A program made the position numbers and the translations under genes. From Pseudomonadaceae bacterium (GTDB lineage Bacteria; Pseudomonadota; Gammaproteobacteria; Pseudomonadales; Pseudomonadaceae): DNA of 40,345 nt. Below, in pieces: positions 1 to 40,345 of this stretch; position 1 is the stretch's first letter; every line of letters begins with the position of its first letter. The stretch spans positions 1 through 40,345 of the forward strand of contig JAIETJ010000057.1 in assembly GCA_019745275.1 (NCBI GenBank), read 5' to 3'. Under the pieces are notes generated by a model. The model did not search any database, was not told the DNA's origin, and was given only the letters and a program-made list of their open reading frames with translations.

Positions 1-678
1 GCAATCTTGATGAAGTACGCCAGCAGCGCCTTGCTGCGCACTCAGTTACCGCCCAAGAGTTTACTCGACGTGTTGCGGGTGCTGGGCATCGCCCAGGTCG
101 ACCGAATTACCATGGTACACAGCGTGAAAAGCCTGTTTACCCTGCACAGCCCGGCGCATAAAAAGCTGTTTTTAGAGGCGTGGGAGCGCTTGGTCCTGAA
201 GGCCAGCAGCAGCGCATTTTTGGCTCGGGTGGTCGGTCATGTGCCGCCGGACCAAGCCTTGTTGGCCAGTTTGCTCAGCGAAGTGGGCACCTTAGCGGTG
301 CTCTCGGCGTTCAAAAATGCCGCCCAAATCCCCTCGCCCGAGCTGTATTACAAGCTTTGTCGCGAATACAGCAAGTCGCTAGGGGTGAAAGTGCTGAAGA
401 AATGGGCGGTGGAAGATGCCTATATCCAAGTCATTCGCCATGCCGGTGACTGGCACTACCACGAGCGCGCCGAGATTGAGTTGGTCGACCTGATTAACCT
501 GAGCCTGTTTCATGCGATCAAGTTAGTCGGCCGCACCAGCGACTTACCGCCCCTGACCGAGCTGGCCGCCTTTGCCAAGTTGCCGGCGCCGCTGGACTTT
601 ATCAACGACAGCGGCGAGCTGACCGTGCTGGCCAGCCATAAAGCCGAGATTGAGGCGATAGCCGCGAGCTTGCGGTAA
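1..678 (+). CDS. HDOD-domain signalling protein, 5' end cut by window edge
   Basis: The reading frame is open to base 1, so the visible 225 or so codons are the C-terminal part of a longer gene. The first visible residues, with a K-Y-A-S-S-A-L-L pattern followed about 20 residues later by V-L-G-I, match the start of the HDOD fold (L..aNSA....i.s...a...LG). The rest is helical, with the LLSEVG helix near residue 89 that corresponds to the degenerate HD helix of this family. HDOD proteins are non-catalytic relatives of HD phosphohydrolases and usually act as signalling or scaffold modules. No output domain follows, so any partner domain would be upstream of the window. The gene converges on the CorA-like gene with only 21 bases between the stops. 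The family is fairly sure; the role is unknown. Confidence 0.7.
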   Translation, partial: AILMKYASSALLRTQLPPKSLLDVLRVLGIAQVDRITMVHSVKSLFTLHSPAHKKLFLEAWERLVLKASSSAFLARVVGHVPPDQALLASLLSEVGTLAVLSAFKNAAQIPSPELYYKLCREYSKSLGVKVLKKWAVEDAYIQVIRHAGDWHYHERAEIELVDLINLSLFHAIKLVGRTSDLPPLTELAAFAKLPAPLDFINDSGELTVLASHKAEIEAIAASLR

Positions 679-699
679 CCCGCGTCCTCAGTCAGGCAC

Positions 700-2367
700 C
701 TAGTGCTTGCGCCGCCAACTGCCAAAAATCGCCGCAAAGCGTTCGCCGGTGCGCAGGCTCTCGTCGGAGAGCACATCCAATAAATCAGCCAAACGCTTGG
801 ACTTGACTACCGCATAGGCGGTAATCAGCCCGGTGCCAGCCAGTGCGCTGAGGAAGAACAGCGAACGCTGCAGCAGCGGCGCTTCGGCATCGGCAAAAAT
901 ATTCATGCCGAGAAAGCCGGTGGCCACGGTGCCGACCAAACTCAGGGTGGTGACCACGGTTAGGCGCATCACCGTGGTGGACTGGCGGCGCTGCGCATCG
1001 CTGTCGAGGTAGTCGACCATCTCGCGAATTTCTGCCTTGATCTCGGCGTATAGGGTGTCGTTGCCTAAGCGGGTGGCGCACAGCCGATAGACCGCCTGCA
1101 AGTGAGGGGTTTCTGAGAGCTCATGGAACCAATAGCGATGGGTGAAGCGTAAAAACGCCTCGAAGCCGGCGCGGATCCGCCGTTTAAAGCGGCGGATTGA
1201 CTCGGGCGAGCGCACATCTAAGCGCTGCATGGCATCTGCCAGCAACTGCGAATACAGCAGCAGGGTGGCGCGGTGAAAGTGGTTGACCAAAAACAGCAGC
1301 CGATACTGATGACGAAACTGCGCCAGCATGCCGCGCTCCGCATCCAAGAAAAACCCCGAATTGGCATCGCCGACCACCAGTAGCGCGCGGCCGCTGCAGA
1401 GCATGCGGGTGTTCGGTCCGGCGGCGCTATTGCTCCAGTAGCGGTCGTAGCAATAACGCGCCTCGAACTCGCGCACCTCCGGGCTTTGCCGGGGCAGGGC
1501 TTCATTGGGATGCAGGGTGGCAACCAAGCCGAGGCGCACCCAATGCTCATCGCTGAGCGCGCGTGGGTTATCCAGCGCCAAGTAGGCCAAGAGCGGCATG
1601 CGGTGGTATTCGATCTGGCGAAAGCGCAACACTTCGGTCTGCGTGGTTGGCTCCAGCTCCAGCGGTTGTAACAAAAACGCCCAGTGCGAGGAGATGGTCG
1701 GGGCGCGGTGTTGCACGGCAAAATCGAGAAACTTATCCCGTTGATCGGCATCTGAGCTGGCCAGCACCGCGCCGTGGCTGTCCAGCCACTCAACCAGCAG
1801 GGCGTTATGGATGCCGTTGCCGTCTTCGTCCCAGCCGGTTGGGTAGGCCCGACCGAAGCGATAGAGCAGGTCGTGAGCGATACTCAGCGGCAGGTCGTGG
1901 GCGTGTAATTCCACTTGCAGCAGCGCCACGTCAACGTCATCCAGCAGGCACAGCTCTACTCGCTCCACCTGCAGCAACAACGCCGGCTCGCCTTCATGCA
2001 GGGTGATCCTTAGCTGGGCAATATCACTGCGCCGAAACGAGCTGAGCGCCGACTCACTGTGCAGCCCCGGCGCATCCCCGGCAGAGCGACTTTCACCATA
2101 TAGAAAACGTTGAGCGTGGGGTAAAAACGACACAAATTCTTTGTAGTGTCGCTCGCTAAAGCGCTGCTGGTCGCCACTAAAGGCACTCACATAGGGCTGC
2201 CAAGCGCCGGCGCAGAGCGACTTGTGCAGTTGTTCGCGGGGTACTCGGCTGCTCTGCGCATGACTGGCGGGCAACAGTTGCAGGGGCCAGACCAGAATCT
2301 GGCGAAACTCACGCACCTGCGGTATTGGCTGGTCGGATAGTGGAGCGTCGGTACTAGGTGCAATCAC
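700..2367 (-). CDS. CorA-like divalent cation transporter family membrane protein
   Basis: About 555 residues from the chosen start. The C-terminal 120 residues show the CorA layout: a long helical region, a first membrane helix (TTLSLVGTVATGFLG) ending in the Gly-Met-Asn signature (G-M-N-I-F), a short acidic loop (ADAEA), then a second membrane helix (SLFFLSALAGTGLITAYAVV) and a basic tail. In the CorA superfamily GMN lines the entrance of the Mg2+ pore. The N-terminal 400 residues are a large soluble domain, longer than in classical CorA (about 316 aa). The open frame extends to a TTG at 2442, but the GTG at 2367 has a GCGAGG ribosome site six bases upstream and is preferred. Substrate and direction of transport cannot be read from the sequence. 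Confidence 0.75.
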   Translation of the reverse strand: MIAPSTDAPLSDQPIPQVREFRQILVWPLQLLPASHAQSSRVPREQLHKSLCAGAWQPYVSAFSGDQQRFSERHYKEFVSFLPHAQRFLYGESRSAGDAPGLHSESALSSFRRSDIAQLRITLHEGEPALLLQVERVELCLLDDVDVALLQVELHAHDLPLSIAHDLLYRFGRAYPTGWDEDGNGIHNALLVEWLDSHGAVLASSDADQRDKFLDFAVQHRAPTISSHWAFLLQPLELEPTTQTEVLRFRQIEYHRMPLLAYLALDNPRALSDEHWVRLGLVATLHPNEALPRQSPEVREFEARYCYDRYWSNSAAGPNTRMLCSGRALLVVGDANSGFFLDAERGMLAQFRHQYRLLFLVNHFHRATLLLYSQLLADAMQRLDVRSPESIRRFKRRIRAGFEAFLRFTHRYWFHELSETPHLQAVYRLCATRLGNDTLYAEIKAEIREMVDYLDSDAQRRQSTTVMRLTVVTTLSLVGTVATGFLGMNIFADAEAPLLQRSLFFLSALAGTGLITAYAVVKSKRLADLLDVLSDESLRTGERFAAIFGSWRRKH

Positions 2368-2775
2368 TGCGGGCCTCGCTGGCAAAGAACAATGTGCTGA
2401 AACGCATGCTCTGACAGTAGATGGCGGGCGGGGTGCTGGCAATTGTGGTTAACGCTTGAGTTGCCGATAGTCAGCGCAGATGTGGCGAAAACAGGGCAGT
2501 TGAGCGATGTTTGCTGGTTAGTTGGCATCCGTCGCACTCGGTGCGTCTAAGGCTACCGACAGCCCGGAGTGGTGGGAAATGGGCGATTGATCCGCGCCGC
2601 TGAGCATTGCTCGCACTAACCGGCAGTTCGGTGTGCATTTGTTGGAGGGGTAAACAAGCGTAGGGCGCACTCGGTGCTTTGTGTTTCAGTCGATCGCTGC
2701 GAGATACGTGCGTAATTCCCTAGGTAGAGCGCTAACCGGGATGTACCGGTTAGGCGCTGTCGAGCGGGGCTGCGC
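2368..2775. other. Intergenic region with small palindromes
   Basis: No convincing gene is visible in these 408 bases. The 12-mer CGCACTCGGTGC occurs twice (2533-2544 and 2666-2677); each copy folds as a short hairpin (GCAC-TCG-GTGC). A strong stem-loop near the right end is listed separately. The left part must hold the promoter of the CorA-like gene on the minus strand, but I cannot pick a -10/-35 pair with confidence. Confidence 0.5.
2728..2758 (-). terminator. Stem-loop downstream of the lipoprotein gene
   Basis: The left arm AGCGCTAACCGG (2728-2739) pairs with the right arm CCGGTTAGGCGCT (2746-2758), giving a 12-bp stem with one bulged base and a GATGTA loop. It begins 17 bases past the stop of the minus-strand lipoprotein gene. 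There is no clear U-run after it, so it is either a weak terminator or a 3'-end stabilising hairpin. Confidence 0.45.
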
Positions 2776-3228
2776 TTAGTACTGCGGCACGACGCGGGCT
2801 TCGTTGCCCGAACCTTCGATGTACACCTTCATGCCGGTATTCAGTTGTGGATTGATCGGCTGGGTGATCGAGGTCAGTACGCCGCTGGTGGTGCGCACGA
2901 TGATTTGCTGGGCTTGTACCGGCTGGTCGTATTTCTTCTTTTCCACGGCATTGCCGGCTAAGGCGCCACCAATGGTACCGGCCAGCATGGCCACGTCGCG
3001 GCCAGTACCGCTGCCGATCAAGCTGCCCAAGGCGAGACCGCCGACACCGCCGAGAATCGCGCCGACGCCGCTGTCATGGTTGGTTTGCATCACAGCCGGG
3101 GTGATTTGCTCGATCTTGCCTGCACGAATTTGCATCTCACCCGGGCTGCCGCCTTCTGGGCTGCTGGCGCAGGCGCTGAGGGTCAGGGCGAATACGGCGC
3201 CGAGTAGGGCGTTAAAGGTTTTTTTCAT
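2776..3228 (-). CDS. Glycine-zipper outer-membrane lipoprotein (SlyB/Pcp-like)
   Basis: This is a 150-residue predicted lipoprotein. The start at 3228 gives a compact signal sequence (Met-Lys-Lys) ending in the lipobox L-S-A-C with Cys20; an ATG three codons upstream (3237) is also possible. Residue +2 after the Cys is Ala, which under the Lol rules favours the outer membrane. Residues about 60 to 95 form a glycine-zipper segment of spaced Gly (GAILGGVGGLALGSLIG and GTIGGALAG), typical of the SlyB/Pcp and Rick-17kDa glycine-zipper lipoproteins thought to stabilise the envelope. The C-terminal 50 residues look like a small beta domain. It stands alone between the CorA-like gene and the flavoprotein gene, all on the minus strand. 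The exact role is not deducible. Confidence 0.8.
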   Translation of the reverse strand: MKKTFNALLGAVFALTLSACASSPEGGSPGEMQIRAGKIEQITPAVMQTNHDSGVGAILGGVGGLALGSLIGSGTGRDVAMLAGTIGGALAGNAVEKKKYDQPVQAQQIIVRTTSGVLTSITQPINPQLNTGMKVYIEGSGNEARVVPQY

Positions 3229-3346
3229 GGTAAGCATCCAAGGTTGCAGGTTGAGTGATACCCGCAGACTGAGCCCTGTCGGGCTGCCTGTGGCTAGCCG
3301 GTGAGCTTAGCAAGGCGGCAGCGGAGTGCCTAGCTGGGTGGCACGA

Positions 3347-4534
3347 TCAAACGTATTGCGCGGCGGCAAAGCCTGAGGCCCAAGCCCATTGGAAATTAAA
3401 GCCACCGAGTTGGCCGCTGACGTCTAGCACTTCACCAATAAAATACAGCCCCGGCGCCTTTAGCGACTCCATGGTCTTCGAGGACACCTCGCGGGTGTCC
3501 ACGCCTCCTAGGGTGACTTCGGCGGTGCGATAACCTTCGGTGCCGGCCGGCAATAGCGTCCAGTTGGCCAGCTGCTCGGCAATCGCCGCTAACTCGGCAT
3601 GGGTGTATTGCTTGAGCGGTTTTGACACGAACCATTGCTCGGCCAGCAAACCGGCCATTTTCTTGGTAAACAGCTCGGCCAGTAGGGTTTTCAACTCGGT
3701 ATTCGGCCGCTCGGCTTGCTGTTCGGGCAGCCACTGCGGCAAATCGATATGCGGCAGCAGGTTGATCTGCACGCTATCGCCCGGCTGCCAGTAAGAGGAA
3801 ATTTGTAAAATTGCCGGGCCGCTGAGGCCACGGTGGGTAAACAAAATATTCTCGCGAAAACTCATGCCGTTGCAGCTGACCAAGCAGTCTTCCACCGAGG
3901 TGCCGGAAAGCTCTGTGCACAGCGCTTTGAGTTGTGGCTCGGTGATGGTGAAGGGCACTAAGGCGGCGCGGGTTGGCAGCAGTTGATGGCCGAATTGTTG
4001 GGCCACTTGATAGCCAAAACCGCTGGCGCCTAAGGTTGGAATCGACAGCCCGCCAGTGGCAATCACCAGCGACGAACAGCTAAAGGCGCCGGCGCTGGTC
4101 TGCAGTTGATAGCCGCCGCGCTCGGCGCTGGCAATCTGGTTAATTTCGGTGTCCAAGCGGATGTGTACGCCAGCCTCGTGGCACTCGCTCAGCAGCATTT
4201 CGAGGATGTCGCTGGCCTTGTTATCGCAAAACAGTTGGCCGAGCTTTTTCTCGTGATAAGCCACGCCGTACTTGGCCACTAAGGCGATAAAGTCCCACTG
4301 GGTGTAACGGGCCAAGGCCGATTTACAAAAGTGCGGGTTGGCGGAGAGGAAGTTTTCCGGCTCGCTATACAGGTTGGTGAAGTTGCAGCGGCCGCCGCCG
4401 GACATGAGGATTTTCTTGCCGGCCTTGTTAGCGTGGTCGAGCAGCAATACCTTGCGCCCACGGGCACCGGCGCTGAGTGCGCACATAAGGCCAGCGGCGC
4501 CAGCGCCGATGATGATTACGTCAAAACTGTTCAC
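3347..4534 (-). CDS. HI0933/YhiN-family FAD-dependent oxidoreductase
   Basis: This 395-residue flavoprotein opens with a Rossmann dinucleotide motif (G-A-G-A-A-G, residues 10-15) for FAD. The HI0933 family signature S-G-G-G-R-C-N-F-T-N follows at about 44-53. A second glycine-rich FAD contact (VIATGGLSIPTLGASG) lies near the middle, and the C-terminal G-E-V-L-D-V-S-G-Q-L-G-G-F-N-F-Q block closes the cofactor site. Length and motif order fit complete family members. The family includes BaiN-type and other poorly characterised NAD(P)/FAD oxidoreductases; the physiological substrate is generally unknown. The next minus-strand gene is 118 bases away. No frameshift or missing motif is seen. Confidence 0.85.
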   Translation of the reverse strand: MNSFDVIIIGAGAAGLMCALSAGARGRKVLLLDHANKAGKKILMSGGGRCNFTNLYSEPENFLSANPHFCKSALARYTQWDFIALVAKYGVAYHEKKLGQLFCDNKASDILEMLLSECHEAGVHIRLDTEINQIASAERGGYQLQTSAGAFSCSSLVIATGGLSIPTLGASGFGYQVAQQFGHQLLPTRAALVPFTITEPQLKALCTELSGTSVEDCLVSCNGMSFRENILFTHRGLSGPAILQISSYWQPGDSVQINLLPHIDLPQWLPEQQAERPNTELKTLLAELFTKKMAGLLAEQWFVSKPLKQYTHAELAAIAEQLANWTLLPAGTEGYRTAEVTLGGVDTREVSSKTMESLKAPGLYFIGEVLDVSGQLGGFNFQWAWASGFAAAQYV

Positions 4535-4624
4535 GCCGTGTCCCCGAATGTCGATACGCAGACTGGGTTAAAACGCCGCGTAAACGAGCGCAGTAGTTTT
4601 CACACAGTCTGTACGGCGCGCATC

Positions 4625-5890
4625 TTACGCGATCGTCGGTGCTGCGGCTTGACCGTCCAGCTCAAGGCAGCAACGTCCTCGGCCTTGTTGTTTGGCTTGG
4701 TAGAGGCGCAGGTCAGCTTGGTGCAGCAGGTGGCTGAGGTCTTCTCGGCCTTGATACACACCCGCGCTGAACGACAGTGGCGGTGCGTTGTGGGCGTACT
4801 GCACGCCTGCGCATTGCTGGCGCAGTTGGTCGAGTTGGGCGCTCAGTTGCTGCGCGGGCAGCGGGCTGAGCAGGGCGAACTCTTCGCCGCCCAAACGGCC
4901 GATCAGGGTTTGACCGAAGGCCGCTTGCAGCAAACCGGCAAAGCCGATCAAGGCGGCGTCGCCGCTGGCGTGGCCGTAGTTATCGTTGATCCGTTTAAAC
5001 AGGTCGAGGTCGAGCATGGCCACGCTGACCGGCCGCTGAGTGCGTTCGGCGGCTTGCAGCAGATGGCCGGCTTGCTCGTAAAAAGCCCGCCGGTTGTACA
5101 GGTTGGTGAGGCTGTCGATTTGCGCGCTGCGTTGCAAGGCTTGGAGCATTTCGCGCCGCTCCAAGGTCGAGGTGACTCGGCAGGTCAGCTCTTCCGGGCA
5201 GAAAGGCTTGCGCAAGAAGTCATCGGCGCCATGCTTAATAAACTGCGCAGTGAGCGAGCCTTTGCTGTCGGCCGACAAACCGATAATGCACAGGTCATGG
5301 CGTTTAAGCTTTTGCCGCAGCAGTTTGGTCAGTTCAAAACCGCTGAGGCCGGGCATGCTGTGGTCGGTAATCAGCAGGTCGAAGTCCGGCTGCTCGCGTA
5401 AAATTCGCAGGGCTTGCTCGCCATCTTCGGCCTCGTGAATTTGGTACAGGTGCGAGCGCAGTACGTTGCGGATCAGATGGCGGGTGGCCGGTGAGTCTTC
5501 GGCGACCAAAATTTTGATCGAGCGATTGCGTTCTAGTCGATGCAGCAGGCGAAAGGCGTAGTCGAAGGAGTACTGATTTTCTTTTTGCACATAATCGACC
5601 ACGCCCTTGAGCAGCATTTCCTCGCGGCGCTGCTCATCGTACGAGCCAGTGAGGACGATGCACGGCAGTTGGTAGTGGAGTACCACATCGACGATTTCGC
5701 CGTTCGGCGCGTCGGGTAAATTCAGGTCGATAATAGCGGCAAACAACAGCTCAGCCGAGGTTTCCAACATAAGCTGGGCCTCGGCCATGGTCGCGCAAAA
5801 CAGCGGCTGCAGATCAGGCTGTTGGTGGAACATTTTTTCCAGAATCTTCAGCACCAGCGGGCTGTCTTCAACGACCAATATGTTGCGCAC
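4625..5890 (-). CDS. Tandem receiver-domain diguanylate cyclase (REC-REC-GGDEF)
   Basis: This 421-residue protein has two CheY-like receiver domains and a GGDEF domain. REC1 (residues 1-120) has the acidic pair E8-D9 and phospho-acceptor D55, but its conserved lysine loop reads V-Q-K-E rather than K-P, so it may be atypical. REC2 (125-245) is canonical: E131-D132, D176 and the R-K-P-F loop near 228. The GGDEF domain carries an intact GGEEF active site at 334-338, preceded by the D-L-D-L-F-K-R-I-N substrate segment. There is no RxxD inhibitory site just before GGEEF, so product inhibition at an I-site is not expected. It should make c-di-GMP under control of a sensor kinase not encoded here. 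Architecture resembles the P. aeruginosa PA4843 (GcbA/AdcA) type, as I remember it. Confidence 0.85.
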   Translation of the reverse strand: MRNILVVEDSPLVLKILEKMFHQQPDLQPLFCATMAEAQLMLETSAELLFAAIIDLNLPDAPNGEIVDVVLHYQLPCIVLTGSYDEQRREEMLLKGVVDYVQKENQYSFDYAFRLLHRLERNRSIKILVAEDSPATRHLIRNVLRSHLYQIHEAEDGEQALRILREQPDFDLLITDHSMPGLSGFELTKLLRQKLKRHDLCIIGLSADSKGSLTAQFIKHGADDFLRKPFCPEELTCRVTSTLERREMLQALQRSAQIDSLTNLYNRRAFYEQAGHLLQAAERTQRPVSVAMLDLDLFKRINDNYGHASGDAALIGFAGLLQAAFGQTLIGRLGGEEFALLSPLPAQQLSAQLDQLRQQCAGVQYAHNAPPLSFSAGVYQGREDLSHLLHQADLRLYQAKQQGRGRCCLELDGQAAAPTIA

Positions 5891-5954
5891 AACGGACTTC
5901 CTGTTGTTGTTTTAGGCATCAATGATGCAATGGTGGAGTATTCGCTGCTGAGTA

Positions 5955-6030
5955 GGTGGATTGTTCGCTGCGCTCCTGAATCCACCCTACATTCTACCTG
6001 CGGTGGTCAAGCTGCGCGTTGTCCACCCTA
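5955..6030. repeat. Intergenic palindromic repeat, first locus
   Basis: GGTGGATT (5955-5962) and AATCCACC (5979-5986) form an 8-bp stem around a 16-base loop, followed by CTAC. A second, poorer hairpin with the same CCACCCTACG tail follows at 6002-6030. A closely similar element occurs at 15349-15384 with the same 16-base loop. The repeats lie between dbpA and the REC-REC-GGDEF gene, both on the minus strand. Confidence 0.7.
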
Positions 6031-6073
6031 CGTCCGATCTGCGATCCTGCCGTGCCTGTGCATGGCGGCAGGC

Positions 6074-7459
6074 TTACAGAATCCGCACACGCAGCGAGCG
6101 GCCTTTGATCTTGCCTTGATTTAAGCGCTGCAAGGCCTGTTGAGCAACCCCGCGCTCCACCGCAACAAAGGCTTGGAAATCGAAAATGGCGATTTTACCG
6201 ACTTGCGCGCCGGGTACCCCAGCATCGCCGGTCAGGGCGCCAAGAATGTCGCCGGGGCGGACTTTGTCTTTGCGTCCGGCACCGATGCACAGGGTCACCA
6301 TTGGCGGTAACAGCGGCGCGCCGCCTTGCGCTTTGAGGCTGTCGAGTTGCTGCCAGTTCAGTGGGCCTTTTTGCAGCTCTTCAATGGCCCGGGCGCGATG
6401 GCCTTCGGCTGGCGCCACTAAGCTGATCGCCAGACCTTTTTCCCCGGCGCGACCCGTACGACCAACGCGGTGAATATGAATTTCCGAGTCGCGGGCCAGT
6501 TCGACGTTGAGCACCATGTCCAAAGACTCGATATCCAAGCCACGGGCCGCTACGTCGGTGGCCACCAACACGCTGCAACTGCGGTTGGCAAACATTGCCA
6601 GCACTTGATCGCGATCACGCTGCTCAAGGTCGCCATTTAAGGCCATCGCCGAGATGCCGCTGGCGGTTAGATGGTCGACCACTTCTTGGCATTGTTGCTT
6701 GGTAAAGCAAAAGGCCACGCACGATTGTGGCCGGTAGTGGCCTAGCACCTTGCTCACGGCTTGCAGGCGCTCGTCCGGGGATATCTCGTAGAAACGCTGC
6801 TCGATCTGGCTGTCGGCGTGCATGGCCTCGGCTTTCACTTGCTGCGGATCGCGCATAAACGCCGAGGCTAGCTGCTTGATGCTGCTCGGATAGGTGGCCG
6901 AGAACAGTAGGGTCTGGCGCTTACTTGGGGTCTTACTGAGGATGTCAGCGATGGAGTCGTAAAAACCCATGTCGAGCATCCGGTCGGCTTCATCCAGCAC
7001 CAAGGTATTCAGGCCGTCGAGCTTCAAGGTGGCCTTGCGCAGGTGTTCTTGAATACGCCCCGGGGTGCCGACGATGATGTGCGCGCCGTGTTCCAGCGAG
7101 GCGATTTGCGGGCCAAAAGGCACGCCGCCGCACAGGGTCAGCACCTTGATATGGTCGGTGCCACGGGCTAAGCGGCGGATTTCTTTGGCCACCTGATCGG
7201 CCAGTTCGCGGGTTGGGCAGAGCACCAAGGCCTGACAGCCGAAAAACCGAGGGTTAAGCGGGTTGAGCACGCCGATGCCGAAGGCCGCGGTCTTGCCACT
7301 GCCGGTTTTGGCTTGGGCGATCAGGTCCATGCCCTTGAGAATCACCGGCAGGCTTTGCGCCTGAATCGGCGTCATGGCGGTGTAACCGAGGGATTCCAGG
7401 TTAGCCAACATGGCGGCAGATAAAGGCAACGAGTTAAACGCGGTGGTGGTCACAGGCAT
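6074..7459 (-). CDS. dbpA: ATP-dependent RNA helicase DbpA (DEAD box)
   Basis: This 461-residue DEAD-box helicase has the full motif set: Q motif around P31-I-Q-A-Q, motif I A-K-T-G-S-G-K-T (50-57), Ia P-T-R-E-L, Ib T-P-G-R, motif II D-E-A-D (156-159), motif III S-A-T (187-189), then A-R-G-L-D and H-R-V-G-R-T-G-R-A-G in the second RecA domain. The C-terminal 75 residues form the DbpA RNA-binding domain, which in E. coli recognises hairpin 92 of 23S rRNA; the protein acts in late assembly of the 50S subunit. The start at 7459 (M-P-V-T-T-T-A-F-N) matches the family N-terminus. An in-frame ATG at 7507 would add 16 poorly conserved residues; neither has a strong ribosome site. It is divergent from the HD-GYP pair. 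Confidence 0.93.
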   Translation of the reverse strand: MPVTTTAFNSLPLSAAMLANLESLGYTAMTPIQAQSLPVILKGMDLIAQAKTGSGKTAAFGIGVLNPLNPRFFGCQALVLCPTRELADQVAKEIRRLARGTDHIKVLTLCGGVPFGPQIASLEHGAHIIVGTPGRIQEHLRKATLKLDGLNTLVLDEADRMLDMGFYDSIADILSKTPSKRQTLLFSATYPSSIKQLASAFMRDPQQVKAEAMHADSQIEQRFYEISPDERLQAVSKVLGHYRPQSCVAFCFTKQQCQEVVDHLTASGISAMALNGDLEQRDRDQVLAMFANRSCSVLVATDVAARGLDIESLDMVLNVELARDSEIHIHRVGRTGRAGEKGLAISLVAPAEGHRARAIEELQKGPLNWQQLDSLKAQGGAPLLPPMVTLCIGAGRKDKVRPGDILGALTGDAGVPGAQVGKIAIFDFQAFVAVERGVAQQALQRLNQGKIKGRSLRVRIL

Positions 7460-7624
7460 GTCCAGCAAAAAAAATGTCGGCCAGTGTAACAGGGGCCGCG
7501 CCGGCATGGCCGCCCGTGCGACCGAGGGGGCAGCGCAAAAATGTCTGTCTGGGTTAATTTTTTTACGGCTGCCAGCCTGCCAGTGGCTTTGTTCGCCTAA
7601 GCTAGAGGCAGTTGTTTAACTTAT

Positions 7625-8884
7625 GTGGTTGCCATCGTGCTCAAACGTATTGCCGTCGCCGACCTGCGCCTAGGAATGTATATCAACGAGTTCTGTGGCT
7701 CGTGGATGGAGCATCCTTTCTTTAGGGCTAAATTTGTCGTGGATAACGGCAAAGATTTACAGAGGATTGTTGATAGTGGTGTCGATGAAGTCTGGATCGA
7801 CACCAGTAAGGGCCTCGATGTAGCGCTCGGTCAGCCAGCCGCCAGCGAGGCCGAGGTGGCTGCGCAGGTGGAAGCCAGCTTGCTAGCGGTGGTCAGCGAG
7901 CCAGTGATGGCACGCGTGGCGCTGGATGAAGAGGTGCGCCGCGCGCACAAGCTGTGTGGCGCTGCCAAGCAGGCCGTGGTGGCGATGTTCAGTGAAGCGC
8001 GGATGGGCAATGCCATAGATGCCGCGCAGGTAACTGAGTTAGTGGAAGATATCTCCAGCTCAGTATTGCGCAATCCCAACGCCTTAATCAGTTTGGCCCG
8101 GCTAAAACACGCCGACGAGTACACCTATATGCACTCGGTGGCAGTGTGCGCGCTAATGATCGCACTGGCACGCCAGCTGGGCTTGGCTGAGGCGCAAGTG
8201 CGCGAAGCCGGGATGGCCGGTTTGCTGCACGATATCGGCAAAATGATGATTCCCGATGCCATTTTGAATAAACCCGGTAAGTTAACCGATGCTGAGTTCG
8301 GTACGGTACGCACGCACCCTGAGGCGGGTAACAGCATTTTGCTCGGCAGCGAGAACATCAGCGCGATGGTCCTCGACGTATGCTTGCATCACCACGAAAA
8401 AGTCGATGGCAGCGGTTATCCGCACCGGTTAAAAGGCGATGAAATCAGCCTGTTTGCCAAAATGGGTGCGGTTTGCGATGTGTATGACGCGATTACCTCG
8501 GATCGCCCCTATAAACGTGGCTGGGACCCGGCCGAGTCAATCCGCAAGATGGCCGAGTGGTGCAAAGGCCATTTCGATGAGGCGGTGTTCAAGGCCTTCG
8601 TTAAGTCGGTGGGTATTTACCCCACCGGCTCCTTGGTGCGGCTGGAAAGTGGTCGGCTCGGGGTGGTTATGGATCAGCATGAAACGTCCCTGCTGACGCC
8701 GCGGGTTAAGATTTTTTTCTCGGCCAAGGCGAAAACTCCGTTGCCTCAGCAAGTTATCGACCTGGCCAAGTTGGTCGGTCGCGAAAAAATTATCGGTCGG
8801 GAGTCACCAGAAGATTGGAACTTCCCCAATCTCGACGAGCTCTGGTCGGAACTGCCTAACCGCAAAGGCTCGCATTTCGATTGA
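7625..8884 (+). CDS. HD-GYP c-di-GMP phosphodiesterase with N-terminal DUF3391 (copy 1)
   Basis: A 419-residue protein. The N-terminal 70 residues (L-K-R-I...L-G-M-Y-I, then W-I-D-T) are the DUF3391 module common in Pseudomonas HD-GYP proteins. The HD-GYP domain spans about 150-350 with H170, H202-D203 in H-D-I-G-K, H231, the H-H-H-E-K block at 255-259, D-G-S-G-Y-P at 261-266, and the downstream C-D-V-Y-D-A. All metal-ligand positions I can align are present, so it should hydrolyse c-di-GMP. The given start is GTG 7625; a GTG at 7637 aligns with the start of the downstream paralogue and may be the true one. The organisation resembles P. aeruginosa PA4108. It is followed after 92 bases by a clear paralogue. 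Confidence 0.88.
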   Translation: MVAIVLKRIAVADLRLGMYINEFCGSWMEHPFFRAKFVVDNGKDLQRIVDSGVDEVWIDTSKGLDVALGQPAASEAEVAAQVEASLLAVVSEPVMARVALDEEVRRAHKLCGAAKQAVVAMFSEARMGNAIDAAQVTELVEDISSSVLRNPNALISLARLKHADEYTYMHSVAVCALMIALARQLGLAEAQVREAGMAGLLHDIGKMMIPDAILNKPGKLTDAEFGTVRTHPEAGNSILLGSENISAMVLDVCLHHHEKVDGSGYPHRLKGDEISLFAKMGAVCDVYDAITSDRPYKRGWDPAESIRKMAEWCKGHFDEAVFKAFVKSVGIYPTGSLVRLESGRLGVVMDQHETSLLTPRVKIFFSAKAKTPLPQQVIDLAKLVGREKIIGRESPEDWNFPNLDELWSELPNRKGSHFD

Positions 8885-8921
8885 AGTTTGCCCACCGCCG
8901 GCCGTTAACGCTGAGCAACCC

Positions 8922-8942
8922 ATGGCGCGCTATCTGCGCCAT
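8922..8942 (+). terminator. Stem-loop between the two HD-GYP genes
   Basis: ATGGCGC (8922-8928) pairs with GCGCCAT (8936-8942) around a 7-base loop. No run of T follows, so it may attenuate or stabilise rather than terminate. Confidence 0.35.
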
Positions 8943-8976
8943 TATTGACGGTCTGTACTGAGGCGAGCGATGGCTA

Positions 8977-10215
8977 GTGTTAAAACGAATTCCGGTAACT
9001 GAGGCCTGTTTGGGCATGTACGTGCATGAGTTATGTGGCTCATGGATGGATCATTCGTTTTGGAAAAATAAATTCCTGCTCGACAGCGACAAAGACCTGC
9101 AGCGCCTGCAAGGTAGTGCCATTCGTGAACTGTGGATTGATACCCGTAAGGGCGTCGATGTGCCAGGTGGCGATAGCCACGCCACCGTCGAGGCGGCCAC
9201 CGATGCGCGGTTGTTGGCGGCCGAAGCCGAAGCCCCAGCCAAGGCGCGTCCGCAATTGGCCGATGAAATGGGCCTCGCACTCAAACTCAGCGTGCGCAGC
9301 AAAGAACGCTTAGTTAGCTTGTTTGCCGGCATGCGCAGTGGTGAGCCGATTGATAGCGTGCAGCTAAATGCCCAAGTCGATGAGATTAATCTGTCGCTGC
9401 AACGCCACCCGCATGCGCTGATTAGTTTGGCCCGGCTGCGCTCGGCCGATGAGTACCAATACCTGCACGCCCTGACGGTGTCGGCGCTGATGCTGGCGCT
9501 GGCCCAGCAGTTGGGCATGAACGAGGCTCAAGTCAGTGAGGCGGGGGTGGCCGGGTTGCTGCATGACATCGGTGAGGCGCTGATGCCGACTGAACTGCTG
9601 AATTGTCCGGGTAAACTCAGCCGGATCGACACCGCCTTGCTGCGCGATCACCCAGCGTTGGGCGCTGAGACCTTGGCTAAGCAAGGGCTCAGTCCAGCGT
9701 TGGTGGATGTGTGTTTGCATCATCACGAAAAACCCGACGGCAGCGGCTACCCTGATCGCTTAGTGGGCGAGCAGATCAGCTTATTGGCGCGCATGTGCGC
9801 GGTCTGCGATGTGTATGACGCGCTGACCTCCGATCGTCCTTATCAAAAAGGCCTAGACCCGGCTGAGGCCATTCGTAAAATGGCCGAGTGGTGCCCGGCG
9901 CAGTTCGACGACAAGGTGTTTCGCGCCTTTGTTAAAACCATCGGAATTTACCCGACCGGCGCCTTGGTGCGACTGGAAAGTGGCAAACTCGGGGTGGTGC
10001 TGGAGCAGAGTGAGACATCATTGCTGACGCCCAAGGTTAAGGTGTTTTTCTCGGCCAAATCCAAAGCGCCGATTGAGCAGGACATTCTCGACCTCAGCAA
10101 ACTGGTTGGCCGCGAGCGTATTGTCGGCCGCGAACCGCTGGACGACTGGGGCTTTCGCAACCTCGAAGAACTCTGGTCGGGCGAGCGCAAGGGCCGCGCC
10201 ACGCTGTTTGGTTGA
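8977..10215 (+). CDS. HD-GYP protein with N-terminal DUF3391 (copy 2, variant HDIGE motif)
   Basis: A 412-residue paralogue of the preceding gene, with long identical stretches across the C-terminal 300 residues (for example S-D-R-P-Y and the I-R-K-M-A-E-W-C block). The start is GTG 8977, giving M-L-K-R-I. H196-D197 of the HD pair, the later H-H-H-E-K, D-G-S-G-Y-P and C-D-V-Y-D-A motifs are kept. However, the conserved lysine of H-D-I-G-K is glutamate (codon GAG at 9574-9576). That lysine lies next to the metal centre and the phosphate of the substrate in the family, so activity could be altered or lost while binding remains. The linker between DUF3391 and HD (about 65-110) has diverged most. 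Tandem duplication followed by divergence is the likely origin. Confidence 0.88.
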   Translation: MLKRIPVTEACLGMYVHELCGSWMDHSFWKNKFLLDSDKDLQRLQGSAIRELWIDTRKGVDVPGGDSHATVEAATDARLLAAEAEAPAKARPQLADEMGLALKLSVRSKERLVSLFAGMRSGEPIDSVQLNAQVDEINLSLQRHPHALISLARLRSADEYQYLHALTVSALMLALAQQLGMNEAQVSEAGVAGLLHDIGEALMPTELLNCPGKLSRIDTALLRDHPALGAETLAKQGLSPALVDVCLHHHEKPDGSGYPDRLVGEQISLLARMCAVCDVYDALTSDRPYQKGLDPAEAIRKMAEWCPAQFDDKVFRAFVKTIGIYPTGALVRLESGKLGVVLEQSETSLLTPKVKVFFSAKSKAPIEQDILDLSKLVGRERIVGREPLDDWGFRNLEELWSGERKGRATLFG

Positions 10216-10289
10216 GCGTTTAGATTGAACCGATAGCGCCGGCTGATGATCTATTCAGATCGACCGTTGGCCATTTTTTGGAGCCTTGA

Positions 10290-10796
10290 ATGAAAGCCTT
10301 TTTGCTGCTGTTCAGCCTAGTGACACTGCCTGTTCTGGCGGCTGAGCCAACCCTGTATGGCCGTTATGAACGGATCGGTTTGCCCGAGCTGAACACCTCG
10401 CTGAAAGCCAAAATGGACACTGGGGCTAATACCGCCTCGCTGTCGGCGCGCGATATACAGCTGTTCAAACGCGATGGCGAGGCGTGGGTGCGTTTTCGGT
10501 TGGCCGCCGAAGACGCCGACGATACGCTCTACGAACATTCGTTGGCACGCATCAGCAAAATCAAAAAACGCGCCGATGAAGGCGATGACGAACCCAGTGG
10601 TGCGGATGTTTCTAAGCGTCCGGTGATCGATTTACAACTGTGCTTGGGTGATCAGTTGCGCACCGTGGAGGTCAATCTGACCGACCGTAGCAGCTTCAAC
10701 TATCCGCTATTGATCGGCGCCAAGGCGTTGCGCGAACTGGACGCTGCCATCGACCCAGCCAAGCGCTTTACCGCCGGCAAACCGAGCTGCAAATAG
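10290..10796 (+). CDS. Exported retropepsin-like aspartic protease family protein (PF05618-like)
   Basis: This 168-residue protein has a cleavable signal peptide (hydrophobic residues 4-16, cleavage probably after V-L-A-A). The core holds the retropepsin-type motif M-D-T-G-A-N-T (42-48) with candidate catalytic Asp43, followed by S-L-S-A. The family is often named 'ATP-dependent zinc protease' although it has the fold of single-domain aspartic proteases; RimB of P. fluorescens belongs to the same broad group. A charged insert at about 95-110 (K-K-R-A-D-E-G-D-D-E) separates the two halves; the second half ends with N-Y-P-L-L-I-G-A-K-A-L, the usual closing motif. It precedes creB on the same strand by 92 bases. 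Family is likely; substrate is unknown. Confidence 0.75.
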   Translation: MKAFLLLFSLVTLPVLAAEPTLYGRYERIGLPELNTSLKAKMDTGANTASLSARDIQLFKRDGEAWVRFRLAAEDADDTLYEHSLARISKIKKRADEGDDEPSGADVSKRPVIDLQLCLGDQLRTVEVNLTDRSSFNYPLLIGAKALRELDAAIDPAKRFTAGKPSCK

Positions 10797-10888
10797 CGTT
10801 GCGTTACCGTCCATCAGCTAATCACGCGTTGACCGCAGCAGAGGCTTTCGGCACCGTGGCGGCTTAAGTCCAGCTGAGTTACATCGCC

Positions 10889-11572
10889 ATGGCGCAGATT
10901 TTAATCGTTGAAGATGAAGCCGCGATTGCCGACACCCTGATCTATGCCCTGCAAAGTGAGGGCTTTAGCACTCAGTGGCTGACGCTGGCCGGGGATGCCT
11001 TGGCGTTGCAGCAACAAACTCCGGCCGATTTGTGGATTCTCGATGTGGGCCTGCCAGACATGACCGGTTTCGAAGCCTGCAAGCGCTTGCGCCGTTTTAG
11101 CGAGGTGCCGGTGCTGTTTTTAACCGCGCGCAACGCCGAGATCGACCGCGTTGTGGGCTTAGAAATTGGCGCCGACGATTACGTGACCAAACCCTTCAGC
11201 CCGCGTGAAGTGGCGGCGCGGGTCAAAGCCATTCTTAAGCGGGTGCAAGCACGGCCACTAGAGGCCCAAGCCGCGCCGGAGCAAGGGCCGTTTCAGCTCG
11301 ACCTCGAACGGATGCAAATTCATTATCAGCAACAACTGCTGGTGCTCACCCGCCATGAATTTCGCCTATTGCAAGCCTTGCTCGGCCAGCCCGAGCGGGT
11401 GTTCTCCCGCGAGCAACTGCTGGACGCCGCCGGCGTGGCCAGCGATGCCGGTTACGAGCGCAGCATCGACAGCCATATCAAAAGCCTGCGGGCTAAGTTG
11501 CGCGATATAGCGCCAAGCGCCGAGCCGATCCAGACGCACCGGGGCTTGGGTTACAGTTTGCGCCTGGTTTAA
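10889..11572 (+). CDS. creB: CreB response regulator (OmpR family)
   Basis: A 227-residue response regulator. The receiver domain has acidic residues E8-D9, phospho-acceptor D52 (in L-D-V-G-L-P-D), T79 and K101 (T-K-P-F). The C-terminal part (about 130-227) is an OmpR/PhoB winged helix with the recognition segment R-S-I-D-S-H-I-K-S-L-R and the ending G-L-G-Y-S-L-R. The identity as CreB rests on the following CreC-type kinase and CreD. In Enterobacteria CreBC responds to carbon source and fermentation; in P. aeruginosa CreBC links PBP4 inhibition to beta-lactam resistance and activates creD. A search for CreB tags (TTCAC-N6-TTCAC) upstream of creD by eye found none that was convincing. Confidence 0.9.
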   Translation: MAQILIVEDEAAIADTLIYALQSEGFSTQWLTLAGDALALQQQTPADLWILDVGLPDMTGFEACKRLRRFSEVPVLFLTARNAEIDRVVGLEIGADDYVTKPFSPREVAARVKAILKRVQARPLEAQAAPEQGPFQLDLERMQIHYQQQLLVLTRHEFRLLQALLGQPERVFSREQLLDAAGVASDAGYERSIDSHIKSLRAKLRDIAPSAEPIQTHRGLGYSLRLV

Positions 11573-11679
11573 GCAGCGATCAGCCCGTTGTTGCGTCACT
11601 TGCGCCTGGCGCCCCACATGAATGTGGCCAATGCAGCGGGCACTGACCTTCGCCCACGACACTTTTAGGATGGCTGCTC

Positions 11680-13104
11680 ATGCCGCTCGGTATCCGCATT
11701 TTTTTGGTGTATTTCTGCTTCGTCGGCTTGGCTGGCTGGTTTGTGCTGAGCACGGTGATGGAGGAAATACGCCCCGGCGTGCGCCAGTCCACCGAAGAAA
11801 CCTTGGTGGACACCGCCAACCTGCTGGCCGAGTTGCTGCGTGACGATGTGCGCACCGGTCAACTCGATCAGCGCCACTGGCTGCAGGTGTTTCAGGCCTA
11901 CGGCTTGCGCCAGCCGCAGGCGCAGATCTGGGGCGTTGCCAAAGAGGTGGTGAACAACCGTATCTATGTCACCGATGCGGCCGGCAAGGTGCTGATGGAC
12001 TCCAGCGGGGCGGCGGTGGGCGAGGATTATTCGCGCTGGAATGATGTGTATTTAACCCTGCGTGGTCAGTACGGCGCACGCTCGACTCGGGCCGTGGCGG
12101 ATGACCCAGATTCTTCGGTGATGTACGTGGCGGCGCCGATCAAGCAGGGCGCAGCAATCATCGGCGTGGTGACCGTGAGCAAACCCAGCAGCAGCCTGCA
12201 ACCCTACATCGACCGCTCGCAGCGGCGCTTGGGCTGGTTTGGCGCCGGTTTGATCGGGCTGGGCTTGCTGGTCGGTGGTCTATTGTCGTGGTGGTTGAGC
12301 GGTTCGCTACGCCGCCTTACCGATTTTGCCCAAGCGGTGGCGGCGGGTGAGCGCAGCCCGGCGCCGCAGTTGCGCGGTGGCGAACTGGGCCAATTGGCCG
12401 CTGCACTGGAGCATATGCGCAGCGAACTGGAGGGCAAAGCCTACGTCGAGCGCTATGTGCACACCCTGACCCACGAGCTAAAAAGCCCACTGGCGGCCAT
12501 TCGTGGCGCCGCCGAGTTGCTCGAAGGGGAGATGCCGGCTGAACAACGGCTACGTTTTGTCGGCAATATCCAAAGCGAAAGCGCCCGCTTGCAGCAATTG
12601 ATCGAGCGCTTGCTGCATCTGGCTTTGGTCGAACAACGCCAAGGTCTGGAAGAACGGGTGGCGGTGCCGTTGCGCGGTCTGGTCGATGAATTGCTGCGGG
12701 CGCAGGCGGCGCGCCTCGAAAGTGCGCAGTTGGAGGTCGTAAATCGGCTCGATGAGTCGCTGCAATGGCTCGGCGAGCGGTTTTTACTGCAGCAAGCGCT
12801 GGCCAACTTGCTCGATAACGCCCTCGACTTCAGCCCCGACGGTGGCCGACTGTGCTGGTCGGCGCAGGTTTGCGGCGAGCAGTTGGAGTTGTGTTTGTTC
12901 AACCAAACCGAGGCGATTCCGGACTATGCCCTGTTACGGCTCACTGAACGTTTTTACTCTTTGCAGCGCCCCAAAACAGGGCGCAAAAGCAGCGGTTTGG
13001 GGCTTAATTTTGTCCAGGAAGTGGCTAGCTTGCATGGCGGCACCCTAACGGTGGCGAATGTGCCGGGCGGCGTCGAAGTGCGTTTGTGTTTGCCGCAGGC
13101 TTAG
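11680..13104 (+). CDS. creC: CreC sensor histidine kinase
   Basis: A 474-residue membrane kinase. TM1 is at residues 6-26 and TM2 at about 185-206, enclosing a periplasmic sensor region of roughly 155 residues. A HAMP-like segment (207-255) leads to the DHp helix with phospho-acceptor His265 in H-T-L-T-H-E-L-K-S-P. The ATP-binding domain shows N-L-L-D-N-A-L-D-F-S (N box) and K-S-S-G-L-G-L-N-F-V (G2 box). The G1 box (DxGxG) is not evident: the segment after F-N-Q-T-E reads A-I-P-D-Y-A, as in some CreC proteins where that loop is short. It pairs with CreB 107 bases upstream. An AGGA ribosome site precedes the ATG. Expected signal: cell-wall or metabolic state, by family knowledge. Confidence 0.9.
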   Translation: MPLGIRIFLVYFCFVGLAGWFVLSTVMEEIRPGVRQSTEETLVDTANLLAELLRDDVRTGQLDQRHWLQVFQAYGLRQPQAQIWGVAKEVVNNRIYVTDAAGKVLMDSSGAAVGEDYSRWNDVYLTLRGQYGARSTRAVADDPDSSVMYVAAPIKQGAAIIGVVTVSKPSSSLQPYIDRSQRRLGWFGAGLIGLGLLVGGLLSWWLSGSLRRLTDFAQAVAAGERSPAPQLRGGELGQLAAALEHMRSELEGKAYVERYVHTLTHELKSPLAAIRGAAELLEGEMPAEQRLRFVGNIQSESARLQQLIERLLHLALVEQRQGLEERVAVPLRGLVDELLRAQAARLESAQLEVVNRLDESLQWLGERFLLQQALANLLDNALDFSPDGGRLCWSAQVCGEQLELCLFNQTEAIPDYALLRLTERFYSLQRPKTGRKSSGLGLNFVQEVASLHGGTLTVANVPGGVEVRLCLPQA

Positions 13105-13309
13105 CTGCACTATCCTGACCTAGCCGGCTGCCGGCGCTGGCGCCGTGAGCTATGCCATTGGGGATATGTCGTAGTGACGAAACACCTGCTAACTTATATC
13201 GCGAGTGGTGATGGTTTCAGGCACCGAGCGAAGGGCTGGCGGCAGTTGGCCGAAATCCTGCTAGTCATAAACTTCTGCTATAAAAAATAGAAAACTAGGG
13301 AGTTGTTGC

Positions 13310-13744
13310 ATGAAGACCGTTGCCGAAATCCTCAAGGGCAAAACCCACGTCAGCATCATCAGTGTCAGCTCAGAAATTACTGTGCTGGAAGCCATCACCT
13401 TGATGACCGACACCGACATCAGCGCCCTGATGGTGATTGATAATGGCCAAGTCGCCGGGATTGTCACCGAGCGCGACTACGTTCGCCGCGTTGCGCGCAT
13501 GCAGTTGTCTCCGCATGCAACCCACGTCAGTGAGGTGATGACGCGTAATCTGATTACCGTAGGTCCGAGCGATCGCACGCGCTTTTGCATGCAGCTAATG
13601 ATCGAAAAGAACCTGCGCCACTTGCCGGTGTTGGAGGACGGTAAGTTGGTCGGCCTGTTGTCGATTCGCGATCTGGTCAAAGACGTAGTCGCCGAGCAAG
13701 AAGGCTTAATCAATCACCTTGAGCAATATATTCGCGGCGTTTAA
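13310..13744 (+). CDS. CBS-domain pair protein
   Basis: A 144-residue protein made almost wholly of two CBS motifs: CBS1 about residues 8-62 (ending I-V-T-E-R-D-Y) and CBS2 about 72-132 (ending G-L-L-S-I-R-D-L). Such stand-alone Bateman modules bind adenosine nucleotides or similar ligands and usually regulate a partner protein. The start is secure, with a GGGAG site seven bases before the ATG. A T/A-rich TATAAA at 13279-13284 may be its -10. It sits between creC and creD on the same strand, separated from creC by 205 bases, so it probably has its own promoter. No fused effector domain is present. Specific function unknown. Confidence 0.85.
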   Translation: MKTVAEILKGKTHVSIISVSSEITVLEAITLMTDTDISALMVIDNGQVAGIVTERDYVRRVARMQLSPHATHVSEVMTRNLITVGPSDRTRFCMQLMIEKNLRHLPVLEDGKLVGLLSIRDLVKDVVAEQEGLINHLEQYIRGV

Positions 13745-13765
13745 CGCTGCGATTCAGCTAGTTGC

Positions 13766-13784
13766 GTGCAGCGTCCTGCTGCAC
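13766..13784 (+). terminator. Hairpin after the CBS-pair gene
   Basis: GTGCAGC (13766-13772) pairs with GCTGCAC (13778-13784) around GTCCT, 22 bases after the CBS gene stop. It lacks a U-tract, so termination is uncertain. Confidence 0.35.
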
Positions 13785-13863
13785 GGCTAAGCCCTGAACT
13801 GCACCGAAGCTCCATAGAGTCTCCATCTGCGCTGCATATTTAGCCCATCTAGGCTGCGCACAC

Positions 13864-13898
13864 TCTCCCCATCGGCCATTCGGCCACTCACGGGGAGA
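13864..13898 (+). promoter_or_regulatory. creD leader hairpin pairing the ribosome site
   Basis: TCTCCCC (13864-13870) is the exact complement of GGGGAGA (13892-13898), which contains the Shine-Dalgarno of creD nine bases before its ATG. An inner GGCC-ATTC-GGCC hairpin would fit inside the loop. The structure could hide the ribosome site; this is inference from base pairing only. Confidence 0.35.
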
Positions 13899-13905
13899 AT
13901 TACCA

Positions 13906-15255
13906 ATGAACCGCAATTTAGCCATCAAACTGGGCGTTATCGCGCTGCTGATGCTGTTACTGATGATTCCGCTGCTGATGATCGGCGGCATGGTCAGCGA
14001 TCGTCAGCAACTGCGCGATGGCGTGCTAGCCGATATCGCCCGCAGCTCCAGCGGCGAGCAACACCTGACCGGGCCGATTCTGGTGGTGCCGTACCGCAAG
14101 ATGGTCCGCGAGTGGAAAACCCACGAGAAAACTGGCGCGCGCTACCTCGAAGAACGAGAAGAGCGCAGCCGCCTGTATTTTTTGCCGGAGCAATTTCAAC
14201 TCAACGGCCACGTGCTCACTGAGGAGCGCAAACGCGGTATTTATCAGGCGCGCCTGTATCACAGCGATAACCAAGTTAGCGGTTATTTCCAAGTGCCGGC
14301 GCAGTACGGGATTAGCGATGACTATGCCGACTACCGCTTTGAACCGGCGTTTCTGAGTGTCGGCATCAGCGATATTCGCGGCATCGAAAACGACCTGAAA
14401 TTGCGCCTGAATGACGCTGAAATTACCTTTGCCGCCGGCAGTGGTGATCGCTTGCTGGCCAATGGTGTGCACGCGCCGTTGGCCGATATCGACAGCGTGA
14501 ATGGCCAGCGCTTGAGCTTTGCCTTCGACCTCAAACTGCAAGGCACCGAGCAACTGTGGGTGACTCCGGTGGGCCGCGAAAGCAAGGTACAGCTCAGCTC
14601 CACATGGCCGCACCCAAGCTTTGTTGGGGAGTTTTTGCCGGTTAAGCACGAGGTCAATGACAACGGTTTTATCGCTGATTGGCAGACCAGTTTTTTTGCC
14701 ACCAACTTTGCGCAAGTACTCGACGACTGTGCCAACGACAACAACTGCGAGGCCTACAACAGTCGTGAATTTGGCGTGAGCTTTGTCGACCCGGTTGACC
14801 AATACCTGAAAACCGACCGGGCAATTAAATACGCCCTGCTGTTTATTGCCCTGACCTTCGCCGGCTTCTTCCTGTTCGAGGTGCTCAAGCGCTTAGCCGT
14901 GCACCCGGTGCAGTACGGTTTGGTCGGCTTGGCGCTGGCGCTGTTCTACCTGTTGCTGCTGTCGTTGTCCGAGCACCTACCGTTCGCCACCGCCTACGCG
15001 ATTGCCGCCGTGGCTTGCGTGTCTTTGCTGGGAGTGTATTTGGCGGCGGTGCTGCACAGCGCATTGCGCGGGCTGGGCTTTGCCGCCGCCTTGGCCGCCT
15101 TGTACAGCATGCTCTATGGCCTGCTACGCGCCGAAGACTACGCCCTGCTGATGGGCTCGCTGCTGGTGTTTGGCTTGCTGGCAGGGGTCATGTTGCTCAC
15201 CCGTAAGCTCGATTGGTATGGAGTCGGCAAGCCTGACGCCAGCAGCGCCGTATAG
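13906..15255 (+). CDS. creD: CreD inner-membrane protein
   Basis: A 449-residue membrane protein of the CreD (Cet) family. One N-terminal membrane helix (about 7-28, rich in Leu/Ile/Met) is followed by a large periplasmic domain to about residue 300, with the family pattern G-P-I-L-V-V-P-Y near 53-60 and S-F-V-D-P-V-D-Q-Y near 288. Five or so membrane helices then follow to the C-terminus. A strong GGGGAGAA ribosome site precedes the ATG. CreD is the main CreB-activated gene in Enterobacteria and Pseudomonas. In E. coli its level affects colicin E2 tolerance and in P. aeruginosa cell-envelope integrity and biofilm; its biochemical role is unsettled. It is separated from creBC by the CBS-pair gene. 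Confidence 0.92.
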   Translation: MNRNLAIKLGVIALLMLLLMIPLLMIGGMVSDRQQLRDGVLADIARSSSGEQHLTGPILVVPYRKMVREWKTHEKTGARYLEEREERSRLYFLPEQFQLNGHVLTEERKRGIYQARLYHSDNQVSGYFQVPAQYGISDDYADYRFEPAFLSVGISDIRGIENDLKLRLNDAEITFAAGSGDRLLANGVHAPLADIDSVNGQRLSFAFDLKLQGTEQLWVTPVGRESKVQLSSTWPHPSFVGEFLPVKHEVNDNGFIADWQTSFFATNFAQVLDDCANDNNCEAYNSREFGVSFVDPVDQYLKTDRAIKYALLFIALTFAGFFLFEVLKRLAVHPVQYGLVGLALALFYLLLLSLSEHLPFATAYAIAAVACVSLLGVYLAAVLHSALRGLGFAAALAALYSMLYGLLRAEDYALLMGSLLVFGLLAGVMLLTRKLDWYGVGKPDASSAV

Positions 15256-15280
15256 GTCGCAGCGCAGGACTCGGGGGTAG

Positions 15281-15306
15281 GGCGTACTCGCCGCAGGCAG
15301 TACGCC
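15281..15306. repeat. Palindrome downstream of creD
   Basis: GGCGTACT (15281-15288) pairs exactly with AGTACGCC (15299-15306), with a GCC/GGC pair inside the loop. The flank GTAGGGCG resembles the sequence near 2661. It could serve as the creD 3'-end hairpin; there is no U-tract. Confidence 0.5.
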
Positions 15307-15348
15307 GGGTTGTTCGTTGCGCACATTGGTGGACTTGCTACGCACATC

Positions 15349-15384
15349 GGTGGACTGTTCGCTGCGCTCCTGAGTCCACCCTAC
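15349..15384. repeat. Intergenic palindromic repeat, second locus
   Basis: GGTGGACT (15349-15356) pairs with AGTCCACC (15373-15380) around the same 16-base loop (GTTCGCTGCGCTCCTG) found at 5963-5978, and is followed by the same CTAC. One stem pair differs from the first copy (T-A there, C-G here), so pairing is preserved. A partial copy of the left arm (GGTGGACT) also occurs at 15328-15335. Confidence 0.7.
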
Positions 15385-15444
15385 GTCCACCGTCGTTCAT
15401 GCGTTCGCCGGCGGGTTGTTGGTTTAATTTTTTTGGAGAGTGCG

Positions 15445-15747
15445 ATGTTAATGCTAATGCGTGGTTTGGCTTGTTATCTGTTGGCCTTGGTGCTGGCGAT
15501 AGTGGTGTTGGCGGGGCTGATGTTTAGTCAGCAAATGGATTTAATTAAGCTGCTGATTGGCTCGGGCAAGTTGCTCAGTGAGTTGGCGTTGTATCTACTG
15601 CCAGGCAGTTTTTGGCAAGCCTTGACCGGGGTTAACGACGCCGGGCAAAACCCCGCCGTGCAGTCGTTTTTGCAGCTCTGCGTGGCGCTCGGCCAGTTGG
15701 CTTTACTGCCGGCGTTAGGCCTGTATCGCCTGTGGTATCGGCCATGA
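15445..15747 (+). CDS. Small membrane protein of unknown function
   Basis: The ATG at 15445 has a GGAGAG ribosome site just upstream and gives a 100-residue protein; a longer frame from 15310 runs through the upstream palindromes and is unlikely. Residues 5-28 form a strong membrane helix (Leu/Val/Ala-rich), and residues 73-96 a second one, with an amphipathic stretch and a polar N-D-A-G-Q-N segment between them. The C-terminus ends in Y-R-L-W-Y-R-P. I do not recognise a family. It lies downstream of creD after two palindromic repeats and converges on glcB. Its stop codon overlaps an ATG that opens a 30-codon frame. Confidence 0.65.
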   Translation: MLMLMRGLACYLLALVLAIVVLAGLMFSQQMDLIKLLIGSGKLLSELALYLLPGSFWQALTGVNDAGQNPAVQSFLQLCVALGQLALLPALGLYRLWYRP

Positions 15748-15836
15748 GCGGGCATGTTGGCTTGCGCGAAGATGCCCGGATCGGCGCGTTACTGGCGGCG
15801 AAAATTGCTCGCTTGTTTACACCACCGCCGGGCTAA
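15744..15836 (+). CDS. Possible 30-residue coupled small ORF
   Basis: The ATG overlaps the stop of the preceding membrane-protein gene as ATGA (15744-15747), the usual arrangement for translational coupling. The frame runs 30 codons to TAA at 15834-15836 and predicts a small amphipathic peptide with R-I-G-A-L-L-A-A-K-I-A-R-L in its centre and a Pro-rich tail. There is no separate ribosome site. It could equally be chance; protein-level or comparative evidence would be needed. Confidence 0.3.
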   Translation: MSGHVGLREDARIGALLAAKIARLFTPPPG

Positions 15837-15861
15837 GTGTTGTCAGCCAAGCAGCAGGCAT

Positions 15862-15886
15862 AAAAAAACCGCCCCGAGGGGCGGTT
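15862..15886 (-). terminator. Rho-independent terminator of glcB
   Basis: AACCGCCC (15867-15874) pairs with GGGCGGTT (15879-15886) around CGAG. On the minus strand the stem is followed by a run of seven T (A-tract 15862-15868 on the plus strand), 18 bases past the glcB stop. This is a classical intrinsic terminator. Confidence 0.9.
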
Positions 15887-15904
15887 CTTCACAGCAGCTA
15901 CAAA

Positions 15905-18082
15905 TTACAAACCGTTGGCGGCTTTGAATTCGCGGCGACGACGGTGCAGTACCGGCTCGGTGTAGCCGTTTGGCTGCTTGGTGCCTTCAACCACCAACTC
16001 AACAGCGGCCTGGAAGGCGATGTTGCTGTCGAAGTTGGGCGCCAATGGGCGGTATTGGGCGTCGCCTGCGTTCTGACGGTCAACCACTGGCGCCATGCGC
16101 TTGAGGGTTTCCATCACTTGCTCAAGGCTAACCACGCCATGCCGCAACCAGTTGGCGATGTGTTGGCTGGAGATGCGCAGGGTAGCGCGGTCTTCCATCA
16201 GGCCAACGTCATTGATGTCTGGCACTTTCGAGCAGCCAACGCCGTGGTCGATCCAGCGAACTACATAACCGAGGATGCCCTGGGCATTGTTGTCCAACTC
16301 GTTCTGCACTTCTTCGGCAGTCCAGTTGGTGTTCGGTGCCAGCGGGATGGTCAGAATGTCGTCTACCGAGGCGCGCTCGCGCTTGAGCAGTTCGGCTTGA
16401 CGGGCGAACACGTCAACCGAGTGGTAGTGCATGGCGTGCAGGGCGGCGGCGGTTGGCGACGGTACCCAAGCGGTGTTAGCTCCGGCCATCGGGTGGGCGA
16501 TTTTTTGCTCAACCATCGCGGCCATCAGGTCAGGCATCGCCCACATGCCTTTACCGATTTGTGCGCGACCTTGCAGGCCGGCAGCCAAACCGATATCGAC
16601 GTTCCAGTTTTCGTAAGCGCCGATCCACTTCTCGGTTTTCATGACGCCTTTGCGGACCATGGCGCCAGCTTCCATGGAGGTGTGCAGTTCGTCGCCGGTG
16701 CGGTCGAGGAAGCCGGTGTTGATAAACACCACGCGCTCGCTGGCAGCCTTGATGCACGCCTTGAGGTTAACGGTGGTGCGCCGCTCTTCGTCCATGATGC
16801 CGACTTTGAGGGTGTTGCGGGTCATGCCAAGCACGTCTTCGATGCGGCCAAACAGTTCGTTGGTGAACCCCGCTTCTTCCGGGCCGTGCATTTTTGGCTT
16901 AACGATGTACATCGAGCCGGTGCGGCTGTTTTTGCGTGAGCTGTTGCCTTTCAGGTCATGCAGGGCGATCAGGCTAGTGACCAGGCCGTCCATGATGCCT
17001 TCTGGAACTTCGAAGCCGTCTTTGTCGACGATGGCGTCGATGGTCATCAGATGGCCGACGTTACGCACGAACAACAGTGAGCGACCGTGCAACTTGACCA
17101 CGCCGCCGTTAACGCCGGTGTAGCTGCGATCCGGGTTCATGGTGCGGGTGAAGGTAGTGCCGCCTTTGGCCACTTCTTCAGCCAAGTCGCCCTTCATCAG
17201 GCCCAGCCAGTTTTTGTAGATGACGACTTTGTCGTCTGCATCGACCGCGGCAACGGAGTCTTCGCAGTCCATGATGGTGGTCAGGGCCGCTTCCATCAGC
17301 ACGTCCTTAACCCCGGCGGCGTCGGTTTGACCGACTGGGGTAGTGGCGTCGATTTGGATTTCAAAATGCAGGCCGTGGTGCTTAAGCAGTACGGCGGTCG
17401 GCGCTGTTGCGTCGCCTTGGAAACCGATCAGCTGCGCGTCGTCTTGCAGACCGCTGTTGCTGCCGCCTTTGAGGCTGATGACCAGCTTGCCGGCTTCGAT
17501 GCGATAGGCCGTGGAGTCAACGTGCGAGCCGGCGGCCAAAGGCGCCGCTTGGTCCAAGAAGGCGCGGGCGTAGGCGATAACTTTGTCGCCACGGACCTTG
17601 TTGTAGCCTTTACCTTTTTCCGCGCCGTCTGCTTCGCTGATCACGTCGGTGCCGTACAGGGCATCGTACAGCGAGCCCCAACGAGCGTTCGAGGCGTTCA
17701 GGGCGAAGCGTGCGTTCATCACCGGTACCACCAGCTGCGGGCCGGCCAGACGGGCGATTTCTTCGTCGACGTTTTCCGTGGTGATGCTGAAATCCGCCGG
17801 TTCCGGCAGCAGGTAGCCGATTTCTTGCAGGAAGGCTTTGTAGGCTGCGGCGTCGTGCGCAGCGCCTGCGCGGGCTTGGTGCCAGCCGTCGATTTGTGCC
17901 TGGATGGCGTCACGCTTGGCCAGCAGGGCGCGGTTTTTCGGTGCCAGGTCGTTGATTACGGCTTCTGCGCCGCTCCAGAACTGGTCGGCTGCAATGCCGG
18001 TACCGGGAATCGCTTCGTTGTTCACGAAGTCGAACAGGACTTTGGCGACCTGCAGGCCACCGACTTGAACGCGCTGAGTCAT
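15905..18082 (-). CDS. glcB: Malate synthase G
   Basis: A 725-residue protein, the usual length of malate synthase G (about 723). It condenses glyoxylate with acetyl-CoA to malate in the glyoxylate and glycolate pathways. Recognisable blocks include [15 protein letters not shown] near residue 270, N-P-D-R-S-Y-T near 315, the R-G-L-like [14 protein letters not shown] region near 335, a [12 protein letters not shown] segment near 430 and the late [12 protein letters not shown] block near 620. A GAGAGG ribosome site precedes the ATG at 18082. It is monocistronic, with its own terminator and a divergent GNAT gene upstream. An 80-base palindromic element lies 30 bases before its start. No lesion seen. 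Confidence 0.95.
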
Positions 18083-18111
18083 TGCTTGCCTCTCTCTATC
18101 GAAATCAACTC

Positions 18112-18191
18112 TAAGAACCTATTTAAGCTCTGTTGCAGGCGACGCAGCCACAGTTTGGGCGATGCTCGCGACGACCTTGAATAGGTTCTAA
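18112..18191. repeat. 80-bp MITE-like palindromic element between glcB and the GNAT gene
   Basis: AGAACCTATTTAAG (18114-18127) and CTTGAATAGGTTCT (18176-18189) are inverted repeats matching at 13 of 14 positions, flanked by TA/TAA. The 48-base centre is GC-rich and partly self-complementary. Size and ends suggest a small non-autonomous palindromic element. It lies in the glcB 5' region and could supply or displace regulatory signals. Confidence 0.6.
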
Positions 18192-18345
18192 ACCGGGCCC
18201 GGGCGGCCATGTAGTCAGGTGCGGCGGATACTACATGATGCAGCCGAAAAAATCAGCGGGCGGCAGTCGCGGTGCGACTAACTGCAGTCATGTGGTCACT
18301 CATAGTGCTGGCTATACTGGCTGAAATCGATCACTTGGAGCGCTT

Positions 18346-18798
18346 ATGGCTATTACTGCTGCTACCGAGGCAGACCTGACGGCATTGCTGCCGTTATTTG
18401 CCGGTTACTTGGAGTTTTATCAGGTGCCCAAGCCGCTTGGGCAAATTCAGGCTTTTTTGCACGCGCGCCTGACCAAGGGCGATGCGCAGCTGTTTATTGC
18501 CCGTGATGCGCAGGGTGAGGCACAAGGCTTTGTGCAGTTGTATCCGCTGCAGGCTTCTTTGGCACTAGAAAGTTCGTGGTTGCTCAGCGACTTATATGTG
18601 CTGCCCAGTGCCCGTCGCCAAGGTGTGGCTGAGAGCCTGATGAACGCCGCCCGTGATTATGCGCACGCCTCGGGTGCCTGCGGCTTGCAACTGGAAACCG
18701 CCAAGACCAATCTGGCCGGGCAAGCGTTGTACGAACGCTTGGGCTATGTTCGCGACGACATCTATTACAGCTATTGGCTGGCGTTGCCGGGGCATTAA
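18346..18798 (+). CDS. GNAT-family N-acetyltransferase
   Basis: A 150-residue GNAT protein. The N-terminal A-T-E-A-D-L-T-A-L-L-P-L-F is the usual first strand and helix. Motif A (acetyl-CoA binding) is L-Y-V-L-P-S-A-R-R-Q-G-V-A-E-S-L at about 85-100, containing the R/Q-x-x-G-x-A pyrophosphate loop. Motif B follows with L-E-T-A-K-T-N-L-A-G-Q-A-L-Y-E-R-L-G-Y, typical of single-domain acetyltransferases. A GGAG site lies seven bases before the ATG. The next gene (double ACT) follows after 47 bases on the same strand, so the two may be co-transcribed. The acetyl acceptor is not predictable. Confidence 0.85.
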   Translation: MAITAATEADLTALLPLFAGYLEFYQVPKPLGQIQAFLHARLTKGDAQLFIARDAQGEAQGFVQLYPLQASLALESSWLLSDLYVLPSARRQGVAESLMNAARDYAHASGACGLQLETAKTNLAGQALYERLGYVRDDIYYSYWLALPGH

Positions 18799-18845
18799 GC
18801 CTTGGCCATCAGTCGACTTATTTAATGCAGGCAGGGGAGTTGAGC

Positions 18846-19364
18846 ATGGATCATCTGGTACTGACGGTAATAGCCCCTGATCAACCGGGCTTGGTGGAAA
18901 AAATTGCGCAGTGCATCGCTGCCCACGGCGGTAACTGGCTGGAGAGCCGCATGTCGCGGATGGCCGGCCAGTTCGCCGGGATTCTCAAAGTGGCGGTGCC
19001 AGCCGAGGCCTACGACGAACTGGTCGACGGTTTGCAGGGCCTGAGTGCGCAAGGCATTCGAGTGCTGCTGGCGCAAAGCGGGATTGATCCTTCCTGCACT
19101 TGGAAGCCGATCTTGCTGGAGTTGGTCGGTAACGATCGGCCGGGCATAGTGCGCGACATTACCCGCCTGCTCAGCGAGCATGGGGTCAACTTAGAGCGCC
19201 TGCACACCGAGGTGCGGCCGGCGCCCATGAGTAGCGAGCCGTTGTTCCATTGCCAAGCGCTGCTGGCCGTGCCCCTGACTCTGAAGCTGGAAGTGTTGCA
19301 AGAGAAGCTGGAAGCCTTGGCCGATGACCTGATGGTCGAGCTAAGCCTGCGCACCGAGGAGTAA
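18846..19364 (+). CDS. Double-ACT-domain protein, GcvR-like
   Basis: The ATG at 18846 is chosen because of the GGGGAG site eight bases upstream; it gives 172 residues. Two ACT domains are visible: residues 3-75 (V-I-A-P-D-Q-P-G-L-V-E-K-I) and 88-165 (L-V-G-N-D-R-P-G-I-V-R-D-I). Each has the D-x-P-G-[LI]-V turn that in ACT domains sits at the ligand interface. This layout is that of GcvR, the glycine cleavage repressor partner of GcvA in E. coli, and related small ACT regulators. Whether it regulates glycine cleavage here is inference; a link to glyoxylate/glycine metabolism near glcB would be reasonable but is not shown. Confidence 0.8.
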   Translation: MDHLVLTVIAPDQPGLVEKIAQCIAAHGGNWLESRMSRMAGQFAGILKVAVPAEAYDELVDGLQGLSAQGIRVLLAQSGIDPSCTWKPILLELVGNDRPGIVRDITRLLSEHGVNLERLHTEVRPAPMSSEPLFHCQALLAVPLTLKLEVLQEKLEALADDLMVELSLRTEE

Positions 19365-19408
19365 CGCGGTTCTGGCATGCCGCTGAATAGTTGTAGTCGG
19401 TAGCCCTG

Positions 19409-19436
19409 TGTAGGAGCCAGCAAGCGGGCTCCTACA
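19409..19436. repeat. REP-like palindrome
   Basis: TGTAGGAGCC (19409-19418) pairs perfectly with GGCTCCTACA (19427-19436) around an 8-base loop. GTAGGAGC...GCTCCTAC is the hallmark of Pseudomonas REP elements. It lies 44 bases after the double-ACT gene. Confidence 0.8.
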
Positions 19437-19462
19437 ACTATCCACCTCTGCTGTGGCTAGAG

Positions 19463-19594
19463 CTGTGGATAAGCTGGGGAGACTCCCAGCCACCTGTAGC
19501 GCCCCATGGCTTTGCGCTTTGTGGTTGAAAAATAAGCAGTTTTTGTACAGTTATGGACAATTGCCGGGGATTGTTCTGTGGATAAGCTTGGGAG
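19463..19594. other. Pair of DnaA-box-containing direct repeats
   Basis: CTGTGGATAAGCTGGGGAG (19463-19481) and CTGTGGATAAGCTTGGGAG (19576-19594) match at 18 of 19 positions and each contains TGTGGATAA, the exact complement of the DnaA box TTATCCACA. Between them is a more A/T-rich stretch (19529-19562) with a near-match TTATGGACA. The rest of the 284-base gap (19365-19648) holds the REP palindrome and no gene. Function is inferred only. Confidence 0.45.
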
Positions 19595-19648
19595 TAGTGG
19601 TCACAGCCCAGGCGAGCCGTGGCCTGTACTAGCTTGTACGTTTTTTGC

Positions 19649-20536
19649 TCAGTGGCGTCGGCGCAGGCTTAGGTAGATGTCCAGGCTATACACCAGCAGT
19701 CCCGCCCAGATAAAGGCAAAGGCCAGTAGATTATTGGCGTCTAAATGCTCATCAAACAGCCATACGGCCTGCAGCAGCACCAAGGTTGGGGCCAAGTACT
19801 GCAAGAAACCCAGCGTGGTGTAGGGCAGATGGCGGGCGGCGGCGTTGAAGCACAGCAAGGGCAGCAGGGTGATCGGGCCGGCGGCCAGTAACCATAAGGC
19901 CGTGCTGTCGGCCCAAAACGTCGCTTGCGCGGTCAGTGCCGGCGGGGTGAGTAGCAGCCATAGCAGCGCCAGCGGTACTAACAGCCAGGTTTCCACGACT
20001 AAGCCGGGCAGCGCGGCGACCGGGGCTTTTTTGCGCAGCAGGCCATAGAAGCCAAAGCTAAAGGCCAGCCCCAACGATAACCAAGGCAGGCTGCCGAGTA
20101 GCCACAGTTGCTGCAATACCCCGCACCCCGCCAGCCCTACCGCCAGCCATTGCAGGCGGCGCAGGCGTTCGCCGAGTAACAACATGCCGAGCAGCACATT
20201 GACCAGCGGGTTGATGTAGTAACCCAGACTGGCGGCAAGCATTTGATTGTTGTTCACCGCCCACACATACAGCAGCCAGTTGCTGGCAATCAGCAGACCG
20301 CTGACTGTCAGTACCAGCAAGCGCCGTGGGTGCGCGAGCAACTCGCGCCACCAGCCGGGATGCTTCCATACCAGCAGTAATAACGAGCCACAGAGCGCCG
20401 ACCAGAGCACTCGGTGCACGACGATTTCGGCTGCGGGCACTTGCGCCAGCAGTTTGAAATACAGCGGGAATAACCCCCAGATGGCGTAGGCGCAAATCCC
20501 CAGCAGGTAGCCGCGGCGCAGGTTGACGCTGTTCAT
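19649..20536 (-). CDS. rarD: RarD, EamA-superfamily permease
   Basis: A 295-residue membrane protein of the drug/metabolite transporter superfamily. It starts R-R-G-Y-L-L-G-I-C-A-Y-A-I-W-G-L-F-P-L-Y-F-K, the typical first helix of RarD (Y-x-x-W-G-x-x-P-x-Y-x-K). About ten hydrophobic segments follow, with the internal L-G-Y-Y-I-N-P-L-V-N-V-L-L-G block near 105-118 and L-G-F-L-Q-Y-L-A-P-T near 240, both diagnostic for RarD. The name derives from a chloramphenicol-sensitivity phenotype; the natural substrate is unknown. It is preceded on the minus strand by srkA 51 bases away, with a strong hairpin between. Confidence 0.9.
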   Translation of the reverse strand: MNSVNLRRGYLLGICAYAIWGLFPLYFKLLAQVPAAEIVVHRVLWSALCGSLLLLVWKHPGWWRELLAHPRRLLVLTVSGLLIASNWLLYVWAVNNNQMLAASLGYYINPLVNVLLGMLLLGERLRRLQWLAVGLAGCGVLQQLWLLGSLPWLSLGLAFSFGFYGLLRKKAPVAALPGLVVETWLLVPLALLWLLLTPPALTAQATFWADSTALWLLAAGPITLLPLLCFNAAARHLPYTTLGFLQYLAPTLVLLQAVWLFDEHLDANNLLAFAFIWAGLLVYSLDIYLSLRRRH

Positions 20537-20556
20537 GGGTAATCCTTACGAGCCAA

Positions 20557-20580
20557 GCGCTGGCCGACGTGGGCCAGCGC
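20557..20580. terminator. Hairpin between srkA and rarD
   Basis: GCGCTGGCC (20557-20565) pairs exactly with GGCCAGCGC (20572-20580), a 9-bp GC-rich stem with a 6-base loop, eight bases past the srkA stop on the minus strand. No U-tract follows; possible attenuator or mRNA-stability hairpin. Confidence 0.4.
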
Positions 20581-20587
20581 GGCGGGG

Positions 20588-21565
20588 TTAGTACAGGCGC
20601 AGCGGTTCTTCATCGAGCGCCGCCAGTTGCTCGCGCAACAGCAAAATTTGCTCGTGCCAGTAATGCTCAGTGCCAAACCAGGCGAAGTTGGGCGGGAACG
20701 CCGGGTCATCCCAGCGGCGTGCCAGCCAGGCGCTGTAATGCATGATGCGCAAGGCGCGCAGGCCTTCGATCAAGCCCAGCTCGCGTGGGTTGAAGTCGTG
20801 AAACTCTTGATAGCCTTCCATCAGTTCCGAGAGTTGCGCCAGTCGTTCATAGCGTTCGCCGCCGCCGAGCATCATCCACAGGTCTTGCACCGCTGGGCCC
20901 ATGCGGCAGTCATCCAAGTCGACCATATGGAAGCTGTCGTCGCGGCACAGCAGGTTGCCCGGATGGCAGTCGCCGTGTACCCGGATCGGCGTGTAAGCGG
21001 TGCCGGCAAACAGGCTGTGCAGGCGTGTGAGTAGCTCGCCGGCGACGCTTTGATAAGTCGCTTGCAAGCTGCGCGGGATAAAATTGCCGTCCAGCAAGGT
21101 GGCCAAGGAGGCGTCGCCGAACAGGCTGACGCTGGTCACTTCACGGTGCACGAAAGGCTTGATCGCCGCCACCGCGTGCAGGCGCCCGAGCAAGCCGCCG
21201 AGGCGATACAGGTGATCCAGATTGCCCGGCTCCGGCGCTCGGCCGCCGCGCCGGGGGAACAGCGCAAAACGAAAACCGGCGTGCTCGAACAGGGTTTCGC
21301 CGTCGCGTACGATCGGCGGCACGACCGGCACTTCCAGTTCGTTGAGCTCTAGGCTGAAGCTGTGCTCTTCGCGGATTGCTGCATCGCTCCAGCGCTCGGG
21401 GCGATAAAACTTGGCAATCAGCGGTTGCTCGGCTTCGATGCCGACTTGGTACACGCGGTTTTCATAGCTGTTGAGCGCCAGCACGCGGGCGTCGGACAGG
21501 TAGCCAATGCTCTCAACGGCGTCCAGTACCAGGTCAGGGGTCAGGGCGGCAAAGGGGTGCGACAT
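20588..21565 (-). CDS. srkA: Stress response kinase A (SrkA/YihE/RdoA)
   Basis: The ATG at 21565 (M-S-H-P-F-A-A-L-T-P) gives 325 residues and matches the family N-terminus; the longer open frame from 21649 would run into the end of comF. The protein has an aminoglycoside-phosphotransferase/choline-kinase fold with the catalytic loop H-G-D-C-H-P-G-N at 197-204 (Asp199) and the metal-binding D-L-D-D segment at 216-219. It contains N-S-Y-E-N-R-V-Y-Q, a typical SrkA stretch near 32-40, and A-K-F-Y-R-P with the ATP-site lysine near 52. SrkA is a Ser/Thr kinase that protects E. coli during stress by opposing MazEF-related death. It likely starts a two-gene minus-strand group with rarD. Confidence 0.9.
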   Translation of the reverse strand: MSHPFAALTPDLVLDAVESIGYLSDARVLALNSYENRVYQVGIEAEQPLIAKFYRPERWSDAAIREEHSFSLELNELEVPVVPPIVRDGETLFEHAGFRFALFPRRGGRAPEPGNLDHLYRLGGLLGRLHAVAAIKPFVHREVTSVSLFGDASLATLLDGNFIPRSLQATYQSVAGELLTRLHSLFAGTAYTPIRVHGDCHPGNLLCRDDSFHMVDLDDCRMGPAVQDLWMMLGGGERYERLAQLSELMEGYQEFHDFNPRELGLIEGLRALRIMHYSAWLARRWDDPAFPPNFAWFGTEHYWHEQILLLREQLAALDEEPLRLY

Positions 21566-21605
21566 GCGCGTGAGTCCAAGGGCGAGGGGCGCACAGTCTA
21601 CCCGG

Positions 21606-22343
21606 TTAGCTTTCCCCGGGCTTTGGCGTACGCGCCAAACAATACACATCCACGCGACTCGCCCCGGCTTTACCCAGCAAACGGGCGATGGCTTCGGCGG
21701 TTGCCCCGGTGGTCAGCACGTCATCAATCAGCGCGATATGCCGACCTTGCACGGCGGCCGGATCAGTCAGGGTAAAGGCTTTGCGCAGGTTGCGTTTGCG
21801 CTCGGCGGCGCTGAGCAATTGCTGCGCCGGGCCGTCGTGGCGGCGCACTAACAGCTCAGAGGCTTGCGGCAGCTGCAGACTGTGGCTGAGCCAGTTGGCG
21901 AGCATCTGGGCTTGATTGAAGCCGCGTTGGCGTAAGCGTTGGCGCGACAAGGGCACGGCTAGGAGTAAATCCGGCTTGGCCAGCCCTTCGCTAAAGGCAT
22001 GTTGTAGATGATGTGACAAAAGCTCGGCCAGCAGACGTCCTAATGGCCAGCGCGCCTGATGCTTGAAGCGGTTGATCAGGGCGTCGAGCGGAAAGCTGTA
22101 ACGCCACGCGGCCTCTACTCGGGTAAAACTGGGTGGCCGTTTTAGGCAGGCGCCGCAGGTCAGTCCGGCGCAAGGCAGGGGCAGTGCGCAGTTCAGGCAG
22201 TGCTCCGCGAGCCAAGGCAATTCGGCCTCGCAGTCGCTGCACAGGGCTAAAAGGTTGTCGCAGGGGTCGTCGCACAGCATGCAGTGCTGCTGCTTTTTTA
22301 ACCAGATGTAAACCGGCTTGTTGTTGCTTGGTTGACAGCGCAT
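21606..22343 (-). CDS. comF: ComF-family phosphoribosyltransferase-like protein
   Basis: A 245-residue ComF homologue. The N-terminal part carries Cys pairs C21/C24, C35/C38, C49/C52 and C63/C66, suiting a zinc ribbon. The C-terminal part is a type I phosphoribosyltransferase fold with the PRPP loop L-I-D-D-V-L-T-T-G-A-T near 203-213 and the R-x-R-G-F-N-Q-A motif near 136. ComF takes part in uptake of transforming DNA in naturally competent bacteria, and the wider family is present in most Pseudomonas. It is divergent from bioB. The first dozen codons overlap the predicted BirA operator, so the two signals share DNA. A later Met (position 22, base 22280) is possible but would remove the first Cys. 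Confidence 0.87.
   Translation of the reverse strand: MRCQPSNNKPVYIWLKKQQHCMLCDDPCDNLLALCSDCEAELPWLAEHCLNCALPLPCAGLTCGACLKRPPSFTRVEAAWRYSFPLDALINRFKHQARWPLGRLLAELLSHHLQHAFSEGLAKPDLLLAVPLSRQRLRQRGFNQAQMLANWLSHSLQLPQASELLVRRHDGPAQQLLSAAERKRNLRKAFTLTDPAAVQGRHIALIDDVLTTGATAEAIARLLGKAGASRVDVYCLARTPKPGES
22307..22337 (+). promoter_or_regulatory. Predicted BirA operator of the biotin operon
   Basis: TGTAAACC (22307-22314), then exactly 15 bases, then GGTTGACA (22330-22337). This matches the known BirA box TTGTAAACC-N15-GGTTTACAA in both half-site sequence and spacing, with one change in the right half and the outer bases not conserved. It lies 100 bases before bioB and inside the first codons of the divergent comF. 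Confidence 0.8.
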
Positions 22344-22360
22344 GCCGCTTCCCTAACTAT
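22332..22360 (+). promoter_or_regulatory. Candidate sigma-70 promoter of bioBFHCD
   Basis: A perfect -35 TTGACA (22332-22337) is formed by the right half of the BirA box. Seventeen bases later is AACTAT (22355-22360), a weak -10 that keeps the key A and T positions. Overlap of operator and -35 fits repression by biotinyl-AMP-loaded BirA blocking polymerase. Confidence 0.55.
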
Positions 22361-22437
22361 CTATGCCACGCCATAGCCAAACTCCGTCGGCTGCCGCTTC
22401 ACTCTAGCAGCCCGCGACACCTAATAAGGAACAGCCG

Positions 22438-23511
22438 ATGAACGCCTCAGTCAACACTCCAGCTCCAAGGTCTAAGCTTCGTCATGACTGGTCGCTGGGC
22501 GAGGTTAGGGCGCTGTTTGAACAGCCCTTCAATGACCTGTTGTTTCAGGCGCAGACGGTGCATCGTGGGCACTTCAACGCTAACCGAGTGCAGGTCTCGA
22601 CTTTGTTGTCGATCAAAACCGGGGCCTGCCCGGAAGACTGCAAATACTGTCCGCAGTCTGGCCACTACAACACCGGCTTAGAGAAAGAAAAACTTCTTGA
22701 GGTGCAGAAAGTGCTGGAGGAGGCGGCCCGCGCCAAAGCCATCGGCTCCACACGTTTTTGCATGGGCGCGGCGTGGAAGCATCCCTCGGCCAAAGACATG
22801 CCGTATGTGTTGGAGATGGTCAAAGGCGTCAAGGCGCTGGGGCTGGAAACCTGCATGACCTTGGGTAAGCTCGATCAGGAGCAAACCCAAGCGTTGGCTG
22901 GCGCGGGCTTGGATTACTACAACCATAACCTCGATACCTCGCCGGAGTTCTACACCAGCATCATCACCACTCGCACCTACGGCGAGCGCCTGCAAACTTT
23001 GGGTTATGTGCGCGATGCCGGGATGAAGATTTGCTCCGGCGGCATTCTCGGCATGGGCGAGTCGCTGGACGATCGTGCCGGCCTGTTGATTCAACTGGCT
23101 AACTTGCCCGAGCACCCAGAATCGGTGCCGATCAATATGCTGGTCAAGGTCAAGGGCACGCCGCTGGAAGATGCCGCTGAGGTCGATCCGTTCGACTTTA
23201 TTCGCATGCTGGCGGTGGCGCGCATCCTCATGCCGCAGTCCCATGTACGCCTGTCGGCTGGGCGCGAGGCGATGAACGAGCAGATGCAGGCGCTGGCGTT
23301 TATGGCTGGTGCTAACTCGATTTTCTACGGCGACAAACTGCTGACCACCGCCAACCCGCAGGCCGATAAAGACATGCAGTTGTTTGCCCGGCTCGGCATC
23401 AAACCGGAAGCGCGCGAAGAGTACGCCGACGAGGTGCATCAAGCGGCCATTGAGCAAGCCTTGGTCGAGCAGCGCGGTTCGCAGCAGTTCTATAACGCCG
23501 CTTCGGCCTGA
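22438..23511 (+). CDS. bioB: Biotin synthase
   Basis: A 357-residue radical SAM enzyme that inserts sulfur into dethiobiotin, the last step of biotin synthesis. The radical SAM cluster motif is C64-P-E-D-C68-K-Y-C71 in S-I-K-T-G-A-C. Further family blocks are F-C-M-G-A-A-W-K near 105, the [11 protein letters not shown] segment near 161 (the [2Fe-2S] cluster and substrate region) and R-L-S-A-G-R-E near 276, containing the unusual Arg ligand to the [2Fe-2S] cluster. AAGGA lies eight bases before the ATG. It is the first gene of the bio operon, under the predicted BirA operator. Confidence 0.97.
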
Positions 23512-23521
23512 TCCGTTTTTT

Positions 23522-23583
23522 GTAGGGGTCAGCTGGCTGACGATTGGTCGCCGCCGGCAGATCGCCAGCACGCTGGCTCCTAC
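23522..23583. repeat. REP palindrome between bioB and bioF
   Basis: GTAGGGGTCAGC... (from 23522) and ...GCTGGCTCCTAC (to 23583) are imperfect inverted repeats of about 23 bases, with ATCGCCAGC/GCTGACGAT inner arms. This is a typical Pseudomonas REP of the GTAGGAGCCAGC type. It ends 10 bases before the bioF ATG and fills most of the bioB-bioF gap. Confidence 0.8.
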
Positions 23584-23593
23584 GGTGACTCGT

Positions 23594-24784
23594 ATGTCTT
23601 TCGATCTAAGCTCGCGCCTCAATGAGCGCCGCACCGCCCACTTGTATCGCCAGCGCCCGCAACTGCAAAGCCCACAGGGGCCGTTGGTGTGGGTGGATGG
23701 CCAGCAGTTGTTAGCCTTTTGCTCGAACGATTATCTCGGTTTGGCCAATCACCCCGAAGTGCTCGCCGCGATGCAGCAAGGTGCGGCTAAGTGGGGCGTC
23801 GGTGGCGGCGCCTCGCATCTGGTGATCGGCCACAGCAGCCCGCACCACGAATTGGAAGAAGCGCTGGCCGAGTTCACTGGTCGCCCGCGCGCCTTGCTGT
23901 TTTCTACCGGCTATATGGCCAACTTGGCCGCCGTTACGGCGCTGGTCGGGCGTGGCGATACGGTGCTGGAAGACCGGGTCAATCACGCCTCCCTGCTGGA
24001 CGCCGGCTTGCTTAGCGGCGCGCGCTTCGCCCGCTATTTGCATAACGATGCCGCCAGCCTCGCCAGTCGCTTGGACAAAGCCTGCGGCAATACGTTGGTG
24101 GTGACTGACGGGGTGTTTAGCATGGACGGCGATTTAGCCGACCTGCCGGCACTCTGCGCGCAGGCGCGTAAGCGTGATGCTTGGCTGTTGGTGGATGACG
24201 CCCACGGCTTCGGCCCGCTGGGCGCAACGGGTGGTGGCATCGTCGAGCACTTTGGATTGGGAGTGGAGGATGTGCAGGTGCTGGTCGGCACCTTGGGCAA
24301 GGGTTTCGGCACCGCCGGGGCCTTCGTGGCCGGCAGCGAGGAGCTGATCGAAACCTTAATTCAGTTCGCCCGCCCGTATATCTACACCACCAGCCAACCG
24401 CCGGCGGTGGCCTGCGCCACGTTGAAAAGCCTCGAGTTACTGCGCACTGAGCACTGGCGGCGTGAACATCTGGCTAAGTTGATTGCGCGTTTTCGTCAGG
24501 GTGCGGCTGAGATCGGCCTGACCTTGCTGGACAGTTTGACGCCGATCCAGCCTATTCTGGTGGGTGACAGCGCCCGCGCCCTGCAACTGTCGAGCATGTT
24601 GCGCGAGCGCGGCTTATTGGTCACCGCCATCCGTCCGCCCACCGTGCCGGCCGGCAGTGCGCGCCTGCGCGTGACCCTCAGTGCGGCCCATAGCGAGGCC
24701 CAGCTTGAGCAATTATTAGCGGCGTTGGCCGACTGCTGGCCGCGCTTGGCCGCGCTCGAGTCCTTGGAGCTTCGCGATGCGTAA
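23594..24784 (+). CDS. bioF: 8-amino-7-oxononanoate synthase
   Basis: This 396-residue PLP enzyme joins pimeloyl-thioester and L-alanine to form KAPA. The start at 23594 (M-S-F-D-L-S-S-R-L) matches the family; the longer frame from 23384 overlaps bioB and the REP element. Motifs: F-C-S-N-D-Y-L-G-L (42-50), H-x-x-x-E region near 85, D-D-A-H-G-F-G (201-207) with the Asp that contacts the pyridine N, and the PLP lysine K236 in V-G-T-L-G-K-G-F-G. Its last codons overlap the bioH start (8 bases), indicating translational coupling. Confidence 0.95.
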
Positions 24785-25508
24785 TCGTCTGGTACTGCTG
24801 CCCGGCTGGGGTCTCGGTAGCGAGCCGCTGGCGCCCTTGGCGGCTGCGCTACAAGGCTTGCAGCCGAGTTTGCGGGTGCAGATCGAACCGCTGCCGCTGC
24901 TCGATTCGGCCGATCTCAACGAATGGCTGGATGAGTTGGATGCCAATCTGCCGGAGGATGTGTGGCTCGGCGGCTGGTCGTTGGGTGGCATGCTCGCCAC
25001 GGAATTGGCCGCGCGACGCGGCGAACGCTGTTGTGGGCTGATTACCTTGGCCAGTAATGCCTGCTTCGTGGCCCGCAGCGATTGGCCGCAGGCGATGCCG
25101 GAGACGAGCTTTGCGGCGTTTTTGGCCAGCTGCGAATCGAATGCGCCCAGTACCCTGAAGCGTTTCAGCCTGCTGTGCGCTCAGGGTGCCGCAGATGCAC
25201 GCGGACTTGGGCGCTTGCTCGCGGCCAGTGCTCCGCACACTTCGCCGACAGAGCTATTGCGGCAATTACAGCTGTTGGCCGCGCTGGATACTCGGGCGGC
25301 GCTGCAGGCTTTTACGGGGCCGCAGTTACATCTGTTCGCGGCCGCCGATGCTTTGGTGCCGGCGGCCGCCGCTGGAGCGCTCTTGAGCTTGCTGCCGGAT
25401 ATTGAAATCGGCCTGCTTGAGCACGCCAGCCACGCTTTTGTGCTGGAGCGCCCACATGAAGTGGCGGCGGCGTTGGCGGCGTTTTTCAGCGAGGCCAAGG
25501 ATGACTGA
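24777..25508 (+). CDS. bioH: Pimeloyl-ACP methyl ester carboxylesterase BioH
   Basis: A 243-residue alpha/beta hydrolase. The nucleophile elbow is G-G-W-S-L-G-G with Ser68; Asp191 (A-A-A-D-A-L-V-P) and His219 (H-A-S-H-A-F) complete the triad. The early P-G-W-G block supplies the oxyanion hole. In biotin synthesis BioH removes the methyl group that BioC put on the pimeloyl chain, releasing pimeloyl-ACP for BioF. It overlaps bioF by eight bases and bioC by eight bases, so bioF-bioH-bioC are probably translated as a coupled unit. The sequence is Ala/Leu-rich and somewhat shorter than E. coli BioH (256 aa) but intact. Confidence 0.92.
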
Positions 25509-26310
25509 TTTAGCCCATGGACTGCTGCCGGGCTTGCCGGACAAGCGCCAAGTGGCCGCCTCGTTTTCGCGGGCTGCCGACAGTTACGACAGCGTGGCGG
25601 GCTTGCAGCGAGCGATTGGCCATGAGTTGCTACGTCGTCTGCCGGTTGACATGGCGGCTAACGCTTGGCTGGATATGGGCTGTGGCACCGGCTACTTCAG
25701 TCGTGTACTGGCGCAGCGCTTTGGCGCGGGCGAGGGCGCGGCAGTGGATATCGCCGAGGGCATGCTCAAGCACGCCCAGCCCTTGGCGGGTGCCAGGTAC
25801 TTTATTGCCGGCGACGCCGAAGCGTTGCCGCTGCGCAGTAACAGTCGCGAGTTAATTTTCTCCAGCTTGGCGTTGCAGTGGTGTGGCGATTTTGCTCGGG
25901 TGCTGGCCGAGGCGCGGCGGGTCTTGCAGCCGGGCGGCGTGTTGGCGTTTAGCAGTTTGTGCGTCGGTACCTTGGCTGAACTACGCGCCAGTTGGCAGGC
26001 CGTCGACGGGTTAGTGCATGTGAATCAGTTTCGTCATTTTGCCGATTACCAGCGGCTGTGCGCGGCCAGCGGTCTGCGCGTGCTGAGTTTGGATACCCAA
26101 CCACAGGTGCTGCACTACGCCGATGTGCGTGGGCTGACCGGCGAGTTAAAAGCCTTGGGCGCGCACAATCTTAATCCGGGTCGTCCGGGTGGTTTGACCG
26201 GGCCGGCGCGAGTGCGCGGTTTGCTCGCCGCCTACGAAACCTTTCGTCAACCGCAAGGCTTACCTGCCACTTATCAGGTGGTATATGGCGTGCTGCAAAA
26301 GGCGCCCTGA
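25501..26310 (+). CDS. bioC: Malonyl-ACP O-methyltransferase BioC
   Basis: A 269-residue SAM-dependent methyltransferase. The start at 25501 overlaps the end of bioH, and GCCAAGG upstream provides a ribosome site. Motif I for SAM binding is L-D-M-G-C-G-T-G at 57-64, followed by the acidic V-D-I-A-E-G-M-L near 82. The early [15 protein letters not shown] segment is the usual BioC N-terminal signature. The enzyme methylates malonyl-ACP so that the fatty-acid machinery can build the pimeloyl chain. The last residues [11 protein letters not shown] are partly repeated in the DNA after the stop. Confidence 0.95.
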
Positions 26311-26334
26311 CAGGCTGCGTGGCGCTCTGAAATA

Positions 26335-26379
26335 ACCGCCAGCTTCTTTCGGCTGGTATATGCCGTGCTGCAAAAACAA
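26335..26379 (+). pseudogene. Duplicated remnant of the bioC 3' end
   Basis: GGTATATGCCGTGCTGCAAAA (26355-26375 in plus coordinates; one mismatch to 26280-26300 in bioC) recurs exactly 75 bases downstream, in the same frame as bioC. Translated in that frame the spacer reads F-F-R-L-V-Y-A-V-L-Q-K, against [11 protein letters not shown] at the true C-terminus. No stop lies between the bioC TGA and this segment. It is best read as a decayed tandem duplication. Confidence 0.6.
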
Positions 26380-26399
26380 TCATCAACAGGAGCAGTGAA

Positions 26400-27089
26400 A
26401 TGCCCGTGGCCTTCTTTATTACCGGCACTGACACTGATGTCGGCAAAACCACCATCGCCGCCGGACTGTTGCGTGCGGCGCGCTTGGCCGGCTTGAGCAC
26501 GGCGGCTGTTAAGCCGGTGGCCGCTGGTTGCGAGCTGACCGCCGATGGTTTGCGCAACAGCGATGCGCTGGCGTTGCTGGCCGAGTGTTCCGTCCCGTTG
26601 TGCTACGCCGAGGTTAATCCGCTCGCCTTAGCTCCGGCGATTGCGCCGCATCTGGCCGCAGCCGAGGCGGGAGTCAGTCTTGAGGTGGCTTCCATTACCA
26701 CTGCCGTGCAGGCGGTGCTGGCCCAGCAGGCGGATTTCAGCCTAGTCGAGGGCGCGGGCGGCTGGCGGGTACCGCTGAACGACTCGGCGACCTTGGCGGA
26801 TGTGGCGATGGCGCTGCAATTGCCGGTAATCGTGGTGGTGGCGGTGCGCTTGGGTTGCATCAATCACGCCTTGCTCACGGTGGAGGCGATCGAGCGTGAT
26901 GGCTTGCGCGTAGCCGGCTGGGTGGCAAACCTGCTGGAGCCGCAGATGCCGCACCTTGAAGAGAATATTGCGACTCTCGCCGCGCGCTTACCGGCACCCT
27001 GCTTGGGTCGCGTACCGCGTCTGAATGAAGCCGGTGCGGCTCAGGTCGCACGTTATCTCGATCTGAGTCGACTTAATATCCAGCTATAA
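26400..27089 (+). CDS. bioD: Dethiobiotin synthetase
   Basis: A 229-residue ATP-dependent carboxylase that closes the ureido ring of dethiobiotin. The P-loop is G-T-D-T-D-V-G-K-T at 9-17 with Lys16. A-V-K-P-V-A-A-G-C near 38 holds the catalytic Lys, and E-G-A-G-G-W-R-V-P-L near 118 binds substrate and Mg. The G-C-I-N-H-A-L-L-T block near 156 is also conserved. An AGGAG site lies seven bases before the ATG. It is the last gene of the bio operon, separated from bioC by 89 bases holding the bioC remnant, so coupling is broken here. Confidence 0.95.
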   Translation: MPVAFFITGTDTDVGKTTIAAGLLRAARLAGLSTAAVKPVAAGCELTADGLRNSDALALLAECSVPLCYAEVNPLALAPAIAPHLAAAEAGVSLEVASITTAVQAVLAQQADFSLVEGAGGWRVPLNDSATLADVAMALQLPVIVVVAVRLGCINHALLTVEAIERDGLRVAGWVANLLEPQMPHLEENIATLAARLPAPCLGRVPRLNEAGAAQVARYLDLSRLNIQL

Positions 27090-27113
27090 GCAAGGCCTGG
27101 CTGATTGCTTTTT
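27089..27113 (+). terminator. Weak possible terminator after bioD
   Basis: AGCAA (27089-27093) pairs with TTGCT (27105-27109), followed by TTTTG. The stem is only five base pairs, so this is a tentative call for the end of the bio operon. Confidence 0.3.
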
Positions 27114-27182
27114 GCTTGTATATTTTTTGCTCAATCTCGGCTTCAATTAAACAAGACATATTTCCCGGTTGGGAGCATTGCC

Positions 27183-27464
27183 ATGCAAATTTCTGCCAGT
27201 AGCGCCTTCAATTCGGGCCTAAGCAGCGTCCAAAACGGCCAGCAGCGGGTTAATCAAGCGGCCAATGACATCGCCAGTATTAGTGTAGAAAAGCCGGCGG
27301 CTCAGTCACTGGACGCCAATCCGAGCAATAACCAAGCGCAGCCAGTGGATCTCGCCACCAGCTTGGTTGATCTGCAAATCGGCAAACAGCAGGTGCAAGC
27401 CGGGGCCGAGGTGATTAAAACTGCCGACGACGCGCTCGGCACCTTGCTGGATATTCGCGCGTAA
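27183..27464 (+). CDS. Small protein resembling flagellar rod/hook terminal helices
   Basis: The ATG at 27183 has GGGAG eight bases upstream and gives 93 residues with no signal peptide. The N-terminal half (residues about 5-38) is polar and helical, with V-N-Q-A-A-N-D-I-A-S reminiscent of the N-x-x-N-I-A-N segment of flagellar axial proteins. The C-terminal half (about 56-93) D-L-A-T-S-L-V-D-L-Q...V-I-K-T-A-D-D-A-L-G-T-L-L-D-I matches the C-terminal helix pattern of FlgC/FlgE/FlgG (V-I-x-T-A-D-x-M-L-x-T-L-L). So it looks like the two terminal coiled helices joined without the central domains. This is pattern resemblance, not proof. It precedes a SprA-family gene by 37 bases. Confidence 0.6.
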   Translation: MQISASSAFNSGLSSVQNGQQRVNQAANDIASISVEKPAAQSLDANPSNNQAQPVDLATSLVDLQIGKQQVQAGAEVIKTADDALGTLLDIRA

Positions 27465-27501
27465 CCCTTTGTTGGCCTCCCGCCAGAGCGAGGAGGGGTA
27501 G

Positions 27502-28278
27502 ATGAACATCGCGGGTTATGGGTATTTAGCGTCAGCGAGGTCGCTTTCTTCCCCCGCGCGCGCGTCTTTTCGCGCGGTAAGTGCTGAGTCGCAGTTGGGG
27601 CTTGAGTCGCCCGCGCCGGCTGACAGCCTGTCATCCGCATCCAAGCAAGTTGACGCTGAGGATTCGAAACGTCTCGACCCGAGCGGTCGAGCCGCTCCAA
27701 GTGCTGCTGAAGAACGTTCGATTGAGCTGCAAGTTAGCCAGCTGAGCGCCCGGGATCGCGAGGTGCGCGCCCATGAGCAGGCGCATTCAGCGGTCGGTGG
27801 TAGCTATGCGGGCGCCCCCAGTTATACCTTCAAACGTGGACCAGATGGACGTTCCTACGCCGTAGGAGGCGAGGTAGCTATAGACGTAGGGGCTATTGCC
27901 AATGATCCTGCGGCCACTATCCGCAAAATGGAGCAGGTGCAGCGCGCTGCATTAGCGCCCGCCGAGCCGTCAGGCCAAGACCGAAGCATCGCCGCGCGCG
28001 CCCAAGTGCTGGCGGCGCAGGCCCGCTCGGAATTGTCGGTGCAGCAGCGTGAGGCAGCCGCCAGCGCCATTGCCGAGGGTAAAGCTCAGGCTGCCGAACG
28101 CGAGCAGGCCGAGCAAGATAAGCAGGCGGGTAAAGACAAATTGGCCGCAAGTGAGCAAGACTCACGAGCGTCGAACAAAACAGCGCAGCAAGATTTTGCA
28201 TTAACGCCTAATCTGCAAGTGTATCGCCGTGTGGGTGCGCTGCCGCAACCAGACAGTTTGCTCCATGTGGTTACCTAA
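27502..28278 (+). CDS. SprA-family putative zinc metalloprotease
   Basis: A 258-residue protein. The metal-binding motif is H91-E-Q-A-H95 in R-E-V-R-A-H-E-Q-A-H, followed by G-G-x-Y-A-G-A-P-S-Y-T-F-x-x-G-P-D-G-R-x-Y-A-V-G-G-E-V, the hallmark of the SprA-related family (PF12118). The first 75 residues are low-complexity and Ser/Ala-rich with no classical signal peptide. Residues about 150-230 are a charged, Ala/Glu/Lys-rich coiled-coil-like tail. Family members are assumed to be peptidases, but no substrate is known to me. The gene follows the 93-residue rod/hook-like gene closely and may be co-transcribed with it. Confidence 0.8.
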   Translation: MNIAGYGYLASARSLSSPARASFRAVSAESQLGLESPAPADSLSSASKQVDAEDSKRLDPSGRAAPSAAEERSIELQVSQLSARDREVRAHEQAHSAVGGSYAGAPSYTFKRGPDGRSYAVGGEVAIDVGAIANDPAATIRKMEQVQRAALAPAEPSGQDRSIAARAQVLAAQARSELSVQQREAAASAIAEGKAQAAEREQAEQDKQAGKDKLAASEQDSRASNKTAQQDFALTPNLQVYRRVGALPQPDSLLHVVT

Positions 28279-28297
28279 GTGGCATCGCGCTGGATGC

Positions 28298-28326
28298 TTG
28301 ACAAGGCATTGGCGTAAACGTATGTT
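28298..28326 (+). promoter_or_regulatory. Sigma-70 promoter of the first acyl-CoA dehydrogenase gene
   Basis: A perfect -35 TTGACA (28298-28303), exactly 17 bases, then -10 TATGTT (28321-28326; four of six consensus positions). The predicted start of transcription is near 28333, giving a leader of about 110 bases that includes a GGCCCG/CGGGCC stem (28348-28371). Confidence 0.65.
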
Positions 28327-28341
28327 TCAAACGCCTGTTTG
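28315..28341 (+). promoter_or_regulatory. Tandem PsrA-type operator boxes
   Basis: TAAACGTATGTTTC (28315-28328) and CAAACGCCTGTTTG (28328-28341) share one base and both fit the fatty-acid-responsive PsrA pattern [GC]AAAC-N2-4-GTTT[GC]; the second fits perfectly. They overlap the -10 and the predicted start site, so a bound repressor would block transcription and long-chain acyl-CoA or fatty acids would relieve it. Confidence 0.7.
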
Positions 28342-28443
28342 ACTGCTGGCCCGCATGTAGTCTATCGGGCCGCTGGGAGTGATCCCGCTAACGACTGGCA
28401 AGCCGGTCACCCTAATTGCAATTTACAGCAGAGGTTATTCGCT

Positions 28444-30249
28444 ATGCCTGATTACAAGGCCCCCTTGCGTGATATTCGTTTCGTTCGTGATGAGTTGTTG
28501 GGCTACGAAGCGCATTATCAAAGTATGCCGGCTTGCCAAGACGCCACTCCAGACATGGTCAACGCCATTCTCGAGGAAGGCGCTAAGTTTTGTGAGCAGG
28601 TAATTGCTCCGCTTAACCGTGGTGGCGACATCGAAGGTTGCAAATGGAGTGAGTCGGGCGTTAAGACCCCTACTGGCTTTAAAGAAGCCTATCAGCAGTA
28701 CGTTGAAGGTGGCTGGCCAAGCCTGTCGCACGACGTTGACCATGGCGGCCAAGGCCTGCCTGAGTCGCTGGGCTTGGTATTGAGCGAACTGGTTGGCGAA
28801 GCTAACTGGTCGTGGGGCATGTACCCAGGCCTGTCGCACGGCGCGATGAACACCATCGCCGAGCACGGTACCTCTGATCAGAAGCACACTTACCTGACCA
28901 AGTTGGTAACTGGCGAGTGGACCGGCACCATGTGCTTGACCGAATCCCATTGCGGTACTGACTTGGGCATGTTGCGCACCAAGGCTGAGCCTCAGGCAGA
29001 TGGTTCGTACAAAGTTTCTGGTACCAAGATCTTTATCTCGGCTGGCGAACACGACATGGCCGATAACATCGTCCACATCGTATTGGCGCGCCTGCCGGAT
29101 GCCCCGCAAGGCACCAAAGGTATTTCACTGTTTATCGTGCCTAAGTTTATGCCGAACGAAGACGGTACTGCTGGCAGCCGTAACGCCGTTTCCTGTGGCT
29201 CGCTTGAGCACAAAATGGGCATCCACGGTAACGCTACCTGCGTGATGAACTTTGACGGCGCCACCGGTTACTTGATCGGCCCAGCCAACAAAGGCCTGAA
29301 CTGCATGTTCACCTTTATGAACACTGCTCGTCTGGGTACTGCTCTGCAAGGTCTGGCGCACGCCGAAATCGGTTTTCAAGGCGGCCTGCAATACGCTCGC
29401 GACCGCTTGCAAATGCGTTCGTTGACTGGCCCGAAGGCGCCGGACAAAGCTGCTGACCCGATCATCGTGCACCCCGATGTACGCCGCATGCTGTTGACCA
29501 TGAAAGCGTTCGCCGAAGGCAGTCGCGCCATGGTGTACTTCACTGCTAAGCAAGTGGACATCGTTAAGTACAGCGAAAACGAAGCAGACAAAAAAGCCGC
29601 TGATGGCCTGTTGGCGTTCCTGACTCCAATCGCTAAAGCCTTTATGACCGAAGTGGGCTTTGAAGCGGCTAACCACGGCGTGCAAATCTACGGCGGCCAC
29701 GGTTTTATCGCTGAGTGGGGCATGGAGCAGAACGTTCGCGACAGCCGCATTTCCATGCTGTACGAAGGCACCACCGGTATTCAAGCGCTGGACCTGCTCG
29801 GCCGTAAGGTTCTGCAGACCCAAGGCGAGGCTCTTAAAGGCTTCACCAAGATCGTCCACAAGTTCTGCCAAAGCAATGAAGCCAACGACGCTGTTAAAGA
29901 GTTCGTTGCACCATTAGCCTTGCTGAACAAAGAGTGGGGCGATCTGACCATGAAAGTGGGCATGGCCGCGATGAAAGACCGCGAAGAAGTCGGTGCTGCT
30001 TCGGTAGACTTCCTGATGTACTCCGGTTACGTCTGCCTAGCTTACTTCTGGGCTGACATGGCGCGCTTGGCTGCCGAGAAACTGGCTGCCGGCACTGACG
30101 AAGAGGCGTTCTACACCGCCAAATTGCAGACCGCACGTTTCTACTTCCAGCGTATCCTGCCGCGTACCCGTGGCTTGGTGGTGACCATGGTTTCTGGCGC
30201 CAACAACTTGATGGATATGAAAGAAGAAAACTTCGCTCTGGGCTACTAA
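28444..30249 (+). CDS. Acyl-CoA dehydrogenase, large form (FadE1-like)
   Basis: This 601-residue flavoenzyme starts M-P-D-Y-K-A-P-L-R-D-I at 28444. It belongs to the large Pseudomonas acyl-CoA dehydrogenases (about 600 aa) with an extra C-terminal domain. Motifs: M-C-L-T-E-S-H-C-G-T-D-L-G (FAD/substrate region) near 160-172, K-I-F-I-S-A-G-E-H near 196, and Y-E-G-T-T-G-I-Q-A-L-D near 440 with the probable catalytic Glu. It catalyses the first step of beta-oxidation. From memory the P. aeruginosa homologue is PA0506 (FadE1), preferring long chains and controlled by PsrA; the upstream boxes agree. A terminator follows. Codon choice suggests high expression. Confidence 0.92.
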   Translation: MPDYKAPLRDIRFVRDELLGYEAHYQSMPACQDATPDMVNAILEEGAKFCEQVIAPLNRGGDIEGCKWSESGVKTPTGFKEAYQQYVEGGWPSLSHDVDHGGQGLPESLGLVLSELVGEANWSWGMYPGLSHGAMNTIAEHGTSDQKHTYLTKLVTGEWTGTMCLTESHCGTDLGMLRTKAEPQADGSYKVSGTKIFISAGEHDMADNIVHIVLARLPDAPQGTKGISLFIVPKFMPNEDGTAGSRNAVSCGSLEHKMGIHGNATCVMNFDGATGYLIGPANKGLNCMFTFMNTARLGTALQGLAHAEIGFQGGLQYARDRLQMRSLTGPKAPDKAADPIIVHPDVRRMLLTMKAFAEGSRAMVYFTAKQVDIVKYSENEADKKAADGLLAFLTPIAKAFMTEVGFEAANHGVQIYGGHGFIAEWGMEQNVRDSRISMLYEGTTGIQALDLLGRKVLQTQGEALKGFTKIVHKFCQSNEANDAVKEFVAPLALLNKEWGDLTMKVGMAAMKDREEVGAASVDFLMYSGYVCLAYFWADMARLAAEKLAAGTDEEAFYTAKLQTARFYFQRILPRTRGLVVTMVSGANNLMDMKEENFALGY

Positions 30250-30298
30250 GCTTTAAGTTGCTGGGTTTAATCACCTAGCGCTAACTTAAGATCGAAAT

Positions 30299-30333
30299 AA
30301 AATGCCGCTGGCCTTCGGGTCCGCGGCATTTTT
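30299..30333 (+). terminator. Rho-independent terminator of the first acyl-CoA dehydrogenase gene
   Basis: AAAATGCCGC (30299-30308) pairs exactly with GCGGCATTTT (30323-30332), continuing into T. Stem of 10 bp followed by the T-run; 49 bases past the stop. Confidence 0.85.
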
Positions 30334-30454
30334 CGTTTTGCCGGGTCAAACGGAGGAAATAGCTCAAGTTTGCGTGCTAGGCCGATGCCTTATGGGTAAT
30401 CTGCAGGCAGAATGCAGCGCTGCGATTCATCGTCACTGGGTTTGGAGTGTTGCC

Positions 30455-31747
30455 GTGTTGCGCTTTTCTGCTGTGCGCCTTGGGCATTTCTTGCCGTCAC
30501 TGTTGCTGTTGGTCGGTGGCTTGCTGGCGGCCAGTTTGGCCACTTTAAATGAGTTTTTTAACTCTCTATTTAATGTCCTGCCGACTCTGTTGCTGCTGCT
30601 CGGTGGCACTTTTTGCATGGTCTACAGTCGCCAGCGTGAGCTGTTTCTGTTGCTGACGGTGTACCTCAGTTACTTCCTACTGGATACCCAGGCCGATTAC
30701 TTTCGCGCCAATGGTCGCGTGCAGGACGATGCGGCGCTGATATTCCATCTCTGCAGCCTGCTCTTGCCCCTGCTCTATGGCTTGTACGCGGCTTGGCAGG
30801 AACGAACCCAGTTGATTCAAGATCTGATCGCGCGTGCGGCCGTGTTATTGGCCGTGGTTGGCGTCGCGGCGGCGCTTGAGCAGCGTTATCCGCAAGAGTT
30901 GCTAGGTTGGTTGGCGGAAATTCGCTGGCCGGCGCTGCATGGCAGTTGGATGAGTCTAATTCAGTTGGCTTATCCGCTGTTTTTGCTGGCCGCTGTGTTG
31001 CTCGTGGTGCAATACCTGCGTCATCCACGGCCGCTGCATGCGGCTCAGTTGCTCGGTTTGCTTGGCTTGTTATGGATGCTGCCCAAGGTGTTTATCGAGC
31101 CGCAGGCGCTGAATATTATGAGCAGTCAGGTGATGTTAATGATTGCCGTGGCGGTGGCCCATGAGGCCTATCAAATGGCCTTTCGTGATGAGCTCACCGG
31201 CTTGCCAGGCCGCCGTGCGCTGAATGAGCATCTGCAGCGCCTAGGGCGCAATTATGTGTTGGCGATGGCTGATATCGACCACTTCAAGAAGTTTAACGAC
31301 ACCCATGGTCACGATGTTGGCGATCAAGTGCTGCGTTTAGTGGCCCAGCAATTGGCCAAAATCAGTGGCGGTGGTAAGGCCTATCGTTACGGTGGTGAAG
31401 AGTTCACCTTGGTGTTTCCTGGCAAAACCATCGAGCAGTGCTTGCCGCATCTAGAAGTGGTGCGCGCAGCTGTCGAGGGCTATCACTTGCAATTGCGTGA
31501 GTCGACCAAGCGCCCGCACGACGATCAGCAGGGTCGACAAAAGCGCGGCGCTAAAACCGCTAGTAGTGTGGCCGTGACGGTCAGTATTGGCGTCGCCCAG
31601 CGCCAAGCCGAGCAACCTGCGCCTGAGGATGTGCTGAAAGCGGCAGACAAGGCCTTGTACGATGCAAAAAATGCCGGGCGCAATCGCGTGATGGCGCTTG
31701 GGCAGGTTCGTCGCGGTGCGGTGCGGGTGAGCGGCGCCGAGGCTTAG
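30455..31747 (+). CDS. Membrane-bound diguanylate cyclase (GGDEF)
   Basis: The GTG at 30455 is chosen because GGAG lies seven bases upstream (30444-30447); it gives 430 residues beginning M-L-R-F-S-A-V. The first 235 residues hold about six to seven membrane helices forming an integral-membrane sensor with no recognisable named domain. The GGDEF domain follows with D-E-L-T-G-L-P-G-R-R near 245, A-D-I-D-H-F-K-K-F-N-D near 272 and an intact active site G-G-E-E-F at 313-317. No RxxD inhibitory site precedes it. A basic insert (K-R-P-H-D-D-Q-Q-G-R-Q-K-R) interrupts the late domain near 366. It should make c-di-GMP in response to an unknown membrane signal. It sits between the two acyl-CoA dehydrogenase genes. 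Confidence 0.87.
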   Translation: MLRFSAVRLGHFLPSLLLLVGGLLAASLATLNEFFNSLFNVLPTLLLLLGGTFCMVYSRQRELFLLLTVYLSYFLLDTQADYFRANGRVQDDAALIFHLCSLLLPLLYGLYAAWQERTQLIQDLIARAAVLLAVVGVAAALEQRYPQELLGWLAEIRWPALHGSWMSLIQLAYPLFLLAAVLLVVQYLRHPRPLHAAQLLGLLGLLWMLPKVFIEPQALNIMSSQVMLMIAVAVAHEAYQMAFRDELTGLPGRRALNEHLQRLGRNYVLAMADIDHFKKFNDTHGHDVGDQVLRLVAQQLAKISGGGKAYRYGGEEFTLVFPGKTIEQCLPHLEVVRAAVEGYHLQLRESTKRPHDDQQGRQKRGAKTASSVAVTVSIGVAQRQAEQPAPEDVLKAADKALYDAKNAGRNRVMALGQVRRGAVRVSGAEA

Positions 31748-31822
31748 CGGTGGTTGAATTGGTGTGACTTGCGGTCGTCTTCCGGTCACAAGTTGACCCT
31801 TTTGCTCTTTATGAGTGTCGGG

Positions 31823-31842
31823 TACAATCCAAACTATGTTCA
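31823..31842 (+). promoter_or_regulatory. Candidate -10 and PsrA-like site before the second acyl-CoA dehydrogenase gene
   Basis: TACAAT (31823-31828) is a good -10; the -35 is unclear (TTTTGC 17 bases upstream is poor). Immediately after it, CAAAC-TAT-GTTCA (31830-31842) resembles a PsrA box with one mismatch. The call is tentative. Confidence 0.35.
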
Positions 31843-31878
31843 ATTGGCGATCCTGCCAGTCTTTTTCGAGAGGTTCAC

Positions 31879-33657
31879 ATGGCTGATTACAAAGCGCCCC
31901 TGCGCGATATGCGCTTCGTCCTCAATGAGGTTTTTGAGGTGGCTAAGCTGTGGGCTGAGTTGCCAGCGATTGCCGAAGTGGTGGATGAAGAGACCGCTGC
32001 GGCCATTCTCGAAGAAGCCGGTAAGGTGACTGCCGGTGTGATCGCCCCGCTGAATCGCAGCGGCGACGAAGAAGGCTGCGGCTGGACTGACGGTGTGGTT
32101 AACACTCCGGCCGGCTTCCCTGCCGCCTATAAGGCTTACTCCGAAGGCGGCTGGGTTGGTGTTGGTGGTGATCCGCAGTTCGGCGGCATGGGCATGCCCA
32201 AGGCTATCTCGGCGCAAGTCGAAGAAATGGTCAACTCGGCCAACCTGTCGTTCGGCCTGTATCCAATGCTAACCGCCGGCGCTTGCTTGTCGATCAATGC
32301 GCACGCCAGCGAAGAGCTCAAAGAAGCCTATCTGCCGAACATGTATTCGGGCGCTTGGGCTGGCTCCATGTGTCTAACCGAGCCGCACGCCGGCACCGAC
32401 CTTGGGATTATTCGCACCAAGGCCGAGCCACAGGCTGACGGCAGCTACAGCATCAGCGGCACCAAGATTTTCATCACTGGCGGCGAGCACGACCTTAGCG
32501 AAAACATCATTCACCTGGTGTTGGCCAAACTGCCGGACGCCCCGGCGGGCCCGAAAGGTATCTCGTTGTTCCTGGTGCCGAAGTTTATGGTTAACGCCGA
32601 CGGTTCCTTGGGCGCGAAGAACAGCCTGTCGTGCGGTTCGATCGAACACAAAATGGGCATCAAGGCTTCGGCTACTTGCGTGATGAACTTTGACGGCGCC
32701 ATCGGTTACATCATCGATGCGCCGAACAAAGGCCTCAACGCCATGTTCACCATGATGAACTACGAGCGTTTGGGGGTGGGCGTGCAGGGTTTGGCATTGG
32801 GTGAGCGTTCCTACCAGAACGCCATCGAATACGCCCGTGACCGCATCCAGAGCCGTGCACCAACCGGTCCTGTGGCTAAAGACAAAGTCGCTGACCCGAT
32901 CATAGTGCACCCAGACGTGCGCCGTATGTTGTTGACCATGAAAGCCTTGAACGAAGGCGGTCGTGCGTTCTCCAGCTACGTGGCGATGCAACTCGACACT
33001 GCCAAGTTCAGTGAAGACGCCGCTACTCGTAAGCGTGCCGAAGAGTTGGTGGCCTTGCTAACGCCGGTAGCCAAAGCCTTCCTGACCGATATGGGTCTGG
33101 AAACCACCGTGCACGGCCAGCAGATTTTTGGCGGTCATGGCTTTATTCGTGAGTGGGGCCAAGAGCAGCTGATCCGCGATTGCCGTATTACCCAGATCTA
33201 CGAAGGCACCAACGGCATTCAATCGCTCGACTTAGTCGGCCGTAAAATCGTCGGCAATGGCGGCGCCATGTACACACTGTTCGCCGACGAAATTAAAACC
33301 TTCATCGGTAGCGCCGATGCTTCGCTGGCCGAGTTCGTTGAACCGCTTAAAGCGGCCATCAACAACCTCGACGAGCTGAGTGCTTGGCTGCTTAACAGCG
33401 CCAAAACCAACCCGAATGAAATCGGCGCGGCCTCGGTTGAGTACCTGCAAGTGTTCGGCTACACCGCCTACGCCTACATGTGGGCCCTGATGGCCCGCAC
33501 CGCGCTGGCCAAGCAAGAGCAAGACGAGTTCTACGTCAGCAAGCTCGGCACCGCACGCTTCTACTTCGCCCGCCTGTTGCCGCGCATTCACTCCCTGACC
33601 GCCTCGGTCAAGGCTGGCAGCGAGTCGCTGTACCTGCTGGATGCTGCGCAGTTCTAA
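31879..33657 (+). CDS. Acyl-CoA dehydrogenase, large form (second copy, FadE2-like)
   Basis: A 592-residue paralogue of the gene at 28444, starting M-A-D-Y-K-A-P-L-R-D-M with GAGAGG five bases upstream. It keeps M-C-L-T-E-P-H-A-G-T-D-L-G near 158, K-I-F-I-T-G-G-E-H near 196 and Y-E-G-T-N-G-I-Q-S-L-D near 440. Differences are concentrated in the N-terminal 100 and the substrate-channel segments, so the two enzymes probably differ in chain-length preference. In P. aeruginosa the corresponding gene is one of PA0507/PA0508; PA0508 (FadE2) is described as medium-chain, from memory. It ends just before a very strong bidirectional terminator. Confidence 0.92.
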   Translation: MADYKAPLRDMRFVLNEVFEVAKLWAELPAIAEVVDEETAAAILEEAGKVTAGVIAPLNRSGDEEGCGWTDGVVNTPAGFPAAYKAYSEGGWVGVGGDPQFGGMGMPKAISAQVEEMVNSANLSFGLYPMLTAGACLSINAHASEELKEAYLPNMYSGAWAGSMCLTEPHAGTDLGIIRTKAEPQADGSYSISGTKIFITGGEHDLSENIIHLVLAKLPDAPAGPKGISLFLVPKFMVNADGSLGAKNSLSCGSIEHKMGIKASATCVMNFDGAIGYIIDAPNKGLNAMFTMMNYERLGVGVQGLALGERSYQNAIEYARDRIQSRAPTGPVAKDKVADPIIVHPDVRRMLLTMKALNEGGRAFSSYVAMQLDTAKFSEDAATRKRAEELVALLTPVAKAFLTDMGLETTVHGQQIFGGHGFIREWGQEQLIRDCRITQIYEGTNGIQSLDLVGRKIVGNGGAMYTLFADEIKTFIGSADASLAEFVEPLKAAINNLDELSAWLLNSAKTNPNEIGAASVEYLQVFGYTAYAYMWALMARTALAKQEQDEFYVSKLGTARFYFARLLPRIHSLTASVKAGSESLYLLDAAQF

Positions 33658-33664
33658 GGTTTCA

Positions 33665-33710
33665 CGCGCAATAAAAAGCCCCGCTTTCGAGCGGGGCTTT
33701 TTATTGCGCG
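33665..33710. terminator. Bidirectional intrinsic terminator with a 21-bp perfect stem
   Basis: Bases 33665-33685 pair without a mismatch with 33690-33710 around a TTCG tetraloop. The GC core AGCCCCGCT is flanked by AAAAA/TTTTT, so it works in both directions. It separates the plus-strand acyl-CoA dehydrogenase (stop 33657) from the minus-strand EndA-like gene (stop 33719). Confidence 0.95.
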
Positions 33711-33718
33711 GTATTTAT

Positions 33719-34381
33719 TTACTCGTGAATCAGCAATTCTACCTGGCTCGGGTCGTCGATAAAGCGATTACGATTGCCTTGGGTGTTGAAGATTTTCTCG
33801 TTGCGAGCCTGTTCGGCGGCGTCGGGCGGGTCAAGTAGATGCCACTGCTTTAAGACCGATATTTGTCCATAGATTGGCAGGCCGTATTCGCTGTGCATGT
33901 AGAAAATGGCTCGAGCTACGTTACCTTTGGCTTCATCGCGCGGCTCAACTATCTGGTAGCTGGCCTTGAAGCTGCAGCCGATGTCGTCAAACTCGCTTTT
34001 AGCCACGCTGTCGAGTTTGCCGAATTGAGCGCCACGCCGGGCTAGTTCAACGCGGGTTAGTTCCGGGTAAAGATTGTGCAGGTCGGAGAGCATGTACAGG
34101 TATTGCGGATTGCTCTCTAAACACTGCTGGTCTGAGGTGCAGCGCAGGGCGCTTTTAATCTGTTTGCTGCTGTATACCAAGCTGGCCATCAGCGATTTGT
34201 GATTTTGGCTAAAGTCTTTGCCGCAATACAGCGAGGAGCCTCCGGTCGGATAGAGCTCGCTCCAGAATAAGGTACCGGTGCTGGCTTTAGGGTCTTTGAG
34301 TTGGCTTTGACCGCCGGCCAGCGCGCAGTTAGCAGTGCTGAGCGTGGTTAAGCAGATCAGGGCGATTACAACTGCACGCAT
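33719..34381 (-). CDS. Exported EndA/endonuclease I-family protein, probably degenerate
   Basis: A 220-residue protein with a signal peptide (hydrophobic 3-16, cleavage likely after A-L-A). The fold family is endonuclease I (EndA/NucM, PF04231): S-D-L-H-N-L-Y-P at 99-106, G-N-V-A-R-A-I-F-Y-M-H near 153-163, W-H-L-L-D-P-P-D near 180, and R-N-E-K-I-F-N-T-Q-G-N-R-N-R-F near 193-207. Cys53, 81, 87 and 136 could make disulfides. However, the expected catalytic E-H of the beta-beta-alpha-metal motif (E-H-V-[VY] in relatives) appears as S-L at 67-68 (S-L-V-Y-S), and the metal Asn of V-N-G-x-R seems to be Glu (R-V-E-L-A-R). It may have lost nuclease activity. AGGGG precedes the ATG. Confidence 0.75.
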   Translation of the reverse strand: MRAVVIALICLTTLSTANCALAGGQSQLKDPKASTGTLFWSELYPTGGSSLYCGKDFSQNHKSLMASLVYSSKQIKSALRCTSDQQCLESNPQYLYMLSDLHNLYPELTRVELARRGAQFGKLDSVAKSEFDDIGCSFKASYQIVEPRDEAKGNVARAIFYMHSEYGLPIYGQISVLKQWHLLDPPDAAEQARNEKIFNTQGNRNRFIDDPSQVELLIHE

Positions 34382-34491
34382 GTTATTACCCCTTTGACTC
34401 GCTGGGCGCGAGCCGTAAATTGTCGGACGATCCTAGGTTAACAAGACCTGCGTCACACAATAAAGCCGAGCGTTGGGTTGGTTGCGCAGTT

Positions 34492-34509
34492 TGTAGGCTT
34501 TGGCTTACA
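34492..34509 (+). promoter_or_regulatory. GacA upstream activating sequence of the sRNA
   Basis: TGTAGG-CTTTGG-CTTACA matches the GacA box TGTAAG-N6-CTTACA at 11 of 12 fixed positions. It lies 57-74 bases before the predicted sRNA start, the usual position for rsmX/Y/Z genes. Confidence 0.85.
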
Positions 34510-34530
34510 TGGTGTGCTGTCGATCGGCGC

Positions 34531-34559
34531 TTACCTGTGCCGTCCTGCAGCGCTATTCT
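34531..34559 (+). promoter_or_regulatory. Core promoter of the RsmY-type sRNA
   Basis: -10 TATTCT (34554-34559) with a weak -35 TTACCT (34531-34536), 17 bases apart. A poor -35 is expected for an activator-dependent promoter. Transcription should begin near 34566. Confidence 0.65.
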
Positions 34560-34565
34560 GTTACC

Positions 34566-34698
34566 CAAGGAAGCAAGGACGCCGCGCAGGATGCGCATGC
34601 AACAGGCAGGGATGCAGAGGAACTCCGCCAGGATGGTGGATTGATAATGGATGTCAGGACGCACAACAAAACCTCGCCTAGGCGGGGTTTTGTTTTTT
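34566..34698 (+). ncRNA. rsmY: RsmY-type sRNA that sequesters RsmA/CsrA
   Basis: A transcript of about 130 bases from 34566 would contain nine GGA motifs (at 34569, 34577, 34589, 34610, 34619, 34631, 34638, 34649 and 34657). At least one is in an ideal loop: GCGC-AGGAT-GCGC (34585-34597), and another in CCA-GGA-TGG (34628-34636). It is preceded by a GacA box and promoter and ends in an intrinsic terminator. This is the whole design of the RsmX/Y/Z family, which titrates the RNA-binding repressor RsmA under GacS/GacA control. The symbol rsmY is based on position: in P. aeruginosa rsmY lies after the nir-nor-dnr cluster that follows PA0508, and a glutamine amidotransferase gene lies shortly beyond. 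No coding frame here is credible. Confidence 0.88.
34665..34698 (+). terminator. Intrinsic terminator of the RsmY-type sRNA
   Basis: Bases 34665-34677 pair with 34682-34694 (13 bp, one G-U), with core CCTCGC/GCGGGG, followed by TTTT. It gives the 3' end of the sRNA. Confidence 0.9.
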
Positions 34699-34859
34699 CT
34701 GCGTCTGGTTAATGTACGGATGCTCGGCACTGCGTATTCATCTCTCGCTGCTGCCCTGTTGCTGTGCGTGCGGACAATTGGGCTGCGTCAGGCGTGAACT
34801 GGCTAAAGTTCGCGGCTGTACGGCCGACTAACTGCTTTATCTTGCTGGAGTGCAGGCTG

Positions 34860-35309
34860 ATGCAGGTTCAGGCCAGTGACTTTAATCAACGCTTGGTGGT
34901 GGCGATCAATCGGCAGGTTGCGGGTCATTCTGCGACGGCCTCTAAAGATCAAACGTTTGCTGGAATGCGCGTTGCGTTGTCGCCAGAAGGCTTGGGACGC
35001 GCTGCTCAAGAGCGGGATGCCGATATCGATGCCAGCGACTTGCCAGAGACGCTGAAATACCTGCTCAAGGCCATGCGTGATTTACGTGCGCAGTTGGCGG
35101 CCAAGGCGGATGAGTTGCAGGCGTTGTTGAGTGAAGCGGGGCTTAGTGACGAGCAACGCAAGGCGCAGTTAGATGTTCTGCGCCAAACGATGGCTTCACT
35201 TCAGGGTGCCTTAACGGCATTGGGCGCGCAGTTGGCAAAGGCGATGCAGACGATGTCGTTGAGCGATCAGCAGCGTTTGACGGTGGGTAAATTACTCTTG
35301 GCCAGATAG
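34860..35309 (+). CDS. Coiled-coil protein of unknown function
   Basis: The ATG at 34860 with GGAG upstream gives 149 residues; no signal peptide. Residues 1-45 are mixed polar, residues 45-60 include V-A-L-S-P-E-G-L-G-R-A-A, and residues 70-149 are strongly helical, with Ala/Leu/Gln heptads typical of a coiled coil (for example L-R-A-Q-L-A-A-K-A-D-E-L-Q-A-L-L). I do not recognise a family. It starts about 160 bases after the sRNA terminator on the same strand, so it probably has its own promoter. A longer frame from 34764 lacks a ribosome site. Confidence 0.6.
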   Translation: MQVQASDFNQRLVVAINRQVAGHSATASKDQTFAGMRVALSPEGLGRAAQERDADIDASDLPETLKYLLKAMRDLRAQLAAKADELQALLSEAGLSDEQRKAQLDVLRQTMASLQGALTALGAQLAKAMQTMSLSDQQRLTVGKLLLAR

Positions 35310-35400
35310 CGGCCTGAGCTGCTCAACAGTCAGCGCAAGGCTGCAAGGCCAGTGCGCTGGGCAACCCCTTTATTGGTGGCTGCCAGCGCGGCTCGGGCGC

Positions 35401-36192
35401 TTAGTTTTTAGCTTGCGCAGCCCGCGCCCGACATGCCTCACCAAAGGCTTGGAATATGCGTACCGAGTGCGGGTTTTGCGCGGCTTGCCATTCGGGGTGC
35501 CATTGTACGCCGAGGGTGAACTGCGCGGCCTCAGGCAGGTGAAACGCCTCAATCAAGCCGTCTTCAGCGTGTGCCAAAGGCTGTAGGCCTTTGCCAAGGG
35601 TTTTGATGCCTTGGCCGTGCAGTGAGTTAACCGGGATTTCGTCCTGGCCCATTAACTCCGCCAACCAAGTATTGGGTACCAAGCGCACGGCGTGAATGTC
35701 GGCATATTGCTCAGCCGGCGGGGTGGTGTCGTCCTCGCGGTGGTCATTGATGCCTTCGATTTCGTAGAGCTTTTGATGCATGTCGCCGCCCAGTGCGACG
35801 TTCATCTCTTGCATGCCTCGACAGATGCCGAACAGCGGCAGGCCCATGGCCAGGGCGGCCCGAATCAGAGGCAGGTCAAAGTGGTCGCGGTCTTGGTCTT
35901 GCGCCTTGTTAGGCGTCAGGTTTTCTTGGCCGTAAAGCGTGGGGTCGATGTTGCTGCCCGCGCCTGTGAGGTACACGCCATCGACCATCGATAGGTATTG
36001 TTCAAGGTCGTCAGTGCCGAAGCAGGTCGGTGCCAGCAGCGGTACGCAGCCAGCCAACTCAACCAGTGGGCTCATGTATTTTTTGGTCATTACTTGATAG
36101 TCATGGCCTTTGCGTTCTTGTGTGCCCATGGACATCAATACAACCGGTTTGCGGGTTAAACTCTGGGTGTTGCCAGTGTTGTTGTTAGACAT
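35401..36192 (-). CDS. Class I glutamine amidotransferase-like hydrolase (PuuD/peptidase C26 family)
   Basis: A 263-residue protein of the gamma-glutamyl-gamma-aminobutyrate hydrolase family. The nucleophile is Cys124 in F-G-I-C-R-G-M-Q, and the catalytic His232 and Glu234 are in Q-W-H-P-E-W. D-G-V-Y-L-T-G-A-G-S-N-I-D-P near 71-84 and N-S-L-H-G-Q-G near 189 are also family blocks. PuuD cleaves gamma-glutamyl-GABA in polyamine breakdown; other members act on folate or amide substrates, so the exact substrate is open. AAGGTGA lies before the ATG at 36192. From memory P. aeruginosa has a probable glutamine amidotransferase (PA0531) in the same region. The proximity to a polyamine-type binding protein may be coincidental. 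Confidence 0.83.
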   Translation of the reverse strand: MSNNNTGNTQSLTRKPVVLMSMGTQERKGHDYQVMTKKYMSPLVELAGCVPLLAPTCFGTDDLEQYLSMVDGVYLTGAGSNIDPTLYGQENLTPNKAQDQDRDHFDLPLIRAALAMGLPLFGICRGMQEMNVALGGDMHQKLYEIEGINDHREDDTTPPAEQYADIHAVRLVPNTWLAELMGQDEIPVNSLHGQGIKTLGKGLQPLAHAEDGLIEAFHLPEAAQFTLGVQWHPEWQAAQNPHSVRIFQAFGEACRARAAQAKN

Positions 36193-36231
36193 ATGTCACC
36201 TTGAGGCAAGCGATTGCTTACCGTTTTTGTG

Positions 36232-36264
36232 CAGTAAAGCGCACGACTGCTGTGGGCTTTACTG
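36232..36264. promoter_or_regulatory. Inverted repeat upstream of the amidotransferase gene
   Basis: CAGTAAAGC (36232-36240) and GCTTTACTG (36256-36264) are perfect 9-bp inverted repeats 15 bases apart, 40 bases before the minus-strand start codon. It could be an operator or a leader hairpin. Confidence 0.45.
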
Positions 36265-36519
36265 TTTTGGCGGTCTATCTGCTGCGCGGGTAAGCGCTTA
36301 GGTGTGCGAGTTTTACTCTAGCGCAAAGCTCGCATCTTGGAGGATTTCTTGCGTTATAGGCACTCACACGGCTGGACTTGACCGTTGCTCAGTGTGCCTA
36401 GACTGTAAAATATGTCAAACAATATAGTTTCGAGTGTTTAAAATAACCTTGCGCTCGGTGGCTTTCATTGAGGCTCGTGCGTGAGCACTGAGTGGCGAGC
36501 CGATGCTCATCGCGCAGAC

Positions 36520-36549
36520 AAAAAAATGGCCTGCATCAGCAGGCCATTT
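36520..36549 (-). terminator. Intrinsic terminator of the DUF1329 gene
   Basis: AAATGGCCTGC (36524-36534) pairs with GCAGGCCATTT (36539-36549) around ATCA. On the minus strand it is followed by a T-run (A-tract 36520-36526), 24 bases past the stop. Confidence 0.88.
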
Positions 36550-36573
36550 AATCGAAGCGTTACGCCGCTGTAC

Positions 36574-37938
36574 TTAGCGAATGCCTGCGCCTGCCAAGGA
36601 TTCTGGCGACCACTGCACGTTGGTTAGGTCGGGGATGTACTTCACGCCGCCGTACGGGCCAGTCATGCCGGTGATGTTGTAACTGCCCACCACTAGGTCA
36701 TAGATCATATGCGCGGGGCCCACTGGGACTTTGGCGTCGTAGCTCGGGGCGGTGAATGCCAGTGAGCCGCGAAACAGTGCGTCGTGAGCGTCGTATTGGT
36801 CTGAGGCGAGAGCGGCCCAGGTGTCTTCGTCTAGGTAAAAGCGGCGTTTTTTGTAAATGTGCCGCATGTCAGATTTGAGAGTGCCCTCGACCACCCATAC
36901 TCGATGCGCTTCCCAGCGCACTTTGTCGGGGTTAACAAAGTTGGGTGTGGTCATTTTCGGCACATCGGTGTCGTAGACAATCGCGTAGTTGTTGTAAGGC
37001 ATATACATCTCTTTTTTGCCGATCAACTTCCAGTCGTAGCGATCCAGTGCGCCAGAAAATACGAAGGAATCATCGTAAGTCGAGGCGCCGGCCGAGCCCG
37101 GATTCGGCGTATCGTAAGACACGTCCGGAGCCAGCTTGACGCGCCGTTGCCCTGGTAGGTATTGCCAGGCGCGGCGTGGTTGGACTAAAGGGTCGATCGC
37201 ATCTTGCAGCAACAAGGCTTCGCCGGCGCGCCGTGCCGGTGCGGTGTAGACGACTTTAACCCGATAAAAAATTTCTTTCGGGTCGCTGACCGCGGTGCGC
37301 GCAGAGTCTTGGTAGAACGGATAGCTGATGGTGGCATCGCCGGTGGTAGCTAACGTAGCCGTGCCAGAGCTATCGACATTCCAGTTGTCGTATTTACTGT
37401 TGGCAGTGCTGCCTTGGTAGCGCAGTAAATGGTTCCACATGGCTTCGCTGCCGGTGGCCGGAATCGGAAAGGGGGTGCCCGGTAGTGCATTGGCAATGCC
37501 TACACCGCCGCCTGTTGAGCTGGCGTTGGCGGCGTTCTTCACGCTGTTATCCAGCACCCACTGTGGCAGTGCCGCTGAACGATGGCTTGGGTATACGTCG
37601 AGACGAAAATCAGGGAAGCGCTTGAGTAGTTCGGCGACGGTCGCGGTTAAATGCTCGGTGTGTTGCGCGGCATTTTTGCTGTCGATCACCAGCCTAGGTT
37701 TCTCATCGGCGTAGGGATTGGGGCGCATGCTGCTACCGGCGGTAAAGCCTGCTGGTAGGGCGTTGTTGCCACCGGTATAGGCCGGAATGCTGCCGTCGGC
37801 ATTGGCGGCTACTTCGGCGCCTAAATGGGTCAGGCTTTGCCCAAGTTTGGCGACCTGATCGGCGGGGGCAGCCGCTTGCACGGCGTAACTAAGACCCAGC
37901 GTCGCGGATGCAGATAGCAGAATGAGAGGTAATCGCAT
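36574..37938 (-). CDS. DUF1329 exported protein
   Basis: A 454-residue protein with a signal peptide (hydrophobic 3-20, cleavage near V-Q-A-A-A). The overall sequence is the DUF1329 family: early A-N-A-D-G-S-I-P-A-Y-T-G-G, central P-R-R-A-W-Q-Y-L-P-G-Q-R-R-V (near 253-266), Y-D-T-P-N-P-G-S-A-G-A-S-T-Y-D-D-S-F-V-F-S-G-type block split over 275-297, and W-V-V-E-G-T-L-K near 350. The family occurs in many Pseudomonas and related bacteria, often beside RND/MMPL-type transporters or hydrocarbon and steroid degradation genes, and is thought to act in the periplasm or outer membrane. Here no such partner is adjacent. AAGGAG precedes the ATG. Function unknown. Confidence 0.88.
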   Translation of the reverse strand: MRLPLILLSASATLGLSYAVQAAAPADQVAKLGQSLTHLGAEVAANADGSIPAYTGGNNALPAGFTAGSSMRPNPYADEKPRLVIDSKNAAQHTEHLTATVAELLKRFPDFRLDVYPSHRSAALPQWVLDNSVKNAANASSTGGGVGIANALPGTPFPIPATGSEAMWNHLLRYQGSTANSKYDNWNVDSSGTATLATTGDATISYPFYQDSARTAVSDPKEIFYRVKVVYTAPARRAGEALLLQDAIDPLVQPRRAWQYLPGQRRVKLAPDVSYDTPNPGSAGASTYDDSFVFSGALDRYDWKLIGKKEMYMPYNNYAIVYDTDVPKMTTPNFVNPDKVRWEAHRVWVVEGTLKSDMRHIYKKRRFYLDEDTWAALASDQYDAHDALFRGSLAFTAPSYDAKVPVGPAHMIYDLVVGSYNITGMTGPYGGVKYIPDLTNVQWSPESLAGAGIR

Positions 37939-38151
37939 TGAACAGCTCCTTCGCTGTGGAAATCTTCTTGTCCCGAGCCTTCTAACACGAGGCTTACAGG
38001 GTGAGGCAGGTGCTTGTATGCCGTTGCAGGTATCGGCCGTTAAACCTCACAGTTGAGCGTAGCTGCAGATTTAATTTTTGGCGCAGTAGTGCGCGTAAAT
38101 TTTTCCGGCCAGATAATCGTTAAGACGGTGCTTGGGTTGTGTCGTTGTAGG

Positions 38152-39054
38152 TCAAGCTGTTGCGTTGAAAGCGGCTAGCAGGTCGTCCAGCAAGGCCAGT
38201 TGCGCCTCGCTCGGTAGCCGCCCACGGTGCTGGGCGAGGTGAAATTGCAGGCTAAAACTCAACTGCGCGCTGCCCAGTGGTTGCAGTTGGCCACGCGCTT
38301 GCCAGGGCGCCGCGACGTGTTCGGGCAAATAGCCGATATGGGCGCCGGAGAGAATAAAACCCAGGCAGCCATCGACCTGCTCGGCGCGTGCGCTGCTGTG
38401 GTTAGGTAAGAAGGGTTCGGCGGCGTGGCTGAATTGATAGGGGTGCTGCACGCCGTCGCAGGCTTCGAGTTGCGCCGGCGTGGGGCATGCGACGTTAAAC
38501 AAGGGATGGTCTTTACCGCAGAACAGTCGTTGTTGTTCGCTAAACAGTGGCCGGTAGTCGAGGGCATTTTGTTGCCCGGCAAAGTAGCCGATGGCTAGGT
38601 GCAATTGATCTTGTAATAAGCGCCGTTCCAGTTCCGCCGGCATGGCGCTGAACAGTTCAATCTGTACCGCTTGGTTGCGTTGGCGAAAACGTCCGATGGC
38701 TACCGCCACGCGCTCCAGCACCTGTGCATCGAGGGCTTCCGAGAGGCCAATGCGCAATTCTCCGAGCAGCTTGTCGGCCATGCCCTGAGCTTCACCCTTG
38801 AACAGTTCAATCGCGCTGAATAGCTTGCGGGTGGCCTCGAGCACCTGCTCGCCTTTGGGCGTTAGGCGAAAGCCGGCCTTGCCGCGTTCGCACAGGCGAT
38901 AACCCAGGCGGGTTTCCAGCTTGGCCATTTGCGTGCTGATGGTCGACTGGCCGATGCCCAACTCGCCTTGCGCGGCACTGAAACCGCCGCACTCCACCAC
39001 ACAGACGAACAGGCGTAGCAGTTGCAGATCGAGGTCGCGGACTTGGCTGAGCAT
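38152..39054 (-). CDS. LysR-family transcriptional regulator
   Basis: The ATG at 39054 has GGAG six bases upstream and gives 300 residues; an upstream frame from 39096 adds residues with no support. The N-terminal winged helix-turn-helix spans 5-64 (L-R-L-F-V-C-V-V-E-C-G-G-F-S-A-A, then G-Q-S-T-I-S-T-Q-M-A-K-L-E). The substrate-binding domain follows from about 90. The gene is divergent from the binding-protein gene at 39172, and a perfect 9-bp inverted repeat lies between them. It therefore likely controls that operon and its own expression. The ligand is unknown; a polyamine, guanidino compound or amino acid would fit the neighbours. Confidence 0.9.
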   Translation of the reverse strand: MLSQVRDLDLQLLRLFVCVVECGGFSAAQGELGIGQSTISTQMAKLETRLGYRLCERGKAGFRLTPKGEQVLEATRKLFSAIELFKGEAQGMADKLLGELRIGLSEALDAQVLERVAVAIGRFRQRNQAVQIELFSAMPAELERRLLQDQLHLAIGYFAGQQNALDYRPLFSEQQRLFCGKDHPLFNVACPTPAQLEACDGVQHPYQFSHAAEPFLPNHSSARAEQVDGCLGFILSGAHIGYLPEHVAAPWQARGQLQPLGSAQLSFSLQFHLAQHRGRLPSEAQLALLDDLLAAFNATA

Positions 39055-39092
39055 GGGCGCTCCAAACATTGATGAAGATGAATGCCAAAGTA

Positions 39093-39120
39093 GCATGCTT
39101 CATATTTATCCGAAGCATGC
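39093..39120. promoter_or_regulatory. Likely LysR operator in the divergent promoter region
   Basis: GCATGCTTC (39093-39101) and GAAGCATGC (39112-39120) are perfect inverted repeats with a 10-base A/T-rich centre (ATATTTATCC). It lies midway between the divergent starts, as LysR-type sites usually do. Confidence 0.7.
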
Positions 39121-39171
39121 CAACCCGCACTATGGCTACAACCGTTGAGTCATTTGCTGAGGAGTCACGCC

Positions 39172-40251
39172 ATGCGTGTCGCGATTGGAGTCCTGTGTTT
39201 TGGGCTGGGCTTGACTGCCCAGGCCGCCGAGCAACAAGTGAATATCTACACCTGGTCGGCGTACTTGCCCGAGCAGGCGCTGCAACGCTTCAAGGATGAG
39301 ACCGGGATTGCAGTCAAATACGACATCTTTGACAGCGCCGAGGCTCTGGACAGCAAGTTACTGACCGGCGCCAGTGGCTACGACGTGGTGTTTCCGGCGG
39401 CCAGCGGCTTGGCTCGGGCGATCAAGGCCGGCGCGGTGCAGCCGATTAAACGCGAGCAGTTGGCCAATTTCGCCAATCTCGACCCCGATATGTTGGGCAA
39501 GCTGGCCAGCGCCGACCCGGGCAATCAATACGGCGTGCCTTACACTTGGGGCACCGTCGGCTTGGGCATCAACAAGCAGGCGTTGGAAAAGCGCATCCCC
39601 AATGCGCCGCTAAACAGCCTCGATCTGCTGTTTAAACCCGAATACGCCAGCAAGCTCAAAGACTGTGGGATTGCCATGCTCGACTCGCCGCAGGAGGTGA
39701 TTAGCATCGCCTTGCGCTATCTCGGTCACGACCCTTACAGCACTGATGCGGCGCAGTTGAAGCAGGTGCAACAACTGCTCGCCGCCCTGCAGCCGAACAT
39801 CCGTTATGTCGCTACGGGTCGGCATATTAATGACTTGGCCAAGGGCGATGTTTGCCTAGCCCTGACCTATAACGGCGACGCCGCAATGGCGGCGGCCCGT
39901 GCGCTGGAAACTCAGCAGTCGTTCGAGGTTATCTACCGCATACCCCGCGAAGGCAGCTTGCTGTGGTTCGACACCATGGCCATCCCCGTGGATGCGCCGC
40001 ACCCCGAGCAAGCGCGAGCCTTTATCGATTTTATGTTGCGCCCTGAAGCGATCGCCGAACTGACCAATAGCACCTTCTTTGCCAATGCCAATCTTAAAGC
40101 CACAGCCTTGGTTAGCCCCACCGTCAGTGGCGACCCGGATATCTACCCGACGCCTGAGGTGCGCGCCAAGCTGTTTGGCGAGCAATTGTTGCCCCTGCGC
40201 GCACAGCGCGATCGCACGCGTATCTGGACCACTTTTCGCACACAGTATTGA
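39172..40251 (+). CDS. Periplasmic polyamine-type ABC transporter binding protein (PotF/SpuD-like)
   Basis: The ATG at 39172 has GAGGAG eight bases upstream and gives 359 residues. The signal peptide ends A-Q-A, with mature E-Q-Q-V-N-I-Y-T-W-S-A-Y-L-P, the typical start of PotF/SpuD/SpuE proteins (Y-N-W-x-x-Y). Later blocks G-V-P-Y-T-W-G-T-V-G-L-G-I-N (near 124) and L-L-W-F-D-T-M-A-I-P (near 262) are also usual. It binds putrescine-like or related cations in the periplasm and hands them to an ABC permease, none of which is in the window. It is followed at once by another gene (start 40259/40262), so it leads an operon under the divergent LysR regulator. Confidence 0.87.
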   Translation: MRVAIGVLCFGLGLTAQAAEQQVNIYTWSAYLPEQALQRFKDETGIAVKYDIFDSAEALDSKLLTGASGYDVVFPAASGLARAIKAGAVQPIKREQLANFANLDPDMLGKLASADPGNQYGVPYTWGTVGLGINKQALEKRIPNAPLNSLDLLFKPEYASKLKDCGIAMLDSPQEVISIALRYLGHDPYSTDAAQLKQVQQLLAALQPNIRYVATGRHINDLAKGDVCLALTYNGDAAMAAARALETQQSFEVIYRIPREGSLLWFDTMAIPVDAPHPEQARAFIDFMLRPEAIAELTNSTFFANANLKATALVSPTVSGDPDIYPTPEVRAKLFGEQLLPLRAQRDRTRIWTTFRTQY

Positions 40252-40258
40252 GGAGTAG

Positions 40259-40345
40259 ATGATGGAAGCTTTTAACGGTAACGACCTCGCCATTACGCGT
40301 GACAGCTTGTATGGCACCTTCTCCGAGCCGACCTATGCCGGCGTC
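40259..40345 (+). CDS. Start of a gene cut by the window edge; possibly agmatinase/ureohydrolase family
   Basis: GAGGAG at 40250-40255 is followed by two in-frame ATG codons (40259 and 40262); the second has better spacing. Only about 28 residues are visible, including D-S-L-Y-G-T-F-S-E-P-T-Y-A-G. That pattern resembles the N-terminus of agmatinase/guanidinobutyrase-type enzymes in Pseudomonas, as I remember them, and would fit a polyamine-related operon. The visible part contains no catalytic motif, so the product is tentative. Confidence 0.45.
   Translation, partial: MMEAFNGNDLAITRDSLYGTFSEPTYAGV

Follow-up and report, generated by a model that had tools for sequence, protein, structure and literature searches.

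A member of the RsmY small RNA family with both RNA ends altered in the draft genome of a Pseudomonas-type bacterium

Does a GGA-rich stretch lying behind a GacA-type box represent an rsmY gene and, if so, how should its unusual ends be read? The initial annotation had taken this locus for that of an RsmY-type small RNA and had named a search with Rfam covariance models as a means of checking it. In the window (the whole stretch of 40,345 bases analyzed here), the RsmY model (RF00195) matches positions 34575-34691 of the plus strand with 78.5 bits against a gathering score of 57 (E 4.4e-17). This alignment spans the whole model (positions 1-121), starts 8 nt downstream of the predicted transcript start and is the sole gathering-level Rfam match across the window; matches to the rnk leader, istR, the Leu leader and other Rfam families at 34624-34734 all fell below their gathering scores, overlapped the terminator and were rejected. 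The Rfam match, together with the sister RNAs, a GacA-type gene in the same genome and a conserved genomic site, supports the reading first given, and the locus is very probably the rsmY gene of a Pseudomonas-type bacterium, whose RNA is predicted from sequence to be activated by GacA and to bind RsmA/RsmE. What the sequence itself establishes is that the locus belongs to the family and has its arrangement of box, RNA, hairpins and terminator (Table 1). As in RsmY of Pseudomonas, there are a covariance model match, a GacA box at -75, a first hairpin of the form GCGC-AGGA-N-GCGC, a second GGA hairpin, a terminator and a position after an acyl-CoA dehydrogenase gene; unlike it, the copy in the window has an 8-nt 5' duplication that brings an extra GGA, and is devoid of the AGUCUG-type element. 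The locus thus adds one member to a known family and is ordinary except for both ends of the RNA.

Table 1. Features of the rsmY locus and its upstream neighbors (window coordinates)
Feature	Position	Strand	Remarks
Acyl-CoA dehydrogenase, conserved upstream neighbor of rsmY	31879-33657	+	Pfam; synteny
Endonuclease I family gene, divergent from rsmY	33719-34381	-	Pfam PF04231
Predicted GacA box (upstream activating sequence), TGTAGGCTTTGGCTTACA	34492-34509	.	One mismatch to TGTAAG-N6-CTTACA
Possible weak -35, TTACCT	34531-34536	+	By-eye reading of sequence
-10 sequence, TATTCT	34554-34559	+	TAATCT or close variant common among listed relatives
Predicted RsmY transcript	34567-34698	+	About 125-132 nt, nine GGA; start from box/-10 geometry common to relatives; RF00195 match
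8-nt near-tandem duplication, AAGGAAGC/AAGGACGC	34567-34582	+	5' end of RNA; one GGA added
Hairpin 1, GCGC-AGGAT-GCGC	34584-34596	+	Loop GGA; four pairs retained in 27/27 aligned RNAs
Hairpin 2, CCGCC-AGGAT-GGTGG	34625-34639	+	Loop GGA; double changes in three of five pairs; 93.3% of cells paired
Site of missing AGUCUG-type element	34660-34668	+	Survey of 75 distinct RNAs; alignment A1
Intrinsic terminator	34665-34698	+	13-bp stem 34665-34677 / 34682-34694, then U run

In the promoter region, the GacA box, described at the outset as near-perfect, is the single match in the window at one mismatch or fewer, compared with a mean of 0.01 in 100 dinucleotide shuffles; when three mismatches are allowed, nine matches are found in the window versus 8.2 expected, so that only the tight match is informative. 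It begins 75 bases 5' of the inferred start at 34567. For the rsmY gene of P. aeruginosa, the available part of PMC4950607 places the GacA site at -75 and gives a consensus identical to TGTAAG-N6-CTTACA. The single change in the box, located in its left arm (TGTAGG), is also found at other rsmY genes (e.g., L058, L150, L159, L160, and L171). As already noticed in the initial annotation, the -10 sequence stands 17 bases after the weak candidate -35, a spacing read by eye.

With respect to the RNA itself, nine GGA motifs are found between the predicted start and 34698, one of them in the loop of hairpin 1, and both the count and the hairpin previously reported therefore hold. Three of 74 distinct RsmY RNAs exceed this total (10, 10, and 11) and three others have nine; the GGA count was consequently dropped as a distinguishing mark, since other RsmY RNAs reach nine or more. 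(The surveys of GGA motifs and of the AGUCUG element comprise 74 and 75 distinct RNAs, respectively, due to a slightly different terminator rule.) The GGA motifs in the two hairpin loops have a predicted unpaired probability of 0.99 or more. The fold of 34569-34698 has an energy of -45 kcal/mol (z -2.65), one of 200 shuffles being as good. On an alignment of 27 RNAs (A1), a four-helix structure pairs in 97.6% of cells and presents double changes in 6 of 20 pairs, values that 0 of 500 shuffles equaled in either case, although the test favors this structure because it was derived from the same alignment. For comparison, RsmY of P. brassicacearum carries 7 GGA motifs according to the accessible text of PMC7911923, where it is also proposed that more GGA motifs go with a longer half-life; if that proposal holds, nine motifs would favor the stability of the RsmY described here.

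The first departure from the family is the duplication at the 5' end. Among 65 distinct promoter-to-hairpin stretches, the window alone has a box-to-hairpin distance of 92 bases, the remaining 64 ranging from 83 to 88, in a survey that admitted a slightly wider hairpin pattern than GCGC-AGGA-N-GCGC or its GAGC/GCTC form and boxes with two mismatches or fewer. Similarly, the box start precedes the Rfam start by 74-76 bases in 34 other RsmY loci and by 83 in the window. The best box-including match among the matches listed, from genome G261 (locus L150; 72% identity over query positions 12-217), has a box sequence identical to that of the window and the standard box-to-hairpin spacing of 84. A doubled GGA before the hairpin occurs in one of 398 family genomes (19 genera), namely the source genome, and in none of the 397 others, under a pattern that requires the exact hairpin and with genomes counted whether or not they carry such an RsmY; among 179 loci the same pattern gave three matches, every one of them the window's own DNA. 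In L026 a second GGA is also present ahead of hairpin 1, but without the extra spacing. The duplication brings the GGA total to nine, from eight without the duplicate. Counted from 34567, the box lies at -75 and the -10 at its usual distance; hence, with the start placed there on these sequence grounds, the 8-nt insertion most likely falls within the transcribed part. Descriptions of a 5' duplication in RsmY were absent from the literature searched, as judged by titles and the beginnings of abstracts. The spacing, element and GGA counts all demand hairpin and box patterns and thus leave more divergent RsmY genes outside.

The second departure concerns the 3' end. The 13-bp terminator stem and U run reported earlier were recovered as such, and an AGUCUG-type element precedes the terminator in 74 of 75 distinct RsmY RNAs, the window RNA being the sole exception. 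This element is a conserved trait of the present RNA set (exact hairpin GCGC-AGGA-N-GCGC or its GAGC/GCTC form, box with two mismatches or fewer) and not, as far as we know, a published criterion for RsmY; L025, which carries AGTCTAG, counts as lacking it only under a pattern demanding the following G. Alignment A1 shows a potential for pairing between the element and the 5' GGAC, and the altered ends suggest the idea that the 5'-most GGA and AGUCUG might form a closing helix limiting the access of RsmA. All four pairs between 5' GGAC and 3' GUCU are possible in 24 of the 27 aligned RNAs; three of the four are lost in the window RNA (one mismatch and two gaps), while a single pair is disrupted in each of two others, the second in L032 and the fourth in L073. 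Within this putative helix, AU replaces CG in L071, a double change, and U-G variants occur three times at the fourth pair, with three pairs hardly varying; the pairing probability predicted by single-sequence folding has a median of 0.09, and the Rfam structure of RsmY leaves the 5' end single-stranded. Because of the L032 and L073 breaks, the low probability, the little variation and the Rfam structure, the closing helix is not claimed. That most RsmY RNAs close their 5' GGA with the 3' AGUCUG, and that the lineage of the window has become open-ended and gained an extra single-stranded RsmA site, is a model that we consider doubtful.

In the 125-nt form of the window RNA, the two 5' GGA motifs have predicted mean unpaired probabilities of 0.97 and 0.65, and the hairpin-nearest 5' GGA across 75 RNAs has a median of 0.33 (range 0 to 0.93); in the 132-nt form the per-base values for the two motifs are 0.88-0.91 and 0.45-0.82. 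Together, the duplicated 5' GGA and the missing AGUCUG are predicted to render the two 5' GGA motifs more open, with an effect on binding capacity that would be modest at most. In RsmZ, a single-stranded GGA motif binds RsmE at 1.5-3.5 uM, and the best stem-loop does so at 16 nM (first copy) and 185 nM (second copy), as given in the part of PMC4005645 at hand. Since the single-stranded motif of RsmZ is weak compared with the stem-loop, one extra GGA would likely be, by analogy, a small tuning change. As regards the general role of the RNA, family resemblance suggests that phosphorylated GacA would bind the box at -75 and promote the synthesis of RsmY, whose GGA motifs would bind RsmA/RsmE dimers and sequester RsmA; the target mRNAs of the bound proteins would then likely be freed for translation. 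GacA activation, RsmA/RsmE binding and mRNA release are the elements of the Gac/Rsm system on which this scheme is modeled (available sections of PMC2375449 and PMC7366521).

Other components of the circuit are encoded in the source genome. RsmZ (RF00166) and RsmX (RF02144) belong to the same kind of GGA-rich, RsmA-binding RNAs (PMC2375449, as far as its accessible text goes) but constitute families distinct from RsmY, with their own loci elsewhere: one match for RsmZ at C7:8415-8546 (108.1 bits) and one for RsmX at C114:137-244 (77.1 bits). A gene for a GacA/UvrY-type regulator is located at C3:8103-8738 (311.9 bits versus a cut-off of 280), so the RNA arm of the Gac/Rsm circuit is now assigned in this genome, with RsmX, RsmY and RsmZ alongside GacA. 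The best GacA box in the 220 bases searched before the Rfam match lies 179 bases ahead of RsmZ, without mismatches. For RsmX (G000:C114, L066), a search of the same length gave a best box about 74 bases before the match with 3 mismatches, its right half intact and its left half eroded, the RsmZ box being perfect. RsmW of P. aeruginosa is another GGA-rich RNA that binds RsmA; on the other hand, it is apparently processed from a 3' UTR and lacks GacA activation, according to the portion of PMC4950607 consulted. A CsrA/RsmA gene was not found in the source assembly searched. CsrA is present in 56 of 57 genomes, the source genome being the exception, and in 53 of the 53 good-quality ones. The aspartate kinase gene that stands beside rsmA in G012 is likewise missing from the source assembly and was found in the other five of the six genomes searched. 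Because this adjoining gene is also missing and the assembly is a draft of 154 contigs with 86% completeness, the absence of CsrA/RsmA is likely an assembly gap, and a true loss of RsmA, which would leave RNA sponges without their protein, was rejected.

The changes at the two ends, absent from every relative examined, may reflect a tuning of binding or errors of the draft assembly. If both the duplicated 8-mer and the absence of AGUCUG were assembly or sequencing errors, the true RNA would be a standard RsmY; such a reading, which the fragmented draft and the restriction of either change to the source genome among those examined would favor, is nonetheless unlikely, given that one base distinguishes the two 8-mer copies and that the AGUCUG element is replaced by a different sequence and not merely deleted, neither being what simple read errors would typically produce. 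Very unlikely is the alternative of a decaying rsmY whose RNA, as the one-mismatch box, the changed ends and the low score would then indicate, is produced or acts only weakly while RsmX and RsmZ carry its function. Its RsmY bit score is the lowest among the 35 genomes over the cut-off, an element kept in nearly all RsmY RNAs is lost, and both sister RNAs occur in the same genome; however, the box, the -10, the two GGA-loop hairpins and the terminator are all there, and the one-mismatch box is shared by the other rsmY genes mentioned above. Finally, that the GGA-rich stretch is part of a coding region or the leader of the endonuclease I gene, and not an RNA gene, is hardly credible, for although an ORF of 114 aa on the opposite strand (34386-34730) overlaps it, the covariance model match, the terminator and the position and structure conserved in relatives oppose this interpretation.

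The identification as rsmY is also in line with the genomic position. The upstream acyl-CoA dehydrogenase, which we take to be PA0508-like, is found within the 1.5-kb flank of rsmY in 27 of the 30 loci of the first comparison set. Among 80 named loci found via the dehydrogenase (the best 80 of 590 confirmed loci), the dehydrogenase-rsmY arrangement is present in 36, in 27 directly and in nine across an endonuclease I gene; one of these nine, L091, has about 2 kb more in between. The arrangement was undetected in the other 44 of these best 80, which include L075, L108 and L113, whose contigs end just past the dehydrogenase; L079, with a hairpin motif 3 kb downstream for which no box was found, was left uncounted. 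Downstream of the corresponding dehydrogenase gene in P. aeruginosa PA7 (L126) lie nir-type genes, comprising a NirJ match in a partial ORF (493.0 bits, just under the cut-off of 515.45), a uroporphyrinogen-III methyltransferase above its cut-off and another protein with weak cytochrome-c matches; the 3.5-kb flank examined stops short of rsmY. The initial annotation had assigned the locus to the rsmY position, on the ground that rsmY of P. aeruginosa lies beyond the nir-nor-dnr cluster after PA0508. The conserved dehydrogenase site and the nir-type genes in PA7 agree with this, although nir, nor and dnr genes were not seen among the annotated ORFs of the window (fewer than half of the 81 listed). 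Since in PA7 the dehydrogenase is followed by nir-type genes, the proposed placement is right in substance.

Some minor observations concern the surroundings of the gene. The stretch that separates endonuclease I from the GacA box contains, at 34440-34455, the sequence AACAAGACCTGCGTCA, which is exact in L088, L149 and L150 and has two mismatches or fewer in L071 and L073, which makes 6 of 96 distinct rsmY upstream stretches, window included. In all six loci endonuclease I is divergent from rsmY, but further loci with endonuclease I, L077 among them, are without AACAAGACCTGCGTCA; this sequence may serve to control the endonuclease gene. Just 3' of rsmY, the ORF at 34764-35309 has a product of 181 aa whose only match (coiled-coil, myosin tail) is weak and falls below the cut-off, and for which the compared loci yielded no relative (tblastn, 1e-5). 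Elsewhere in the window, 7625-8884 and 8977-10215 encode adjacent proteins of the same architecture (DUF3391 plus HD domain), an apparent tandem gene pair.
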